Source: a bacterium
Lineage (GTDB): Bacteria > Ratteibacteria > UBA8468 > B48-G9 > DSTR01
Length of the DNA stretch: 64,000 nucleotides
Direction of reading: 5' to 3'
Assembly: GCA_029551285.1 (NCBI GenBank)
Contig: JAKPFT010000062.1
Coordinates: 18,017-82,016 of the forward strand
Made by a program: the position numbers and the translations under genes. Shown one piece after another: positions 1 to 64,000 of the stretch. Numbering within the stretch: position 1 is the stretch's first letter; every line of letters begins with the position of its first letter. The notes beneath the pieces were generated by a model. The model saw only the letters and a list, made by a program, of their open reading frames with translations. It had not been told where the DNA came from and ran no database searches.

Positions 1-1470
1 CTTTTTAGCCTGAACCAGCAGTTTGTCCGGAAGTTTCTTTCCCCGGTAGCGGAGAATTTCTTCTTCTAACTCCACCAGTTCCTTCATCTGTTGAATGAAC
101 CAGGGTTTGATGTAGGTTTTGCGATAAAGTTCCTCCACCGAGGCCCCTTTCCGGAGGGCTTCATACATGATAAATTGACGCTCGCTGGTGGGATAAGCCA
201 GCAATTCCATAAGTTCCGGCAGGGAGCGCTGGTGGAAATCTCTGGCAAAGCCCAGGCCAAAACGGCCAATTTCTAATGACCGGATAGCCTTCTGGAAGGC
301 TTCCTTATAGGTCTTGCCGATAGACATAACTTCACCCACGGCACGCATCTGGGTGCCTAATTTATCTTCAACATCCCGGAATTTCTCAAAAGCCCAGCGG
401 GCGAATTTAACCACCACATAGTCGCCACTGGGCCGGTACTTCTCCAGGGTACCTTCCTTCCAGTAGGGGATTTCGTCCAGCGTGAGACCGGCTGCCAGTT
501 TTGCCGAGACTAAGGCAATGGGAAAACCTGTGGCTTTTGAAGCCAGGGCTGAGGAGCGAGATGTGCGCGGGTTGATTTCAATGACCACCACGCGGTGCGT
601 CACCGGGTCATGGGCAAACTGAATGTTGGTGCCACCAATGACTTCAATGGCTTCCACGATGGCATAGGAATATTCCTGAAGACGCTTTTGAAGCTCCGGG
701 TCTATCGTTAACATGGGAGCCACACAGTAAGAATCTCCAGTGTGGACTCCCATAGCATCAACGTTTTCAATAAAGCAGACAGTAATCATCTGGTTTTTGG
801 CATCCCGGACAACTTCCAGTTCTAACTCTTCCCAGCCTAAGACGGATTCTTCTACCAAAATCTGACCAACCATACTGGCGGCTATTCCCCGGCTGGCCAC
901 AACACGCAACTCTTCCACGTTATAGACCAGTCCACCGCCGGTACCGCCAAGGGTGTAGGCCGGCCTTATTACCACCGGGTAGCCTAATTCGGCAGCAATT
1001 CGTTCGGCTTCTTCCACGGAATAAGCCGGGGCACTTTTGGGCATGGGAATGCCCAGCCGATTCATGGTTTCCTTGAAGGCAATCCTGTCTTCTCCTCGTT
1101 TGATTGCTTCCACATTAACACCAATAACCTTGACTCCGTATCGCTCCAGCACGCCAGAAGAAGCCAGTTGTGACGACAGATTCAGGCCGGTCTGGCCGCC
1201 TAAGTTGGGTAAAAGCGCGTCCGGTCGTTCCTTTTCTATAATTTTCTCCAGGACTTCGGCGGTCAAGGGTTCAATGTAAGTCTTATCAGCCATGCCGGGG
1301 TCGGTCATGATGGTTGCAGGATTGGAGTTAACCAGAACAATCTCGTAGCCGAGCTGTCTCAAAGCCTTGCAGGCCTGCGTGCCGGAATAGTCAAATTCAC
1401 AGGCCTGACCAATAACAATCGGGCCGGAACCGATAATTAGAACTTTGTGGATGTCGTTGCGTCTGGGCAT
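1..1470 (-). CDS. carB: Carbamoyl-phosphate synthase large subunit, N-terminal part (cut by window edge)
   Basis: CarB makes carbamoyl phosphate from bicarbonate, ammonia (supplied by CarA) and two ATP, for pyrimidine and arginine synthesis. The ORF track misses it because it runs off the left edge; I read 490 codons on the minus strand. Near the N-terminus is the typical GSGPIVIGQACEFDYSGTQA segment, followed by the first ATP-grasp domain with RPAYTLGGTGGG and INPRTSRSSALASKATG. About the first half of the usual ~1070 residues is present. The ATG at 1470 has an AAGGAG site six bases upstream and a good promoter further up. The distal half, and possibly carA, lie outside the window. Confidence 0.96.
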   Translation of the reverse strand, partial: MPRRNDIHKVLIIGSGPIVIGQACEFDYSGTQACKALRQLGYEIVLVNSNPATIMTDPGMADKTYIEPLTAEVLEKIIEKERPDALLPNLGGQTGLNLSSQLASSGVLERYGVKVIGVNVEAIKRGEDRIAFKETMNRLGIPMPKSAPAYSVEEAERIAAELGYPVVIRPAYTLGGTGGGLVYNVEELRVVASRGIAASMVGQILVEESVLGWEELELEVVRDAKNQMITVCFIENVDAMGVHTGDSYCVAPMLTIDPELQKRLQEYSYAIVEAIEVIGGTNIQFAHDPVTHRVVVIEINPRTSRSSALASKATGFPIALVSAKLAAGLTLDEIPYWKEGTLEKYRPSGDYVVVKFARWAFEKFRDVEDKLGTQMRAVGEVMSIGKTYKEAFQKAIRSLEIGRFGLGFARDFHQRSLPELMELLAYPTSERQFIMYEALRKGASVEELYRKTYIKPWFIQQMKELVELEEEILRYRGKKLPDKLLVQAKK

Positions 1471-1519
1471 AGAACTCCTTTGTGAGAAGGTGAGAAGTTG
1501 CACTCCTTACCTGGGCAGA

Positions 1520-1548
1520 ATTATACCACGGGCTTAAGAAACCGGTAA
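1520..1548 (-). promoter_or_regulatory. Sigma70-type promoter of carB
   Basis: On the minus strand TTACCG, a 17-bp spacer and TATAAT can be read, with a TG one base before the -10 box (extended -10, TGGTATAAT). Transcription would start near 1513 and give a leader of about 43 nt carrying the carB Shine-Dalgarno site. I saw no PyrR-type or other attenuator in this short leader. Confidence 0.7.
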
Positions 1549-1569
1549 AACCCACCGTTCTGGTCAGGC

Positions 1570-2316
1570 TTAACCCTTTTTTTCTGAATCCGGATACTCC
1601 AGTAAGGGAGTGTGTTCCCAGGGGAAGTAGGGGGAAACCTTAAAAGCAGCAGCAATTGTCCGGAAAAAGGCCAGGTGACCCACTGGCCCGGGATGGATTG
1701 TGTCAGCCATCCACAACCACAGATTTTGGGGATGAGCGGTGAGAAAGCGATAGGGAATCCGATGATTTTTCCAGGCCGAGTAAAGATCAACCACCGGCAA
1801 CTTCAGTTCTTCAGCCAGGTCTTTAAGCGCTTTAGCGCTGGCTTCGGAATGGGCAGGCGACTCAGGAAAGGCTTCCCCGGGTCTGGCGCCTTCAGGCAGG
1901 GGTTGCCAGTAGCCGTAAACGACCGGGTTCCAGGTGATAAAAAGAATTTCGCTGCCAGCTGCCTGAATTCGTTTTATCACTTCCCGGGCCGCAGCGCGGT
2001 CAGTGGCAAAAAGATCTGCTTCCTTAGGTGGTTTGTCTTTCGCCAGACCGCCGATGGCACTTACCACCAGGTCTGGCCGGAAACGCAGGACGGAAGTCTC
2101 CAGCCGGGTCAGTTCTGAAGTGTAAGAACTGCCGCATTTACTGGAGTTAATGACGGTGATGAAGCCGTCGCCGTAAGTGTGCCAGAGGGCTTCTGACAGA
2201 TACTGAACCCAGTTTTTCCGGCCAAGTGTCCAGTGACAATCCACGGAGCAGGAGTCGCCAATAACAACAATGACTGTAGGCTCTTGCTTGCCCAGTTTTT
2301 CCAGCGTTCGTTCCAT
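1570..2316 (-). CDS. SGNH/GDSL-family hydrolase
   Basis: A 248-residue protein with the SGNH hydrolase layout: the nucleophile block VIGDSCSVD at about residues 18-26 and the C-terminal DTIHPGPVGH block carrying the catalytic Asp and His. Members are esterases, often acting on acetylated polysaccharides or lipids; the substrate cannot be told here. No signal peptide is seen, so it is probably cytoplasmic. It follows the PHP-dockerin gene by 20 bp on the same strand and is probably cotranscribed with it. The ATG at 2316 is preceded by GGGAGAG. Confidence 0.8.
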   Translation of the reverse strand: MERTLEKLGKQEPTVIVVIGDSCSVDCHWTLGRKNWVQYLSEALWHTYGDGFITVINSSKCGSSYTSELTRLETSVLRFRPDLVVSAIGGLAKDKPPKEADLFATDRAAAREVIKRIQAAGSEILFITWNPVVYGYWQPLPEGARPGEAFPESPAHSEASAKALKDLAEELKLPVVDLYSAWKNHRIPYRFLTAHPQNLWLWMADTIHPGPVGHLAFFRTIAAAFKVSPYFPWEHTPLLEYPDSEKKG

Positions 2317-2336
2317 TTTTCTCTCCCTGTGAAGAT

Positions 2337-3542
2337 TTAACGGGGTTGTCTGTTCAAAGCAGACCTCAGTACAAAAAGGACATCGCTTATATCAACGACG
2401 CCGTCTCCGTTGAGGTCACCCCTTTCAAATAACCAGCGGGGATAGGGATGGGCATAGACCTTTCCGTTGACCGGAAGGCTCGCCTGGATGACCAGACGCA
2501 GGCAGCAGATGACGTCCAGGATGTTGATTGTTCCGTCTCCATTAATGTCTCCGTCCGCCAGTTCCTGCACCCAGATGGGATTGGTCAGGGCAATAACCTG
2601 CCCGGAACTGTTGAGGCCCTGCAGACGCAGGCAGATTGAGTTTTTCTCCAAGGGAACGGTTAATTCTACCGGTGAGGGTGAAAGAACTGTATCTATGATG
2701 GCAGCCGTGGAAATTCCATCAGGGTCCACCCGGAGAATGCGAACCAGTTCCAGCGTTCCGTCGCTGACCCAGGTAACGTTGAGATGAGCCACTCCGGAGC
2801 GCTCAGGGATACCAGCAGTTTCGCCCAGTTCTGACGGTCCGACTTCAAAGTTGAGAAACGGGCCACGACTCATAACCACTTTACCTGTTTTCAGCGCCTG
2901 GAGAATTTCTTCCTCCGCTGGGCCTGCCCTGACGTAGAGAAAAGGGTCACCAAGAGAATCGGGAGAATGAGCGTCGGTGTTGGCTATGCCCAGAACTTTT
3001 CTCTGCTGCATCAACAGTTCATCCCAGAGATACTCGCAGCTGCTACGGCCGTTCCAGACCTCAATGCCTGTATATCCATCCACGCTAAGGTCATCCCAGC
3101 CCAGGTCAGGACTGTCCGGATGAGCGATGTATCCAAAACCGCCCAGGGAAATCACATAGTTTATCAGGCCCTGGCAGGAATCAATCAAACTTGGCTGGAA
3201 GTGTTCCAGACCGTAGCCGAGGTAGTGGTTGGTCAGGCCAAATTCTGACCCGGCCATGACGATAATGTCGGTTGAAGCCTGCCGGCATTCTCTCACATAA
3301 TTGTTCCAACTTTTCAGGAAGAAGAAGGGAGCGTGGTCAGTCAGATAAAGCCACTGTAAACCCAGGTCCTTCGCCCTGGAGGCCATGACAGCGATAGAAG
3401 AATTTCCATCGGAATAAGTGGAATGCAGGTGAGCATCTCCCACCAGCCAGCCAGAGACATGCGGCATGGCTGAACATAGAGAAACTGCAAGCAACCAGAA
3501 AACACCTGGCCAGCCGGAGAAAGACCGTGCTATTTTTTTCAC
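2337..3542 (-). CDS. Secreted PHP-domain metallohydrolase with C-terminal dockerin
   Basis: A 401-residue protein starting with GTG (GGAAGGTGA upstream). Residues 1-30 look like a signal peptide. A PHP (CehA/McbA-like) phosphoesterase domain follows, with the metal-binding signatures DAHLHSTYSDG, YLTDHA, YIAHPD and NTDAHSPDSLG. The last ~70 residues hold a type I dockerin: two calcium-loop repeats, GDINGDGTINILDV and GDLNGDGVVDISDV. Dockerins bind cohesins on scaffoldins or cell-surface anchors; no cohesin gene is visible here. The domain match is clear; the substrate is unknown. It precedes an SGNH hydrolase in a probable two-gene operon. Confidence 0.88.
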   Translation of the reverse strand: MKKIARSFSGWPGVFWLLAVSLCSAMPHVSGWLVGDAHLHSTYSDGNSSIAVMASRAKDLGLQWLYLTDHAPFFFLKSWNNYVRECRQASTDIIVMAGSEFGLTNHYLGYGLEHFQPSLIDSCQGLINYVISLGGFGYIAHPDSPDLGWDDLSVDGYTGIEVWNGRSSCEYLWDELLMQQRKVLGIANTDAHSPDSLGDPFLYVRAGPAEEEILQALKTGKVVMSRGPFLNFEVGPSELGETAGIPERSGVAHLNVTWVSDGTLELVRILRVDPDGISTAAIIDTVLSPSPVELTVPLEKNSICLRLQGLNSSGQVIALTNPIWVQELADGDINGDGTINILDVICCLRLVIQASLPVNGKVYAHPYPRWLFERGDLNGDGVVDISDVLFVLRSALNRQPR

Positions 3543-3589
3543 CGTGGCTCACCTTCCTGAATTAATTTCTCGTTTCCCAGAAGGATAAG

Positions 3590-3616
3590 AAAAAAACCGC
3601 ATTTTTGGTTATGCGG
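3590..3616 (-). terminator. Intrinsic terminator / possible attenuator in the leader of the PHP-dockerin gene
   Basis: Read on the minus strand, a perfect six-pair stem CCGCAT/ATGCGG with an eight-base loop is followed by seven T residues. It lies upstream of the PHP-dockerin start and downstream of a TATAAT box, so it would stop RNA coming from that box before the gene. There is no upstream minus-strand gene that it could serve. Confidence 0.7.
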
Positions 3617-3638
3617 CTGGCTATCCGGAAACCCTGAT

Positions 3639-3644
3639 ATTATA
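3639..3644 (-). promoter_or_regulatory. Candidate -10 box (TATAAT) upstream of the terminator
   Basis: A perfect TATAAT on the minus strand, but with no convincing -35 at 16-18 bp. RNA starting near 3632 would run about 40 nt to the terminator at 3590-3616. Confidence 0.4.
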
Positions 3645-3894
3645 CCTTACAGTCAACAGCTACAGGAATTCTTGTTCAGGTTACAGGACACCAGTGAATC
3701 CGGCTACATTAGCAAACCAGGAACTTCCGGTGGGTCTTTTAAATCAAATAAGCAGGCAAACTACCGACATAAGAGTCCGGGTGTCAACAGGGGTAGATTT
3801 CAAAGCGGGTGGGCAGAAATCTTTCCGAAGTCAGATACTTTCCTTCAGCAAGTTCGTTATGTAGAAATTTCGAATAAAATAAGCAGTGAGGAAA

Positions 3895-3923
3895 TTGCCA
3901 GAAACCGCCCCCTGTTATATCAT
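3895..3923 (+). promoter_or_regulatory. Promoter of nadE, predicting a leaderless transcript
   Basis: TTGCCA, a 17-bp spacer and TATCAT, followed by only six bases before the nadE ATG. The predicted transcription start coincides with the A of the start codon. No Shine-Dalgarno sequence is present. This argues against the 86-residue N-terminal extension in the ORF track. Confidence 0.7.
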
Positions 3924-3929
3924 ACGAGT

Positions 3930-4736
3930 ATGAGAACAATTCCCAGGTTACATGTAAACCGCGTAAGTGATTATCTGATTGCTTTTTTGCGAGATGAGTT
4001 TAAGAAGGCTGGGTTCCGGCGGGCAGTGCTGGGTCTTTCCGGCGGCGTAGATTCTTCTGTGGTGGCGGCTCTTTGCGCTGAGGCCCTTGGTCGGGCAAAC
4101 ACCTACGGAATTATTCTGCCCTGTCACACTGCGGCCGGAGCTGGCCTTGCCCATGCTCGCCTTATAGTTAAGACGCTGGGTATCTGTCATCTGGAATTGG
4201 ACATTACCGCCCAGGTGGAGACTTATTTCAAGAATTTCCCCCAGGCAGATAGTGTGCGTCGGGGCAACAAGATTGCCCGGGAGAGAATGTCGGTTCTTTA
4301 TGACCTTTCCAGCCACTTTGGAGCGCTGGTGGTGGGTACCAGTAACAAGAGTGAAAGATATCTCGGCTATGGAACAATTTACGGGGATATGGCCTGTGCT
4401 ATCAACCCGGTCGGGGACCTTTATAAAACCGAGATGTATCAACTGGCGGAATACCTGAAAATTCCAGCCGAGATTGTCAGGAAAGCACCCAGTGCAGAAC
4501 TCTGGCCAGGGCAAACAGATGAGGACGAATTAGGTTTTTCTTATGCCGAGATTGACCAGGTCCTTCACGCGTATGTGGATAGAAAATTAAGCCCTGAAGA
4601 AATCGTGAGGAATCTTGGTTTAAAAGAAACGCTGGTGAAACGGGTAGCGGAGCTGGTGAGAAAGAGCGAGTTTAAACGGCGGTTGCCGCTGGTGGCTAAT
4701 ATCCCCCAGGAAATCAAGTATGTGAAGGAACCGTGA
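3930..4736 (+). CDS. nadE: NH3-dependent NAD+ synthetase
   Basis: NadE amidates deamido-NAD+ to NAD+ using ATP and ammonia, the last step of NAD synthesis. The 268-residue protein has the PP-loop LSGGVDSS at residues 36-43 and the GTSNKSERYLGYGTIYGD and NPVGDLYKTE segments of the family. It lacks a glutaminase domain, so it should use free ammonia or a partner. I start it at 3930 rather than 3672 because the promoter lies immediately upstream, the upstream in-frame stretch has no family resemblance, and 268 residues is a normal length. Its stop overlaps the GTG of the next gene. Confidence 0.93.
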   Translation: MRTIPRLHVNRVSDYLIAFLRDEFKKAGFRRAVLGLSGGVDSSVVAALCAEALGRANTYGIILPCHTAAGAGLAHARLIVKTLGICHLELDITAQVETYFKNFPQADSVRRGNKIARERMSVLYDLSSHFGALVVGTSNKSERYLGYGTIYGDMACAINPVGDLYKTEMYQLAEYLKIPAEIVRKAPSAELWPGQTDEDELGFSYAEIDQVLHAYVDRKLSPEEIVRNLGLKETLVKRVAELVRKSEFKRRLPLVANIPQEIKYVKEP

Positions 4737-5818
4737 CTCCAAAACGACGCTGGCTGGCGGCCTTGAGGTTAGAGCCGCTTGACCGGCTACCCTTCTGGCC
4801 CAAACTTAATGCCAATTATCCCGGGTGGCAGCGCTCCCCTTTTTCAAAGATGGAATTGGTAAGGTTGCACCGCTGGGTGGGCAGTGACCAGCACCGGTGG
4901 TGTTCGGCCTGCGTGCGGGAGGTGCGCAAGAAAACCTCCCTGGTGCAGGAAATTAGGGGAAAACGCCAGAGATGGTTTTACCACACACCTTCAGGGACAC
5001 TGACGGCAGAATGGATTTTTGATGAAGTCTCCGGGTCCTGGCACCCGCGAGAGTTCCCGGTGAAAAAGCCTGAGGACATAGAAATTCTCAACGCTTTCTT
5101 CTCGGACTGTTCCTGGGAGCCGGATAATCACCTGAAGGAGGAAGCAGAGCAGCAGGTAAGGGAAATTGGGGAAGAAGCAGTGGTCGCTACTGGTATTGGC
5201 ACTTCTCCCCTGATGGACTGGCTGCAGCACCTGTCCGGCATTGAAAACGGTCATTATCTACTGGCTGATGAACCGGAAATGGTGCGGGCGCTTTTTCAGA
5301 CTATGCACCGCAGTGTGCTGCGGCGAACAGAGATGGTCGTGGCTACCTCTCCGGCTGACCTCTGTTATATCACGGAAAATACCTCTACCACTCTTATTTC
5401 TCCGGCGCAGTACCAACTCTGGAACAAAGAGCATGTCCGGGCTTATGCCGCCTGTATCCGCTCAGCCGGGAAGATAGCCGTGTTGCACATGTGCGGCAAG
5501 TTAAAATCGCTTCTCCCTGACCTCAACGAGATTCCCGTCCATGGCTTTGAGGCTTTTACCTCTCCGCCAGTAGGAGATACAACCCTGCTGGATGGCCGAA
5601 CTTTCTGTCCGGAGAAGTGCCTGCTCGGAGGTACCAATGCTACCTTGTGGCTGCAACCAGCCCGGAGGATTTGCCAGGAACTGGAAAAAGATTTACAGGC
5701 TTTGCCCCATCACCGGGGGCTGGTAATTACTTCAGCCGGGGTAATGCCGCCGGGCTGTTCCCCGGAGACGATCAAGCAGGTGGCTGATTTTGTTCGGTCC
5801 TTCCCGGCCAGGTTTTAA
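4733..5818 (+). CDS. Uroporphyrinogen decarboxylase (URO-D) family protein, probable corrinoid methyltransferase-like
   Basis: A 361-residue URO-D superfamily protein starting with GTG and overlapping the nadE stop (GTGA). Features of the MtaA/CmuA-like branch, rather than of haem-pathway HemE, are the LHMCGKL segment (His-x-Cys zinc ligands in methyltransferases) and the late CLLGGTNATLWL and SAGVMPPGCSPE segments. Such proteins transfer methyl groups between corrinoid proteins and thiols, or have unknown small-molecule roles. No corrinoid-binding partner is seen nearby. It abuts the convergent sulfatase-like gene with no intergenic base. Confidence 0.8.
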   Translation: MTPKRRWLAALRLEPLDRLPFWPKLNANYPGWQRSPFSKMELVRLHRWVGSDQHRWCSACVREVRKKTSLVQEIRGKRQRWFYHTPSGTLTAEWIFDEVSGSWHPREFPVKKPEDIEILNAFFSDCSWEPDNHLKEEAEQQVREIGEEAVVATGIGTSPLMDWLQHLSGIENGHYLLADEPEMVRALFQTMHRSVLRRTEMVVATSPADLCYITENTSTTLISPAQYQLWNKEHVRAYAACIRSAGKIAVLHMCGKLKSLLPDLNEIPVHGFEAFTSPPVGDTTLLDGRTFCPEKCLLGGTNATLWLQPARRICQELEKDLQALPHHRGLVITSAGVMPPGCSPETIKQVADFVRSFPARF

Positions 5819-7192
5819 TCACTCCACCGCTGCCGATCCCATTTCGTACTCGCCCTGAATACCCTTGATTACTCTGGGAACTTCCTGGCGAAAGACATTA
5901 CCAAAACAGGCGTTAAGTTCTCGCGCTACCTCAGGGAAGGAGTCAATAATGTTTTCTTTTTCTGCCGGGTCTTGCTTCAGGTTGAAGAGACAGTCAGGTT
6001 CGGCCGCGCCGGTCTGAAGGTAGCTCCACTGCTCGTTTCTGATACATCTTTCCACTCTGGCATGATACCCGCAAATGATGGCTTTTCTGAAGGTGTTCGT
6101 CTCTCCGCGAATCAGTTTAGCGAAACTCTGGCCACCCATCGGTATGGTATCAGTCTGGTAGCCCAGAATTTCCAGAATTGTTGGCAGCACATCGGGAAAC
6201 TGGGCCAGAGCTTTAAGGCGCTGGCCCCCGTACTTTCCCTGAGGTAACCTGAGGAAAAAAGGGACCTTCAGCAATTCACTGTACATGCGGTCGGCGCTTT
6301 TCAGAAACTTGCCATGGTCGGCTAACGGATGGCCGTGGTCAGCGGTGAGAACAAGGAGTGAATCTTCGTAGTAGCCAAGTTCCTCAAGGGCACGAAGAAG
6401 CTGACCCACCCAGTAGTCCACGCAGGCCACTTCCCCGGCGTAAAGACCGCGGATAAAGCGGATTTCTTCTGGCGTGGCCCACTCAGAAGCCAGACCGCCC
6501 ATCGGCAGAATTAACCTTGGCCCGCGATAGTTTTTGTCAGTGTAGACATCAAAACGGGCCGGTGGGTCCCAGGGTTCGTGTGGTTCAAAAGAATCAAACC
6601 AGAGAAAGATTTTTTTCTGGTTTCGGTGTCTGGCCTTTTTTAAGAATTCCGTGGCTTTTTCTACTAAGCGTGCGGTAAACCAGGTGTTCTCATCTAAATG
6701 GTCTGTGTTAGCCAGAAACTGGGCCACTCTTCTTTTCCAGTGTTCCGGGTAGTTTGAGTTCACGTAGTTTTCCAGTTTTCTTTCCGGCAGCGGGATACTG
6801 GCCGGGTCATATTCCTGACCGCGCACCCAGTGGTAAAGGTTAAAATGTGCGTGGTAGTTCATCCCCGGTGCCCGATAGTGGTAGGTATCGGTGATGAAAG
6901 CGGAAAGATAATCTTCCCGGCGGAGAATATCGGCGATGGTCATATCGTAAGGGGTGAGAGCGCACCAGGGACGGTAGGGCAAAGAATAGTAGCCAGTCAT
7001 CAACTCATAACGGACAGGAATAGTTGGCAGTCCGCAGGGATAAACGTTGTCAAAAACGATGCTGCTGGCTGCCAGTTGGTCCAGATTGGGCGTCTGACAG
7101 GCGGCTACATCGGGAAAGGCTGGTTTCCCCTGATGGTAGAAACTTACATGGTCCTGCCTTAAACTGTCCAGCATGATGAAGATAAGATTCAT
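5819..7192 (-). CDS. Sulfatase-like hydrolase with Thr in place of the formylglycine Cys
   Basis: A 457-residue alkaline-phosphatase-superfamily protein. The metal-binding N-terminus FIMLDSLRQDH, the central WFDSFEPHEPWDPP and the LVLTADHGHPLADHGKF segment are typical of sulfatases. The position of the modified cysteine in the usual C-x-P-x-R signature reads T-I-P-V-R here (in GLPTIPVRYELMTG). The enzyme may therefore be a phosphodiesterase or phosphotransferase-type member rather than a true sulfatase. I use the ATG at 7192 (GGAGG five bases upstream) instead of 7234; the promoter -10 lies inside the longer version. No signal peptide is seen. Confidence 0.85.
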   Translation of the reverse strand: MNLIFIMLDSLRQDHVSFYHQGKPAFPDVAACQTPNLDQLAASSIVFDNVYPCGLPTIPVRYELMTGYYSLPYRPWCALTPYDMTIADILRREDYLSAFITDTYHYRAPGMNYHAHFNLYHWVRGQEYDPASIPLPERKLENYVNSNYPEHWKRRVAQFLANTDHLDENTWFTARLVEKATEFLKKARHRNQKKIFLWFDSFEPHEPWDPPARFDVYTDKNYRGPRLILPMGGLASEWATPEEIRFIRGLYAGEVACVDYWVGQLLRALEELGYYEDSLLVLTADHGHPLADHGKFLKSADRMYSELLKVPFFLRLPQGKYGGQRLKALAQFPDVLPTILEILGYQTDTIPMGGQSFAKLIRGETNTFRKAIICGYHARVERCIRNEQWSYLQTGAAEPDCLFNLKQDPAEKENIIDSFPEVARELNACFGNVFRQEVPRVIKGIQGEYEMGSAAVE

Positions 7193-7217
7193 TTTTCCTC
7201 CGGGTTGTTTGAAGGAG

Positions 7218-7245
7218 ATTATACACACTTCCATTTCTTCGGCAA
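7218..7245 (-). promoter_or_regulatory. Promoter of the sulfatase-like gene
   Basis: On the minus strand TTGCCG, a 16-bp spacer and a perfect TATAAT are read. Transcription would begin near 7211 and give a leader of about 20 nt with GGAGG. It is divergent from the alpha/beta hydrolase promoter 40 bp away. Confidence 0.75.
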
Positions 7246-7286
7246 GCCTCCAGTTGTCTTGGCCGTAGCGATTTTGTCAGTGTGAT

Positions 7287-7315
7287 TTGCCCTGTCCCAG
7301 GGTTTTCGTTATAAT
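7287..7315 (+). promoter_or_regulatory. Promoter of the alpha/beta hydrolase gene
   Basis: TTGCCC, a 17-bp spacer and TATAAT. Transcription should start near 7322, about 15 nt before the ATG, leaving just enough room for the AAAAGGAG ribosome binding site. Confidence 0.8.
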
Positions 7316-7336
7316 TTGGCTAAAAAAGGAGTGATT

Positions 7337-8398
7337 ATGCCTAACTACTACGATGTGCGTCAACTTACCGATAACTTTATTGACCGCTGGGCCCACCGGG
7401 TAAGACCTGCTCTCACCTTCAAGGGTAGGACGCCGCAAGATGTTGAACTCTGGAAGGGAAAACTGGTGAGAAAGATAAGGCAGTTGCTGGGAGCCTTCCC
7501 GGAGCCTGCCGACCTTTCGCCGGAACTGCATTCGGTTGAAGAAACGGAGAAATTTACCCGGGAAAAGTGGCTAATTCAAACTGAACGTGATTGCTGGATG
7601 CCGCTGTATCTTTTGGTTCCCCGGGAAAAAAAAGGGAAACTGCCGGCGATTGTGTGCTGCCACGGCCATGGTACTTACGGCAAGGACCCCGTAGCCGGAG
7701 TTACCCATAATAATCCGGACATTGAAGCCAGCATCAGGAGGCACAACTACGATTATGGTCGGCAGATGGCGGAAGCCGGTTACGTGACCATCTGTCCTGA
7801 CTGGCGCAGTTTCGGGGAACGGGTCGGTTACAATGATGACCCCTTTGGCGGTCGGGATAAGTGCAATGTTCACTTCATTCAGCATCTGATTTTAGGCCGA
7901 ACTCTTCTGGGAATGAATATCTTTGACGGGATGCGCGCCGTTGACTTTCTGCTGACCAGAGATTTCGTTGACCCGACGAGAATTGGTTGTATGGGTTTAT
8001 CCCAGGGCGGGACGATGGCTACCTACTTGACGCTCCTGGATGAGCGGATTGTTTGCGGTGACATTATCTGTTATGCCACCTCCACATTACATTATGCCAT
8101 TCACCGGCCGAATTTTTGCGGGAGTCAACTGGTACCCTTTCTTTACCGGTACGCTGACGTTGGAGATGTCATCGCGGCCATTTGTCCTAAACCACTCTTG
8201 ATAGAGTCAGGGGCCAGCGACACCTGTTTTTCCCTTGAATCAGCCAGGATTGCCCATGAAAAGGTGAAAAGGGTTTACCAGACAGCCGGAGTGCCTGAAC
8301 GTCTCTGGATAGAAATTTTCCCGGGCGAGCATGCCTTCTCAGGGAGAAAGGCTTTTGAATTTTTTGACAGTTTCCTGAGGAAAAAGAATAATGGTTAA
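7337..8398 (+). CDS. Alpha/beta hydrolase (dienelactone hydrolase / acetyl-xylan-esterase-like)
   Basis: A 353-residue serine hydrolase. The strand and oxyanion region VCCHGHGTYGKDPV, the nucleophile elbow GLSQGG, a late acidic segment IESGASDTCF and a C-terminal GEHAFSG histidine give a full triad. Similar proteins are often carbohydrate esterases. I chose the ATG at 7337 because AAGGAG lies about seven bases upstream; the TTG start at 7316 in the track falls upstream of the predicted transcription start. No signal peptide is seen. It probably forms an operon with the AsmA-like gene 24 bp downstream. Confidence 0.82.
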   Translation: MPNYYDVRQLTDNFIDRWAHRVRPALTFKGRTPQDVELWKGKLVRKIRQLLGAFPEPADLSPELHSVEETEKFTREKWLIQTERDCWMPLYLLVPREKKGKLPAIVCCHGHGTYGKDPVAGVTHNNPDIEASIRRHNYDYGRQMAEAGYVTICPDWRSFGERVGYNDDPFGGRDKCNVHFIQHLILGRTLLGMNIFDGMRAVDFLLTRDFVDPTRIGCMGLSQGGTMATYLTLLDERIVCGDIICYATSTLHYAIHRPNFCGSQLVPFLYRYADVGDVIAAICPKPLLIESGASDTCFSLESARIAHEKVKRVYQTAGVPERLWIEIFPGEHAFSGRKAFEFFDSFLRKKNNG

Positions 8399-8422
8399 AA
8401 GGCTATACCGGAGAAAGAACTT

Positions 8423-10097
8423 TTGAGGAAAGGAAGAAGACTCTGGTGGCTGGCGGTAGCAGGAGTTGTTATCCTCGGGTGTTATCTGATTTTTTCCCGG
8501 ATAGCCAGTAACCGGGCCCGGGAAATTGTCAGTCAGTCCCTGCCCTTCGGAAAGGGATTTTCCGTAGAAAGCCTCAGGGTTCACGCTTTTAACCTGAAAG
8601 CCAGGAAGGTAGAACTGTCCAGTCCGTCTCTCAATCTCTGCCTCAGACTGAGAGACTTTTCGGTTAGACCAGCGCTTCTGCCGGTCAGACCAGGCGGTAA
8701 CTTAGCCTTTGCCTTTTCCGGACCCGGCGAAATCTCAATGAATAGTGCGAAGCAGCCCCTTAAGGTGTCCGGTGTTATCACGGGTAATGTGAAGACCGGA
8801 GAGGTGAGTATCAGTCAGACCACCGTTAGACTGGAAGACCTGGGGACAGCCGAAGTAACCGGGAATCTCACTGACTGGGGGAAAAAAAGTATTTCCCTGA
8901 AGGTAAATCTGAAAGGGCTGGCTGTTGCCAGGCTGGCCTCTTTTTTTAAGACAGAGGTGCCGGTGGAAGGGCTGGTGGATGGAGTGCTGCTGGTAACCAT
9001 GGGCCCGACAGAGCAGCTTCAGAAAATGGATTTTGACCTGGTGCTCTCAGAAATCCACGCCAGGAATGACCCGGCGATGTTTCGGGGCGAGGTGAAAGGT
9101 GCGTACGACCTTAAGGCTTTTAGAGGCCAGCTACAGGGACTGGTGGAAAAACCAGGTGGCGGCCGGCTTAATTTTTCCGGTACATTAGAAGGCGATAATT
9201 TTTCCTTGCGGTTCAATTCTGAGGGACTGCAGTTGGAAGAAGTGTTGCATCTGCTCCCGGAAGAGTTGAAGAAAAAACTTAATCTCTCCACCAGTGGCGG
9301 GTCAATCCAGATGAAGGATTTTGTGGTGGCTGGCACAAAAAAAACTTTCCCTGAACGGACTACTGAAGGTAGAAGTCCCAGCCATTTCCTTTCAAAACGG
9401 ACTGATAGAGAATCTGCGCTTTTCTTTTGACGAGGAAAGAGCCCCCGAGATTTTGTTCTCATGTGAGAAGGCAGTAATTTCTAATTTGCGGCTCAGTGAA
9501 CTCTCTGGCCAGTTACACCGGCTTAGTGGAGAATATCAGGGGAAATTCAATTGCTATTTTTATCAGTCCAGAGGTATCTTTGACCTTTTCTTCAACGGTG
9601 ACTTGCTCCGTCCGGAGATTTCCTTTGAAGGTCTTTTCCCCGAAATAAACCTGAAACAACTATGCCATGACCTTAACGACCAGGTCATTGTTTCCGGTAT
9701 TGTTAAGACCGCGTTGCAGGGAAAGTTATCGCCGGGCCAGCACCATCTGGTGGTAACTTTTGAGAGTCTCCCCAGGTTCGGGGTGAAACAAACTCTTAAT
9801 TTTGGTGCGGTGAAAGCTCTGGCGGCCCTGGGCGGTGGTGGGTCAGTCCGGGCGATTACAGGGGCTGATTTTCATTACAGCAAGATGGCTGGCAGTCTGA
9901 GCCTGATTAACGGTTACCTGACTCTTGAAGGATTGGCCGGCCGTCATGGTCAGTATCAGTATCTTCTCCGGAGCCGTCCCCTGGGCCAGGGAATAAATGT
10001 TTTTGTGGACCCGGGGATGAATACCATCAGACTGGAGTATTTCCTGGGAAGGCTTCAGGACGCCATCAGCCGTCAGGGCAAGGTTGACCTGAAATGA
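8423..10097 (+). pseudogene. AsmA/YdbH-like envelope protein, frameshifted at an A8 run
   Basis: Two overlapping track ORFs (8423-9430 and 9321-10097) are halves of one protein of about 557 residues. The break is a run of eight A residues at 9337-9344: removing one A joins GTKK to LSLNGLLKVEVPA and keeps the frame to the end. The N-terminus carries one membrane anchor (about residues 7-25). The rest is beta-rich repeat sequence, and the C-terminal part (LRLEYF-type end, GSLSLINGYLTLEGLAG) resembles AsmA-like/YdbH proteins thought to bridge inner and outer membrane for lipid transport. The start is TTG with GGAGAAAG upstream. The cause may be a sequencing or assembly error, a true mutation, or polymerase slippage. 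The end overlaps the convergent kdtA by 25 bp. Confidence 0.7.
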
Positions 10098-11380
10098 GAC
10101 CGGGGAAAGAGGTAACGGTTGAGCATCTCCATGTTGCGCTGGGTGGCGCCACGATTGGCGACCACGACGGAAAAAGCCTTCTCGCCCATTTCCTTCAAGC
10201 GTTGTTCACTCTGCAGAAGAGAGACTGTCTGCTGAAGAAGTTCCTGGTAACTGTTGACTTCAATACCGCCACCGGCTGATTTTATCCTGAGCCATTCTTC
10301 AAAAAAGTGCCAGTTGAATTTTCCGAAGATAACTGGTTTGCGGAAAGCAGCGGGTTCTATTGGATTTTGCCCGCCCCAGGGCACCAGGCTTCCGCCGACG
10401 AAAGCCAACTGGCAGATGCTATAGAAATTGTTAAGTTCCCCGTAGGTATCCAGGACCCAGATGGGTTTTTCTTTCCCTTCGGGCAGTTTGCTCCGGCAAG
10501 TGTAAGGAAGGCTGGCTTCCTGAAGATAACTTATGATACCCGTGCGGTCTAAAAATCTGGGCACAATAACCGTTAACAATCCGGGTACTAACTCCAGAAG
10601 TTTTCTGGCCACTCCCACTATTTCCTTTTCTTCGCCGGGGTGGAGAGAACCAAAAACGACTATCCGGCGGTTTTCGGGGAGATTGTATTTTCTGCGGACC
10701 TCCCCGGGATTGATTTTCAGACTGAGAGCGTAAGCCTGGTCAAACTTAATACTGCCGACAACTTTAACGACCTCTTTTCTGGCACCGAGAAAAATCAGTC
10801 TTTTCGCCTCTTCTTCGGTTCGCATGGCCACTTCCTTTACCAGAGGCAAGACCCGGCGCAGAAACACTCGGAAACGGCGATACCACCGAAAAGAACGCGG
10901 AGAGAGACGGCCGTTGACCACCACCACCGGGATCCCCTTTCTGGAGCAGATTCTGATAAGATTGGGCCAGATTTCAGTTTCCACCAGGACCACCAGTTTC
11001 GGTTTTATCAACCGCAGGGTTGCAGAAACAATGGGAGAGAAGTCCAGGGGGAAAAAAAGACAGGGAATCTCCGGGAAATTCTTTGCCGCCAGGGTGCGGC
11101 CACTTTTGGTGGTCACGGTCAAAATCAGGGTTTGACCCGGGTAGCGTTCCTGAAGTATCTTAACTAAGGGGCCAATAGAGAGCAGTTCGCCCACAGAAAC
11201 TGTCTGGAACCAGATACTTCCGGGCCGAACTCTTTTTCTAATCTGGCGGCTGAAGAAGCCAAACCGTTCGCGCCAGTCGCCCAGAAACTGTTCTTCCGGA
11301 CGGATGCGGCGCCACAGCCAGGGAAAGCAGAAAAGCAGGTAAAGAAAGAAAACCAGGTCATAGATTAGAAAAAAAATCAT
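10073..11380 (-). CDS. kdtA: 3-deoxy-D-manno-octulosonic acid transferase (GT30)
   Basis: KdtA/WaaA transfers Kdo from CMP-Kdo to lipid IVA at the inner membrane, an essential step in LPS core assembly and therefore a sign of a diderm envelope. The 435-residue protein starts with a membrane segment (residues 1-20), then has the WFQTVSVGELLSIGPLV acceptor-side motif, LVVLVETEIWPNLI, and the donor-binding end AFVGGSLVPWGGQNPIEPA. I start it at 11380. The longer 11482 version overlaps the divergent isomerase gene, and a TATCAT box lies just six bases before this ATG. No other lipid A gene is adjacent. Confidence 0.92.
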   Translation of the reverse strand: MIFFLIYDLVFFLYLLFCFPWLWRRIRPEEQFLGDWRERFGFFSRQIRKRVRPGSIWFQTVSVGELLSIGPLVKILQERYPGQTLILTVTTKSGRTLAAKNFPEIPCLFFPLDFSPIVSATLRLIKPKLVVLVETEIWPNLIRICSRKGIPVVVVNGRLSPRSFRWYRRFRVFLRRVLPLVKEVAMRTEEEAKRLIFLGARKEVVKVVGSIKFDQAYALSLKINPGEVRRKYNLPENRRIVVFGSLHPGEEKEIVGVARKLLELVPGLLTVIVPRFLDRTGIISYLQEASLPYTCRSKLPEGKEKPIWVLDTYGELNNFYSICQLAFVGGSLVPWGGQNPIEPAAFRKPVIFGKFNWHFFEEWLRIKSAGGGIEVNSYQELLQQTVSLLQSEQRLKEMGEKAFSVVVANRGATQRNMEMLNRYLFPRSHFRSTLP

Positions 11381-11386
11381 GCCAGT

Positions 11387-11415
11387 ATGATACCGTTTTC
11401 GCAGGAAGAAGGAAA
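11387..11415 (-). promoter_or_regulatory. Promoter of kdtA, predicting a leaderless transcript
   Basis: On the minus strand TTTCCT, a 17-bp spacer and TATCAT are read, then six bases, then the kdtA ATG. The -35 is imperfect. The -10 box and its spacing match the nadE promoter, and there is no Shine-Dalgarno sequence. Confidence 0.5.
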
Positions 11416-11447
11416 GCAGGCCGGCTAACACAACAGGAGGAAAAACA

Positions 11448-12212
11448 ATGGCCAGGATAATTATCGGGATGCAGATGTACACGTTGCGGGATTTCTGTCG
11501 GACGGAGGAAGATATTGCCAGGACGCTGGACAGGGTTAAAGATATTGGCTACAGGGTAATTCAGGCCTCGGGCATGGCCAGGATTGAAGCCAGCAGGTTG
11601 AAAGAATTGCTTGAGCAACGCAGCCTCTCGGTTTGCTCCACCCACACGGGCTATTCAGATATTGTCAACGAAACAGACAGAGTTATTGCCGAACATCGGC
11701 TTTTGGGGTGCGAGGCAATTATGTGTCCAGGGCTTCCGGGAGAGTTACACAATGCTGAAGGGTATCAAAAGGTGGCGAGAGATTTTGCCCGGGTCTTGCC
11801 CAAAGTGAAAGACGCTGGTTTGCGACTGGGGTACCATAACCACGCCATTGAGCTGGAGCGGTACCAGGGAAAAACAGGGCTGGAAATTCTTCTGGAAAAC
11901 TGCCCGGGGCTGGAAGCGGAGATAGATACCTACTGGATACAACATGGCGGTGGTGACCCGGCGGCCTGGATTGAGAAATACGCAGGTCGAGTCAGCGAAG
12001 TCCACGTGAAGGATATGGGGATTATTAAGAATAAACAGGTGATGCCACCCATTGGTACTGGTAACCTTAACTGGTCCAGAATTATTCAGGCCTGTCAGAA
12101 GGCCGGGGTACATTTCTGTCTGGTGGAGATGGACACGCCAACCGTGGAACCATTTGAAGCCATCAGAATTAGCCTGGAAAATTTGAAGTCGTGGGGGCTG
12201 GTGACACAGTGA
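11448..12212 (+). CDS. Sugar phosphate isomerase/epimerase (xylose isomerase-like TIM barrel)
   Basis: A 254-residue member of the AP-endonuclease-2/xylose isomerase-like TIM barrel family, which includes IolE and other sugar epimerases. Family features are MQMYTLRDF at the first strand, GYHNHAIEL, EIDTYWIQHGGGDP, VHVKDMG and a C-terminal LVEMD; these supply the Glu/Asp/His metal ligands. The substrate is unknown. AGGAGG lies seven bases upstream of the ATG. It is divergent from kdtA, and repeat copy 1 begins a few bases after its stop codon. It may belong with the Gfo/Idh/MocA oxidoreductase in sugar or inositol breakdown, but the two are 16 kb apart. Confidence 0.85.
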   Translation: MARIIIGMQMYTLRDFCRTEEDIARTLDRVKDIGYRVIQASGMARIEASRLKELLEQRSLSVCSTHTGYSDIVNETDRVIAEHRLLGCEAIMCPGLPGELHNAEGYQKVARDFARVLPKVKDAGLRLGYHNHAIELERYQGKTGLEILLENCPGLEAEIDTYWIQHGGGDPAAWIEKYAGRVSEVHVKDMGIIKNKQVMPPIGTGNLNWSRIIQACQKAGVHFCLVEMDTPTVEPFEAIRISLENLKSWGLVTQ

Positions 12213-12220
12213 GTGATAGT

Positions 12221-12481
12221 GTCAAAAAAGGAACAAAAGAGGAATGAAAAGAAAGGGAACAAACTGGCTCACTCAGAATGCTCCGGCACAGACAAGGACT
12301 ACGCCGAAATCGGTCGCTCGGCGAACTCGCTCGCCCGGTGGCGAGCTCAGACACCGCCGAGTAAGGTATTGCGTCCCGGATGGAATTGCCCGGTCCGCTT
12401 ACCGAACGCGTGCGCTTTTCGTCTTGTCTTGTAACTGTGCCTGCGCCATTCGTTCGCCAGTTATTCCCTTCCTTTTTTGAC
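12221..12481. repeat. Fold-back intergenic repeat, copy 1 (261 bp, MITE-like)
   Basis: This segment recurs at 63671-63932 in the same orientation; by hand alignment about 24 of 262 positions differ (roughly 90% identity). Its ends are inverted repeats, GTCAAAAAAGGAA and TTCCTTTTTTGAC. Pairing can be followed inward: GGGAA...AACTGGC with GCCAGTTATTCCC, then GGCACAG...CAAG with CTTGTAACTGTGCC, and an inner hairpin GCTCGCC-CGGT-GGCGAGC. Similarity between copies continues about 55 bp beyond the right end, to near 12537. The short ORFs in the track here are not credible genes. Either a non-autonomous mobile element or a structured RNA would fit. Confidence 0.85.
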
Positions 12482-12628
12482 GGTAGGCGGAGAAAGGGCA
12501 GGGAGATAAAGAATTTCAAAACTATTGACAGAATTGGAAAAGACTAAAAAACAACTTGAAGTCTTTGAGAGAGATGGAATAAGAAGGCGAAAGATGGTCA
12601 GCTGTAACAGCGCCAGCATGACGATAGT
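12482..12628. other. Non-coding stretch between repeat copy 1 and the FKBP promoter
   Basis: About 150 bp without a credible gene. Its first ~55 bp (through CAAAACTATTGACAG) resembles the sequence that follows copy 2. The remainder is AT-rich and shows only short imperfect hairpins. I see no terminator or RNA gene. Confidence 0.6.
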
Positions 12629-12657
12629 TTGACCTGGTTATTGCTCGGGTATAGTAT
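12629..12657 (+). promoter_or_regulatory. Candidate promoter of the FKBP-type isomerase gene
   Basis: TTGACC, a 17-bp spacer and TAGTAT; an alternative -10, TATAGT, overlaps it at shorter spacing. The leader would hold GAGGAGG seven bases before the ATG. Confidence 0.55.
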
Positions 12658-12680
12658 AAAAGGAAACATGAGGAGGTAGC

Positions 12681-13385
12681 ATGAACCGTGGTTGGCTGAT
12701 CGTGTTTGTCAGTGTTTTCCTTTTCTGCAGTATCGTGGGTTCTGCTGAAAAGAAGGAAAAGGACGATTTGAAGAAACCGGAGGCCAGGTTGAGCTATGTT
12801 CTGGGGCAGGATGTTGGTTCTTCTCTGAAAAATCTTAATGCGAAGGTTGACTGGGAATGGTTTCTCAGGGGGGTGAAGGATGCCTTTGAGGGTAAGGAAT
12901 CGTTGGTTGGGGCTGCGGAAGCCAGCCAGATGAAGCAGGAGCTGTTCAAAAAAATGCAGGAGGCCTCAGTCCGGGCCAGAGCCGCTGAGGGAGAAAAAAA
13001 CAGAACGGAAGGGTTGAAGTTCTTAGAAGAGAATGCTAAGAAGCCAGGTGTTATCACCACACCATCAGGTTTGCAGTACCAGGTACTTAAAGAAGGAAGC
13101 GGGCCCAGTCCGCTACTGACTGACCGGGTGAAGGTTAACTACAGGGGAACGTTACTGAATGGAACAGAATTTGATAGCTCCTACCGTCGGGGTCAACCAG
13201 CAGTTTTTCCGCTATCCGGAGTAATAAAGGGGTGGCAGGAAGGTCTGCTGCTGATGAAGACTGGCAGTGTCTATCGGTTTTTCATCCCTCCGCAACTGGC
13301 TTATGGAGAGAAGGGCGCCGGGCAAGTTATTGGGCCGAACGCGGTTCTCATTTTTGAGGTTGAACTTCTGGAAATCGTCAAATAA
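12681..13385 (+). CDS. Exported FKBP-type peptidyl-prolyl cis-trans isomerase (Mip/FkpA-like)
   Basis: A 234-residue periplasmic or outer-membrane folding factor. Residues 1-22 form a signal peptide ending near VGSAEKK. Residues ~30-125 match the FKBP N-terminal dimerisation domain (SYVLGQDVGSSLK ... EGEKNRTEGLKFLEENAKKPGV). Residues ~130-234 are the FKBP catalytic domain with VKVNYRGTLLNGTEFDSSY, VIKGWQEGLLLM and IPPQLAYGEKGAG. The architecture is that of Mip and FkpA, which act as chaperone-isomerases on exported proteins. It has a strong Shine-Dalgarno site and its own promoter. It converges with the GspF-like gene, with only 30 bp between the stops. Confidence 0.93.
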   Translation: MNRGWLIVFVSVFLFCSIVGSAEKKEKDDLKKPEARLSYVLGQDVGSSLKNLNAKVDWEWFLRGVKDAFEGKESLVGAAEASQMKQELFKKMQEASVRARAAEGEKNRTEGLKFLEENAKKPGVITTPSGLQYQVLKEGSGPSPLLTDRVKVNYRGTLLNGTEFDSSYRRGQPAVFPLSGVIKGWQEGLLLMKTGSVYRFFIPPQLAYGEKGAGQVIGPNAVLIFEVELLEIVK

Positions 13386-13415
13386 GAGAGGTAGTGTTCC
13401 TCCATCTTTTGCGGT

Positions 13416-14393
13416 TCACTGGAGAAGGGAATTGATTTCCCGGAAGTAGCCTGCGTAGAAGGAAACAACTACAAATCCCACATAAGCCGCCACCAGTAGA
13501 TAGACAACCACTGGCAGGACAGTTACCATTCTTTCCACAAGCGTGTTCACTTCCTGCTGGGTGGTAGTCACCAGATGGCCGAGCGTTTCCTCAAGACGGC
13601 CACTCAATTCTCCGGTTTTAATAAGCTCCCTAACTTCCGGGCTAAGGTAGCGATTGGTCAGTAGACTTTCAGTGAGCGATTTTCCCTGACGCATGGGAAA
13701 CTGGCTCTGAAGAAGCGAGGTTTCAATCGCCTTATTTCCGGTTGCCCTGGCTGCCAGGTCCAGGGCCTCAAGGATACTGACACCGGCTGAGTACAAACAT
13801 AGCCAGGCCTGGTAGAAACGCAACAATGCCAGCGAGCACAGCAGCTTTCCAAGAACTGGTGCGTGCAGGACGGCTTCATCAGTAAAACCTCTCAGGGGTG
13901 CGATTTTATTTGCGGGAATAAGGCGGATGATAATGATGGGACTGTAAAACAGAACAAAGAAGGGAATAATAGCTGAAAAGAAGGCCATTGGTCCTCTTAG
14001 GATGAGCAGAGGAACCGCCGGGATGATGATGGCGGCGTGAAGGAGAATGACGGGATAAAGAAGACCCGTCAGCATTCTGGTGCGAAGTCCGGTGAGGAAT
14101 TCAAAATAAGTGGCCAGATTTTTGAGGGCTTCCGGAAGATGGCCTGACCTTTCTCCGACTCTGATGGTGGAAATTTCCAGTGGTTCCAGGAGTCCGGTAA
14201 AGACCTTCTCCATGGCTGTAGAGAAAGACCCGCCGGCGGCTACCTGCTGGTGCACTTGCCAAAAGGCATTCTTAAGCGGGGCGGGCAGACTTCCTGAAGC
14301 AAGGTTATCAAGAGCCACCAGCAGTGGTAATCCTGATTCCAGCATTACCGAAAGCTGCCGGTAGAAAACCGATTTTTCCCTCTGATTCATCAC
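13416..14393 (-). CDS. Type II secretion / type IV pilus inner-membrane platform protein (GspF/PilC family)
   Basis: A 325-residue T2SF-family protein with two related cytoplasmic helical domains: FYRQLSVMLESGLPLLVALDNLA near the start, and RFYQAWLCLYSAGVSILEALDLAA in the second half. Hydrophobic segments lie at about 110-165 and at the C-terminus (VLPVVVYLLVAAYVGFVVVSFY). The usual length is near 400, so it is on the short side. GspF/PilC proteins form the inner-membrane platform worked by the secretion ATPase. No GspE, GspD or pilin gene is nearby, so the partners are encoded elsewhere. It lies 36 bp after an unknown gene, probably in one operon. Confidence 0.85.
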   Translation of the reverse strand: MMNQREKSVFYRQLSVMLESGLPLLVALDNLASGSLPAPLKNAFWQVHQQVAAGGSFSTAMEKVFTGLLEPLEISTIRVGERSGHLPEALKNLATYFEFLTGLRTRMLTGLLYPVILLHAAIIIPAVPLLILRGPMAFFSAIIPFFVLFYSPIIIIRLIPANKIAPLRGFTDEAVLHAPVLGKLLCSLALLRFYQAWLCLYSAGVSILEALDLAARATGNKAIETSLLQSQFPMRQGKSLTESLLTNRYLSPEVRELIKTGELSGRLEETLGHLVTTTQQEVNTLVERMVTVLPVVVYLLVAAYVGFVVVSFYAGYFREINSLLQ

Positions 14394-14429
14394 CGGTCAG
14401 GCGAAGTGTTATTTTCTAAATTACAGCGC

Positions 14430-14834
14430 TTAACTTGAGTGAGTCTCTTTCTTGTCAAAGGAAGACAACTGCCTCAGAATATCTTCGACCGGCGGCTCTT
14501 TCTCCGGATGGATTTCTTCTCTCGGAACGGTCTGTGTTTCTACTATACCGCAGAGAACATATTGGCCTTCAGGCTGACTGGCCATGAACTGCTGGGCTTC
14601 TCTCCGGCTGGAAAAAATTTGCTCGTGACGCTGCAGGGCATCTATCTTGGCCAGTTCCTCTAAAGGGTCCGTTCGCAGGGTAGCAAATTCGTGACAGGTC
14701 CAGCCAGGATTTTTCCTGAGAATAACCCTTTCAATAACTTGCTCGCCGGTGGTAACGCCGGTAAGCATGGCTTCTTCAGGAGAAAGACACAGGTAGAATT
14801 TATTTCTGACCCGGTAGCGGACAATATCTTCCAT
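14430..14834 (-). CDS. Hypothetical protein (134 aa)
   Basis: I do not recognise this family. It is a soluble-looking 134-residue protein with no signal peptide or membrane segment. It has mixed charge, an N-terminal beta-rich half (YRVRNKFYLCLSPEEA) and a helical middle with DPLEELAKIDALQRHEQIF. The ATG has AGGTG seven bases upstream. Cotranscription with the GspF-like gene 36 bp downstream would suggest a secretion-linked role, but that is only context. It is divergent from the TPR gene. Confidence 0.6.
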   Translation of the reverse strand: MEDIVRYRVRNKFYLCLSPEEAMLTGVTTGEQVIERVILRKNPGWTCHEFATLRTDPLEELAKIDALQRHEQIFSSRREAQQFMASQPEGQYVLCGIVETQTVPREEIHPEKEPPVEDILRQLSSFDKKETHSS

Positions 14835-14850
14835 GCTTTTACACCTGCCG

Positions 14851-14879
14851 TTGACGCCAGCAACGGTCTGCGGTAAAAA
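14851..14879 (+). promoter_or_regulatory. Promoter of the TPR gene, predicting a leaderless transcript
   Basis: TTGACG, a 17-bp spacer and TAAAAA, then seven bases to the ATG at 14887. The predicted transcription start is at the start codon and no Shine-Dalgarno sequence exists. It overlaps the upstream part of the divergent hypothetical gene. Confidence 0.6.
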
Positions 14880-14886
14880 GTGGTTG

Positions 14887-15552
14887 ATGGATATAAAAGA
14901 TTATAGCGCAATCACACCGGAGGTCAAACAGCTTTTTGAAAGAGGTTGTCAGGCGTTAGCTAAAAAGAACTATGATGCGGCGATCCACTTCTTTAGTCTG
15001 GCACTTCGCAGCTTTCCGCAAAGTGCCAGTATCCTTTTTAACCGGGGTCTGGCTTTCTATCATAAAGGCAACTTCCCAGCAGCCATCCAGGATTACACTG
15101 AATCTCTCCAGCTAAAACCAACTTCAGCCAAAATCTACAATAACCGGGGACTGTGTTATCAGTCTCTGAAAAATCACCAGAAGGCCGTAGCTGATTTCAG
15201 CAAAGCAATTGAACTTAACCCTGATTTTGCCGGGGCCTACTATAACCGGGCTTCGGCTTATTTTTCCCTGAACGATTTTGAGAGAGCCTGGCAGGACCTT
15301 CAGAAAGCCAGGGCGCTGGGCTATCCGGTGAACCAGGCTTTCTGGGATTCGGTCCTCAAAAGCAGATTTCAGGGGCAACTGGATTTTCTCGTCGGGAGAG
15401 TGCGCTCCTTTCAACTGAAAGAGGGCTACCTGCCCAGGTCTTTGCAGGAACTGGTTTTGAAAGGGTATCTTTCCTGCTTGCCCGAACTTCCCATCAATCT
15501 GAAGTTTGTTTATCAGCCGGAGAGCGGCAAAGTATCCATCAGGGTGGAATAA
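14887..15552 (+). CDS. Tetratricopeptide repeat protein
   Basis: A 221-residue protein with at least three consecutive TPR units in residues ~10-135; clear examples are ILFNRGLAFYHKGNFPAAIQDY, IYNNRGLCYQSLKNHQKAVADF and AYYNRASAYFSLNDFERAWQDL. The C-terminal ~85 residues form a separate region (YLPRSLQELVLKGYLSCLPELP) resembling the short globular domain seen after pilin or peptidase tails, but I cannot name it. There is no signal peptide. TPR proteins hold protein partners, which are unknown here. The start was moved from 14833 to 14887 to fit the promoter and the first repeat. Confidence 0.8.
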   Translation: MDIKDYSAITPEVKQLFERGCQALAKKNYDAAIHFFSLALRSFPQSASILFNRGLAFYHKGNFPAAIQDYTESLQLKPTSAKIYNNRGLCYQSLKNHQKAVADFSKAIELNPDFAGAYYNRASAYFSLNDFERAWQDLQKARALGYPVNQAFWDSVLKSRFQGQLDFLVGRVRSFQLKEGYLPRSLQELVLKGYLSCLPELPINLKFVYQPESGKVSIRVE

Positions 15553-15641
15553 GGTGCGAGGTGGTGGCAAGTGAAGGCAGGAATCGCACTTACTCAATTT
15601 AAGTTGTTTTCATCTTCTTATGGAAAGGGTTTGGTCTAAAA

Positions 15642-15670
15642 TTGACAGTCGGTCAAAAAAGTTGTAGTTT
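15642..15670 (+). promoter_or_regulatory. Promoter of tRNA-Leu
   Basis: TTGACA, a 17-bp spacer and TAGTTT end nine bases before the mature 5' end of the tRNA. The perfect -35 fits a strongly expressed stable RNA. The HU gene downstream may be reached from the same promoter. Confidence 0.7.
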
Positions 15671-15679
15671 ACTAAGGTA

Positions 15680-15762
15680 GCCGGAGTGGTGAAATGGCAG
15701 ACGCGCCGGACTCAAAATCCGGTGAGGGCAACCTCGTGAGGGTTCGACTCCCTCCTCCGGCA
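15680..15762 (+). tRNA. tRNA-Leu (anticodon CAA)
   Basis: An 83-nt class II tRNA. The acceptor stem is GCCGGAG/CTCCGGC with discriminator A. The anticodon stem CCGGA/TCCGG encloses loop CTCAAAA, which gives anticodon CAA reading UUG. A long variable arm follows (GAGGGCAACCTC region), then the T-arm GAGGG-TTCGACT-CCCTC. CCA is not encoded, so it must be added by a nucleotidyltransferase. Confidence 0.95.
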
Positions 15763-15821
15763 GGAGAAGATCGGTGCTGCTGGTATTAGAGAAGTACCAG
15801 CCAACAGGAAAAGGGGGAGCG

Positions 15822-16088
15822 ATGATCAAAGCCGATTTTGTAGAAAAAGTAGCGGAACGCACTGGCCTGACCAGGATACTGGTTAAGAGTACCATTGAAA
15901 GTTTCCTTGACTGTCTGCGGGAAGCCCTTGAGCAGGGACAAAGGATTGAGTTCAGGAATTTTGGAGTCTTCCAGGTGAAGGTGCGGCCGCCCAAGGTGGC
16001 GCGAAATCCTAAAACCGGGGAAAGGGTTGATGTCCCGCAGAGAAAAAAGGTCACCTTTAAGCCTTCCAGAGCCCTTAAATTATATTAG
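15822..16088 (+). CDS. HU/IHF-family DNA-binding protein
   Basis: An 88-residue histone-like protein of standard HU size. The helical dimerisation half (MIKADFVEKVAERTGL ... FLDCLREALEQGQRIEFRNFGVF) is followed by the DNA-binding beta-arm with ARNPKTGERVDVPQ and the family ending VTFKPSRALK. It bends and compacts DNA. Which of HU or IHF it is cannot be decided from one subunit. The start was moved from 15774 to 15822, where AAGGGGGAG precedes the ATG. It follows tRNA-Leu by 59 bp. Confidence 0.92.
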   Translation: MIKADFVEKVAERTGLTRILVKSTIESFLDCLREALEQGQRIEFRNFGVFQVKVRPPKVARNPKTGERVDVPQRKKVTFKPSRALKLY

Positions 16089-16168
16089 CTAATAGAAGGT
16101 CAACTTGCCACTGCATGACCGCAAAGAAGTAATGTTTTGTGCTTCTTCCTCGGGCTCACGGTATGTAC

Positions 16169-16462
16169 TTATCTCTGGGGAAGGGGCGGCCCGGGTTGTA
16201 CTGGAGATGTTGGTTGCTGGGGTGGCCGGTAGATGTAAAGGAAATAATTTAGTTTATTGAAACTTGCCTCGCCTTTGTCTCTTTGATACTGGGCCACCAC
16301 GGCATAGGAGTAAACTCCCAGTCCAACCAGCAACACCGCCAGAATGTAACCGACAATAGCTTTTTTCTTGTTGACCTCGTCAATCATCAAACCCAGCATG
16401 AACACCATAAAACCTAATCCGATTACTGCCAGGGCCTGAATATATCCGAGCTCAAAATCCAT
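16169..16462 (-). CDS. Small membrane protein with two transmembrane segments (unknown)
   Basis: I do not recognise the family. The 97-residue protein has two hydrophobic helices, at about residues 6-26 (IQALAVIGLGFMVFMLGLMI) and 34-55 (AIVGYILAVLLVGLGVYSYAV). A proline-rich, probably disordered tail follows (RPPQQPTSPVQPGPPLP). I start it at 16462 because GAGGAGG lies six bases upstream; the 16489 start has no such site. It has its own promoter, downstream of tsf. Confidence 0.7.
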   Translation of the reverse strand: MDFELGYIQALAVIGLGFMVFMLGLMIDEVNKKKAIVGYILAVLLVGLGVYSYAVVAQYQRDKGEASFNKLNYFLYIYRPPQQPTSPVQPGPPLPQR

Positions 16463-16508
16463 CAATTCCTCCTCGGTTGTTTGACGCACCCTTCCTCAAG
16501 ACGCAATA

Positions 16509-16537
16509 AGTTTAACAGGTCCTGAGACGGCCGTCAA
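16509..16537 (-). promoter_or_regulatory. Promoter of the small membrane protein gene
   Basis: On the minus strand TTGACG, a 17-bp spacer and TAAACT are read, about 47 bp before the ATG at 16462. The leader contains GAGGAGG. Confidence 0.65.
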
Positions 16538-16558
16538 AAGTAGTGCTCCATTTGTCAA

Positions 16559-17149
16559 TTATTCACCAAGGGCAAACCTCACAAACCGTCTGACCCTGAT
16601 ATTCTCTCCAAGTTTGGCTACCTTCTGGCTGAGATAATCCTTTACCCTGAGGCTCTCATCGCGGATGAACTTCTGTTCCAGTAAGACATGTTGCTGATAA
16701 AAATCTTCAAGTTTTCCGTTAAGTATTTTTTCAGCAACTTCAGCAGGTTTATCCACGCAGAATTGCTGCTGAATCAATCTTTTTTGTTCCTCTACCACCT
16801 TCTCAGGAACAGATTCCCGATCAACCCAGGCAGGATTGGTGGCCGTCACCTGCAAACAGAGATTCTTGACCAGGTCCTGAAAGTCATCGGTTCTGGCAAC
16901 AAAATCACTCTCACAATTGACTTCCACCAGAACGCCGATGCGGCCGTTGGTGTGGATATAGGCGCCGACTCTACCCTCGTGCGTCTCGCGGCTGGACTTG
17001 TCTTTAACCATTTGTAGTCCGAGGACCTTTAGCCGTTCTAACGCCTTTTGATGGTCTCCTCCTGTTTCCTCAAGGGCTTTCTTACACTCCATCACGCTTA
17101 AACCCGTCTCTTTCCTCAGGGCTTTCACCTGTTCCGCAGAAATTTTCAT
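16559..17149 (-). CDS. tsf: Translation elongation factor Ts
   Basis: EF-Ts exchanges GDP for GTP on EF-Tu. The 196-residue protein has the UBA-like N-terminus (VKALRKETGLSVMECKKALEETGGD) and the core EVNCESDFVART that contacts EF-Tu. It ends after one core subdomain (LGENIRVRRFVRF), making it the short form also known from Thermus; E. coli EF-Ts is about 280 residues. It lies 20 bp after rpsB, the usual arrangement, and is expressed from the rpsB promoter. Confidence 0.96.
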   Translation of the reverse strand: MKISAEQVKALRKETGLSVMECKKALEETGGDHQKALERLKVLGLQMVKDKSSRETHEGRVGAYIHTNGRIGVLVEVNCESDFVARTDDFQDLVKNLCLQVTATNPAWVDRESVPEKVVEEQKRLIQQQFCVDKPAEVAEKILNGKLEDFYQQHVLLEQKFIRDESLRVKDYLSQKVAKLGENIRVRRFVRFALGE

Positions 17150-17169
17150 TTGGTTTCTCCTGAAATTTT

Positions 17170-17925
17170 CTAACCGGTATCCCCGGACTCTGAAGCAGGA
17201 ACATCCGCTCCCTGAACCATCTCGCGTATTTCCCGGCTTACCTGGGCTTCGAGTTGGACCTCATTAATCGCCTCGGCCAGCTTGCTCAGAACTAGACGGA
17301 TTGATTTCAGGCCATCATCGTTAGCCGGAATGGGATAGTGAGCCAGCTCTGGATTACCGTTGGTATCGACGATGCCTACAATGGGAATGTTAACCTTTCT
17401 GGCTTCTTTCACAGCATTAATCTCTCGTCTAAGGTCAACAATAATTATGGCGCCGGGATAACCGGTCATTTCTCTGATACCCCCGAATTTTCTTATCAGG
17501 TCCTCTTTCTCCTTTAGAATAAGGCTGGCTTCTTTCTTGGTGTAATAGCTCAGACGGCCTGATGTCTCCAGGGCTTCAATTTCATCAAGTCTCTGGATTC
17601 GTCGTCGAATCGCCTCAAAATTTGTCAGTGTCCCGCCAATCCAGCGGTAGCTGACATAAGGCATTCCGCATTTTTCTGCCATCTCGTTAACGGCACTCTG
17701 AGCCTGTTTCTTTGTTCCGACAAAGAGAACTTTCTTACCCCCGAGGATGACACTCTTGAGAAAAGCCGCGGCTTCCTTTATTTTTTCTGCTGTTCTTTCA
17801 ATATCAATAATGTAGATGCCCTGTCTGCGACCATAAAGAAAAGGTCTTATTCTCGGATCAAACTGCCGTGACGGATGCCCGAAATAGACACCACTCTCCA
17901 GTAGTTCCTTGACTGTAATCTCCAT
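17170..17925 (-). CDS. rpsB: 30S ribosomal protein S2
   Basis: A 251-residue S2 protein of the small ribosomal subunit. The family start (ITVKELLESGVYFGHPSRQFDPRIRPFLYGRRQGIYIIDIERT) and YRWIGGTLTNFEAIRRRI, plus IVGIVDTNGNPELAHYPIPANDD, are unmistakable. The ATG has AAAGGGAAA upstream and a good promoter. Together with tsf it forms the classical rpsB-tsf operon; pyrH and frr do not follow here. Confidence 0.97.
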   Translation of the reverse strand: MEITVKELLESGVYFGHPSRQFDPRIRPFLYGRRQGIYIIDIERTAEKIKEAAAFLKSVILGGKKVLFVGTKKQAQSAVNEMAEKCGMPYVSYRWIGGTLTNFEAIRRRIQRLDEIEALETSGRLSYYTKKEASLILKEKEDLIRKFGGIREMTGYPGAIIIVDLRREINAVKEARKVNIPIVGIVDTNGNPELAHYPIPANDDGLKSIRLVLSKLAEAINEVQLEAQVSREIREMVQGADVPASESGDTG

Positions 17926-17960
17926 TTTTTCGTTTCCCTTTCCGGCGCTGTCTGGTATAA

Positions 17961-17989
17961 ATTTTAACCTGGAAATTATCCGGGGTCAA
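17961..17989 (-). promoter_or_regulatory. Promoter of rpsB-tsf
   Basis: On the minus strand TTGACC, a 17-bp spacer and TAAAAT are read. The leader would be about 30 nt, too short for a large S2-binding autoregulatory structure of the kind known in some bacteria. Confidence 0.7.
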
Positions 17990-18029
17990 CCAGCGCATAC
18001 TATCAATTATACACCAACCAGGCTCGCTG

Positions 18030-18584
18030 TCAAAATCTCAGGTGTGTGTTTCTCAAGGCAATCAGGATTAACACCGCAACAAGCACAATCCAGTTGAGAT
18101 GTTCCCTGTTGAGCCGGACATGCTCCCAGGAGAAGTCTTTCCAGGAAGTAGGAGCAGGCCCGGGAAGGAACACCGGTGTCACCTTCTTATAGGCCTCATA
18201 CTCTTGGCCAAACTTCTTGGTAAGAAATTTCTCTTCAACGATTATCGCCGGAATGTAAAAGACCGGGAAAAGCAATAATCCCAGAAGCAGCAGGACCCAG
18301 TTACCGGAAGCGGAAGATAGACCAAGGGTAACCAGGAAACTTCCGAAATAAAGAGGATGACGACACCAGCGATATGGGCCAGTTCGGGCAACTTCCTGGT
18401 TTTTCTTTATGACTCCAGCAGAACTGGTGCGCAACACTTCCCCCAGCAGGGTGAGAAAAACTCCTGGCCAGAAAAGTATTCCCGGCGTTCTGGCAAAGGC
18501 AGCCACCAGGAGTATGAATACCCATCCCGCCGTGGCCCGGCGCCGGGCTAATCTTCTAAGGAAACCAGTTCCATCTGTCCCCAT
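18030..18584 (-). CDS. Isoprenylcysteine carboxyl methyltransferase (ICMT) family membrane protein
   Basis: A 184-residue integral membrane protein with several hydrophobic helices. The ICMT/phospholipid methyltransferase signature is in the second half: GPYRWCRHPLYFGSFLVTLG, followed by IIVEEKFLTKKFGQEYEAYKK. Bacterial members methylate small isoprenoid, lipid or other substrates using SAM; the substrate is unknown. The 18584 ATG has AGGAAG upstream; the 18611 start in the track lies deeper inside the preceding gene. It overlaps the UPF0280 gene by 37 bp, so translation is probably coupled. Confidence 0.82.
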   Translation of the reverse strand: MGTDGTGFLRRLARRRATAGWVFILLVAAFARTPGILFWPGVFLTLLGEVLRTSSAGVIKKNQEVARTGPYRWCRHPLYFGSFLVTLGLSSASGNWVLLLLGLLLFPVFYIPAIIVEEKFLTKKFGQEYEAYKKVTPVFLPGPAPTSWKDFSWEHVRLNREHLNWIVLVAVLILIALRNTHLRF

Positions 18585-19276
18585 GCCATCATCTTCCTGC
18601 CGGCAATGCACACAGCTGCCTCCACAAAGGGCAAGCGGCTCAATTCCGTTTCTATCTGTGACCAGTCACCACTGGCCAGGACAAGATTTCCCAGACGGGT
18701 AGCAGCAGCATCTGCCAGCGTGGCTGACCGGCACACTACTGTTACGGCATCAGCCTGACCATAACTCCAGGAGTGGCCGACCGTACCGCTTGAGGTAGCA
18801 ATACCCCGGCTGAAATCAGATCCTGGAAGCTTAATCCCAATTTTGAGTGAAAAGGGGGAGTTGCCCGCATAGATACCGATGACTGCAGGATTTAAGCAGT
18901 GCAAAAAAATATCTCCCCCATTTTCCACGATAACCTGAGACGATTCTTGAAGAAGGGAGTGGCCTACCGCCTCTGCCAGGGCCCCGGCCACGGCAGCCAT
19001 AGGGCCTGTGTTGGTGAGCCAGGCCGCCTCGGCCATAGTTTGAACGATGGGCGGCGCTTTCTCCACTTCCAGGGGCGTAAAGGAATAGTAAAATTCCGGG
19101 TGAGCCTCAATATATTGTTTTAGTTGCTCCCGGTGATGCCACAGGACTGCCCTGGCTTTCTCCCGTAAATCTTTTTCTGCCAGAATCATCAGATTGCTTT
19201 CTTCAATGATTATTTGAAAGGAAAGCATACCGGCCGGGTGAACGATCGTACGGTAAAAAGGTTTCTTATCTTTCAT
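18548..19276 (-). CDS. UPF0280 family protein (ApbE-related fold)
   Basis: A 242-residue protein of the UPF0280 family, recognised from FYRTIVHPAGMLSFQIIIEESNLMILAEKDL, the TNTGPMAAVAGALAEAVG helix and the VIVENGGDIFLH strand. The family is structurally related to the flavin transferase ApbE, but its biochemical role is not established. I chose the ATG at 19276, which gives an ATGA overlap with the upstream PP-loop gene. The three-gene order PP-loop, UPF0280, ICMT suggests a shared modification pathway. Confidence 0.85.
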   Translation of the reverse strand: MKDKKPFYRTIVHPAGMLSFQIIIEESNLMILAEKDLREKARAVLWHHREQLKQYIEAHPEFYYSFTPLEVEKAPPIVQTMAEAAWLTNTGPMAAVAGALAEAVGHSLLQESSQVIVENGGDIFLHCLNPAVIGIYAGNSPFSLKIGIKLPGSDFSRGIATSSGTVGHSWSYGQADAVTVVCRSATLADAAATRLGNLVLASGDWSQIETELSRLPFVEAAVCIAGRKMMAWGQMELVSLED

Positions 19277-20247
19277 TTGATTAACCATGGCAGGAAAAGA
19301 GCCTTTGGTTTTCGGGATACTTTGACAGACTGTCGCTGGGTGCGAACCGTGACCTCAGCCAGTGGCACCGGACAGTAAGAAGCCACGATGTCCCAGACTG
19401 TCCCCACTGGATTTCCCTGCAGCAACCCCATAAAGCCAGGGGCTTCATCAACAGAGACGAGGGTATCGCCGGGTTGTTTCAACTGTTTCAATCTTTCTCG
19501 TTCACCTTCATCTCTGGGTAAGATAAGTTTACTCTCTCTGGTGAGACGAAAATGCCGACCCACCTGAAGGAGGAGGCAGTCAGCATTGGTGAATTCGGCC
19601 TTATGCTCCATGAGGTCACTTAGCCGCCGGCAAAAACCAGGCACTGTAAGCAGACAGCCCCCAGCCGGGCTGGCAAAATCCTCCACCTGTTTTTCTTCGG
19701 CAAGAGCGAACTGAACTTTTCTTTGTTTTCCCTGAATGGCTAAAAGACGGTTTCTGTCCACCCATCCAGCAATTTCGGGACGGGTGGGAGGCAGCAAGAG
19801 GGCTGAGAGCGGCCGAAGAATATAACCTTCTAAGTGACTGGCTCGGTCAATCAAAGCCAGCGTCTGTCGGGACTGGGAAAATGGTCGCTGCCCCAGCACT
19901 TCTCCGGTAAAGATAAAAGAAGCCTTCTCCTTAATCATAAGTTTTTTAGCCTCCTGCACCATGAAAAGATGACAATCAATGCAGGGATTAAGATTTTGAC
20001 CGTATCCATAAGATGGGTTTTTGACAATCTGGAGATAGTCTTTGCCGGTTTCCAGAAGGCACAGTTGTATACCAAGTTTAGCCGCCATCCTGGTGACCCG
20101 GCGCGTTAATTTTTCTCCAAAATGAGGACTGAAGGGAGTTACCAGATGTAGCGCGATTACCTGAATGTTCTGTTCCAGAAGGAGTTTAACCGCCAGGGCA
20201 CTATCCAGGCCTCCAGAAATCAGTCCAATGGCTTTAAAGGTTTTCAT
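19273..20247 (-). CDS. PP-loop ATPase, tRNA thiolation-type (ThiI/MnmA-like)
   Basis: A 324-residue protein. The N-terminal PP-loop GLISGGLDSALAVKLL (residues 8-23) is followed by the cysteine motif NPCIDCH near residue 88 and FTGEVLGQRPFSQS. The middle has FASPAGGCLLTVPGF, seen in proteins often annotated as tRNA 4-thiouridine synthase or 2-thiouridylase-like. They activate a uridine with ATP and insert sulfur, probably through the conserved Cys residues. It lacks the THUMP and rhodanese domains of classical ThiI. Which tRNA position it modifies is not known. It starts the UPF0280/ICMT operon and its ATG sits 7 bp after a -10 box. Confidence 0.75.
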   Translation of the reverse strand: MKTFKAIGLISGGLDSALAVKLLLEQNIQVIALHLVTPFSPHFGEKLTRRVTRMAAKLGIQLCLLETGKDYLQIVKNPSYGYGQNLNPCIDCHLFMVQEAKKLMIKEKASFIFTGEVLGQRPFSQSRQTLALIDRASHLEGYILRPLSALLLPPTRPEIAGWVDRNRLLAIQGKQRKVQFALAEEKQVEDFASPAGGCLLTVPGFCRRLSDLMEHKAEFTNADCLLLQVGRHFRLTRESKLILPRDEGERERLKQLKQPGDTLVSVDEAPGFMGLLQGNPVGTVWDIVASYCPVPLAEVTVRTQRQSVKVSRKPKALFLPWLIK

Positions 20248-20254
20248 AGAAAAT

Positions 20255-20260
20255 AATTTT
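20255..20260 (-). promoter_or_regulatory. -10 box of the PP-loop gene (possible leaderless start)
   Basis: TAAAAT on the minus strand lies seven bases before the ATG at 20247, with no Shine-Dalgarno sequence between. No convincing -35 is seen at 16-18 bp, so the call rests on spacing alone. Confidence 0.35.
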
Positions 20261-20336
20261 ATCAGATTGGAGCCGCTTAATCTACTTTTCTCCGACAGGT
20301 ATGGCTCTAAAAAGGCTAAGAAGGTCGCCCTGTTCG

Positions 20337-20345
20337 TGGTATAAT
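20337..20345 (+). promoter_or_regulatory. Extended -10 promoter of murG (possible leaderless start)
   Basis: TGGTATAAT is a perfect -10 with the extended TG. It lies six bases before an in-frame GTG at 20352. The -35 region is weak, as is common for extended -10 promoters. This makes the track start at 20301 unlikely, because it lies upstream of the promoter. Confidence 0.6.
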
Positions 20346-20351
20346 TCAGGT

Positions 20352-21455
20352 GTGGTAGTGAAAATACTCATCGCAACCGGGCCGACCGGCGGCCACTTTT
20401 TCCCCGGGCTGGCCCTGGCGGAGCGCATCCGGAAAATGACTGACTGGTCAGTGGTGATGGTGGTCCCACCGAGGCCAGCCCTGCGGGCCTGGCTGGTCAG
20501 AAAAGAAATTTCCAGTATTGAGTTACCCGACGTGCCCTTCAAATTGAGGGAGTTCTGGAGGCTGCCGGGACGATGGTTAAACATCTTCAGAAGGGCAGGG
20601 CAAATTATCACACGGGAAAAACCATCTCTGGTGGTCGGCACAGGTAGCTATGCCTCTTTAGCGGTGGTTCTGGCAGCGTGGATGAATGGCTGCCGGGTTG
20701 TGGTCCATGAACAAAATATTGTCGCGGGCAAGACGACACGACTGCTATCTTTGCTGGCCGACAGGGTCGCTGTTACTTTTCCGGAGACGAGAGGCTTGTC
20801 CCGGCTGCGCTGTGAGGTAACGGGGTTGCCTCTCCTGGAAGATTTTTCTTATCGTCTGGAACGGAACAAGGCACTGGAATCTCTTGGTTTAGATGCCGGG
20901 AAGGTAACTCTCCTGGTCATGGGAGGCAGTCAGGCGTCGCGCGCCCTTAACCGGTTGGTCCTGACTAATCTTAAACTTTTCCGGAAGGAAAACCTTCAGT
21001 GTCTTCATCTGGCCGGCCCGGAAAGGGAAGAGGTCGGAGAGGCTTACCGGAGGGCTGGTGTTCGGGCAAGGGTTTTTGATTTCTCCTGCGAGATGGGTTT
21101 ACTCTATAGTGCCAGTGATGTCGCTGTGGCTCGTGCTGGAGCCGGCACTCTGGTGGAACTGGTAAACCGGCAGTTACCGGCAATCCTTGTTCCCTATCCT
21201 TATGCCGGGGGACACCAGAGGGAAAATGCCAGATGGCTTCTAAAAAAAGGGGGGTGTCTGCTCCTGGAGCAGGGAGCGAGAATGAGGGAAGAATTTCCCT
21301 CCCTACTTCAGCAACTACTGAAAGAGCGTGACTTGATGCGGGCCAGACTATCCCGGCTCCATCTAACTGACGACCGGGAATGTTTTCTCAGTTTGATAAA
21401 GGGTCTGGTCGCGAGCAAAAAAAGGAAAGATACGCGGTTTAGCCATAGTCACTAA
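20352..21455 (+). CDS. murG: UDP-N-acetylglucosamine--lipid I GlcNAc transferase
   Basis: MurG adds GlcNAc to lipid I on the cytoplasmic face of the membrane to make lipid II for peptidoglycan. The protein, 367 residues from the GTG at 20352, has the N-terminal G-loop ATGPTGGHFFPGLALAE (usually GGTGGH), VVGTGSYASLAVVLAAW, VVHEQNIVAGKTTRLL, the donor-domain loop VMGGSQASRALN and the donor site RAGAGTLVELVNRQLPAILVPYPYAGGHQRENA. It heads a cluster with murC, nnrE and two large envelope-type proteins. The GTG at 20358 is an alternative start. Confidence 0.95.
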   Translation: MVVKILIATGPTGGHFFPGLALAERIRKMTDWSVVMVVPPRPALRAWLVRKEISSIELPDVPFKLREFWRLPGRWLNIFRRAGQIITREKPSLVVGTGSYASLAVVLAAWMNGCRVVVHEQNIVAGKTTRLLSLLADRVAVTFPETRGLSRLRCEVTGLPLLEDFSYRLERNKALESLGLDAGKVTLLVMGGSQASRALNRLVLTNLKLFRKENLQCLHLAGPEREEVGEAYRRAGVRARVFDFSCEMGLLYSASDVAVARAGAGTLVELVNRQLPAILVPYPYAGGHQRENARWLLKKGGCLLLEQGARMREEFPSLLQQLLKERDLMRARLSRLHLTDDRECFLSLIKGLVASKKRKDTRFSHSH

Positions 21456-21468
21456 GGAACCCCAACCA

Positions 21469-22911
21469 ATGCAGAAAAGTATATTGAAACAGGCAAAAAA
21501 AATTCATCTCGTAGGCATTGGCGGCAGCGGGATGAGCGGTCTGGCAATGCTCTTATTCCGGCAGGGGAAAACTGTTACCGGTTCAGACCTGGAAGAGACG
21601 CCGCTGCTGGCCAGGCTTCGCCAGCAGGGTATTACTGTCAAAGTCGGGCATCGTCCCGAAAATATCAGTCCGGAACTGGATTTAGTGGTTTGTTCCCATG
21701 CTGTCAGGCCGGATAATCCTGAGTTTCAGAGAGCCGTCACCTTAAGAATCCCTGTTGTTTCTTATCCGGAAGCCCTGGGATTACTTATGCAGGAGAAACG
21801 GGGGATAGCGATTGCGGGGACGCACGGTAAGACCACTTCTTCAGCGCTGGTGGTCACCATTCTTAAAAGTGGCGGGCTGTCGCCTTCTTTCGTTATCGGC
21901 GGAGAAATTTGCGGTCTGGGTAACTCCGAAGTTGGTTCTGGAGAATACCTGATTGTGGAGGCCTGTGAATATCGTCGTTCTTTTCTTGCCTATTATCCAG
22001 AAATCGCCGTCATCACCAGCGTGGAAGAGGACCATCTGGATTATTACCGGGACCTGTCGGAAATTCAGGAAGCCTTTGGCTGCTTTGCCGCGCGGGTGCG
22101 GCCGGAAGGAGCCTTGATCGTTTGTGCTGAGGACAAGCGGGCACTGCATTGTGCAGGCGCTGCTGTCGCCAGGGTTATCACTTACGGTTTCAATGGAGCT
22201 GACTGGCAGGCTGGCAGCGTCACCGAAAGTGCGGGGGGCATTTCCTTTGAGTGTTTCTTCAGGTGTGAGTTTTTTGGCAGCTTTAGCTTACCTCTGCTTG
22301 GCCGTCATAATGTCCTGAACGCTCTGGGGGCCATCGCCGTGGGAAAAGAGTTGGGGCTAACGGCAGAGACTTTGAGCCGGGCTCTGGCGTCTTTTCCGGG
22401 TGTTCATCGGCGCCTGGAGAAGATTGCAGAGGTTGGCGAGGTCATCATTATGGATGATTACGGGCACCACCCCACGGAGATAAGAGCGACCCTTCTGGCT
22501 CTGCGCGGTCGGTATCCGCAACGGAGAGTAATTGTAATTTTTCAGCCCCACCAGTACAGCCGCACCCGTTTTCTTCTTGAAGATTTTGCGGCCTCGTTTA
22601 ACCTGGCTGATAAGGTAATTGTGCCTGATATCTATTTTGTCCGTGATTCGGAAAGAGAGAAACAGCTGGTTAACGCGGGGATGCTGGCGGAAAAGATCAG
22701 GGGACACGGTCGCCAGGCGCTTTATCTGCCCACAGCGACTGAAATTATTGCCTACCTCAAAGAGATTGTTAAACCGGGTGATCTTGTGATTACCATCGGC
22801 GCAGGTCCCATTAACCGGGTGGGATGGCAGTTCGCTCAGGAACTTCAGAAAAAGGTCTTAGCCTCACCATCGCTGCCAGAAGATTTGCCAGCGGAAAGTA
22901 AACTGACATGA
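21469..22911 (+). CDS. murC: UDP-N-acetylmuramate--L-alanine ligase
   Basis: MurC adds L-alanine to UDP-MurNAc using ATP, the first peptide step in cell-wall precursor synthesis. The 480-residue protein has the Rossmann start HLVGIGGSGMSGLA, the P-loop IAIAGTHGKTTSSALV, VEACEYRRSFLAYYPEIAVITSVEEDHLDYY and the C-terminal DDYGHHPTEIRATL and FQPHQYSRT segments. The length is typical. It follows murG by 13 bp. Its stop overlaps the start of nnrE by ATGA. Confidence 0.96.
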   Translation: MQKSILKQAKKIHLVGIGGSGMSGLAMLLFRQGKTVTGSDLEETPLLARLRQQGITVKVGHRPENISPELDLVVCSHAVRPDNPEFQRAVTLRIPVVSYPEALGLLMQEKRGIAIAGTHGKTTSSALVVTILKSGGLSPSFVIGGEICGLGNSEVGSGEYLIVEACEYRRSFLAYYPEIAVITSVEEDHLDYYRDLSEIQEAFGCFAARVRPEGALIVCAEDKRALHCAGAAVARVITYGFNGADWQAGSVTESAGGISFECFFRCEFFGSFSLPLLGRHNVLNALGAIAVGKELGLTAETLSRALASFPGVHRRLEKIAEVGEVIIMDDYGHHPTEIRATLLALRGRYPQRRVIVIFQPHQYSRTRFLLEDFAASFNLADKVIVPDIYFVRDSEREKQLVNAGMLAEKIRGHGRQALYLPTATEIIAYLKEIVKPGDLVITIGAGPINRVGWQFAQELQKKVLASPSLPEDLPAESKLT

Positions 22912-23612
22912 AAAGACTTATCCTGAAAACAGAGGAAATTTACAAACGGGAAAGGGCCGCGGTGGAGATGTATGGTTTGCCGCTAATTGTCTTGATGGAA
23001 AATGCAGGACACCAGGCTGCAAGTGTGGTCAGCCGCTGGCTGAAGAAAAACAGAAAAGAGAGGGTCCTGGTTGTTTGCGGCCGGGGTAATAACGGCGGCG
23101 ACGGGATGGTCACGGCCAGATATTTGATCAATGCCGGTTTTGACGTCCGGACCATACTGGCGGGAGAAGAGAAAAAGATCTCGGCGCTGGCCTTTACAAA
23201 TTATCAGATATTGTGTAAGATGAAGGCGACCATTATTCAACAACCAGGAACGAATCTGGACTGGCGCGAATTCCAGAAGGTGGAGGTGGTGGTTGACGCG
23301 CTGCTAGGGATAGGATTACACGGGCGGGTGAGAGAGCCTGAGCTAACTATTATCAAGCAGATTAATGCGTTGAAAAAGGCCGTTTTCAGTCTGGATGTTC
23401 CCTCTGGCCTGGACGCCGATAGCGGCGTTGTTCTGGGAGAGGCGGTGCACGCGACCACCACCATCTGTTTTGGCTTTTTGAAACCGGGTTTATTCACCGG
23501 CGCGGGACCGCAGTACAGCGGTAAGGTTAAACTGGTGGACATCGGATTTCCCTGGCCTCTTTATCAGCCTGATTGGGAAGCGGAAACGGCAGACCGGAGA
23601 GGATTTAAATAA
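22908..23612 (+). CDS. nnrE: NAD(P)H-hydrate epimerase (YjeF N-terminal domain protein)
   Basis: This enzyme epimerises the R and S forms of hydrated NAD(P)H so that a dehydratase can repair them. The 234-residue protein is the stand-alone N-terminal YjeF domain: ENAGHQAASVV, the VCGRGNNGGDGMVTARYL nucleotide-binding loop, VVDALLGIGLHG and VFSLDVPSGLDADSG. The dehydratase domain (NnrD) that is fused in E. coli YjeF is absent, so it should be encoded elsewhere. It has an ATGA overlap with murC and a TAATG overlap with the HEAT-repeat gene. Confidence 0.9.
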   Translation: MKRLILKTEEIYKRERAAVEMYGLPLIVLMENAGHQAASVVSRWLKKNRKERVLVVCGRGNNGGDGMVTARYLINAGFDVRTILAGEEKKISALAFTNYQILCKMKATIIQQPGTNLDWREFQKVEVVVDALLGIGLHGRVREPELTIIKQINALKKAVFSLDVPSGLDADSGVVLGEAVHATTTICFGFLKPGLFTGAGPQYSGKVKLVDIGFPWPLYQPDWEAETADRRGFK

Positions 23613-26260
23613 TGAGCTGTCTGACAGCGAAATGGCGATTGACAGAGCTCATCGTGACCACTTGCCTGACGCTGGTGACAGGTGGCCAGGTTAGTCTTTC
23701 CGCCGGGGTAACTGACCTGCAGGTACAGGGACTGAAATATGCGCCTGTCAGCCAGAAGTTAAGTATCCTGCAACGGCTCCTTGAGGAAAAGAACAAGGTT
23801 TATTTGCCGGAGATAGCCGCCTTACTGGACGACCAGGTTAAAGAAGTTCGCAGCCAGGCTGCTTTCTGCCTGGTGGAGTTTGGCGATAGCACCTGTCTGC
23901 CCGCTTTCCGCAGGGGATTGAACGACACCTGGTGGAAGGTGCGTCTTTACTGTGCCCAGGGGCTGGTGAAACATGGTGACGGTAGCATTGTTCCCGAACT
24001 GTTGAGGTGTCTGGACGATAGTTACTGGCAGGTTCGCTACTACGGAGCCGCTGGTCTGGGAAAGTTTGCTGACGAGGAAGTTCTGGAAGGACTGCTCAGT
24101 CACCTCAGGGATAATAACCCGCAGGTGGTTGAAGAGTTACTCTGGGCATTACACCGTCTCTTCTGGCGAGATGCGGCCCGCTCCCGATTCAAGAAGTTAC
24201 CGGAAGAAAAAATCAGGCCTTTCACCGATCTAATCACGAACAAGGTTACGGCTATCCGCATCCGGTGTCTCTGGGCTATGGAAGCCTCTCAGGACGAAAG
24301 GGTCGTGCCTTTTCTGGTGAAGGCTCTGGACGATGCAGAAGCCGAGGTGCAACTTCGCTCTCTCTGGGCTCTGGAAAGACTCCGGGCAACCCAGGCCAGG
24401 TTTTCTATAGAAAGTCTCTTAGAAAATCCTTCCGTCAAGTTGAGGCTGGAGTCCATTAAAACACTGGTTCGTCTTCACTCCACGGACACCGTTGACGGGT
24501 TGCTTCGCCGTTTAAGAGATCCGGATGAAAATGTTCGCATCTACAGTCTATGGGCCCTGGAGAGAATCAGGGAGCCGGCCAGTTACCCGGAGATTGGACA
24601 GTGTCTGGCTGATTCTTCCCGGCGGGTGAGGGAGTATGCCGCTTCAGTTATCCAGTCGCTGAAAGATGCCCAGTTTCTGCCGGTTCTTCAAAACCTGGTA
24701 AGGGATGAGAAAATACCGGAAGAGACCAGAGTTGTGAGCCTGCAACTAATCGGGGCACTGGGCAATCCGTCGGTGAAGGATTTCTTAATGGAGGAGGTTA
24801 AGAGTGAAAACGCTCCCCTGAGGGCCGAAGCCTTCCGGGCCTGGTTCGGGATAGACCGGTTTGACCGGATGTTACTTAAAGCCCTGTGTTTCGCTGAGAA
24901 GAATGATACTTCGGCCCTGGTGAGGAAGACAGCCTCGCAACTGTTGAAAGATTTAAAGACCGTGTTAACCCGGAACTTAAACAGCGGTGACCGCACTCAG
25001 AGGCAGCAGGCTCTTGAAGTGGCTGAGGAGATTATAGACGCGGCAGAAATGGGTGCGGTACTTAGAGAGATGGGAAAAAGTGAATATCCTGAGGTGAGGG
25101 AAGCCATGGCCCGGCTGGCAGCAATCAGACCCGGTCCGGGGACAACCAGATTGCTTACCGAGATGATGGGTGAACCCAATATTGTCGTAAGAAGATCGGC
25201 TGCCCTGGCGCTGGCGGAACTGAGAGACCGCGCGGCGGTGGGCGTTTTGAAGAGGAATCTCTCCTCGGAGGACCAGGAACTGAGATTAAACTGTGCCTGG
25301 GCTCTGGCCCGTCTGGGAGAAAAGGATGGGGCAACCATCGCCCTGACCGGCCTTCAAAACCCTGATGTTCTTTTCCAGAAGCGGGCGGTGGAGACACTGG
25401 GTTATCTTGGTGACAGTGGAGCGATAGGACCATTATTGAAGGTGATGACGGATTCAGAACTGGAGGTCAAGGCCGCTGCCGGATGGGCTCTGGCCCGTCT
25501 GGGAGAACCTAAGGGAATAGAAATGCTGGTTCGTCTTTCCGAACAATCAGTGGAACCGGTCCGGACCCAGGCTAATAAATATTTGAGCGATTCTGCACTG
25601 CCGTGGCGCTGTCGCCACCTGATTCCTCTTGTCCGCAGCCAGCTGGTCAGGGAAAAGTTGGGTATGAAGGAGGCAACTTACCGACGGATCAAGGTATTAC
25701 CTGTCTCCGGAAGTGTCGTCATTGATGGAAAGGATTCGGAACGTTTCTGGAAGACAATTCCGCCTGAAAATACTTTTATCCTTTCCGGGCCGGAACTTGT
25801 TCCGGCCGATGTCCAGAGCTGGATTAGCTTTGCTTACGATGACAAAAATCTTTATTTCCTCTGTGTGTGCGAAGACCCACAGGCTGACCATCTCACCAGA
25901 TTCAGTCGTGACTTTGTTTCCATTGCTTTGCAGCGTGAAAGCGAAAAGGATCGCTGGTATCAGTTTGTGCTTCACCCTTTCAATGATATTCATTATGCCT
26001 ACATCTGGAAATTTTATCAGGATGATGAAAAGGAAAGATCCTGGACTTCTTCCTGGGAGACGGCGACGACAATCCAGTCGCACCGGTGGCTGGCCGAAGG
26101 AAAAATTCCGCTGGCTGATATTGGGATAACCGGGACACCACCACCAATTTTCTACATTAACATTCATCGGGAGTCTGGACTGCTGGGAACCAGCACTTTT
26201 ACCGGGAGGCTGGATAATTGGGAACAGTTTGGGCTACTAATTTTTGAACCAAAGCCATGA
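23612..26260 (+). CDS. Exported HEAT-repeat protein with C-terminal CBM9-like domain
   Basis: An 882-residue protein. Residues ~8-32 look like a signal peptide (LIVTTCLTLVTGGQVSLSAG). Residues ~35-680 are HEAT/PBS-lyase-type repeats of about 31 residues (for example DAEAEVQLRSLWALERLRA and DPDENVRIYSLWALERIRE). Residues ~695-882 resemble the family 9 carbohydrate-binding/DOMON-like fold: VIDGKDSERFWKT near its start, WISFAYDDKNLYFLCVCEDP, a W-rich middle and LDNWEQFGLLIF at the end. It probably acts at the cell envelope as a protein- and sugar-binding scaffold; no catalytic motif is seen. It is translationally coupled to nnrE upstream and to the beta-propeller gene downstream. Confidence 0.82.
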   Translation: MSCLTAKWRLTELIVTTCLTLVTGGQVSLSAGVTDLQVQGLKYAPVSQKLSILQRLLEEKNKVYLPEIAALLDDQVKEVRSQAAFCLVEFGDSTCLPAFRRGLNDTWWKVRLYCAQGLVKHGDGSIVPELLRCLDDSYWQVRYYGAAGLGKFADEEVLEGLLSHLRDNNPQVVEELLWALHRLFWRDAARSRFKKLPEEKIRPFTDLITNKVTAIRIRCLWAMEASQDERVVPFLVKALDDAEAEVQLRSLWALERLRATQARFSIESLLENPSVKLRLESIKTLVRLHSTDTVDGLLRRLRDPDENVRIYSLWALERIREPASYPEIGQCLADSSRRVREYAASVIQSLKDAQFLPVLQNLVRDEKIPEETRVVSLQLIGALGNPSVKDFLMEEVKSENAPLRAEAFRAWFGIDRFDRMLLKALCFAEKNDTSALVRKTASQLLKDLKTVLTRNLNSGDRTQRQQALEVAEEIIDAAEMGAVLREMGKSEYPEVREAMARLAAIRPGPGTTRLLTEMMGEPNIVVRRSAALALAELRDRAAVGVLKRNLSSEDQELRLNCAWALARLGEKDGATIALTGLQNPDVLFQKRAVETLGYLGDSGAIGPLLKVMTDSELEVKAAAGWALARLGEPKGIEMLVRLSEQSVEPVRTQANKYLSDSALPWRCRHLIPLVRSQLVREKLGMKEATYRRIKVLPVSGSVVIDGKDSERFWKTIPPENTFILSGPELVPADVQSWISFAYDDKNLYFLCVCEDPQADHLTRFSRDFVSIALQRESEKDRWYQFVLHPFNDIHYAYIWKFYQDDEKERSWTSSWETATTIQSHRWLAEGKIPLADIGITGTPPPIFYINIHRESGLLGTSTFTGRLDNWEQFGLLIFEPKP

Positions 26261-28092
26261 GAGAAAAACTGCTCAGTCTGTTTTTGTTGGGTTTGGTTTT
26301 GCCGGCCAGCGGGGCGAACTGGTTTGAAAAAAATCAGGAGCTTCAGGTAATCTATCCTGCTTCTGTGTGGCGGTATGTGGTAAAAGCTAACCAGTGCGAC
26401 GACCGTGGCCAGAGGCAGCAGGCCGATGCGTATCTTCGGCTGGTCCTGCGGCTGACCCAGGAGGCAAAACCTTTTGCTGCCGGTAACTGGCCAAAGAACT
26501 GGCCGTATGACCTGGAGGCGCTGAAACTTTTACGTTACGGCTCACCGGAGGCTTACACCTATCGTTTGATAGGCGATTTTGCGCTGAAATACAATCGCTA
26601 TAAAGAAGCCATTTCCCATTACCGACTTTACCTTGAGAAATCCTACCTTCCGGATGCTTCTGTTATGCAGCAGTTAGCCCTTCTCCTGGAAAGGGAAGGT
26701 CTTTTGCAGGAGGCTCTTCTTACCTGGAGTGACCTGCAGCGCAATCTTGAAATCAACCATTATCATGGTCAACCGGTTTCTTCCCGGACAGTAATCCAGG
26801 CAATGAAACGTCTGGAAACACGTCTGCGCCGAACCCGGATGCTTATCCTTGACGCTGGTTTCAACGATATCCCTGACTATCTTCAAAGCGGCTTCAACCA
26901 GCTTTATCGTGAAACGGTATCTTCGATTAAAGGAATAGAAGTGATTGCTCAGGAAGACCTGACCAGAATTATGACTGAGGAAGCCATTGCTCCGGCGGAA
27001 CTGGAAGATGAGGAAGAACTGGCCCGGGTCGGTAAAATGCTAAATGCCAGTCTGGTGGTTCGTGGTTTTCTTTCTTATCACGAAGCCAACTATCTGCTGC
27101 TCATCAGGCTTTTTGACCCGCAGCGGAAGGTCTGGTTCTCTGAGTATGAGTACAGGAATCAGGATTTTCGTTATTTACCCGTTCTGTTGCGGCGTTTCAC
27201 CTATGCTTTTCTGGAGGAACCTTTACCCGGGGATTTGCTTCTTCCCCAGAGCCAGGTAATGTGGAGCTATGAAACTGATAGTGATATTACCGACATCAGA
27301 GTGTCCAGTGATGGGAATTATCTGATCTGCGGAACAGAAAACGGAACGGTCTATCTCCTGAATCGCAAGGGAAGTGTTATCCTCCGAAAAAAGATGAACG
27401 AGAGAATTACCAAAGTGGGGATTTCTCCTGACGGCCGGTTTGCTTGCTGGGCGTGTCTCAACGGAAAGGTTTACTTCCAGGGGCTGAAGTCTGGAGGTGC
27501 CTGGAACTATCCCTTTGATAACCTGGTGCGAGGGTTGGTTTTGGCCGAGGACGGCTCTTTCCTGAGCGCCGGTGTCAACAATGTTGTTTACTTCCTTGAC
27601 CGCAAAGGTGTGATTTTCTGGAAAAGTGAGCTTGGCAGGTGGATCAGCAGTCTGGCTATTTCTCCGGTGGCCAGCCGGGTAGCCGTCGGTCTTGAGGATG
27701 GAAGTCTGTTGAACTACTCAGAAGAAGGAAACCTGCGCTGGCAGGCCAGGTTAAACGGTCCGGTGGTCAGGCTTAATTTTTCTCCACGGAGTAATTATCT
27801 GGCAGCCGAATCTGATAAGGGAGAAGTCAGTGTCTTTGATGATCAGGGGAAGATAGTTCTTAGCCTGGTACCGGGTGAGGACAAGAAATTTACAGCCTTT
27901 TTCCGGGAGATTATTTCGGCCGTTGTCGGCCGCCGTGGCCAGTACTTCTATTTTCTCTCTCCGGACGGAGAAAAGTTGTGGAATTTTCATGTTGACGAGA
28001 AAACCGCATTTCTGGAGGCAGCCGGAACCGGTGAGAACTTTGTAGCGGGAGCCAATAAGAATATTTTCTACCTGCAGATTAAGTGGGAGTAA
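26257..28092 (+). CDS. Exported TPR / CsgG-FlgO-like / beta-propeller protein
   Basis: A 611-residue protein with a signal peptide (residues 1-20, ending PASGA). Residues ~45-160 contain TPR-like helices (RLIGDFALKYNRYKEAISHYRLYLE). Residues ~185-300 resemble a CsgG/FlgO-like envelope domain (GIEVIAQEDLTRIMTEEAI ... LNASLVVRGFLSYHEANYLLLIRLFD). The last ~285 residues form a WD40/PQQ-type beta-propeller (DITDIRVSSDGNYLICGTENGTVYLLNRKG). The role is unknown; the domain mix suggests an outer-membrane-facing assembly or sensing protein. It overlaps the HEAT-CBM9 gene by ATGA, so the two are likely partners. Confidence 0.8.
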   Translation: MREKLLSLFLLGLVLPASGANWFEKNQELQVIYPASVWRYVVKANQCDDRGQRQQADAYLRLVLRLTQEAKPFAAGNWPKNWPYDLEALKLLRYGSPEAYTYRLIGDFALKYNRYKEAISHYRLYLEKSYLPDASVMQQLALLLEREGLLQEALLTWSDLQRNLEINHYHGQPVSSRTVIQAMKRLETRLRRTRMLILDAGFNDIPDYLQSGFNQLYRETVSSIKGIEVIAQEDLTRIMTEEAIAPAELEDEEELARVGKMLNASLVVRGFLSYHEANYLLLIRLFDPQRKVWFSEYEYRNQDFRYLPVLLRRFTYAFLEEPLPGDLLLPQSQVMWSYETDSDITDIRVSSDGNYLICGTENGTVYLLNRKGSVILRKKMNERITKVGISPDGRFACWACLNGKVYFQGLKSGGAWNYPFDNLVRGLVLAEDGSFLSAGVNNVVYFLDRKGVIFWKSELGRWISSLAISPVASRVAVGLEDGSLLNYSEEGNLRWQARLNGPVVRLNFSPRSNYLAAESDKGEVSVFDDQGKIVLSLVPGEDKKFTAFFREIISAVVGRRGQYFYFLSPDGEKLWNFHVDEKTAFLEAAGTGENFVAGANKNIFYLQIKWE

Positions 28093-28163
28093 ACCAAGGT
28101 ACCATAAGGTTACCCTGAAAGAACTCTGTCGGGTGTCAACCAGCAGAAACATGGAGGAAGAAA

Positions 28164-29177
28164 ATGGTAAAAGTTGGGATTATTGGAGCCGGTTTTATGG
28201 GGACCATGCATGCCACCGTCTACAGCCAGTTCCCGGATGTGAAGGTCGCGGGCATTGCTGATGTTCGCGGGGAAAAAGCCAAATCCCTGGCGGAGAAGTT
28301 TAAGTCCATCCCTTACTATTCCCCCGAAGAACTCCTGAAGAGGGAGGATATCACCATCATTGACATCTGCCTGCCGACATTTCTTCACAGGGAGTATGTG
28401 GTTAAAGCAGCCTCTCTGGGCAAGGATGTCATCTGTGAAAAACCGATTGCTCTGACGGTGGAGGAAGCTGATGAGATGATAAAAGTCTGCGCTGAAAAAA
28501 AGGTGCGCTTTATGGTGGCCCAGGTACTTCGTTTCTGGCCCGAATACCGGTTTCTTAAGGAAGTTTATGACAGAAAAAGGTACGGTGCGTTAAGAACCAT
28601 TTCCTGTCAGCGCCTTTCTGCACCGCCTGCCTGGGGCTGGCAAAACTGGCTGATGGCCGGGGAACGTTCCGGCGGAGCGTTGGTGGACCTGCATATCCAT
28701 GATACTGACTTTCTTCTTTATCTCACCGGTTGCCGTCCAGAAAAGATTTCCTCCCATGGCCGAGCCGAAAATGGAGCCTACAGCCATATTTTTACCCACT
28801 TTGTTTTTCCTGGCGGAGTAATTGCTCAGGTGGAGGGTGGCTGGGACCTGCCAGCCAATTACCCCTTTATCATGGCCTATACGGCTAATTTTGAGAAGGC
28901 CGTGGTGGAATTCAACAGCCGGAGCAATCCAACCGTAACCGTTTACGAAGCCAGCGGCAAGATTGAGCGCCCCAGCTTTGAAACAAAGCGTGCCAACGGA
29001 GTTGAAGGAAATATCAGCGACCTGGGCGGCTACTATTTCGAACTACGCTATTTTATTGAGCATGTGACTCACAACAAACCATTTGGGGTAATCACACCGG
29101 AACAGGCGCGTGAGAGTCTGGCCACTGTTCTGGAAGAAAAGAAATCGGCTGATACCGGCCAGGCGATTTTTCTTTGA
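28164..29177 (+). CDS. Gfo/Idh/MocA-family NAD(P)-dependent oxidoreductase
   Basis: A 337-residue sugar or inositol dehydrogenase-type protein. The N-terminal Rossmann motif VGIIGAGFMGTMHA is followed by DICLPTFLHREYVVKAASLGKDVICEKPIAL with the family Glu-Lys-Pro, and the C-terminal domain carries GGALVDLHIHDTDFLLYL with the catalytic Asp/His region. The substrate cannot be predicted. GGAGGAAG lies a few bases upstream of the ATG. It lies 71 bp after the beta-propeller gene and just before era. Confidence 0.88.
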   Translation: MVKVGIIGAGFMGTMHATVYSQFPDVKVAGIADVRGEKAKSLAEKFKSIPYYSPEELLKREDITIIDICLPTFLHREYVVKAASLGKDVICEKPIALTVEEADEMIKVCAEKKVRFMVAQVLRFWPEYRFLKEVYDRKRYGALRTISCQRLSAPPAWGWQNWLMAGERSGGALVDLHIHDTDFLLYLTGCRPEKISSHGRAENGAYSHIFTHFVFPGGVIAQVEGGWDLPANYPFIMAYTANFEKAVVEFNSRSNPTVTVYEASGKIERPSFETKRANGVEGNISDLGGYYFELRYFIEHVTHNKPFGVITPEQARESLATVLEEKKSADTGQAIFL

Positions 29178-29206
29178 TCGGCTGTTGGGAAAGGGTCCTG
29201 CTCAAG

Positions 29207-30100
29207 ATGAAGTCCGGTTTGGTAACTCTGGCCGGCCGTCCGAACGTTGGCAAATCAACTCTTTTCAATCGGCTGCTGGGGAAAAAGATTTCTATAGTTT
29301 CTCGGCATCCTGCCACCACCAGGCTTCGCCTTCTGGGAGTAACCACCAGCCAACGGGGCCAGATCGTTTTCGTGGACACTCCCGGGTTTGAGTTGCCTCG
29401 TTATCAGTTAGGGCAGCATATGAAGAAAACCGTTATTAATGCCCTTCAGGAAGCGGACCTGGTCCTGATGGTGATTACCGTAAGCGGCTGGAAGAAGGAA
29501 GATGAAGAGGCTCTGGAAGAGATACGCAAACTGAGTAAAAAGGCATTTCTTATTATCAACAAGATTGACTTGCTTCCCAGGAGGGAATTGCTCCTTTCAC
29601 TTATTGATGAAAGCCGGCACCGGTACAACTTTGATGAGATTTATCCCTGTTCAGCCCTTAAGGAGAAGTCATGGGAGAGACTTAGAGAAAAAATCTTTGA
29701 TTTTCTTCCAGAGGGTCCTGTGCTTTTTCCTGAAGAAGAGACGACAGGTAATCTCCCGCGGGAGTATCTGCTGGCAGAAGTCTTAAGAGAGAAGGTTCTC
29801 GCGGAAACATATCAGGAAGTCCCCCAGAGTGTTGCTGTGGAAATTGAGGAAGTTTCTCCGGGCAGAAATAACCCCGGGGTTCTCCTGGTTCAGGCTTCAA
29901 TTATTGTTGACCGGGAACAGTTGAGGCCGATCATTATCGGTCGCGGTGGTTCTAAACTGAAGTCCATCGGGAAAAAGGCCCGGGAAGAAATGGAACAGAT
30001 GCTGGGCCAGCCAGTCTATCTGCAGACCCGGGTTAAGGTGATACCCAGATGGCGAGACAGGCCGGATATCTTTCGCCGGTTCGGGTACGGAGAAGGCTAA
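29207..30100 (+). CDS. era: GTPase Era
   Basis: Era binds 16S rRNA and helps mature the small ribosomal subunit. The 297-residue protein has G1 GRPNVGKST, G3 DTPG, G4 NKID and G5 SALKEKS, and a C-terminal KH domain with IIGRGGSKLKSIGKKAREEME followed by the family end VKVIPRWRDRPDIFRRFGY. I use the ATG at 29207. The TTG at 29174 would overlap the previous stop (TTGA) but adds eleven residues not typical of Era. The stop overlaps the convergent GT2 gene by 4 bp. Confidence 0.94.
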   Translation: MKSGLVTLAGRPNVGKSTLFNRLLGKKISIVSRHPATTRLRLLGVTTSQRGQIVFVDTPGFELPRYQLGQHMKKTVINALQEADLVLMVITVSGWKKEDEEALEEIRKLSKKAFLIINKIDLLPRRELLLSLIDESRHRYNFDEIYPCSALKEKSWERLREKIFDFLPEGPVLFPEEETTGNLPREYLLAEVLREKVLAETYQEVPQSVAVEIEEVSPGRNNPGVLLVQASIIVDREQLRPIIIGRGGSKLKSIGKKAREEMEQMLGQPVYLQTRVKVIPRWRDRPDIFRRFGYGEG

Positions 30101-31530
30101 GCAATCTGGTCACCTTCCGATTTGACGGCGGATTTCTCTGAGAAAAAGAGCGCGTGGGCAGTTTTCTCCCAGAAGTGGGGACAGAGAAAATACTGCCAGA
30201 GACCTTTCCATGCTCCTAAACTCATCAGCACCCAGTAAACAGGACAGAGCAGACTGGCCAGAACCAAACGGTAATATTTTCGTTCCAGACAGCCCAGCAG
30301 ATTAATGGCGATAAACACCAGATTGCCCCAGAGCAGCGCCAGTCCTAAGATATCAAAAACTCCCTGGCTTCTGAACTGGAAAGTTGACCCTTGAAGGGCA
30401 ATCACTTCCCAGAGAAGCAGGAGCCAGGCTACCGGGTTGAAACAGAGCACAAAAAAATTACCCCCGACAATAAGATTAAAATGGAGAAAATTGACTAATC
30501 CGAGACGACGCAACAAATGCCAGGGATGGCGCATATGAACAAAATATGTCTGAATATAACCTTTCACCCAGCGGCTGCGTTGCTTAATCCAGTTCGGTAG
30601 TTGGCTGTTGGCCTCTTCCCAGGTGGTCGTATCCAGAACAGCCGTCCGGTAGCCGGCGCTGAAGATGCGGATACCCAGGTCGCAATCTTCAGTTACATTG
30701 TAAGGGTCCCAGCCTCTTAACTGCTTCAGGACAGCCGTGCGAAAGTGGTTGGAGGTACCGCCCAGCGGGATGGGAGCACCGACACGGCTGATGCCGGGAA
30801 GATAGAGGTCAAACCAGGTGGAATACTCAGCCGTAAACCAGCCGGTGAGAATGTTCTGATAGGGATTGTAATAATTGAGCTTTGCCTGAAGGCAAACGAC
30901 CTGTTCCGGACTGCGCTGAAAACCGAGTACAGCCTTTTTTAGCTGGTCGGGTTCAGGAATATCTTCAGCGTCGTAAATAACAAGGAAGTCACCGCGGGCC
31001 TGAACCAGACCGTAATTAAGAGCCTTACCTTTAGTTTTTGGCGGTTGGTCCGGAACGATGACCAGGCGCCACCATGGCGGCAGGGAGATTTGTTCCAGGG
31101 CCTGTTGGGTTTCGCTATCGTCTTCCTCAAGGATGAGAATAATCTCCAGTTTCTCCCGGGGGTAATCAAGCTTTTCCATGGCCCGATAAAGCTGGGGCAG
31201 GATTTCTTTTTCCCGGTAGAGAGGAAGCAGGATGGTGTAAAACGGCCATTCGTATCTGGAGAGTATTTCCACTTCGGAAATAACTATCTCCTGGCGCCGT
31301 AACAACCCGCTGAAAATGAGAAAAAACTTGTGGAAACAGATCACCGCGTAAATGAGACTGAGAAGATAATGGGGCCAGAAAGAGCCCGTCTGACAGTAGC
31401 GCCAGACAAGTTGACCGCCTAAGAGACAGAGCAGCCCCAGGGTTAGTTTTTGTTCCAGGGTCAGGTTGGTGCGGGCTGTTTCTTCGGGCAGAAGGATGGC
31501 CGGGGGACGATGCTCTCTGTCTAAATTCAT
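30097..31530 (-). CDS. Membrane glycosyltransferase family 2 (processive polysaccharide synthase-like)
   Basis: A 477-residue GT2 protein of the cellulose/poly-GlcNAc synthase type. Two N-terminal membrane helices (residues ~30-80) are followed by the catalytic domain with PFYTILLPLYREKEIL, VIYDAEDIPEPDQL, GGTSNHFRTAVLKQLRGWD, VTEDCDLGIRI (the TED motif) and IKQRSRWVKG (the Q-x-x-RW motif). Three to four more helices follow at the C-terminus. It likely polymerises a sugar and moves it across the membrane. The product sugar is unknown and no PilZ domain is present. It overlaps the secreted glycosidase gene by ATGA. Confidence 0.88.
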   Translation of the reverse strand: MNLDREHRPPAILLPEETARTNLTLEQKLTLGLLCLLGGQLVWRYCQTGSFWPHYLLSLIYAVICFHKFFLIFSGLLRRQEIVISEVEILSRYEWPFYTILLPLYREKEILPQLYRAMEKLDYPREKLEIILILEEDDSETQQALEQISLPPWWRLVIVPDQPPKTKGKALNYGLVQARGDFLVIYDAEDIPEPDQLKKAVLGFQRSPEQVVCLQAKLNYYNPYQNILTGWFTAEYSTWFDLYLPGISRVGAPIPLGGTSNHFRTAVLKQLRGWDPYNVTEDCDLGIRIFSAGYRTAVLDTTTWEEANSQLPNWIKQRSRWVKGYIQTYFVHMRHPWHLLRRLGLVNFLHFNLIVGGNFFVLCFNPVAWLLLLWEVIALQGSTFQFRSQGVFDILGLALLWGNLVFIAINLLGCLERKYYRLVLASLLCPVYWVLMSLGAWKGLWQYFLCPHFWEKTAHALFFSEKSAVKSEGDQIA

Positions 31531-33812
31531 ACTTCAGCCTTAATCTTGACCGCCAGCCAGCGACGAAAAGGCGGAAGGGTAACGGAAAGGGTATCACTCT
31601 GGTTTTCCACGGTACCTTCCTGGAGGAAACCGTCTTCCATAGACCAGAATTCAACTTTGTAGCGGCCAGGTTTCTTCTTTCCAAGCGCAATTCTGACATC
31701 CCTCAATTCAGAAAACGAAGTTAGGTCCTGAATTCTGGTCATGACTAGCGGGTCGTATACCCACACCAGAGCCTCGCAAAAGTTGCCCAGGCCGAGCGTT
31801 TTTATTTTCCCTTCAGTCTTTACCTCCTCTATCTCCAGAGCAGTCTTCAAACGATCAACCGAAGCGGCATATCGGGCAAGGTTCTGGTAGATTGGATAAA
31901 GGTTGAGTTCCGTGACCAGCCGATGCCACCAGAAGGCAGGAGCACCGGCAAAGGGCAGGTGAAAGCTGCCCCAGAGTCCGGCGATCACGTCACGAACCAG
32001 ATTGGGGTCAGTGGCTCCCCAGGGTGTGCCTCCAAATTCGGAGACAAAGGTTGGTTTGTCAAAACGGGCGTTGAACCGGTAAATCTCTTTCAGAAATTCC
32101 ACCAGAGAAGTTCGACCGCTCTCATAATAAGCATTGGTGATCGTGTAGTCCACCACGGATGACCGCAGAAGGTCATTATCAACCAGAATGGTGTAATGGG
32201 CGCTCACCAGATGGTGGTAGGGGTCTATTTTTTTCAGGTAACCAGCCAGTCTTTCGTACCAGGTGGTGACCGCAGGCGAAAGGTAAAAATCTCTCCTGGA
32301 ACCTGTCAGGTTGATTTCGTTGAGCAGAACCCAGCCAAAGATATTGGGACTGTAACTCCAGCGGGCAACAATATAGCGAAACTTGCGTCGCATCAACTGC
32401 TCAGCCCTGGTGTCGGTGAAGAACTCCTCGGGTTTTTTCAAAAAACCACCATTTTTCTCATTATAAGGGTGATCCGGCCATTCCTCGTCACAGTAAGTAC
32501 TTAACTGACCGTGGTTGATGAGAACAATCTGGAGATAGATACCGTTAGTTTCGGCCAGCTCCAGGAGGCGGTCAAGTTTCCAGGCATGGCGTAGATTGTA
32601 GAAACCAGCGCCTCTGTACCCGGGCCGGTTTTCAATCCATTCCAGGGCGGCGAACCAGTTAGCCATCCAGACTTCACAGAAATTCTGACCGGACTGTTTC
32701 ATCTGCTGAAAAATCTTTTCGTAGTAGAAAGTCCCACTATCCGGGTCAAGCGGCCGTTTGCGCAAGTGGGCGTAGCGGGTGTCAGTAGGGGAACGAATGT
32801 TTAAGCCCAGGGGATAGAAAAAGGAACCATTGGAAAACTGAAAATAACGGCCATCCAGGGAACTTACCTCAATAAATCCCGGGTTATTTGAGGGCACTGT
32901 TAGAAAGGAAATTCTCTGACTTTCTCTCTCCCCGTGCTTATCCCTCACCTTGATGCGGCAACTGTGCTGACCGCATTTTCTGGGGCTAAACCTCACCTTC
33001 CAGCAGGGATATCCTTCTGGCGCCAGCAGTTCCTGACCGTCAATCAGGGAAGCCTGATAGGTCTGATAGTAAAATCCAGGGAGAACTGTTTCCTGGCCGT
33101 CAGGGTCAAGAAAAGTGGCTGATACTTCCACTTCTTCGGGATTAAAGGGATTGGAGTAATCTTCCGGTAGATTGAAGGTGAGTTCCAACCTTGAGTAGCA
33201 AGGTACCTGCCTGGAAGATATGGTCACTTCCGGAAAAGAGACTAACTCGCCTGCGATTTCATCCAGCCAGAGAGTAACCTCAGCCTCTCTGGAACAAAAA
33301 ACCTTAAGGCCAATTTTCTTAATATTGGCTGCAGCTTTAATTGACCATGGCTGGGCGTGGTTAATAGGTTCCCAGTAAGCACTGTCGGGCTGAACATTTA
33401 AGGTCAGTTTGTTCCAGCGATTCTTCTGAAGGGACATCAAGGGTGTCTGGTACCATAACCACTCAGCGTCCTGGAGAAAAATAACCACTCTCAAGTCATC
33501 AGGTATCTCGCCAGCATAAATGTTAAAAATAAGATGACGGTAACGGGTCAAATCTCGGTAAAAAGATTTTTCCACTGCGGCCTCTCCGGGGAAAGTCATC
33601 TGAACTTCCAGAGAGTGAGTTCCTTCCAGTACACGATTTTGAGTTTGCGAGATTCGGCGTACCCCATTTTGGTTGCCGGGACAGGCAACCCAGGTTTCCG
33701 CGGGCGATTCAAACCCGAAAAAGACCACCTTTCCGGTCTGGGCTGAGACCGTATCCCTGGCGCCGGTTACCAGCAAGCAGGTAAGGAGAAAAAACAAGTC
33801 TGGTTTCCTCAT
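31527..33812 (-). CDS. Secreted clan GH-A glycoside hydrolase-like protein (DUF5060-type)
   Basis: A 761-residue exported protein. Residues 1-24 are a signal peptide. Residues ~25-190 look like a carbohydrate-binding jelly-roll (VVFFGFESPAETWV ... VTLWLDEIAGE). Residues ~200-310 match a DUF5060-like beta domain. Residues ~320-640 are a GH-A TIM barrel starting SLDGRYFQFSNGSFFYPLGLNIR, with the acid/base in GWVLLNEINL and the nucleophile in FVSEFGGTPWG. A beta-rich C-terminus ends the protein. The substrate is not known; a beta-linked glycan is likely for this clan. It lies between a Lon-like protease and a GT2 synthase, all linked by ATGA overlaps. Confidence 0.83.
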   Translation of the reverse strand: MRKPDLFFLLTCLLVTGARDTVSAQTGKVVFFGFESPAETWVACPGNQNGVRRISQTQNRVLEGTHSLEVQMTFPGEAAVEKSFYRDLTRYRHLIFNIYAGEIPDDLRVVIFLQDAEWLWYQTPLMSLQKNRWNKLTLNVQPDSAYWEPINHAQPWSIKAAANIKKIGLKVFCSREAEVTLWLDEIAGELVSFPEVTISSRQVPCYSRLELTFNLPEDYSNPFNPEEVEVSATFLDPDGQETVLPGFYYQTYQASLIDGQELLAPEGYPCWKVRFSPRKCGQHSCRIKVRDKHGERESQRISFLTVPSNNPGFIEVSSLDGRYFQFSNGSFFYPLGLNIRSPTDTRYAHLRKRPLDPDSGTFYYEKIFQQMKQSGQNFCEVWMANWFAALEWIENRPGYRGAGFYNLRHAWKLDRLLELAETNGIYLQIVLINHGQLSTYCDEEWPDHPYNEKNGGFLKKPEEFFTDTRAEQLMRRKFRYIVARWSYSPNIFGWVLLNEINLTGSRRDFYLSPAVTTWYERLAGYLKKIDPYHHLVSAHYTILVDNDLLRSSVVDYTITNAYYESGRTSLVEFLKEIYRFNARFDKPTFVSEFGGTPWGATDPNLVRDVIAGLWGSFHLPFAGAPAFWWHRLVTELNLYPIYQNLARYAASVDRLKTALEIEEVKTEGKIKTLGLGNFCEALVWVYDPLVMTRIQDLTSFSELRDVRIALGKKKPGRYKVEFWSMEDGFLQEGTVENQSDTLSVTLPPFRRWLAVKIKAEV

Positions 33813-36217
33813 GAAGATAACTTTTTAGTCCGTTTACTCCTGGCCTGAATCTTACTCTGCTGGTTAAAGAATTCAAGCCGTTTGACCACAAGATGGTGGA
33901 CCGTGCCTTCAGGATAAGAACCATCAGGGGCCTGCTCACCGGCAGGCACTCCGGTAAGAATCTGCAGACCCTCGTCAACATTGTTTATGGCCCAGATGTG
34001 AAATTTGCCTTTCCTGACGGCCTCAATTACCTCTTCTTTAAGCATCAGATTTTTCACATTGGCCCGGGGAATGATTACTCCCTGGCCATTAACTCCACCT
34101 TTCACCTGGCAGGTGGAGAAAAAGCCTTCTATCTTTTCATTAATTGCTCCCACCGGCTGGACCTGTCCGTGTTGATTGACCGAACCGGTAACTGCGATGG
34201 ACTGTTTCAGGGGTAACCCTGAAAGTGCTGAGAGCAGGGCATATAACTCCGTCGTGGAGGCGCTATCCCCTTCTATTTCTTCATAAACCTGTTCAAAGCA
34301 GATACTGGCAGAGAAGGAAAGAGGCAGGAGTAGTCCATATTTCTGTCGCAGGTAGCCGGAGAGGATAAGAAAACCTTTGTTGTGAATCGTTCCGGCAAGT
34401 TTGACTTCCCGTTCGATATGGATCATGTGACCGCGTCCAAGACCAACCCGGGCTGTGACCCTGTTGGGCTTGCCAAAGGTATAATCGCCTACAGTCATTA
34501 CCGATAGACCGTTCACCTGCCCCACCACCGCTCCTTCTATGTCCACCAGCAATGTACCGTCAGCGATGAGCTCCTCCAGACGCTTTTCCATGAGATTGGA
34601 GCGGTAGATTTTTTCCTCCAGGGCTTTCTTCACGTGGGCTACCCCAACCTGAGGCTCGCCTGCCTGATTGGCCCAGTAACATGCCTCCCTGACCAGGTCA
34701 GCAATGTCACTGAAACGCGTCGTCAGTTTGGTCTGGTCTTCTACCAGACGGGAGCCATGCTGAATGACTTCGCACATGGCTGCCCTGTCCAGATGTTTGA
34801 GTCCTTCTTCCCGGCAGAGCTTGCTGATAAAGGCAGCATAGTTAGCAATTCCCTGACGGTCTCTTTCCATAAAAACAGAAAAATCAGCCCTGACCTTAAA
34901 GAGTTTTCTAAAGTCTTCGTCGTAGTTATACAGCAGATAATACAACCAGAGGTTGCCAATCAGAATCACCTTGGACTGAAGTGGAATTGGTTCGGGTTTG
35001 ATGGTGGGAGTGTTGATTAAACGGAACTGTTCGTTAATATCCTCTATAACCACCTGGCGATTCTGGATAGCCCGTTTGAGAACATCCCAGGCAAAATAGT
35101 TGCGCAGGACGTCCATGACCCGGAGAATGAGAAAACCTCCGTTAGCCAGATGGAGAGCTCCTGGTTTCATCATGGTGTGGTCGGTGAACATAGCTCCCAA
35201 TTGTGGTCGGTATTCAATCCGCCCGGTGAGGTTGTAGGCGGTGGGATTCACCTCCTTGACCACCGGAGCACCCCGCGTTCGGGAGTGGTCAACAAAGACA
35301 TTCACCTGATACTTCTGAAGAGTGCCATCCTTTATTCCCAGGCGCAATCCTGGCATAATTTCTGGCTCCTTCTTCTCCTGAAAATCCTCCAGATTTCTGA
35401 CGATATCTTCTTCCACCTCAGCCAGCCATCTGGTAATTTCCGGGTAGGTGGCATATTTCTCCTTTAATTCTGACAGTCGTGGGGAGGTTACCGCCTGGCC
35501 AGTTTCTCGGTCCAGTGCCTCCAGTTTTTGCCGTAAGATCTTTTCTTTTTCCCGGACGCGGCGCAGGGCCTCAGTCAAAACCTCATAAAGAACCTCCTGG
35601 CGTTGCCGGATTTCCTGACGTGCCTGGTCGGTCAATTTTTCCATTTCTTCTTCGGAGAGGGGACGACCTTCAACCAGGGGTACAAAGACGACGCCGCCAG
35701 GGGTCTGCTTGATTTGAAAGCCGGATTGACGAGCAGTTTCTTCCACGCCATTGAAGATTTCTTCTCTGGTTTTCTGGAATTCTTTTACCAGAGCGTTTTT
35801 GTGCTCTTCGTAAACCTTGCTCTCAAAGGCGCGCGGTATCTCAATCTTGAGTTCGGCAATCAAGCGCTCCATGTCAGCCTGGAAATTGCTGGCCTGTCCC
35901 GGCGCCATCTGAAGCGCCCTGGGGTGGTCCGGTCGCGAAAAGTTATAAACGTAGCACCAGTCGCTGGGGGTCGGTAATCGCTCGGCAATCTTTCTGACAG
36001 CAGCCTCAACCGAGGTCATCTTTCCTGTGCCGGAAGGGCCAGCCACAAAGATATTGTACCCGTAGTCGCCAATCTTCAAGCCGAATTCAATGGCCCTCAT
36101 CGCTCTTTCCTGGCCGATCATTCCCTCAGCCGCTTCAATTCTGTCGCTGCTTTCCGGTACCATCTCTCCTGGCCAGGGTGCCTGTAATCTGTCAGGCGCT
36201 ACCTCTTTTTCTTTCAT
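33809..36217 (-). CDS. Lon-like ATP-dependent protease (LonB/LonC-type, COG1067)
   Basis: An 802-residue soluble AAA+ protease. The Walker A motif is VAGPSGTGKMTSVEAA (residues ~58-73). An inserted coiled-coil-rich region follows (residues ~130-270). The middle holds the AAA second half (HLANGGFLILRVMDVLRN, QVVIEDINEQFRL). The C-terminal ~200 residues are the Lon protease domain with the Ser-Lys dyad: Ser in EGDSASTTE and Lys in GAINEKIEG. There is no membrane segment, unlike archaeal LonB. It probably handles protein quality control. GGAGG precedes the ATG. It heads an operon with the glycosidase and GT2, which is unexpected. Confidence 0.9.
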   Translation of the reverse strand: MKEKEVAPDRLQAPWPGEMVPESSDRIEAAEGMIGQERAMRAIEFGLKIGDYGYNIFVAGPSGTGKMTSVEAAVRKIAERLPTPSDWCYVYNFSRPDHPRALQMAPGQASNFQADMERLIAELKIEIPRAFESKVYEEHKNALVKEFQKTREEIFNGVEETARQSGFQIKQTPGGVVFVPLVEGRPLSEEEMEKLTDQARQEIRQRQEVLYEVLTEALRRVREKEKILRQKLEALDRETGQAVTSPRLSELKEKYATYPEITRWLAEVEEDIVRNLEDFQEKKEPEIMPGLRLGIKDGTLQKYQVNVFVDHSRTRGAPVVKEVNPTAYNLTGRIEYRPQLGAMFTDHTMMKPGALHLANGGFLILRVMDVLRNYFAWDVLKRAIQNRQVVIEDINEQFRLINTPTIKPEPIPLQSKVILIGNLWLYYLLYNYDEDFRKLFKVRADFSVFMERDRQGIANYAAFISKLCREEGLKHLDRAAMCEVIQHGSRLVEDQTKLTTRFSDIADLVREACYWANQAGEPQVGVAHVKKALEEKIYRSNLMEKRLEELIADGTLLVDIEGAVVGQVNGLSVMTVGDYTFGKPNRVTARVGLGRGHMIHIEREVKLAGTIHNKGFLILSGYLRQKYGLLLPLSFSASICFEQVYEEIEGDSASTTELYALLSALSGLPLKQSIAVTGSVNQHGQVQPVGAINEKIEGFFSTCQVKGGVNGQGVIIPRANVKNLMLKEEVIEAVRKGKFHIWAINNVDEGLQILTGVPAGEQAPDGSYPEGTVHHLVVKRLEFFNQQSKIQARSKRTKKLSS

Positions 36218-36269
36218 TTTGCCTCCACGCGGTAGGTTTCATTAATTTGACGCTTGAGTGTTTGCCTCT

Positions 36270-36291
36270 GTTGAGGCTTCTAAGTTGAGGC
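36270..36291. repeat. Short direct repeat between the Lon-like and alcohol dehydrogenase genes
   Basis: GTTGAGGC occurs twice, 14 bp apart start to start, and overlaps an inverted GCCTC-TGTT-GAGGC. It lies about 50 bp upstream of the minus-strand lon-like start and could be an operator for that gene. Only the pattern is seen. Confidence 0.3.
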
Positions 36292-36323
36292 CGCGCTCTT
36301 ATAGAAGCATTTTAACATATTTA

Positions 36324-36352
36324 TTGCCCGAATCGCTAAGGAATGTTACACT
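36324..36352 (+). promoter_or_regulatory. Promoter of the zinc alcohol dehydrogenase operon
   Basis: TTGCCC, a 17-bp spacer and TACACT. Transcription would start near 36359, about 19 nt before the ATG, leaving room for the AGGAGAAG site. It lies downstream of the track start at 36258, so the shorter protein is right. Confidence 0.7.
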
Positions 36353-36377
36353 TGAGCAAAACAGGAGAAGACACGCC

Positions 36378-37403
36378 ATGAAAGCTGCTCTGCTAACACC
36401 TGACCGAAAAATCGTTGTTGAGGAACTTCCGGAACCAGAAATCAGTAAGGGGAATGAGATTATGGTCCGGGTACGGTGTGTTGGTATCTGCGGGTCAGAT
36501 GTTCATTATTTTCGCTATGGACGGATTGGAGACCAGGTCGTTCGCGACAGGATTATCCTGGGGCATGAGGCCTCCGGGGAGGTGGTAGCCGTCGGGCAGG
36601 AGGTGGAAAAGTTGAAGGTCGGCGACAGGGTGGCTATTGAGCCGAGTATTTCCTGTGGCGATTGCCCTCAGTGCCGGAAGGGAAAGCCTAACTTATGTCC
36701 CCGGGTGCTTTTCCTGGGTACGCCCCCGGTGGATGGGGCGCTGAGAGAGTTTCTGGTGATGCCGGAGAGCAATCTGGTTAAACTGCCTGAAGGAGTGACC
36801 TATGCTGAAGGTGCTCTGGCGGAACCGCTGGCCATTGGTCTTTATGCTGTCCGGTTGAGTTGTTTCCGACCAGGGGATAGTGTTCTGGTTATTGGCGCCG
36901 GTCCGATTGGTCTTTCCGTAGTCTTTGCTGCTGCCAGTCTTTCCCGGAATCTGGTGGTAAGAGACCTGCTTCCCTGGCGGCTGGAGATGGCGAAACTTCT
37001 TGGGGCTACAGAGGTGGTTCTGGTAAGTCAGGAACGGCGGAGTTTATCGCTCCGGAAAGACGAGGAACTTTTTGATGTGGTTTTTGAGGCTGCGGGAAAG
37101 GAGGAAACTTTCCAGGAAGCCACCAGAAACGTTAGAGTTGGTGGCAACATGGTACTCATCGGGATTCCGGATAAGGATGAGGTTGGTCTGAATCCGCACC
37201 TTTTGCGCCGGAAGGAGGTCCTGGTGACCAATGTTCGGCGTTCAGCCCATACTACCGAAATGGCGTTACAACTGGTGGCTCAACACAGAGGCTTACTGAA
37301 CCGAATGATTACCCATACTTTCCCACTTCAGGAAACGGAAAGGGCACTTTCTCTGGTTGGTGCTTATGGAGATGGGGTAGTCAAGGCCATGATTGAACTA
37401 TGA
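36378..37403 (+). CDS. Zinc-dependent alcohol/polyol dehydrogenase (MDR family, sorbitol dehydrogenase-like)
   Basis: A 341-residue medium-chain dehydrogenase. The catalytic zinc site is in CVGICGSDVHYF and GHEASGEVVAVG. The structural zinc lobe is SCGDCPQCRKGKPNLC. The Rossmann motif is VLVIGAGPIGLSVV. It resembles sorbitol/xylitol and threonine dehydrogenases; the substrate is probably a polyol or sugar alcohol. I start at 36378 for a normal length and a leader that fits the promoter. Its stop codon overlaps a 28-codon micro-ORF by ATGA. Confidence 0.9.
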   Translation: MKAALLTPDRKIVVEELPEPEISKGNEIMVRVRCVGICGSDVHYFRYGRIGDQVVRDRIILGHEASGEVVAVGQEVEKLKVGDRVAIEPSISCGDCPQCRKGKPNLCPRVLFLGTPPVDGALREFLVMPESNLVKLPEGVTYAEGALAEPLAIGLYAVRLSCFRPGDSVLVIGAGPIGLSVVFAAASLSRNLVVRDLLPWRLEMAKLLGATEVVLVSQERRSLSLRKDEELFDVVFEAAGKEETFQEATRNVRVGGNMVLIGIPDKDEVGLNPHLLRRKEVLVTNVRRSAHTTEMALQLVAQHRGLLNRMITHTFPLQETERALSLVGAYGDGVVKAMIEL

Positions 37404-37486
37404 GGTCTGAACCGGCGGAGAAGACAAAGAGGCAGTTACCGGGGGAGAAATCGGGAAAAGTAAGGTTGGAATCGGGAGAACGATGA
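37400..37486 (+). CDS. Possible 28-residue micro-ORF (unknown)
   Basis: Too short for the ORF track. It runs from an ATG that overlaps the dehydrogenase stop (ATGA) to a TGA that overlaps the next gene's ATG (ATGA), so it exactly fills the 79-bp gap. The translation is very hydrophilic and basic/acidic (begins MRSEPAEKTKRQ, ends LESGER). It could be a true microprotein, or simply a stretch translated to carry ribosomes to the next start. No homologue comes to mind. Confidence 0.35.
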   Translation: MRSEPAEKTKRQLPGEKSGKVRLESGER

Positions 37487-37743
37487 GACTGATCTATGCC
37501 TTGATAACGATTTTACTGGCAACCATGGTGGCCACTGTGCTGGGACAGATAGTGGCTATTTTTCTTCCGCAGGATAGTCTTTTAACTATTCTTCTGACCA
37601 CCGCGGTTAGCCCGGGAGTGTCTTTGCCACTGAAGGACCTGGGCGCTTTTTCTGCAGGTTTTCAGTTTCAGTTAAAGTTGACCGCCGTGAGTTTGTGCGG
37701 GATGGTGCTGGGCACTTTAATGGCCCTGAAAAGAATTCGCTAA
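37483..37743 (+). CDS. Small membrane protein, DUF4321-like
   Basis: An 86-residue protein with two hydrophobic helices (about residues 3-28 and 62-82) flanking a loop. The motif pattern LGQIVAIFLP ... SLPLKDLGAFSAGFQFQLKLTAVSLCGMVLGTL is like DUF4321, a family of unknown function. It lies between the dehydrogenase and the UPF0016 gene. The start is preceded by GGGAGAA. Confidence in the family name is moderate. Confidence 0.65.
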   Translation: MRLIYALITILLATMVATVLGQIVAIFLPQDSLLTILLTTAVSPGVSLPLKDLGAFSAGFQFQLKLTAVSLCGMVLGTLMALKRIR

Positions 37744-37781
37744 AATCACAAGGATAAGTGCCTCCACAACCGGGGGGATTG

Positions 37782-38054
37782 ATGGACTGGAAAATCTTTC
37801 TGAGTGCGCTAACGACTATTTTTCTGGCGGAGTTAGGTGACAAAACTCAACTGGCCAGTTTATGTCTGGCGGCTGAATCCAGGTCAGTGCTGTCGGTGTT
37901 TCTGGGAGCAATGGCTGCCTTCAGTCTGGTGACCGTGATTACCGTTATTCTTGGAGGCGCATGGGGAAAACTTCTTAGGCCAGAAATAGTCAGGTACATT
38001 GCGGCCACGCTTTTCGTGGCCATTGGGTTACTGATGTTTGCCGGGAAGCTGTAG
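37782..38054 (+). CDS. UPF0016/GDT1-family membrane protein, single-repeat form
   Basis: A 90-residue protein with three hydrophobic helices and the family signature LAELGDKTQLA near residues 15-25. GDT1/MneA-type members transport Mn2+ or Ca2+ and usually contain two copies of this repeat; here there is one, so it would need to dimerise. The ATG at 37782 follows GGGGGA; a GTG at 37758 in the same frame is an alternative. It is followed by miaB after 21 bp. Confidence 0.85.
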   Translation: MDWKIFLSALTTIFLAELGDKTQLASLCLAAESRSVLSVFLGAMAAFSLVTVITVILGGAWGKLLRPEIVRYIAATLFVAIGLLMFAGKL

Positions 38055-38075
38055 GCCCGCAGTGGTCAGATTGGA

Positions 38076-39428
38076 ATGGAACGGAAAGAAAAAAAGAAGG
38101 TTTTTATCCGGACCTTTGGCTGTCAGATGAACGACGTCGATTCCGAAAGGTTGCTGGCCAGGCTGGAAAAGGCTGGTTTCCTGCCGGCAGAGAGACCGGA
38201 AAACGCTGATATTCTCATTGTTAACACCTGCAGCGTTCGGGCGCATGCGGAACAGCGTGGTCTGGGATATCTCTGTTCTTTAAAGCACCTTAAGAATTCG
38301 GGGAGAATCTTCTGTTTAATCGGCTGTACGGCCAGTCTCTACGGCCAGGAACTTGTGGAAAAATATCCCTTTATTGACCTTGTCTGCAGCCCGGGAAGAC
38401 TCCCGGAGTTTCCTGACCTGCTGGCGCAGGCGGAAAAAGGTAGCCGGGTCGTGGCCACTGGAGAAGGCGGCTGGCCTTTTCTCCAGGACCTTCCCCAGTT
38501 ATCTGACCAGGTCACGGCTTCTCTTTATGTCACCAGGGGATGCAGCAATTTCTGCAGTTACTGTGTGGTGCCTTTCACCCGGGGAAGACTTGTCAGCCGG
38601 CCGAAGAAAGAAATAGTAGATGAAGTTAAACACCTGACGGAGCAAGGAGTCAGAGAAATAACCCTCCTGGGTCAGAATGTAAATCAGTATGGTGCTGACC
38701 TGCCTGACGGGCACAGTTTTGTTAAACTTCTCTGTGAGGTTCACGAAATTTCTGGTGTTAGCCGACTGCGCTTTCTTACCTCACACCCCAAGGATGTACC
38801 GCGAGAACTTCTGCTGGCCTTTCGGGACCTGCCTAAACTGTACCGGCACTTCCACCTGCCGGTGCAGGCTGGTTCCAGCAAGATTCTGAAGGCGATGGGC
38901 CGCGGCTACGATGCCAGCGATTACCTGAGATTGATTGATGCCGTTCGCTCCCTGGTTCCTGAGGTCACAATCACATCTGACGTGATGGTTGGTTTTCCGC
39001 TGGAAGAGGAAGAAGATTTTGAGCAGACCCTGACGCTGGTGGAAAGGGTCAGGTTTCATGACCTTTTTGTTTTCAAATACTCACCCCGGCCCGGTACGGC
39101 TGCGGCCAGATGGGGAGACCCTGTTTCTCCGGAAGTTAAAGCGAGGCGACATCGTGTTATCCTTGAGCTTCAACAGTCCATTTCCAGGCAGTATCTGGAA
39201 AAACTCGTGGGCCGACAGGAACTGGTACTGGTGATCAGGAGTAGCCGCAGAAACCGCTATCTTCTGGGAAGGACCACAACTGACCTGGCTGTTCTTTTTC
39301 CCGGCCAGAGGGACCTCACGGGAAAAGTTACCCCGGTGGAGATTGTGGCGGCTAAGCCGAATCTCCTCCTGGGAAGCTGTTCTGCCGGCGAGTTGACCCC
39401 TGACGTTTTTTCTTCAGCATCCGCATAA
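38076..39428 (+). CDS. miaB: tRNA-2-methylthio-N6-dimethylallyladenosine synthase
   Basis: MiaB is a radical SAM methylthiotransferase acting on i6A37 of tRNAs that read UNN codons. The 450-residue protein has the N-terminal UPF0004 domain (FIRTFGCQMNDVDSERL, with further Cys in IVNTCSVR and LIGCTA) holding one [4Fe-4S] cluster. The radical SAM triad is in RGCSNFCSYCVVPFTRG, and a C-terminal TRAM RNA-binding domain ends the protein. MiaB fits better than RimO or MtaB by the FGCQMN start and VVPFTRGR, but assignment by eye is not absolute. Its 3' end overlaps the convergent OB-like gene by 77 bp. Confidence 0.92.
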   Translation: MERKEKKKVFIRTFGCQMNDVDSERLLARLEKAGFLPAERPENADILIVNTCSVRAHAEQRGLGYLCSLKHLKNSGRIFCLIGCTASLYGQELVEKYPFIDLVCSPGRLPEFPDLLAQAEKGSRVVATGEGGWPFLQDLPQLSDQVTASLYVTRGCSNFCSYCVVPFTRGRLVSRPKKEIVDEVKHLTEQGVREITLLGQNVNQYGADLPDGHSFVKLLCEVHEISGVSRLRFLTSHPKDVPRELLLAFRDLPKLYRHFHLPVQAGSSKILKAMGRGYDASDYLRLIDAVRSLVPEVTITSDVMVGFPLEEEEDFEQTLTLVERVRFHDLFVFKYSPRPGTAAARWGDPVSPEVKARRHRVILELQQSISRQYLEKLVGRQELVLVIRSSRRNRYLLGRTTTDLAVLFPGQRDLTGKVTPVEIVAAKPNLLLGSCSAGELTPDVFSSASA

Positions 39429-39912
39429 GAAGAACGGAGCACAACCCGATAGTTCCGAAGAGTACAATTGCGATCAGTTCCTCTCTAAAAAAGTATTCCT
39501 TTTCCTCATAACCCGGTAAGACAACCTTCATGGAAATGACATGAAGATCAGGGCCAGTCCCATGCAGGGGGCAGTGCTGGAAAAAGGTACCCTGAACCTC
39601 AACAATGTCGCCACGCACCTGATACCGGCCTAACTGGCCGATCCGGGGCATCATCTCCCTGGGGAACCAGAGACCAAGGCAGTTTGGACCTTCCAGAAGG
39701 TTAACCCAGAAACCTTCTGGTGCCCGGATGAGGTCACCAATGAGTTCCCCCTGAAGTGTCACCACCTGGCCATGGTAGGTGTTTGCATTTGTCAGTAACT
39801 CTCTTAGAGACAGAGACCGGTTATTCTGGGAGAAATGCTCGGCCAGTGAGACCGAAACAAAAGCGGCCAGGGCGATAAAGATAGTTAGAAGGAAACTGAA
39901 ATTTCTTTTCAT
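39352..39912 (-). CDS. Exported/anchored OB-fold-like protein of unknown function
   Basis: A 186-residue protein with an N-terminal signal or membrane segment (FSFLLTIFIALAAFVSVSLA) and a second hydrophobic helix near residues 145-165 (ELIAIVLFGTIGLCSVLLM) followed by a basic tail. The domain between looks like an OB-fold (YHGQVVTLQGELIGDL ... GFWVNLLEGPNCLGLWFP ... RYQVRGDIVEVQGTF). I do not know the family. The ATG at 39912 gives an ATGA overlap with trkH, so it is the last gene of the long minus-strand array. Its 3' 77 bp lie antisense to miaB. Confidence 0.7.
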   Translation of the reverse strand: MKRNFSFLLTIFIALAAFVSVSLAEHFSQNNRSLSLRELLTNANTYHGQVVTLQGELIGDLIRAPEGFWVNLLEGPNCLGLWFPREMMPRIGQLGRYQVRGDIVEVQGTFFQHCPLHGTGPDLHVISMKVVLPGYEEKEYFFREELIAIVLFGTIGLCSVLLMRMLKKKRQGSTRRQNSFPGGDSA

Positions 39913-41405
39913 TCTCTTCCTGCGGTCAGCAAAAAGCGGCCGAGGATAAAGATGGGGATGAACTCCAGACGGCCACACCACATTTGAAAGATGTACCAGA
40001 TTTTAAGCAGCACCGGCATGTTACTGCTGGTCAGTCCTGCAGAAAGCCCGACATTAGCAGAAGCCGAAACCGATTCAAACAGACTGGGCACAAAGTCGTA
40101 GCCAAACAGCGTTCCCAGCAGGGCGCCAGAGAGGTAAAGTGCCAGATAACACACAGCCATGGTCAGGGCTACCCGCATCTGACGGTCGTCCACCGGTAGA
40201 TTCCTCTGGTGATGAAACCTTTCCTGAATGCTGGCTCCTTCTGGATAGGCGAATCTTCTTACTTCCTGCCGCACACTCTTGAAGAACAGGCCAGTCCGGA
40301 GAGCCTTAATGCCGCCGGAAGTGGAATTGGTACACCCACCCAGACCCATGGCAAAAATTATTCCCATAAGCGTCAGCTGACTCCATCCAGCCAGTTCCGT
40401 GACCGTTATGTTGGAAAACCCCACGCCGGTATGTCCGGAAACCAACTGGTAAAAGGTAGAACGGAAAAAAGACCAGAGGCCCGGATAACGCGAAACAGAA
40501 TGTCCAAATCCTGCCAATGCCAGCACATAAGTAACAACGATGCTGCCAAGTAAGACTTTGAGTTCGTAGTTTTCCTTCAACTCCCGGAAGTGGCCTGTCC
40601 AGATAGAGTAATGAACAGTGAAGGAAATGGCGCCCAGAAGGAAAAAGATAATGGTGAGCATTTCAAAGGCAGCATTATGATAGTAAAGGATATTGAGAGA
40701 CTGAGGGGCGAAACCAGCGGTGTCCCAGCCGGCCATGAAGATGCAGATGCCGTGGAAAAGGGCCCGGGGAAGGTTTACTCCGGACAGAACCAGGCATCCG
40801 GACAGAAGGCCTGAGCCTAAAACAAGATAAAAGCAGCTCACCAGCCAGATAAAATAAGCGGTGGTCCGCACATTCGGCAAAATGCGGGCATCGCGGGCTT
40901 CTCCGACATATACTCTGAAGGCTCCGGAACCTCTGAAAAGAAAAATAACTGCGACCAGAATGATGCCCTGTCCACCAATAAAGCACATGAAGTGACGCCA
41001 GAAGTTATGAGCGGTGGAAAGGTGGTCAAGGTCCTGGACCAGAACCAGTCCTGTGGTCGCATAGGCACTCATACATTCAAAGCAGGCGTCAAGGTAGGAA
41101 AGGAAGTGACCGCTAAGATAGAGCGGAAGAGCCGAAAGAAACATCGCCACCAGCCAGGTAAGGGCGACCAAGACCATACCCTGACGCCAGTTAATTTCTT
41201 CTACCGGAGGAAATAAGGTGGAAAGAATAGCGCCTAAAATTAGGGAGAGCTCCACAGAAAGAAGAAAATCAGGTACGGCTGCCCATTCCTGCAGAACGAT
41301 GGCCAGCAGTAAAGGTAATCCCTGAAGGAAACCAAGCAGAAAGACCATTCGGCCCAGATAATAACCGACCGTGCTGATGTCTTCCCGGCTGAAATTCGGA
41401 ATCAT
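39909..41405 (-). CDS. trkH: Potassium uptake channel subunit (TrkH/KtrB family)
   Basis: A 498-residue integral membrane protein with the four-repeat M1-P-M2 layout of Trk/Ktr transporters. Selectivity-filter-like loops are seen as MSAYATTGLV, GWDTAGFAPQSL, SGHTGVGFSNI and SASANVGLSAGL; the conserved filter glycines are present in each. GLGGCTNSTSGGIKALR is the typical cytoplasmic segment near the third repeat. It imports K+ together with the TrkA-type RCK proteins upstream. ATGA overlaps join it to a 48-aa microprotein before and an OB-like gene after. Confidence 0.93.
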   Translation of the reverse strand: MIPNFSREDISTVGYYLGRMVFLLGFLQGLPLLLAIVLQEWAAVPDFLLSVELSLILGAILSTLFPPVEEINWRQGMVLVALTWLVAMFLSALPLYLSGHFLSYLDACFECMSAYATTGLVLVQDLDHLSTAHNFWRHFMCFIGGQGIILVAVIFLFRGSGAFRVYVGEARDARILPNVRTTAYFIWLVSCFYLVLGSGLLSGCLVLSGVNLPRALFHGICIFMAGWDTAGFAPQSLNILYYHNAAFEMLTIIFFLLGAISFTVHYSIWTGHFRELKENYELKVLLGSIVVTYVLALAGFGHSVSRYPGLWSFFRSTFYQLVSGHTGVGFSNITVTELAGWSQLTLMGIIFAMGLGGCTNSTSGGIKALRTGLFFKSVRQEVRRFAYPEGASIQERFHHQRNLPVDDRQMRVALTMAVCYLALYLSGALLGTLFGYDFVPSLFESVSASANVGLSAGLTSSNMPVLLKIWYIFQMWCGRLEFIPIFILGRFLLTAGRE

Positions 41406-41548
41406 GTAACCAGCAGGTAGAAAAAGTAAAAGACCGCGCTGATCATGAGGGCCAAAAGGCAGACCAGTAACGGGTAAATCATTTCCAGACAGATACCGGC
41501 CCAGGCCTTAAGCAAGACCATGACGTAATGCCAGAGATTTCTCTTCAT
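41402..41548 (-). CDS. 48-residue single-span membrane microprotein between trkA and trkH
   Basis: Missing from the ORF track because it is under 60 residues. I translated it codon by codon: 48 residues, beginning MKRNLWHYVMVLLKAWAG and ending AVFYFFYLLVT, with a long hydrophobic stretch over about residues 24-48 and a basic, aromatic N-terminus. Its ATG overlaps the trkA stop (ATGA) and its TGA overlaps the trkH ATG (ATGA), so it is tiled perfectly into the operon. It may be a small accessory subunit of the K+ transporter, as KdpF is for Kdp; that is inference. Confidence 0.75.
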   Translation of the reverse strand: MKRNLWHYVMVLLKAWAGICLEMIYPLLVCLLALMISAVFYFFYLLVT

Positions 41549-42207
41549 GTTGTCTCGCCAATGAAGGCGTGAAGAAGTTCTTTTTCGTTTTCTACCTTGG
41601 TCAGGGCAATAACCTCATCTCCTGCCTGAAAGGCAAGCTCGCCTCTGGGAATGATAAACTCATCTCCCCTCAGGATCGCTACCAGAACTGTATCCTCGGG
41701 AAGCCTTATGGCCTTGAGTGGCTGATGCAAAACCGGTGAGCCCTCGGGCAGGTCAACCCGAACCAGAGAAAGTTTTCCCCGCTTGAAGGCGCAAAGATTA
41801 ATCATGTCCTCAAGGGAGACTTCTTCTTCAATAATTTTGGCAATAATTGCGGTGCTATCCACGGCAATATCAACACCTAACTGGAAGAAAATTTTTTCGT
41901 GGCGGGGGTCATTGATGCGGGCCACGGTGCGGCGTACCTTGAAAACGTCTTTCGCCAGTTGACAGATAATCAGGTTGTCCTCATCTTTTCCGGTTACCGC
42001 GGCGATGACATCGGCCGTTTTTATTCCGGCTTGCATCAATGTGTCGACCTGGCAGCCGTCACCCTCAATGATGAGTATTCGGGGATTACCGGCCAGTATT
42101 TCCACCCGTCGAGGATTTTTCTCAATCAGGGTGACGTAGTTATTTTCAGCCAGACGTTCAGCCAGAAAGGCTCCAACCTGTCCACCACCAACAATAATTA
42201 TTTTCAT
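41545..42207 (-). CDS. trkA: Trk/Ktr potassium uptake regulatory subunit TrkA (second copy in operon)
   Basis: A 220-residue RCK protein. The Rossmann domain begins MKIIIVGGGQVGAFLAERL and carries EGDGCQVDTLMQAGI, with the NAD(H)/ATP-binding acidic residue region VTLIEKN. The C-terminal ~80 residues are the TrkA-C/RCK-C domain (VLVAILRGDEFIIPRGELAFQAGDEVIAL). It forms the cytoplasmic gating ring of TrkH. It overlaps the first trkA gene by ATGA; two half-size TrkA proteins here replace the single double-length TrkA of E. coli. Confidence 0.92.
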   Translation of the reverse strand: MKIIIVGGGQVGAFLAERLAENNYVTLIEKNPRRVEILAGNPRILIIEGDGCQVDTLMQAGIKTADVIAAVTGKDEDNLIICQLAKDVFKVRRTVARINDPRHEKIFFQLGVDIAVDSTAIIAKIIEEEVSLEDMINLCAFKRGKLSLVRVDLPEGSPVLHQPLKAIRLPEDTVLVAILRGDEFIIPRGELAFQAGDEVIALTKVENEKELLHAFIGETT

Positions 42208-42848
42208 GTAATCCCCAGAATCTTCCGCACGTGTTTTAATTGAGCAATTTTGACGACGCCAATCAGGCGGTCACCATCGTGAACGACCAGGTTTGCTTCG
42301 GGAAGTAATGGTTCGCCGTGGCGCACGACCAGTGCAACGTAAAACTGATCCGGCAGGTTAAAGGTACTGACCGGACGACCAGCCTTTTCCTTGCTGACGA
42401 TTACCTCCAGCATGCTCACCTGACTGGACTCCAAAATATAGGTGGAGAAATGGCCTTCAATCAACTTATCTCTGATCACTTCCGCTACCAGATAAGAGCC
42501 GTTAATAATTTCATACCCAAGGCCACGGTAAACTTCAGCCTTCACCGGATCAGTCACCCGCACCACCACTTTGGGAACATGAAAGATTCGCCTGGCCACC
42601 TGTCCGATTACCAGGTTCACATTATCATCACTACTTACGGCCGCCAGCGCATCACAACGTTCAATTCCAGCCTCGCGAAGAACATCCAGGTCCATTCCGC
42701 TTCCGGTGATGGTCAGGCCGTTAAAAACAGGTTTGAGGCTCTCAAAACTCTGGCTGTTACGGTCAATGATGGCTACATTATGCTCCTCGGAAAGAATCCT
42801 GGCCAGGTGAGCACCTACCTTGCCACAGCCGACCACGATAAAGTACAT
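42204..42848 (-). CDS. trkA: Trk/Ktr potassium uptake regulatory subunit TrkA (first copy in operon)
   Basis: A 214-residue RCK protein, paralogous to its neighbour: MYFIVVGCGKVGAHLARIL at the start, ITGSGMDLDVLREAGIERCDALAAVSSDDNVNLV in the middle, and a TrkA-C domain (YVALVVRHGEPLLPEANLVVHDGDRLIGV) at the end. The two copies probably form a mixed gating ring. It lies 14 bp after thrB, so the K+ genes appear to belong to the same transcription unit as the trp and thr genes. Confidence 0.92.
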   Translation of the reverse strand: MYFIVVGCGKVGAHLARILSEEHNVAIIDRNSQSFESLKPVFNGLTITGSGMDLDVLREAGIERCDALAAVSSDDNVNLVIGQVARRIFHVPKVVVRVTDPVKAEVYRGLGYEIINGSYLVAEVIRDKLIEGHFSTYILESSQVSMLEVIVSKEKAGRPVSTFNLPDQFYVALVVRHGEPLLPEANLVVHDGDRLIGVVKIAQLKHVRKILGIT

Positions 42849-42862
42849 TGTTCGCCGCCTGG

Positions 42863-43774
42863 TTAAATTTGTCCGGAGATTTTACGATTACAATGCCAGG
42901 TGGTTTTGCCGCCCAGGGCGACCACTTTCACCTGGCCAGTCCACCTTTTCTCAAGAAGCAACTTCCGCCAGTTCTTCTCCACCTTGCGGGTACCCTGGCA
43001 GCAGATGGCAGCCACTGAAGGACCGGCCCCGCTTAAACAACACCCGCTGGCTCCACTGGCCAGGGCTGTCCGGCAAAGTGGCACCAGATGAGGATATAAC
43101 TTCGCCCGGTACGGCTGGTGCAGGGCATCCTCCATGCCTGTTTTCAAATAGTACCCTTTTTGCTCCAGAAAAGCAAGGGTTAAAAAGGCGCACCGGCTGA
43201 TATTGAAAGTGGCTTGCTGGCGGTCAATTTTCCCGGGCAGAATCTGTCTGGCCTGCCGGGTTGGGTAGCCTTTTTCCGGCAGGAAGATGACAGCCTTCCA
43301 GCCAGCCGGGACAGGAATACTGCGGTAAAGAAGCCGGTCACTGGCAGCCACCAGGACAAAACCACCCAGTAAACTGGCGGCAACATTGTCAGGGTGCTTC
43401 TCCATTCTCAGACAGCAGGAAAGAACCTCCTCAGTATCCACCGGTCGGCCAGCAAGGAGAAAGGCAGCCAGTACACCAGCGACAACGGCGCTTCCGCTAC
43501 CGCCCAGACCGGCCCCTGGAGGAATTCTGTTTGTTATCACCAGACGGAGGGGCAACACCGGCTGCTGGAGAATTTTGCGCGTCTGGGCATAAGCCTGCCA
43601 GACAAGATTGCTCTTGTCTCCGGGCAGTCGGGGGTCGTCAACCCTGATGGAAAGTTGTCTGGCTGTCCTGACCCGATAGGTAGAAAAAAGTCTTAAACTG
43701 ACAGCCGCACAGTCAAAACCACTGCCGAGGTTGCCAATACTGGCCGGAACAGAAATTATGAATTCAGATTCCAT
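42863..43774 (-). CDS. thrB: Homoserine kinase
   Basis: ThrB phosphorylates homoserine on the way to threonine. The 303-residue GHMP kinase has the N-terminal PASIGNLGSGFDCAAVSL, the ATP loop RIPPGAGLGGSGSAVVAGV and the C-terminal GASGCCLSGAGPSVAAIC. The length is standard. It follows hom by 18 bp. Threonine synthase (thrC) is not in the window. Confidence 0.94.
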   Translation of the reverse strand: MESEFIISVPASIGNLGSGFDCAAVSLRLFSTYRVRTARQLSIRVDDPRLPGDKSNLVWQAYAQTRKILQQPVLPLRLVITNRIPPGAGLGGSGSAVVAGVLAAFLLAGRPVDTEEVLSCCLRMEKHPDNVAASLLGGFVLVAASDRLLYRSIPVPAGWKAVIFLPEKGYPTRQARQILPGKIDRQQATFNISRCAFLTLAFLEQKGYYLKTGMEDALHQPYRAKLYPHLVPLCRTALASGASGCCLSGAGPSVAAICCQGTRKVEKNWRKLLLEKRWTGQVKVVALGGKTTWHCNRKISGQI

Positions 43775-43792
43775 GGAGAAAAAGGTTTACGT

Positions 43793-45070
43793 TTATTCCA
43801 CCAGTCGCAGCCGGACAGTAGGCTGGCGAATAGCCTTGAGAGCATCAATGCTCTTGAGCGCCTGGCGAAAAGATTTTTCGGAGGCCTGGTGGGTAAGCAT
43901 TACAATGGGGACTGCCTGCCGGGGATTCTCTTGCTTCTGGATGACAGAGGCAATGCTGATATTGTTCTGGCCAAGTATCTGGGCAATGCTGGCCAACACT
44001 CCGGGCCGGTCTACGGCGGTGAAGCGCAGATAGCAGCGGGAAAGAGAATCAGCACTATCCATCAGTGAAAGAACTTTGTTTTCTGGCCAGCGCAGGCTGG
44101 CGAATCCTCCCTGGCGCAGTTTCAATCCGATCTCCACCACGTCAGCCACCACCGCACTGGCCGCCGCCTTGCCTCCGGCTCCTTCCCCAAAGAGGAGGCT
44201 GCGACCAATCAGGTCCCCTTCCAGATAGATGGCGTTGTAAACATCTTCCACCAGAGCCAGAAGGTGGTTCGCAGGCAGAAGAGCAGGGTGGACCCGGGCG
44301 TCCAGAACTCCGGATCTGGTATCAGCCAGAGCCAGAAGTTTTACGCGATAACCCAGTTCGCGAGCGTAAACAATATCTAACTGGCTTAGTTGCTCTATTC
44401 CCTCAACGGGAATTTCGCGCCAGGAGATAATCTTGTGGAAGAGATAACGAATTAGAATGCCAAGTTTGTGGGCGGTATCCACCCCGCAGAGGTCAAGGGC
44501 AGGATTGGCCTCAGCGTATCCCTGCTTCCTGGCTTTCTCCAGAGCGTGAGCAAACTCCATTCCTTCCAGACTCATCCGGGAAAGGATGTAGTTAGTAGTT
44601 CCGTTGAGGATGGCCAGCATCCGTTTTATGGAAGTGCCCACAAAGCTCTCGCGGACTGTCTTGATAATCGGAATGGCTCCTCCAACGCTGGCTTCAAAAC
44701 CAAGATAAACCCGTTTTTCTGCAGCCAGGTTCATCAATTCCTCGCCGTGCTCTGATAAAAGTGCCTTGTTGGCGGTGACGACGCTTTTTCCCTGACTGAG
44801 GGCAGTCTTTACCAGAGAATAAGCTGGCTGCAGGCCTCCGATTAGTTCCACCAGGATATCCACCTCGGTTTCTCTCAGCATCCGGTGAACGTCGGTAAAA
44901 AAAGGAGGGCCAGTTAGAGGTTTTTTCTCCGGAGCCGCATCAGCCGCTGCGACAAGGTCAAAGCGCAGGCCTGTTTTCTGCAGGAGAGCGGCTCGCCTCT
45001 GGCGCAGAATTCTTATAAACTGGGCACCCACAGTACCACAACCGGCCACGGCCACGCGGATGTTTTTCAT
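43793..45070 (-). CDS. hom: Homoserine dehydrogenase with ACT domain
   Basis: Hom reduces aspartate semialdehyde to homoserine with NAD(P)H, at the branch to threonine and methionine. The 425-residue protein has the Rossmann loop VAVAGCGTVGAQFI, the catalytic-domain segments ANKALLSEHGEEL, GTTNYILSRM and ANPALDLCGVDTAHKL, and a C-terminal ACT domain (RFTAVDRPGVLASIAQILGQNNISI) that usually senses threonine. This is the stand-alone bacterial form without aspartokinase. It is the ninth gene of the trp-thr-K+ array. Confidence 0.95.
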   Translation of the reverse strand: MKNIRVAVAGCGTVGAQFIRILRQRRAALLQKTGLRFDLVAAADAAPEKKPLTGPPFFTDVHRMLRETEVDILVELIGGLQPAYSLVKTALSQGKSVVTANKALLSEHGEELMNLAAEKRVYLGFEASVGGAIPIIKTVRESFVGTSIKRMLAILNGTTNYILSRMSLEGMEFAHALEKARKQGYAEANPALDLCGVDTAHKLGILIRYLFHKIISWREIPVEGIEQLSQLDIVYARELGYRVKLLALADTRSGVLDARVHPALLPANHLLALVEDVYNAIYLEGDLIGRSLLFGEGAGGKAAASAVVADVVEIGLKLRQGGFASLRWPENKVLSLMDSADSLSRCYLRFTAVDRPGVLASIAQILGQNNISIASVIQKQENPRQAVPIVMLTHQASEKSFRQALKSIDALKAIRQPTVRLRLVE

Positions 45071-45071
45071 T

Positions 45072-45851
45072 TCAATAAGAGCGGTAAAGCCTTCCGGGGG
45101 TGGAAGTTTCCTGAAATTGAGGCTCTTTGAAGAATAACTGACTCTGCAGCGCCATTAATGTTCTTTCGCGATCTTCGTCAGGGGTTAAAGTCTTTTGCTT
45201 TCTCAGCTGGCGGGCGCGGCCCAGATACATCTTACTGGCCGAATAATTAACCTGAGCGTCCTGACCGGCCAGTCCCTGCCTGGCCGTTTTCTCGGCCAGT
45301 TCCAGACAGGCCAGGTACTCGTTAAGGTAACTTCTAACTAAGAGTTTGTCCCACCGCGTCTGAATGGCCGGAAGGCGGGGAATTTTTCTCAACTGCTCTC
45401 TGATATGTTGGTATTGAAAAATGTCCTGGGCCAGTTTTTCCAGTTTAGTCAACCGGGAAAGGTAAAGCCTGGTGTCCATCTGTCTCAGTAATTCTTTGAC
45501 CTCCTCCTCGGAGAAGTGATAGGTTCTCGCCAGCGCCAGGGCTTGTTCTCCCAGAGAGTGAAGGCTCCCGTAACAGCCGGTCTGAATAAGTTTCTTCATT
45601 TCGGCGAGGAGCTGTTCAAATTCCTTTTTCTTTTCTTGCAGAATTCTTTCCTGCTTTTTCCTGGCCTCTTCTTCGGCCAGGCGTTTTTGCTCCTCGGCCT
45701 GCCGTCTGGCCTGCTCCCTGCGGTAGTTATGGTAAAAGAGGTAGCCATTGAAGGCCACCAGTATCAACGCCAAAATCAGGAGTATCTTCTTTAAAAGGGA
45801 CTTTTTCCCTTTTGACGGTGCCGCAGGCAGTGTTTTTTTTGTTTCACTCAT
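45072..45851 (-). CDS. Membrane-anchored coiled-coil protein of unknown function
   Basis: I do not recognise this 259-residue protein. A short basic N-terminus is followed by one membrane helix (LLILALILVAFNGYLFY, about residues 25-41), then a strongly charged coiled coil (RREQARRQAEEQKRLAEEEA onward, to about residue 90), then a helical domain with several LEKLAQ and LLVRSYLNEYLACLELAEK-like segments. It would be anchored in the inner membrane with the coiled coil outside. It overlaps trpA by 8 bp and ends 1 bp before hom; nothing in it suggests amino acid synthesis. Confidence 0.75.
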   Translation of the reverse strand: MSETKKTLPAAPSKGKKSLLKKILLILALILVAFNGYLFYHNYRREQARRQAEEQKRLAEEEARKKQERILQEKKKEFEQLLAEMKKLIQTGCYGSLHSLGEQALALARTYHFSEEEVKELLRQMDTRLYLSRLTKLEKLAQDIFQYQHIREQLRKIPRLPAIQTRWDKLLVRSYLNEYLACLELAEKTARQGLAGQDAQVNYSASKMYLGRARQLRKQKTLTPDEDRERTLMALQSQLFFKEPQFQETSTPGRLYRSY

Positions 45852-46632
45852 GATTGGTAAGAAAGACCTTAAAGTTTGCCATGGACTTTTCCACTTCCTC
45901 TATTTTACCATCAGCCAGTCTTCTCAGGAAATAACTACCGATAATAACCGCATCTACATGGGGTGCCAGGTACTTAATCTGTTCTGGAGTAGAAACACCG
46001 AAGCCCACTGCCAGGGGAAGCCGGGTAAGGTTTCTCAGCTGTTTAAGACACTTTATCAGCAGCGGGTCAAACGATTTTCGCTCACCGGTGACGCCGGCTA
46101 CCGAGACGACGTAAAGAAAGCCTGAGGCCAGACGAACAATGCGTTTCATCCGGGCTAACGGTGTGAAGGGGGTAACAAACTGAATCAGGTCAATGTTTTG
46201 CTCCCTTAGAAGACTTCTGAGCGGTTCTGATTCTTCCAGACTCAGGTCCGGAACAATAATTCCGGACACGCCTGTTTTGCGGCAGTCACGCGCAAAATTT
46301 TTCAGTCCGTACTGGTAAACAGGATTATAGTAAGTCATCAGCAGGTAGGGGATAGAAAGATGTCCGGCCAGGTGCTGGCAGTGCTGAAAAACAAGGCCAA
46401 GATTCATACCCTGTGCCAGAGCAACCTGGGAAGTCTGTTGAATTACCGGTCCATCCGCGATGGGGTCAGAAAAGGGAACCCCGATTTCCAGCAGGTCGGT
46501 CCCCCACTTTTCCACATTTTCCATTAGCCGAAGGCTGGTATTCCGGTCAGGGAAGCCGGCTGTCAGGTAAGTGATTAAGCCCCGTTGGTGCCGGCTGCGC
46601 AGTCTTGAAAATTGTTCAGCGATGGTGCTCAT
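45844..46632 (-). CDS. trpA: Tryptophan synthase alpha chain
   Basis: TrpA cleaves indole-3-glycerol phosphate to indole, which is channelled to TrpB. The 262-residue TIM barrel has [11 protein letters not shown], the catalytic Glu in [19 protein letters not shown], the catalytic Asp in [12 protein letters not shown], and [15 protein letters not shown] and [10 protein letters not shown] for phosphate binding. It overlaps trpB by ATGA. Confidence 0.96.
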
Positions 46633-47813
46633 TCCTTTCCCTCAATCTTAGCCACTTCGGCCACATCTTTATCCCCCCGGCCGGAGAGATTGACGATGAC
46701 GATATCCCTTTTTCTAAAACGGCGCCGGTTCTTTATGACCCAGGCAAGCGCGTGGGCTGACTCAAGAGCCGGGATAATACCTTCTTTCTCGCACAGAAGG
46801 TGGAAGGCCCGGAGGGCTTCTGAATCAGTAACCGCTGTGTAACTTGCCCGACCAATTTCCCTGTAGTAGGAATGCTCCGGTCCAACCCCGGGATAATCCA
46901 GACCAGCGGAAACAGAGTGGGTGGAAGCGATCTGGCCATTTTTATCCTGAAGGACATAACTGAAACTTCCGTGGAGAACTCCGGGCCGACCACGACACAG
47001 GGTGGCGGCATGAAAACCACTGGCCAGCCCGCGGCCGGCAGCTTCCACTCCGATGAAGCGGACCTCGCGGTGCCGACGGAAAGGGTGAAAAAGACCGAGA
47101 CTATTACTGCCGCCGCCGACGCAGGCGACAAGGTAATCCGGCAGCCGGCCTGCCTGTTCTAAGATTTGACGTTTTGCCTCACGGCCGATGACGGCCTGAA
47201 AATTTCTGACGATAAGGGGGTAAGGGTGGGGGCCGGCTACGGTTCCAAAGACATAATGCGTGTAAGGGAAACTGGCAATCCAGTCACGCATGGTTTCATT
47301 AATGGCGTCTTTCAATGTTTTGCTGCCGCTGCGCACCGGAATAACTTCTGCTCCCAATAATTTCATCCGGACGACATTGAGATGTTGTCGTTGCCAGTCA
47401 AGTTCCCCCATGTAGATAGAGCATTTCATCCCGAAAAGGGCCGCCACGGTAGCCGTGGCTACCCCATGCTGGCCGGCTCCGGTTTCCGCGATAAGTCGTT
47501 TCTTATGGCACCACCTGGCCAGCAGGGCCTGACCGAGGGTGTTGTTGATCTTATGGGCTCCGGTAAAGGCTAAATCTTCTCGTTTCAGGTAGACTTCACA
47601 CCCGATAAAACGGCTGAACCTTTCCGCCAGAAAAAGTGGTGTTGGCCGGCCCGCATACCGGCGAAGAAGTGACGCTAACTCTTCCTTGAAATCCTTCTGC
47701 CGGGAGAAACGGTAGTAGGCTCGGGCCAGCTCCGTTAAAGCCGGCATAAGCGTTTCCGGAACGAAGCATCCACCAAAGCGTCCAAACCGGCCTTTAGCCG
47801 TCTTTGCTCTCAT
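46629..47813 (-). CDS. trpB: Tryptophan synthase beta chain (TrpB1)
   Basis: TrpB condenses indole with serine using PLP. The protein, 394 residues from the ATG at 47813, has [15 protein letters not shown] at the start, the PLP lysine in [36 protein letters not shown], and the PLP-phosphate loop [14 protein letters not shown]. It is the canonical TrpB1 type that pairs with TrpA, encoded next to it. The track start at 47840 would overlap trpF by 47 bp; the 47813 start still overlaps by 20 bp. The exact start is uncertain. Confidence 0.95.
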
Positions 47814-48453
47814 TGGATTCAACTCTGCGAACCTCATCAATCAGTCTGGCCATCAGCCTTTTGCTCTTAACCCCGGGGGAAGTTTCCACGCCGGAGGCGA
47901 CGTCAATGGCATACGGTTTGAACTCACTCAGCAGACGGAAAACATTCCCCGGTTTAATCCCGCCAGCCAGAAAAATCCTCTCCCAGTCCCAGGCAAGAAC
48001 AGTTTTTCTGAGAAACTCCAGGTCAAGCATCCTGCCGGTGCCGCCAGCCATCACCGGTGAGAAACTGTCCAGAAGGAAAAAATCAGCCGGGTATCTGTAA
48101 ATGTTCTCAAGGTCGTGAGGCTGACCGACGCGAATGGCTTTAATAATCATGGTTTGAGGAAACATCTCCTTCAGTTTGGCCACAGTTTCCGGTCCTTCCT
48201 TCCCATGCAACTGAATTCCATCAAGCCTCAGATTTACTGCTGCATCTTTTATGAGAGAAAGGTCGGCGTCAACAAAAACGCCTACTGTCCTGGCCGTAAG
48301 CCTCAAGCCGGTTATTAGCGTTTTAGCCTGCCCGGGGCTCAGATAACGGGGACTGCTCGGCCAAAAATTGAAGCCGACAAAGTCAATACCCAGAGCGAGA
48401 GCCTCTTTTAGGTCCTGCCGTCTTGTGAAACCGCAGATTTTGATGCGAATCAT
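47794..48453 (-). CDS. trpF: Phosphoribosylanthranilate isomerase
   Basis: TrpF converts phosphoribosylanthranilate to CdRP by an Amadori rearrangement. The 219-residue TIM barrel has the general base Cys in [16 protein letters not shown] and [41 protein letters not shown] carrying the general-acid Asp, and [11 protein letters not shown] with [15 protein letters not shown] at the phosphate site. It sits between the two trpB genes and overlaps trpB2 by ATGA. Confidence 0.95.
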
Positions 48454-49793
48454 TCCACTGCTGGAAGCTGGCGCAGTGCCTCTTCAATCTTCTCCCGGGG
48501 ATAGGCGTAATCCTGCAACTGACCCCGGAAATAACTATCGTAGGCGGACAGGTCCAGGAGTCCGTGCCCTGAGTAATTAAACACTATTACCTTGTCCTTT
48601 TCAGCCTTTTGAGCCTCATCAATAGCCGCCTTGATGGCGTGAGAAGTTTCTGGTGCCGGCAGAAATCCTTCTGTTCTGGCGAAGAGCAGGGCGGCCTGAA
48701 AACACTCTGTCTGGTGATAGGCTACCGCTTCAATCAATCCCAGGTCCAGAAGGTGGGAAACGATGGGAGCGGCTCCGTGGTAACGGAGTCCACCTGCATG
48801 AATGCCTGGCGGAATGAAGCCGTGGCCCAGCGTAAACATTTTCAGTAGCGGTGTCGTGCCGGCCGTATCGCCGAAGTCGTACTTATAAAGTCCTCTGGTC
48901 AGGGTGGGACACGACTGCGGTTCCACCGCCAGGAAACGAATTTTCTCACCATCAAGTTTTCTCGGAATAAAGGGAAGAATGAGGCCAGCAAAATTACTTC
49001 CTCCGCCCACACAGCCAATGAGGACATCCGGTTTTTCCCCGATGGAGGCAAGTTGTTTTTCTGTCTCCAGACCGATGACTGTCTGGTGCATCAGAACATG
49101 GTTCAGGACGCTGCCCAGGGAATACTTGGTGTCATCGTGTGTGGCTGCATCCTCAATGGCTTCGGAAATGGCAATGCCCAGGCTGCCGGGACAGTCCGGA
49201 TTTTCCTGCCTGACCTTGCGTCCGAAGTTCGTCTTGTCCGAAGGGGAAGGGTACATCTCCGCACCCCAGGATTGGCACAGGAGTCTGCGGTATGGTTTCT
49301 GTTCGTAGGAAACCTTAACCATGTAAATGGTGCAGGCCACACCAAACATCTTGCAGGCAAAAGCCAGAGCGCTGCCCCACTGACCGGCCCCGGTTTCTGT
49401 AGTAATTCGTTTAACCCCTTCTTTTTTATTGTAGTAAACCTGGGCAATGGCTGTATTGGGCTTGTGAGAACCAGGCGGAGAAAAGGATTCATTCTTGTAA
49501 TAAATCCGGGCCCTGGTCCCTAATGCCTTCTCCAGATTGATGGCCCGGTGCAGCGGTGTCGGCCGGTAAAGGGAGAGGACCTCCCTGACTTCTTCCGGGA
49601 TTTCCACCCACCTGTCTTGAGAGACCTCCTGTTCAATCAGGCCCATCGGAAAGATGGGAGCCAGGTCCTCCGGGCTAATTGGCTTTTTGGTGTCAGGCCT
49701 GATGGGCGGCGGTAATGGCCTGGGCAAATCTGCCTGGACGTTATACCAGGCTTTTGGCAGCCCTTCTTCTGAAAGAAGGATTTTTCTTTCCAT
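48450..49793 (-). CDS. trpB2: TrpB2-type tryptophan synthase beta-like protein
   Basis: A 447-residue PLP enzyme of the TrpB2 group. It is longer than TrpB1 and has the group-typical N-terminus [18 protein letters not shown] and the insertion [17 protein letters not shown]. The PLP lysine is in [16 protein letters not shown], with [20 protein letters not shown] and [13 protein letters not shown] following. Known TrpB2 proteins work without TrpA activation and may salvage indole or act on phosphoserine. The ATG at 49793 has AAAGGAG six bases upstream; the longer track start runs into trpC. Confidence 0.93.
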
Positions 49794-49813
49794 GCGGTCT
49801 CCTTTGGCCATGA

Positions 49814-50614
49814 TTAGTGGCCGGTTTCTTGCTGGCAAAAGCTGAGCAGATTTCTTAATTTCTTTCCCGGGTTTGCACCACGCAGCAGGCTGGTTCCGAC
49901 CAGTGCACCCCGGAAGCCTGCTTTTTGAAGTTGCTGGAGTTCTGCACCGTCTTTGATGCCGCTTTCACTGACAACCGGAATTTTATCGCAGTTTATTTCC
50001 TTTATCAAGCGGAAACTTGTGCCAAGGTCTGTCTTCAGGGTTTTCAAGTCTCTATTGTTGACGCCAAGTATTACGCCGCTACGGCAGGCCAGCGGTAAAA
50101 CGGATTTGAGCTGGTGGTTGTCGTGCACCTCCAGGAGAGCCTCCATGCCCAGGCTCAGGGCGTCAGCCAGGAGACTCTTGAGCTTTTCTTCCGAGAGGAG
50201 CCGGACTATCAGCAGCACAAGGTCAGCACCGTAGACGCGGCTCTGCACAATCTGGTAAGGGTCAACTAAAAAATCCTTCCGAAGAATGGGAATGGTTGTT
50301 GCCTCCCGCACCTTTCTTAAATCCTCCAGGGAACCATGAAAGAAATACGGACACGTCAGCACGGAAATTGCACAGGCTCCATTTTTTTCATAACTTTTAG
50401 CCAGAACCGCGGGCCGGTAACTCCGGCGCAGCAGTCCGGCTGAGGGAGACGCCTTCTTGACTTCGGCAATCAGGCTAAACCGGTTCTGGCGCAAACTTCT
50501 GGACAGGCTTCTCACAGGTGGACCGGGAAGTCTGCTTTTGAGTTCTTCCAGGGGTTCTTGTTTCTTCTGCTGCTCAAGAAGGTCTCTGACCCGGTTTAGA
50601 ATTGTCTCGGTCAT
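49814..50614 (-). CDS. trpC: Indole-3-glycerol phosphate synthase
   Basis: TrpC closes the indole ring of CdRP with loss of CO2. The protein, 266 residues from 50614, has [15 protein letters not shown] with the catalytic Lys, the [16 protein letters not shown] strand, [39 protein letters not shown] and [12 protein letters not shown]. The 50614 ATG gives an ATGA overlap with the TPR gene upstream; the 25 extra track residues are not family-like. It is followed after 20 bp by trpB2. Confidence 0.95.
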
Positions 50615-51228
50615 GGGCTGGTTAGCTTCTGGAGAAACCTTTCCGCCAGCGGTCGTTGTTCGGGAAACCTCTCGGCCACAGATTTCCACTGGGCAATGGC
50701 TTCTTCCTTCTGTCCCAGGGCCATGAGAACGTGGGCCCTGGTGCTGGCCACATAGAATGGATGCGGGAATTTTTCCGCCATTTCCAAATACTTGAGCGCC
50801 TGCGGCAACTTTCCTTCACGGTACCAGAGCCAGCCTAATTCCCAGTAAAGCCGATAATTTTCGCGGTGGTAACTGATTCCTTCTTCAAGAAACTTGACGG
50901 CTTTGTTCAGGAATTCATCCTTCTGTTTCGGATATGCCGGAGCCAGTCCGTTGACCAGAAACCAGGCTCCTGTCGCCCAGGCATCCAGGTCTTCCGGGTC
51001 AACCCGGGAAAGTAAGAAAAAAAGAGGAAAGATTTTCCTGTACTCACCGGCGTGCCAGAACTCGTCAATCCGAATTCTTATTAGATTTGTGATGGCCTCG
51101 TGAAAATCAGGTAAGAGACAGAGTTGAAGACCGATGTGTTCCCGCTGAAGAGTCGGCTCCGGTTCCTGGCTGCTGGCGGAGCCCGTGGCCACCCATAACA
51201 GGAAAGCGAGACACAGAATTTTCTTCAT
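50611..51228 (-). CDS. Exported TPR protein inside the trp operon (unknown)
   Basis: A 205-residue protein with a signal peptide (residues 1-20, ending GSASSQ), then TPR-like helical pairs: EGISYHRENYRLYWELGWLWYREGKLPQALKYLEMAEKF and STRAHVLMALGQKEEAIAQWKSVAERFPEQ. It should be periplasmic. I do not recognise the family. It is wedged between trpD and trpC with ATGA overlaps on both sides, so its expression is tied to the trp genes although its location makes a role in tryptophan synthesis unlikely. Confidence 0.8.
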   Translation of the reverse strand: MKKILCLAFLLWVATGSASSQEPEPTLQREHIGLQLCLLPDFHEAITNLIRIRIDEFWHAGEYRKIFPLFFLLSRVDPEDLDAWATGAWFLVNGLAPAYPKQKDEFLNKAVKFLEEGISYHRENYRLYWELGWLWYREGKLPQALKYLEMAEKFPHPFYVASTRAHVLMALGQKEEAIAQWKSVAERFPEQRPLAERFLQKLTSP

Positions 51229-52238
51229 GATGCGAGAAACTCCAGGACTTTTTGAAACTTAGTCCAGGCGATTCCTTTATCCAGTACCTGGCTTACCTGA
51301 GCCACTCCTTCCGGAAATGACTTTACCCGACCGCAGGCCCGCAGAACCGCGGCCGCATTAGCACAAACAATATCTCTACAGGGACCCCGCTGCCGGCCGG
51401 TCAGTATCTCTTTAATGAGCAGGGCATTTTCCACGGCCTGGCTGCCCTTAAGGTCCTCCCTGCGGCATCGTTTCAGGCCGAAACTCTGCGGATAGACTTC
51501 TGTTTCCATAACGCGGTCACGTCTCACTTCCACAAGAAAAGTCTTTCCCGTTAGGGTGATTTCGTCCAGGCCATCCTCGCCGCAGAAAACATATCCCCGG
51601 ATACCCAGTTTCTGAAAGACCCTGGGGATGATGCGAAGAAGGTGATAATCACCCACGCCCATAATCTGAACATTGGCACCGGCGGGATTACACAGAGGAC
51701 CAAGGATATTGAAAATAGTCCGCAAGCCCAATTCTTTTCTCACCGCGGCCACATTTTTCATTGCCTGATGATAAACCGGGGCGAACAGGAAGGCAAATCC
51801 AAAGCGGGTTAGAACTTCGGCCGTCTTTTCCGGGCTGGCCTGAAGGGGATAACCCAGTGCTTCCAGCACATCAGCGCTGCCGCACTGACTGGAGACGGCG
51901 CGGTTGCCGTGCTTGGCTACGGTCAGACCGCAGCCGGAAAGGGCGATAGCGGCGGCAGTGGAAATGTTGAAACTTCTGGAGCCATCGCCGCCAGTGCCAC
52001 AGGTATCAACAATCAGGGAAGAGGGAATGGTAATTTTCAGGGCTTTTTCCCGGAGCAATCTGGCGGCGCCCACAATTTCTGACGGTTGCTCTCCCTTAGC
52101 GCACAGCAAGGCCAAGAAGGCTGCAGCCTGAACCGGTGAGACGGTACCTTCCATCAAGGATTGAAACACCTGATAGCTCTGTTTTTCCGTCAGGTGGTGA
52201 TTAGCCAGTAATGATTTTAGCACTTCTGCCATGTTCAT
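51225..52238 (-). CDS. trpD: Anthranilate phosphoribosyltransferase
   Basis: TrpD joins anthranilate and PRPP. The 337-residue protein has the glycine-rich PRPP loop VDTCGTGGDGSRSFNIST, KHGNRAVSSQCGSADVLEALG for Mg2+ and anthranilate binding, FGFAFLFAPVYHQAM and LGLRTIFNILGPLCNPA. It starts the array: a promoter and a 150-nt leader lie upstream and GGAGGAAAA precedes the ATG. Anthranilate synthase (trpE, trpG) is absent from this operon. Confidence 0.95.
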   Translation of the reverse strand: MNMAEVLKSLLANHHLTEKQSYQVFQSLMEGTVSPVQAAAFLALLCAKGEQPSEIVGAARLLREKALKITIPSSLIVDTCGTGGDGSRSFNISTAAAIALSGCGLTVAKHGNRAVSSQCGSADVLEALGYPLQASPEKTAEVLTRFGFAFLFAPVYHQAMKNVAAVRKELGLRTIFNILGPLCNPAGANVQIMGVGDYHLLRIIPRVFQKLGIRGYVFCGEDGLDEITLTGKTFLVEVRRDRVMETEVYPQSFGLKRCRREDLKGSQAVENALLIKEILTGRQRGPCRDIVCANAAAVLRACGRVKSFPEGVAQVSQVLDKGIAWTKFQKVLEFLAS

Positions 52239-52625
52239 TTTTCCTCCAGGAAAGTTAGTGTCAGAAGAGCCGAATAAGGATGGTCGTCACCAGCTGAGAA
52301 AATGCCGCAGAAAATTCTTCCGTACTTTGAGAGATACGAAAGTTCTTCCTTTCACCGTATTGCTCCCCGAAGGTGATTTCCTCACCTGTTACTATGAGTT
52401 TAAAATACAACTTTTTTCCTGTCAAGTTCGGTCCTTTTTAACTGAAATTGTAGCCCGAAAAATCTGGCCAGTTCTATTGCGGGGCTGGCTTTACTGGTCT
52501 CTTCTGGCCAGACTTCACCAGCCATACTGCTAACCCATTTCCGTTGTTGACGCCTTATGCTTTCTCAGTTTCCTGAAAACTCAGCCGATAGTGAAAGTTT
52601 TTACCGCCCCTGGCAGTTCAATCAA
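52239..52625. other. Divergent intergenic region between trpD and coaX, no gene seen
   Basis: About 390 bp. It holds the trpD promoter and leader on the minus strand. The leader contains a small hairpin (AGGTGA-GGAAA-TCACCT), but I found no run of Trp codons, no terminator and no T-box signature. The plus-strand ORF of 100 codons at 52231-52533 starts antisense to trpD and has no recognisable features; I do not accept it. Confidence 0.6.
52397..52425 (-). promoter_or_regulatory. Promoter of the trp-thr-K+ gene array
   Basis: On the minus strand TTGACA, a 17-bp spacer and TAAACT are read. Transcription would begin near 52390, giving a leader of about 150 nt before trpD. This is the only clear promoter I found for the 13-kb array. 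Confidence 0.7.
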
Positions 52626-52654
52626 TGGCAACACCGGATCAAAAGAAGTAAAAT
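52626..52654 (+). promoter_or_regulatory. Candidate promoter of coaX (possible leaderless start)
   Basis: TGGCAA, a 17-bp spacer and TAAAAT, followed by seven bases and an ATG at 52662. The -35 differs from consensus at the second base. There is no Shine-Dalgarno site. Confidence 0.45.
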
Positions 52655-52661
52655 AATGGGT

Positions 52662-53417
52662 ATGGACGGGAATTTGAAAAACGGGCTTCTGGCAGCCATA
52701 GATATTGGCAACTCCACAGTAAAGTGTGGTTTCTACCAGGGCAGGCGGCTGATGGGTGTCATTCAGCAACCAACCGAAAAAGCCAGAATTCGTCTGCGCC
52801 TGCCCGGACCGGTGGATCAGCTGAGACGAGTTGGCATCGCTTCAGTGGTTCCCGAAGCTACCGTATCTATTATGAGGCAACTTTCTTCCCTGCCGGTGGA
52901 ACTCATCACCGTGAGAAAATGTAATGTGAAACTGCGAGTGAAGAATCCAGCCAGGGTAGGTGTGGACCGGGTGCTGAACATTAAGGCTGCCTACCAGAGA
53001 GCAGGCAGGAGTTGTCTGGTGATTGACATTGGAACTGCGGTCACAATTGACCTTTGTTCAGACTCCGGTGAGTTTCTGGGTGGGGTAATTATGCCGGGGC
53101 CGAAGCTCTGGGCAGGTAGTCTGGCCAGGACCGCCTTACTTCCTGAGGTGATTGATATAGCGGCCGGGGCAATACCGGGGAAGGAAACAAGAGAAGCCAT
53201 CCAGGCTGGTTTATTCTGGGGAACAATTGGAGGCATTGAGAAAATTGTTGGCAGGATGCGCCAGAGCCATTCAGGAGAAGCAATTTATCTCACAGGCGGG
53301 GCTGCTTCTTTCTTCAGAAAACGGTTCAGTTTTCCGTGCTCTTATTGTCCCTATCTGGTCCTGGAAGGGATTGTTCAGGTTTTGAGGGAAAATGAAAGAG
53401 AAAATACTGCCTCCTGA
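52662..53417 (+). CDS. coaX: Type III pantothenate kinase
   Basis: CoaX phosphorylates pantothenate, the first step of CoA synthesis. The protein, 251 residues from 52662, has the ATP-binding start LAAIDIGNSTVKCGFYQG, VGVDRVLNIKAAYQRAG, LVIDIGTAVTIDL and GGVIMPGPKL of the ASKHA-fold type III group. Two nearby ATGs (52656, 52662) are possible; the second fits the -10 spacing. The track start at 52557 adds a stretch unlike CoaX. It overlaps birA by 26 bp. Confidence 0.93.
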   Translation: MDGNLKNGLLAAIDIGNSTVKCGFYQGRRLMGVIQQPTEKARIRLRLPGPVDQLRRVGIASVVPEATVSIMRQLSSLPVELITVRKCNVKLRVKNPARVGVDRVLNIKAAYQRAGRSCLVIDIGTAVTIDLCSDSGEFLGGVIMPGPKLWAGSLARTALLPEVIDIAAGAIPGKETREAIQAGLFWGTIGGIEKIVGRMRQSHSGEAIYLTGGAASFFRKRFSFPCSYCPYLVLEGIVQVLRENERENTAS

Positions 53418-53982
53418 CCAGATTTTCTGGCTGGAAGGTATAGTGGTTCACTTTTACCACCGGGTTGACTCTACCATGAATGTGGCCAGAGCTCTTGCCA
53501 GGACCGGTTGGCGGGGTATTGTCCTGGCCGGGGAACAATCTTCAGGCCGCGGCAGGTACGGACGGCGATGGCACTCCTTTCTAGGAGGTCTCTATGCTTC
53601 CTGGATTTTTCCGGTGACTGAGTCTCATTACTTAATGACGGTGACGACGGCCTGCCTTCTGAATCTTATGAGCGCAATAGGGGTGGAAGGTTGCCAGGTG
53701 AAGTGGCCGAATGATATAATCTGCAAGGGTAAAAAAATCGCCGGTATTCTCATTGAACAGACAGGCTTTTGCTCCATTGTTGGCGTGGGGATTAATGTGA
53801 ATAACAGAGTGAGTAACTTCTTGACCGGGGCAGTTTCGGTAGTGGAAGTAACAGGAAAAGAGTTACCACTGGTGGACGTGCTCAGAGAAATGGTGATTGT
53901 CCACAGAACCCTCTTTGGGCAAACCCTTGACAAAAAGGAAGGCTTCCTTACCTGGAGGGGTGGACTTCTGAAAAATGAATGA
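53392..53982 (+). CDS. birA: Biotin--[acetyl-CoA-carboxylase] ligase, short catalytic form
   Basis: BirA attaches biotin to the carboxylase carrier protein. The 196-residue protein has the catalytic core: HRVDSTMNVARALA, VLAGEQSSGRGRYGRRWHS with the biotinyl-AMP loop, VKWPNDIICKGKKIAGILIE and VGVGINVNN. It lacks both the N-terminal helix-turn-helix of E. coli BirA and most of the C-terminal SH3-like domain, so it should be a non-regulatory, minimal enzyme. It overlaps coaX by 26 bp and the CorC-like gene by 8 bp. Confidence 0.92.
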   Translation: MKEKILPPDQIFWLEGIVVHFYHRVDSTMNVARALARTGWRGIVLAGEQSSGRGRYGRRWHSFLGGLYASWIFPVTESHYLMTVTTACLLNLMSAIGVEGCQVKWPNDIICKGKKIAGILIEQTGFCSIVGVGINVNNRVSNFLTGAVSVVEVTGKELPLVDVLREMVIVHRTLFGQTLDKKEGFLTWRGGLLKNE

Positions 53983-55312
53983 ATCTGACTGGGGCAGGTT
54001 GATTCTGGCCGCGTTCCTGCTGTTTCTCTCCGCTTTTTTCTCAGCCAGCGAAGCTGCGCTTATTTCTCTGGGAACATACCACCGGCGCAAGTTCCGGGAA
54101 AAATGGAAAGCAGGTGTACTGGACTTCTGGTTTGAACACCCGCGAACAGTTTTGATCACCATCCTGGCCGGTAACAATATTGTCAATGTGGCGCTCTCTG
54201 TTATCATGGCTGACCTGTCTTACCGCTGGTTTCACCGCATGTATCTGGCAGCCCTGGTGGGTGTCGTCACTTTTTTCATTGTGGTTTTTGGGGAGATCAT
54301 GCCCAAAACGATAGCGAAAAGACATGCGGAACAGATGGCGCCGCTGCTGATAGTTCCATTGCGTTGGTTCTGTTTTCTGCTACTGCCGGTGGCAAAACTC
54401 TTTCTCTTCACTTCAGACTTTTTCCTTTCGGCCTTTGGTCTGAGGTCGGAGTCCATCCTGCCGGTACTTACCGAGGAAGACCTGAAAGCAATGATTGCCG
54501 CAGGGGAAGAAGAGGGTGTTATTAAGGAGGAAGAGCGAGAGATGATTCATTCCATTTTTAAAATTGGCGATACCATGGTAAGGGACATTATGACACCCCG
54601 GGTCAGTATTGTGGCTGTGGAGGAAACTGATAGCCTGGCGCACATTATGGAAGTGATCGTCAGGGAGGGATATTCCCGGCTACCTGTGTATCACGAGGAC
54701 CTTGACCATATCATCGGTATCGTCTATATAAAGGATGCCGTAGCCGCCAGTCTTTCTGCCCATGGAAAGGAAGGCTGTGTAGCCCGGGATATCATCAGGC
54801 CGCCCTTTTTTGTTCCGGAAACCAATACCGTTCAGGAGTTAATTCAGGAACTTCAACACCGGCATCAGCAGATGGCCATTGTCATTGATGAGTACGGAGG
54901 AACGGCTGGTCTGGTAACTATGGAGGACCTGCTGGAAGAAATCGTGGGCGAAATTGGGGATGAGTACAAAAAGGAAAAACCTGATGTTCAGAGCTTACCC
55001 GACGGTTCTTATCTGGTCAGGGGTGCTCTGGAGATAGAAAAGGCTAATGAACTGTTTAATCTGGGAGTCAGCGAGGATAAGGTGAAAACACTGGCAGGCT
55101 TTATCCTTGATTACTTTGGCCGCTTTCCCAGGCGGGGGGAACGTTTTCGCTGGCGATCTTATCATATCGTAATTCAGGAGGCGGACGATAAAGCCATCCA
55201 GTGGGTACGGCTGAGAAAGGTGAACCCTCTAACCGAGGAGAAATATGGGTCAGGAGGAAATTTACCACCAGAGACTGGAGAAAAGGGAACTTCTCCAGAA
55301 GCAGCGTCTTGA
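53975..55312 (+). CDS. CNNM/CorC (hemolysin-C) family membrane protein with CBS domains
   Basis: A 445-residue protein. An N-terminal DUF21/CNNM membrane domain (residues ~1-185: LSAFFSASEAALISLG, VFGEIMPKTIAKRHAE) is followed by two CBS domains (MTPRVSIVAVEETDSLAHIMEVI, RLPVYHEDLDHIIGIVYIKD, IVIDEYGGTAGLVTMEDLLEEIVGEI). A CorC/HlyC transporter-associated domain ends the protein (ANELFNLGVSEDKVKTLAGFIL). Members export Mg2+ or other divalent ions, or regulate transport. The lysS start lies within its last 68 bp. Confidence 0.9.
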   Translation: MNESDWGRLILAAFLLFLSAFFSASEAALISLGTYHRRKFREKWKAGVLDFWFEHPRTVLITILAGNNIVNVALSVIMADLSYRWFHRMYLAALVGVVTFFIVVFGEIMPKTIAKRHAEQMAPLLIVPLRWFCFLLLPVAKLFLFTSDFFLSAFGLRSESILPVLTEEDLKAMIAAGEEEGVIKEEEREMIHSIFKIGDTMVRDIMTPRVSIVAVEETDSLAHIMEVIVREGYSRLPVYHEDLDHIIGIVYIKDAVAASLSAHGKEGCVARDIIRPPFFVPETNTVQELIQELQHRHQQMAIVIDEYGGTAGLVTMEDLLEEIVGEIGDEYKKEKPDVQSLPDGSYLVRGALEIEKANELFNLGVSEDKVKTLAGFILDYFGRFPRRGERFRWRSYHIVIQEADDKAIQWVRLRKVNPLTEEKYGSGGNLPPETGEKGTSPEAAS

Positions 55313-56669
55313 ACCTTACGGTCGGGCCTTCAAACGCAGCGTGACTGCTGAAATTTCAGAAGGACAGAAAGGGGTAAGTGCCGCTGGCCGGATAATGGCC
55401 TTCCGGCGTCACGGAAGGACCGCCTTTCTTGACCTCAGGGATGACTCCGGCAAGATCCAGTTGTACCTGAAACCAGAAACCCTGGATGCTGCCAGTGTCT
55501 TTTGCTATGAAAATCTGGATATCGGCGACATAATCGGTGTCCGGGGGGATACATTTAGAACCAGAACAGGTGAGTTAACGATTGCCGTCCAGTTTCTGAC
55601 TATTCTGGCCAAGTCCCTGCGACCACTTCCGGAGAAATGGCACGGTCTTAAGGATGTTGAAACCAGATTTCGCTACCGGGAACTTGACCTTATCATGAAC
55701 CGGGAGGTTAAAGATGTTTTTCGGAAACGGAGCCGTCTGCTGCAGTTGACCCGGGAGTTTCTGACCTCCCGGGGATTTCTTGAGGTTGAGACTCCAATGA
55801 TGCATCCCATTCCCGGAGGGGCCGAGGCCAGACCTTTTATCACGCACCATAATGCCCTTAACCTTGACCTTTATTTGCGGATTGCGCCGGAACTTTATCT
55901 GAAAAGATTGCTGGTGGGAGGTTTTGAAAAGGTTTTTGAAATCAACCGCTCCTTTCGCAATGAAGGTATCTCCCCGCTCCACAACCCTGAATTCACCATG
56001 CTGGAGGTGTACGAAGCTTTCAGTGATTGTTCCGGAATGATGGAGTTGACCGAAGAGCTTATTAGTTCTTGTGTGAAAGAACTTTCGGGCGGTGTGGAGA
56101 TTTCCTACCAGAATTCTGTGGTTAACCTGGCCAGGCCCTGGAAAAGGGTAAAGTGGGTGGAAACATTCGCTCAGTTAGGCCTTAACTGGCAGGATGAGCC
56201 TGCTGTAAGGCAAATGGCCAGAACCGTTAGCCCTGGAGAGGATGATTCCGGGAAGTCGTTGTTTGACTGCCTGGATGCAATTTTTAAGAAGTTAGTCCAG
56301 CCCGGGCTGATTGATCCCACCTTTGTCATAGAGTACCCACGACAGGTTTCCCCGCTGGCGAAGAGTCTGCCGGGCAATCTGGAAATGACGGAGCGTTTTG
56401 AATTATTTCTCGCCGGCCTTGAGGTGGCCAACGCTTACTCAGAACTGAATGACCCGGTGGAGCAGAAAGAGCGGTTTGAAGAGGAAGTGAAAACACAGCG
56501 GCCCGATCGACCTAAAGAGGTGGACTACGATTACATTACGGCCTTAGAGTATGGCCTGCCGCCAGCCGGAGGACTCGGTATTGGTATTGACCGGCTGGTA
56601 ATGTTGCTGACCGATAGCAGCTCCATCCGGGAAGTCATTCTCTTTCCTCTCCTGCGGCCAAAATCATGA
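55245..56669 (+). CDS. lysS: Lysyl-tRNA synthetase, class II
   Basis: A 474-residue class II synthetase. The N-terminal OB-fold binds the anticodon (VSAAGRIMAFRRHGRTAFLDLRDDSGKIQLYL). The catalytic domain has motif 1 around FLEVETPMMHPIPGGAEARPF, motif 2 FRNEGISPLHNPEFTMLEVYEAF and motif 3 GGLGIGIDRLVMLLTD. GAGGAG six bases before the ATG supports a start inside the corC-like gene (68-bp overlap). It overlaps murJ by ATGA. Confidence 0.95.
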   Translation: MGQEEIYHQRLEKRELLQKQRLEPYGRAFKRSVTAEISEGQKGVSAAGRIMAFRRHGRTAFLDLRDDSGKIQLYLKPETLDAASVFCYENLDIGDIIGVRGDTFRTRTGELTIAVQFLTILAKSLRPLPEKWHGLKDVETRFRYRELDLIMNREVKDVFRKRSRLLQLTREFLTSRGFLEVETPMMHPIPGGAEARPFITHHNALNLDLYLRIAPELYLKRLLVGGFEKVFEINRSFRNEGISPLHNPEFTMLEVYEAFSDCSGMMELTEELISSCVKELSGGVEISYQNSVVNLARPWKRVKWVETFAQLGLNWQDEPAVRQMARTVSPGEDDSGKSLFDCLDAIFKKLVQPGLIDPTFVIEYPRQVSPLAKSLPGNLEMTERFELFLAGLEVANAYSELNDPVEQKERFEEEVKTQRPDRPKEVDYDYITALEYGLPPAGGLGIGIDRLVMLLTDSSSIREVILFPLLRPKS

Positions 56670-58186
56670 GTTTCAGGAGCATTACCCGGGCAGCGGCTGT
56701 CATTGCCTTGACTACTGCTCTGGCACGTCTTCTGGGCCTTTTCCGGGAAGTTGTTTCCGCCAGGGCTTTTGGCACCACCGGGGTTTATGACGCCTTCCTG
56801 CTGGCTTTTATGATACCCAATTTCTTCCGGGGACTTCTGGCCGAGGGCGCTCTGAGTACAGCCTTTGTTCCGGTCTATACGGAGATTCTGACAGACCCCC
56901 AAAGAAAAGAGGAGAGAGCCCAGGTCGTAGCCATAAGTTTCACCTTCTCTCTGGTATTAACCTGCAGCCTTTACCTGCTGGTGCTCATAACTGTTCCACT
57001 TGTTCAGAGATTTCTCCATCCTGTTTCCAGATGGTTTCTAACGTTTTCGCTGCTGAGGTTTACCTTTCCTTACCTGATTTTTATTTCGCTGTCAGCCCTG
57101 GAGATGGGTGTCCTTAACTGTCACAAACATTTTTTTCTACCGGCAGCCAGTCCGATTCTGCTTGACTTAGTATGGATGGCGGCTATCCTGTGGCTTTGCC
57201 CGCTTCTGGGGGGAAGTCTGGAGCGGCAAATTCTGGGCCTGTGTGTGGCGGTGACCGCAGGCGGGGCTGCTCAGTTTCTTCTCCAGTTACCCGCCGTGAG
57301 AAGACGGGGAGTATCCTTTCGTTTTAATTTTAACTTCCGCCATCCGGCTCTTCTAAAAATGCGCCGTTTACTGGCACCGGTTATTATTGGCGTCGCGGTG
57401 GGCCCGATTAATCTGCTGGTGGACTATTCTTTAGCCAATTTTCTTTCGGGGGGGATGGTTTCCGCTCTCTGGTATGCCACGCGGCTTTACCAGTTGCCCC
57501 TTGGAATTTTTGCCATTTCTCTTTCCACCGCTGTGCTGCCTTGGCTGGCAGAACGGAGAGCCCAGAAAAACCTTATGGCTCTGAGACGAGAGTTGACTGG
57601 TTCTCTGTCTCTTGTTTGTGCTGTGCTGCTGCCCTGCACTATTGGACTGTTTCTTTTCCGGAAGGAGATTGTGGCTCTGCTTTTTCAGAGAGGGATGTTC
57701 AGCGCCTCCTCCGTGGAAATCACAGCCTTTGCCCTGGGCTTTTACAGTCTGGGACTGGTAGGATATGGCGCTGCTTCGGTGCTTACCCGCGGCTTTTACG
57801 CCTTCCAGGATACGCGAACTCCGGTGCTTGTTGGAGTTATCTCCATTGCGACTAACTTCTTCCTGGACATAATTTTAATGGGACCACTTCAGCACGGGGG
57901 CATTGCTTTGTCCACCAGCCTGGTTGGGTTCAGCAACTTTTTCTGTCTCTTTTTTCTTTTTCATCGCCAACACCTGCCTTTTGAATTCAGAAAGTTAGTC
58001 CTTTTACTCTGGCCCGTCCTCACGGCCAGTGGAGTCCTTTCAGGTTTATTGCTTTTGCTGAAGAAGTTTCTGGTCTTTCTCCCCTTGCCGGTTTTCCTGT
58101 CAGCCTGTATTATAGTAGCCAGTGCCGCTTACCTTCTGGTACTTTTTGTATCCGGGTATTTCCGTCGGGAACGCTTTTCAGGATGA
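56666..58186 (+). CDS. murJ: Lipid II flippase MurJ
   Basis: MurJ moves lipid II to the outer face of the inner membrane. The 506-residue protein has about 14 hydrophobic helices of the MOP exporter superfamily. It carries the family N-terminus ARLLGLFREVVSARAFGTTGVYDAFLLAFMIPNFFRGLLAEGALSTAFVPVY and the seventh-helix segment LVDYSLANFLSGGMVSALWYATRLYQLPLGIFAISLSTAVLPWLA. The length is normal. It fits functionally with murG and murC elsewhere in the window. Confidence 0.95.
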   Translation: MSFRSITRAAAVIALTTALARLLGLFREVVSARAFGTTGVYDAFLLAFMIPNFFRGLLAEGALSTAFVPVYTEILTDPQRKEERAQVVAISFTFSLVLTCSLYLLVLITVPLVQRFLHPVSRWFLTFSLLRFTFPYLIFISLSALEMGVLNCHKHFFLPAASPILLDLVWMAAILWLCPLLGGSLERQILGLCVAVTAGGAAQFLLQLPAVRRRGVSFRFNFNFRHPALLKMRRLLAPVIIGVAVGPINLLVDYSLANFLSGGMVSALWYATRLYQLPLGIFAISLSTAVLPWLAERRAQKNLMALRRELTGSLSLVCAVLLPCTIGLFLFRKEIVALLFQRGMFSASSVEITAFALGFYSLGLVGYGAASVLTRGFYAFQDTRTPVLVGVISIATNFFLDIILMGPLQHGGIALSTSLVGFSNFFCLFFLFHRQHLPFEFRKLVLLLWPVLTASGVLSGLLLLLKKFLVFLPLPVFLSACIIVASAAYLLVLFVSGYFRRERFSG

Positions 58187-58190
58187 GAAA

Positions 58191-58805
58191 ATGGACTATG
58201 TTTACGTCAGGGTGTGGTCAATTTTTGTGTTGTTGTTTTCGGTAATTGTTCATGAGTACAGCCACGCTTATGCGGCTTTAACCCAGGGTGATGATACAGC
58301 CAGTCTTGCTGGTCGGCTGACCCTGAATCCGCTGCCGCACATTGACCCGGTTGGCAGCCTTCTTGTACCGTTGCTGCTGATGTTAACCAGGGCACGGATT
58401 TTTGTCGGCTGGGCCAGGCCTGTTCCCATCAATCCTTTAAGATTTAGGGACATGGACCGGGGTACAGTTATTGTCAGTGCCGCCGGTCCGCTGGCCAATA
58501 TGTTTCTGGGGGTTGGTTTTGCTCTTGGTGCCCGTGCCCTGTCCGCACAGGAAGGTTTTTCTGTATTGCTCTATGAGGGAGGGCTGGTGAACTTCTGGTT
58601 AGCGTTTTTTAATCTGGTCCCGGTGCCGCCACTGGATGGGTCAAAAATTCTTTCTGTACTCTTGCCTTACCGCTGGAAGTGGTCCTATCTTCAATGGGAA
58701 CGATACGGGATGATTGTAATCTTGATAGCGATTTATTCCGGTCTTTTGAGCTGGATTTCGCCGCTGGTTCAATTCCTGGTTGACTGGCTGTCCGGGTTTA
58801 AGTAG
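58191..58805 (+). CDS. Site-2 protease-type membrane metalloprotease (M50 family)
   Basis: A 204-residue integral membrane protein with the zinc motif VIVHEYSHAYAA (H-E-x-x-H) in the first helix and the second metal-ligand motif NLVPVPPLDGSKIL near residue 155. GWARPVPINPLRFRD is typical of the short SpoIVFB-like/S2P group without PDZ or CBS domains. It cuts substrates within the membrane; the target is unknown. I start at 58191, 4 bp after the murJ stop; the longer track version overlaps murJ by 65 bp. Confidence 0.9.
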   Translation: MDYVYVRVWSIFVLLFSVIVHEYSHAYAALTQGDDTASLAGRLTLNPLPHIDPVGSLLVPLLLMLTRARIFVGWARPVPINPLRFRDMDRGTVIVSAAGPLANMFLGVGFALGARALSAQEGFSVLLYEGGLVNFWLAFFNLVPVPPLDGSKILSVLLPYRWKWSYLQWERYGMIVILIAIYSGLLSWISPLVQFLVDWLSGFK

Positions 58806-58910
58806 TGCTCTTATTCATAATTGCCTCACCAGATATTTTCTACCTGCCAAAATTGAAAAGACGGAAAGCATCCTGAGGCTCCAGGTGGGTGTAACCAGAC
58901 GGCGAGAAGA

Positions 58911-58939
58911 TTGCCTGAAGCCGGGAAAAGCAATAAAAT
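58911..58939 (+). promoter_or_regulatory. Promoter of the DUF1844-uvrC operon
   Basis: TTGCCT, a 17-bp spacer and TAAAAT, with transcription expected near 58946. AAAGGGGG precedes the ATG at 58974. It is another example of the TTGCC -35 type seen here. Confidence 0.7.
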
Positions 58940-58973
58940 TTTAAGTCAGCTATAGCTCTGAAAGGGGGTAACC

Positions 58974-59309
58974 ATGTCTGAGAAAAGTAAGCACCTTTTC
59001 AGTTTTGTTGTTTCCTTCTTCAGCACCTGGGGCTGGCAGGCACTGGGCAAGATACCCGACCCGGCAACCGGGCAAGAAGTAAAGAACTTAGACCAGGCTA
59101 ACCGGGTTATCGGTATCCTCCAGATGCTCCGGGAGAAGACCCAGGGCAACCTTACTGAGGAGGAAAGTCGTCTTCTCGCCTCTGCTCTGGCTGACCTCCA
59201 GCTCAATTATGTGGAGGAGATAGTTAGAGAGAAGCAGAAGGATACCGCAAAGTCGCAGCCAGAGCAGCGGGAGGAGAAGACAGATTCGGATGAGCAACAA
59301 AAACCTTAA
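58974..59309 (+). CDS. DUF1844 family protein
   Basis: A 111-residue protein with the DUF1844 pattern: FSFVVSFFSTWGWQALGKIPDPATG near the start, then DQANRVIGILQMLREKTQGNLTEEESRLLASALADLQLNYVE, and a hydrophilic tail. The function of the family is not known. It has its own promoter and overlaps uvrC by 20 bp. Confidence 0.85.
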   Translation: MSEKSKHLFSFVVSFFSTWGWQALGKIPDPATGQEVKNLDQANRVIGILQMLREKTQGNLTEEESRLLASALADLQLNYVEEIVREKQKDTAKSQPEQREEKTDSDEQQKP

Positions 59310-60738
59310 AGAGAAGTTGAGGAAACTGCCGCGCCGACCCGGTGTCTATCTCCTGAAGGACAGTGGCGGTGCCGTCCTCTATGTCGGTAAGGCTACGTCC
59401 CTTCAGGAACGGGTAAGGTCTCACTTTCGTTCAGGTTATGCCGGAAAGGAACTGCTTCTAACCGGCAGGGTAAAAGATGTGGAAGTTATTCCTGTGGCCA
59501 ATCCTTCAGAGGCCCTTCTTCTTGAAAATCAACTGATCAAAAAGTATCAGCCCCGCTATAATACTAATCTGAAAGATGGCAAAAGTTATCCGCTGGTAAA
59601 AATTACCCATGACCGCTTTCCTGCCTTGCGCATCGTCCGGGAAGAAAGAAGCGACAGGGCAAGCTATTACGGTCCTTTTACCAGCGTAGAAAATTTAAGA
59701 CGTCTGGTCAGATTTTTGCGTGTCTATTACCCTGTCAGAACCTGTTCCAACCATACCCTGGTCCGGGGGCGTCCCTGCACTCAATACCACCTGAAAAGAT
59801 GTTGCGCTCCTTGCGCCGGGTTTGTCTCAGAAGAAGAGTACCGCAGCATTGTCGGCGGTGTGAAAGCCTTCTTTTCCGGCCGGTACGAGCAATTTCAGGA
59901 AGTTCTTAAGAGACAACTGAGGGTAGCGGTCAGACAATTGAATTTTGAAGAGGCCCAAAAGCTGAAGGAAAGGCTGGAGTTACTCCAGGATATCGTGCGG
60001 AAATTCCCCGGACGTCCGGAAACGGAACTGGTAGCCTATGGCCAGGAAAATGTGCTTCAGCAACTTGCTGAATGCCTGCGACTGGAAACTGTTCCGGGAG
60101 TGGTGGAAGGTTACGATGTTTCTTTCTGGAGACCCGGTCTGGCTACTGGAAGCAAGGTTACCTTCCGGGGCGGTTTACCCGACAAGAAAGAGTATCGTCA
60201 CTTTCATCTTCAGCGGGTGAGCGGTATTGACGACTACAGAATGCTTCAGGAGATTCTGGAAAGACGATTTACCGGCTCGGGTAAAGACAGGGACTACCCG
60301 GACCTCATTCTCGTTGACGGCGGTAAAGGACAGTTGACTGCGGCTGAGCAGGTCCTTGAGAGACTAAAGGTTAACATTCCGGTGGTGGCCCTGGCGAAAG
60401 AGAACGAAGAAATTTACCTGCCCGGCCAGAGAGCACCGTTGCGCCTGTCACTTTCTTCACCGGTTCTGCAGTTTTTACAGCGGGTGAGGAATGAGGCCCA
60501 TCGTTTTGCTTTAAACTATGCCCGAAAACTTTTGCGGAGGAGGACGCTTGATTCCTTCCTGGAGGAAATTCCCGGTCTTGGTCCCGTCGGTCTTAGTAAG
60601 ATAAAGAATAGGTTTTCTGACCTGGCGGAACTGGCTCAGGCTGATGTGAAGGCTCTGCAAAAACTCGGGTTATCCGGGGGCGTCGCTCAAGAGCTTATCC
60701 GGCGTTTTCGATCTGGTAACCGCCAGCAAAATCAGTGA
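59290..60738 (+). CDS. uvrC: Excinuclease ABC subunit C, compact form
   Basis: UvrC makes both incisions in nucleotide excision repair. The 482-residue protein has the GIY-YIG nuclease (GVYLLKDSGGAVLYVGKATSLQERVRSHF), a Cys-rich segment (RPCTQYHLKRCCAPCAG), the UVR motif (LNFEEAQKLKERLELLQDIV, residues ~219-236), the RNase H-like nuclease (GYDVSFW, LILVDGGKGQL, RNEAHRFA) and C-terminal helix-hairpin-helix units (IPGLGPVGLSKIKNRF). Usual length is about 600; the stretch between the UVR motif and the RNase H domain is roughly 120 residues shorter here. All nuclease motifs appear intact. Confidence 0.92.
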   Translation: MSNKNLKEKLRKLPRRPGVYLLKDSGGAVLYVGKATSLQERVRSHFRSGYAGKELLLTGRVKDVEVIPVANPSEALLLENQLIKKYQPRYNTNLKDGKSYPLVKITHDRFPALRIVREERSDRASYYGPFTSVENLRRLVRFLRVYYPVRTCSNHTLVRGRPCTQYHLKRCCAPCAGFVSEEEYRSIVGGVKAFFSGRYEQFQEVLKRQLRVAVRQLNFEEAQKLKERLELLQDIVRKFPGRPETELVAYGQENVLQQLAECLRLETVPGVVEGYDVSFWRPGLATGSKVTFRGGLPDKKEYRHFHLQRVSGIDDYRMLQEILERRFTGSGKDRDYPDLILVDGGKGQLTAAEQVLERLKVNIPVVALAKENEEIYLPGQRAPLRLSLSSPVLQFLQRVRNEAHRFALNYARKLLRRRTLDSFLEEIPGLGPVGLSKIKNRFSDLAELAQADVKALQKLGLSGGVAQELIRRFRSGNRQQNQ

Positions 60739-60862
60739 CATAATCCTTTGTCAGCACTAGCAGAGTCAAAAGAAGGGAAATTAGTCAGGCAGGATGGGAT
60801 TGTAAGATACTATCAATTAGAAGAAAGATGTACCGTATCTTTTTCCGAGAGGTGATGCTGAC

Positions 60863-61864
60863 ATGAAATTCGTTGATGAGGCGATTATTGAGGTCAGAGC
60901 CGGTAATGGCGGGCCAGGGTGTGTGGCCTTCCGGAGAGAAAAGTATATTCCCAGAGGTGGTCCGGCCGGTGGGGACGGAGGCCAGGGCGGGTCAGTTATT
61001 CTGGTGGCTTCCAGCAATCTTAAAACTCTGATTGATTTCCATTACCGGCATCATTTCTCCGCGGCCAGCGGTCAGCCAGGGTCAGGCAAGGGCATGACCG
61101 GTGGTTCGGGCCAGGATCTGGTACTGTCTGTTCCCTGTGGAACCGTCGTCTGGGACATCTCTGAAGAAAAACCTGTTTGTCTGGCTGACCTGGTGGCAGA
61201 GGGCGACTCAGTGGTGGTAGCCAGAGGAGGCAGGGGCGGCCGCGGAAATATCTTTTTCAAATCAAGCACGCGGCGCTCTCCCCGGTTGGCTACTCCGGGT
61301 ACTCCCGGTGAAAGAAAACGTTTGAGACTGGAGCTGAAGATTATTGCGGAAGTGGGGCTGATTGGCTATCCCAATGCCGGCAAGTCAACACTGCTACGTT
61401 TTGTTTCCCAGGCCAGACCAAAAGTAGCAGCCTATCCCTTTACCACGTTGCAGCCTCATCTTGGTCTTGTTAAACTTGATGAGAAACGTCAGTTTGTCGT
61501 GGCGGACCTGCCCGGTCTCATTAAAGGAGCAGCCAGGGGCCGTGGGCTGGGCCATACTTTCCTGAGGCATGTGGAGCGGACAAAGGTCCTGGTACATCTG
61601 GTAGACCTGTCTGTTCCCGACTTTCTGAGCCGGTATGATATCATAAGAAAGGAACTGGCAATGTACAGCGAAAGGCTGAGCCAGAAATCGGAGATTGTAG
61701 TCGGCAACAAGGTTGAACTGGAAGAAAGTAAGAGAAATCTTGCTGTTTTTAAGGAGCGTTTTTCAAACGGCTACACGATTTCAGCCCTTCTGGGTACAGG
61801 TGTGGACAAGCTGCTGGAGGCAATCTGGAGGTTGCTTTCCTGTGAAAAACAGATGAGGGAGTAA
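60863..61864 (+). CDS. obg: GTPase Obg/CgtA
   Basis: Obg is an essential GTPase tied to 50S maturation and stress. The 333-residue protein has the glycine-rich Obg fold at the start ([36 protein letters not shown]), then the G domain with G1 [12 protein letters not shown]3 DLPG and G4 NKVE (the usual NKxD has Glu here). It stops after the G domain, so the variable C-terminal OCT domain is missing. GAGAGGTGATG precedes the ATG. Confidence 0.95.
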
Positions 61865-61871
61865 GGCGCCG

Positions 61872-63005
61872 GTGAAGGACCTTTTCGAAAACATCCAGAC
61901 TTTGAGGAGCGAACTGGAGAATATCCGGCAGAAGTTTTCCGTGGAAAAACAGAGACAGGTTTATTTACAGCTGGAGGCGGAACGTCAGGCCAGGGGTTTC
62001 TGGAATCCACGTACGGACCAGGAAAAGATGGAACTCTGGAATCGACTTGGTACCCAGTTCAGTTCGCTTGAGGCTGTTGAGAAGAATCTGAGCAACCTGG
62101 AGACGCTCAATGAACTTCTCAGCCAGACTGAAGACAGCGAATTGCAGCAGGAAGCAGAGAACCTTCTTGAAAACGTCAGAAAGGAACTAACCAGACTGAA
62201 GATGGGCTGGCTCTGGTCAGAAGAAGACAACAGAAATGCCATCATGACCTTGCACGCCGGTACCGGCGGCACAGAGGCCTGTGACTGGGTGAGCATGCTC
62301 TGGCGAATGTACAGCCGCTGGCTGTCAAAAAAAGGATTTGAGTACCGGGTGGTTGATTTTCAGCCTGGCGAGGAAGCCGGATTGAGAAGAATCACAGCCA
62401 TGGTTACCGGCCCGTATGCTTACGGACATTTGAAAGGTGAAGAGGGTGTTCATCGTCTAGTCCGAATATCTCCCTTTGATGCCAATAAACGGCGCCACAC
62501 CAGCTTTGCTGCTGTAAGTGTTATTCCTGAAGTGGAGCAGAACATCAGAATTGAACTCAAAGATGAAGATCTGGAGATAGACCGTTTCCGGGCCGGTGGC
62601 GCAGGCGGGCAGAACGTCAACAAGGTGGAAACAGCAATTCGCATAAGGCATAAACCGACAGGCATCGTGGTGCAGTGTCAGAACGAACGTTCACAATTTA
62701 AGAACTTAGAGCTGGCTATGAAGATACTCAGGAGCAGACTTTACCATCTCCAGCTTCAGGAGCAGAAGAAAAAAGAAGAAGAAAGGCGCAGTGCTCAAAA
62801 GGAAATTACCTGGGGCAGTCAGATCCGGTCCTACATTTTCTGTCCGTACACCCTGGTTAAGGACCACCGTACCGGTGTGGAGACCGGTAATGTTGCGGCG
62901 GTGATGGACGGGGAAATAGATGATTTTATTCAGGCTGGAATTGAATGGCTGGCCGCGCAAAGGGAAGCAGAACCAGTCAGTCCGGGTAAGGATTCAGAAT
63001 CATGA
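61872..63005 (+). CDS. prfB: Peptide chain release factor 2, without programmed frameshift
   Basis: RF2 ends translation at UGA and UAA. The 377-residue protein begins with GTG. It has the codon-recognition SPF motif ([16 protein letters not shown]) and the catalytic GGQ ([19 protein letters not shown]). RF2 genes often carry an in-frame TGA near codon 26 for autoregulatory +1 frameshifting; here the frame is open from the start. It lies 7 bp after obg and overlaps coaB by ATGA. Confidence 0.95.
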
Positions 63006-63697
63006 AAATCATCGTGACAGCCGGTCCCACCCGGGAGTTTATTGATCCGGTGAGATACCTTTCCAACCCGGCAACCGGCCGGCTGGGATATCTTGTTGCC
63101 GCGGCGGCTCTCCGCCGGGGGCACCGGGTGGTTTTAATTTCTGGCCCCACGCATCTGAAGCCTCCTGCCGGCGCAGAAGTGGTGCAGGTAATATCGGCCG
63201 TGGAAATGGAAAGGTCTGTCGTTCGCCATTTTCCAGCAGCCAACGCTCTGGTTATGACCGCAGCGGTGAGCGACTGGCGCCCGGCACGAACACTCAGAAA
63301 AAAAATCAAAATGAAGAAGCCCTGGTCTCTGCGTCTGGTGCCCAACCCGGACATTCTCCACAAGGTGAGCCAGATTAAACGCTCCGGCCAGATAATTATA
63401 GGTTTTGCTCTGGAAACAGAAGCCAGGAAACGGTACGCTCTAACTAAAATGAAGGCGAAAAAGATGGACCTGGTTATTGCTGATTCACCGGGCTATTTCG
63501 GCCAGGAAAACTCAGCTAGCCCGGTCCTGGCAATCAGTGCCCATGGTGAAGAACTGGACCTGACCGGGATAAGCAAAAACCGTCTGGCCTGTTTTCTCAT
63601 CCGGTTTCTGGAGAACCATCATAAAAGAGGGGCTAACAACCTGGGACAACTGGCATGGAAGTTGGGTAGTGTCAAAAAAGTAATAAAAGAGGAATGA
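63002..63697 (+). CDS. coaB: Phosphopantothenate--cysteine ligase domain protein (CoaB), separate from CoaC
   Basis: CoaB joins 4'-phosphopantothenate and cysteine. The 231-residue protein matches the C-terminal half of Coa[58 protein letters not shown] and [12 protein letters not shown]. The CoaC decarboxylase half is absent, so it should be a separate gene. The last few residues (after about GKLGS-like sequence, VKKVIKEE) are encoded by repeat copy 2, which supplies the stop codon. It works in the same pathway as coaX 10 kb upstream. Confidence 0.93.
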
Positions 63698-63932
63698 AAA
63701 GAAAGGGAACGAACTGGCTCACTGGAGAGTGCTCCGGCACAGACAAGGACTACGCCGAAATCGGTAGCTCGGCGAACTCGCTCGCCATCTGGCGAGCTCA
63801 GACACCGCCGAGTAAGGTATTGCGTCCCGGATGGACTTTTCCGGGCCGCTTACCGAGCGCGTGCGCTTTTCGTCTTGTCTTGTATCTGTGCCTTCGCAAA
63901 TCGTTCGCCAGCTGTCCCCCTCCTTTTTTGAC
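63671..63932. repeat. Fold-back intergenic repeat, copy 2 (262 bp, MITE-like)
   Basis: The second copy of the element at 12221-12481, in the same orientation, bounded by GTCAAAAAAG and CCTTTTTTGAC. The inner hairpin GCTCGCC-ATCT-GGCGAGC keeps the stem exactly while three of four loop bases differ from copy 1. The outer arms also pair (GGCACAGA...CAAG with CTTGTATCTGTGCC). Its left end contributes the last codons and the stop of coaB. Similarity to copy 1 goes on to about 63985, near the window edge. The 85-codon ORF in the track is not credible. Confidence 0.85.
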
Positions 63933-64000
63933 AATGGAGAGGAAGGGGTGAGATAAGGAATTGCAAAACTATTGACGGAATCAGGAGGTATTCGAGGAGG

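Follow-up and report, generated by a model that had tools for sequence, protein, structure and literature searches.

Identification of a microprotein gene in a K+-uptake operon

The short open reading frame (ORF) lying between trkA and trkH in the window (the whole stretch of 64,000 nucleotides analysed here, part of a 2.7-Mb draft genome) is, to judge from sequence comparison, a real gene under strong purifying selection, and we consider it likely that its product truly serves a TrkH-type K+ channel as a subunit spanning the membrane once. Our results suggest that this TrkH-type K+ importer has undescribed subunits.

The preliminary description of this DNA held that the ORF exactly fills the gap between trkA and trkH with ATGA overlaps at both ends, and we verified both the coordinates and the overlaps on the minus strand (Table 1). 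The tiling is in fact wider than was claimed, as trkA1 and trkA2, and likewise trkH and the gene following it (called here the OB gene, for the putative OB-type domain of its product), are also joined by 4-nt overlaps, the five genes being arranged in the order trkA1, trkA2, microprotein gene, trkH and OB gene. The microprotein encoded in the window, MKRNLWHYVMVLLKAWAGICLEMIYPLLVCLLALMISAVFYFFYLLVT, presents a basic N-terminus and one hydrophobic helix including the residues G18-I19-x-x-E22. The TrkH of the window matches Pfam PF02386 (E = 2e-39) and TrkH in the PDB (E = 2e-28), and scores 222 bits against TIGR00933, under the curated cut-off of 331 for that model. Both trkA products are encoded by separate genes and match TrkA_N and TrkA_C above the Pfam gathering cut-offs.

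Table 1. Genes and junctions of the K+-uptake operon, in coordinates of the window
Feature	Coordinates	Strand	Product or junction	Basis
trkA1	42204..42848	minus	214 aa; TrkA_N + TrkA_C	PF02254, PF02080
trkA1/trkA2 overlap	42204..42207	minus	4 nt	sequence
trkA2	41545..42207	minus	220 aa; TrkA_N + TrkA_C	PF02254, PF02080
trkA2/microprotein gene overlap	41545..41548	minus	ATGA; trkA2 stop, microprotein start	sequence
Microprotein gene	41402..41548	minus	48 aa; coordinates with stop	ORF, conservation in place, dN/dS, columns of 97 homologues
Microprotein gene/trkH overlap	41402..41405	minus	ATGA; microprotein stop (TGA), trkH start (ATG)	sequence
trkH	39909..41405	minus	498 aa; SKT-family K+ channel/transporter	Pfam, PDB, fold match
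trkH/OB gene overlap	39909..39912	minus	ATGA; trkH stop, OB-gene start	sequence
OB gene	39352..39912	minus	186 aa from ATG at 39912	conserved beside clade trkH, alignment, AlphaFold, Foldseek

Upstream of these genes, thrB (homoserine kinase, 42863-43774, minus strand) ends 14 nt ahead of trkA1, and the K+ genes may thus share transcription with the upstream amino-acid biosynthesis genes. A MiaB-like radical-SAM/UPF0004/TRAM gene (38076-39428, plus strand) runs towards the OB gene and overlaps its 3' end, and the class loci examined likewise have a convergent gene of this type after trkH and the OB gene.

Evidence for a protein-coding gene

Shuffling the segment with its dinucleotides preserved left the frame open in 14% of the shuffles, and open and as hydrophobic as the real one in 0.065%; the open frame alone is consequently weak evidence, while its hydrophobicity is stronger. 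Conservation was decisive. An ORF of 44-56 aa occupies the same slot in every relative of the class with DNA upstream of trkH, and a profile search recovered the microprotein in 30 of the 35 class genomes, the other five consisting of four without a match to this TrkH and one (G020) in which the contig breaks off 41 nt ahead of trkH. Values of dN/dS estimated in frame by the method of Nei and Gojobori ranged between 0.05 and 0.32 for 12 of the 15 pairs (synonymous sites were saturated in the other three), most changes fell at third codon positions of the ORF, and the two other forward frames gave no such low dN/dS signal. These two comparisons had been proposed in the preliminary description, and both favoured a gene; relatives that keep the gap and have lost the frame or the helix were also looked for, and none was found.

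The ORF being conserved in place with an in-frame dN/dS well below 1, we conclude that it is real. That it arose by chance, or that it is a conserved DNA element and not a protein, draws some support from the 14% of shuffles in which a frame of such length is open, but the probability of this explanation is negligible when set against the dN/dS values, the excess of third-position changes in this frame only and the homologues found in four phylum-level lineages; the conservation and dN/dS together rule out a chance ORF.

Distribution and sequence of the microprotein family

TrkH profile searches covered 386 genomes and then 237 genomes belonging to the phylum that includes G318 or to the small phyla represented by G071 and G120; the profile was built from the class, and distant TrkHs with other small partners may escape its detection. 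About 69 trkH loci were inspected in the phylum of G318, with the downstream DNA covered for part of them. The microprotein was found before TrkH in three phylum-level lineages beyond that of the window, which makes at least four, where phylum-level refers to the grouping of the genome collection used. Its length ranges from 28 to 75 aa, with uncertain start codons in the longer variants, being 35-50 aa in most members and 28 aa in some (for example, MKVILGVLTEIFFCLSVIGVAFLLSFIF). The reading frame, the basic N-terminus and the hydrophobic helix previously described in the window persist throughout the class and in the three other lineages, each microprotein having one hydrophobic stretch and the N-terminal side being the more positive in 82 of 97 homologues.

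The family is characterised by the signature G-I-x-x-E, in which Gly is present in 97 of the 97 homologues and Glu, four positions later, in 95. When similar sequences among these homologues were down-weighted, Ile was the next residue after Gly in 86%, the +7 position often held Tyr or Phe, and small residues dominated at +8 (84%), +15 (80%) and +19 (84%), the helical periodicity of these small residues not being significant. The microprotein had no sequence match in Pfam or the PDB, and for the proteins tested NCBIfam gave no convincing match.

Examination of the loci apparently lacking the gene showed that in six of them (L174-L177, L181 and L204) the absence was an artefact of the length filter, 28-aa forms being present there, and that L202 carries a divergent form without the Gly. 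The gene is truly absent from G495 and G513, in which 11-14 nt separate the end of trkA from trkH, and from the second trkH copy in G446. As G495 and G513 have a trkH of the clade described below together with trkA, the microprotein is not strictly essential. Weak profile matches (E about 0.001-0.01) in the unrelated genomes G044, G110, G115, G174, G331, G343, G138, G341 and G317 were discarded, none of them being adjacent to a listed TrkH match.

Co-inheritance with one TrkH clade

We built a tree of 136 TrkH proteins, in which the 95 accompanied by the microprotein all fall in one group of 101, whose support is 0.63 and whose exact edge is soft. The six TrkHs of this clade without it comprise two that are truncated or at a contig end (L012, L028), the divergent case L202, the second copy L203, and L170 and L171 from G495 and G513. 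The microprotein is absent from all 35 TrkH loci outside the clade, where the end of trkA is usually near trkH; a motif match at one of these loci (L107) belonged to the terminal part of a far longer ORF. At three loci, belonging to the two trkH copies of G583 and to G478, the microprotein gene directly precedes trkH and no trkA is adjacent; in G583 the trkA pair is found on a different contig, and G478 gave no match to this trkA. Since the microprotein is kept with trkH at these loci, TrkH rather than TrkA is probably its partner.

The trkH copies at L200 (G583), L169 (G478) and L203 (G446) are preceded by sensor-kinase-like and response-regulator-like genes and not by trkA, the kinase at L169 matching HisKA and DUF4118, which we take to be a KdpD-type domain. 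This gene order hints at K+-responsive control of those copies. At L142, one of the trkH copies of G583, a gene of the NQR2/RnfD/RnfE family lies upstream in place of trkA.

Some near-invariant residues of the clade's TrkHs, among them D228 and H325 (window numbering), which both adjoin likely filter segments, are rare or absent at the corresponding sites of other TrkHs. A crude search for candidate residues, resting on single events and to be taken as a lead only, looked at TrkH changes accompanying loss of the microprotein (L170, L171) or replacement of its Glu (L027, L029), and pointed to D9, Y241, G372; S190, L454, S455 and L480 (window numbering).

The protein encoded downstream of trkH

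The OB protein has about 150-190 aa and consists of an N-terminal hydrophobic stretch, which we read as a signal peptide, a putative OB-type domain and a C-terminal, presumably transmembrane, helix. Four invariant residues, shared by all 28 aligned members, form the pattern C-x2-H-x4-D-x-H (C114, H117, D122 and H124 when counted from the ATG at 39912). The confident AlphaFold model (mean pLDDT 91.9) has a mainly beta core, and Foldseek ranks aminoacyl-tRNA synthetases, enzymes that carry OB domains, as its closest matches (TMq 0.36-0.46). Relatives of the protein gave a weak match to Pfam tRNA_anti-codon (0.012), and no convincing sequence match to the OB protein was found in Pfam, NCBIfam or the PDB.

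The OB gene is present in 35 of the 386 genomes, and these are the genomes of the TrkH clade with the exception of G022, where the contig stops within trkH. In G120 and G260 it is located between the microprotein gene and trkH, and in G392 the microprotein is present but the following 1.7 kb contain no OB gene. By sequence searches, then, the distribution of the OB protein is nearly that of the microprotein and the TrkH clade.

Comparison with known K+-uptake systems

The closest likeness to the microprotein is KdpF (29-30 aa) of KdpFABC, also a tiny single-span peptide encoded directly before a subunit of the SKT superfamily in a K+-uptake operon, its neighbour KdpA being related in fold to TrkH. 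The microprotein is of the KdpF type in size and topology, with 28-75 aa, one hydrophobic stretch and one helix in the model. However, it precedes trkH and not kdpA, the operon has no P-type ATPase gene, its neighbours are trkA and the OB gene, and, unlike that of KdpF, its helix begins with the invariant G-I-x-x-E. We rejected homology to KdpF, as none of 56 microprotein members matched the Pfam KdpF model at E<=1, in a HMMER search whose filters remove most hits weaker than about 0.1. For KdpF, a stabilising effect on the Kdp complex in vitro has been proposed, and the peptide was reported not to be essential for Kdp function (PMC3618439). A further likeness is with AcrZ, a small single-helix protein on a different and large transporter, AcrB (PMC7267776).

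TrkAH and KtrAB, two of the principal K+ channels of bacteria and seen in published structures as a channel with its RCK ring, share with the system of the window the channel fold and the TrkA-type RCK partners. The window system differs from TrkAH in that the microprotein and the OB protein are co-encoded and TrkA is made of two half-length proteins. Published TrkH-TrkA structures comprise these two proteins only (PMC6987127).

The predicted layout of the OB protein resembles that of KdpC, which has one membrane anchor and an extracytoplasmic domain and is encoded with an SKT channel subunit, but the OB protein differs by its putative OB-type domain, its C-terminal anchor and the invariant C-x2-H-x4-D-x-H, and it had no match among PDB sequences, hence none to KdpC. 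The periplasmic domain of KdpC has been suggested to cap the KdpA pore (PMC6255902).

Proposed role of the microprotein and alternative explanations

Co-inheritance with one TrkH clade supports the view of the microprotein as a subunit of TrkH, and on this basis we infer a physical association between the two. The earlier suggestion of an undescribed small membrane subunit of Trk, comparable to KdpF, gains support from the same pattern. To our knowledge no small accessory subunit is known for this channel family, and our search of open-access literature, through titles and abstracts and with subscription papers mostly outside its reach, found neither a Trk/Ktr microprotein nor an auxiliary small subunit of TrkH.

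The AlphaFold model of a natural microprotein-TrkH read-through from L019, in which stop codons were read as residues, predicts a 42-residue helix for the microprotein with moderate confidence (pLDDT about 66-82). Foldseek matched the TrkH part to TrkH (E = 1.4e-13; that of Vibrio was among the matches) and to KtrB (E = 3.4e-10), with KdpA more distant. The positive-inside rule, applied to the charge bias noted above, indicates that the helix probably inserts with its N-terminus inside and its C-terminus outside. The face bearing the invariant Gly, the near-invariant Glu and the small residues at +8, +15 and +19 would pack against TrkH, and the Glu may place a carboxylate near the cytoplasmic leaflet, close to that end of the helix, although the statistics for a helical face are weak. 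Translation coupled through the ATGA junctions would let the microprotein be made together with TrkH. It may then lend stability to the channel or adjust its activity, much as has been proposed for KdpF on KdpA, and the OB protein could be a second, extracytoplasmic accessory part. The exact effect is the least certain step, and may concern assembly, gating or the coupling to the TrkA ring.

Other roles for the peptide must be weighed against that of a TrkH subunit. It could act as a free regulator of the TrkA ring, of the OB protein or of some further membrane protein such as a sensor kinase, without being a stable part of a TrkH complex. Small membrane peptides can regulate kinases, as has been proposed for KdpF and KdpD (PMC3618439), two loci have a kinase and a response regulator directly upstream (the kinase of L169 having the KdpD-type DUF4118 domain), and the microprotein gene sits between trkA and trkH. 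We nevertheless find such a regulator unlikely, because three loci keep the microprotein with trkH and no adjacent trkA (G478 being without a match to this trkA), the kinase is not adjacent in most loci, and G392 keeps the microprotein without the OB gene. The ATGA overlaps at both ends of the ORF in the window would also fit an ORF whose main use is to pass ribosomes on from trkA to trkH, as a translational coupler or leader, and whose peptide sequence is irrelevant. This is very improbable, as the peptide is under purifying selection with its G and E nearly invariant, many relatives have gaps instead of overlaps, and in G120 and G260 the OB gene intervenes before trkH; with the peptide itself selected, coupling is ruled out as the main role. 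Finally, the microprotein could be a piece of TrkH split into its own gene rather than an additional subunit, a view to which its position directly upstream of trkH, and in frame with it in several relatives, lends some appeal. It is an extremely improbable view, however: TrkH is full length without the microprotein (residues 17-488 align to residues 10-477 of Vibrio TrkH), which rules out a split-off helix, its start is alike where the microprotein is missing (L170, L171), and the microprotein profile has no sequence match in the PDB.

Significance

Returning to the subunit interpretation, we tentatively propose, as a possibility we hold at somewhat less than even chance, that one TrkH clade, in at least four phylum-level lineages, forms a complex larger than TrkAH. 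This complex would contain two different TrkAs, a one-helix subunit (28-50 aa) whose invariant Gly and near-invariant Glu contribute to gating, and an OB protein that is anchored in the membrane, lies outside the cytoplasm and senses or gates outside ions through its conserved C/H/D/H site, a set like KdpF and KdpC that would have arisen independently on a passive SKT channel.

The genomic case for the microprotein is solid and concerns a protein family of under 50 aa, and down to 28 aa, that was missed by the Pfam and NCBIfam models used. The microprotein would offer a clear test of the role of such a helix on a channel without an ATPase. If both proteins are indeed tied to the TrkH clade, the Trk module can carry a small and an extracytoplasmic accessory subunit, as KdpA does.
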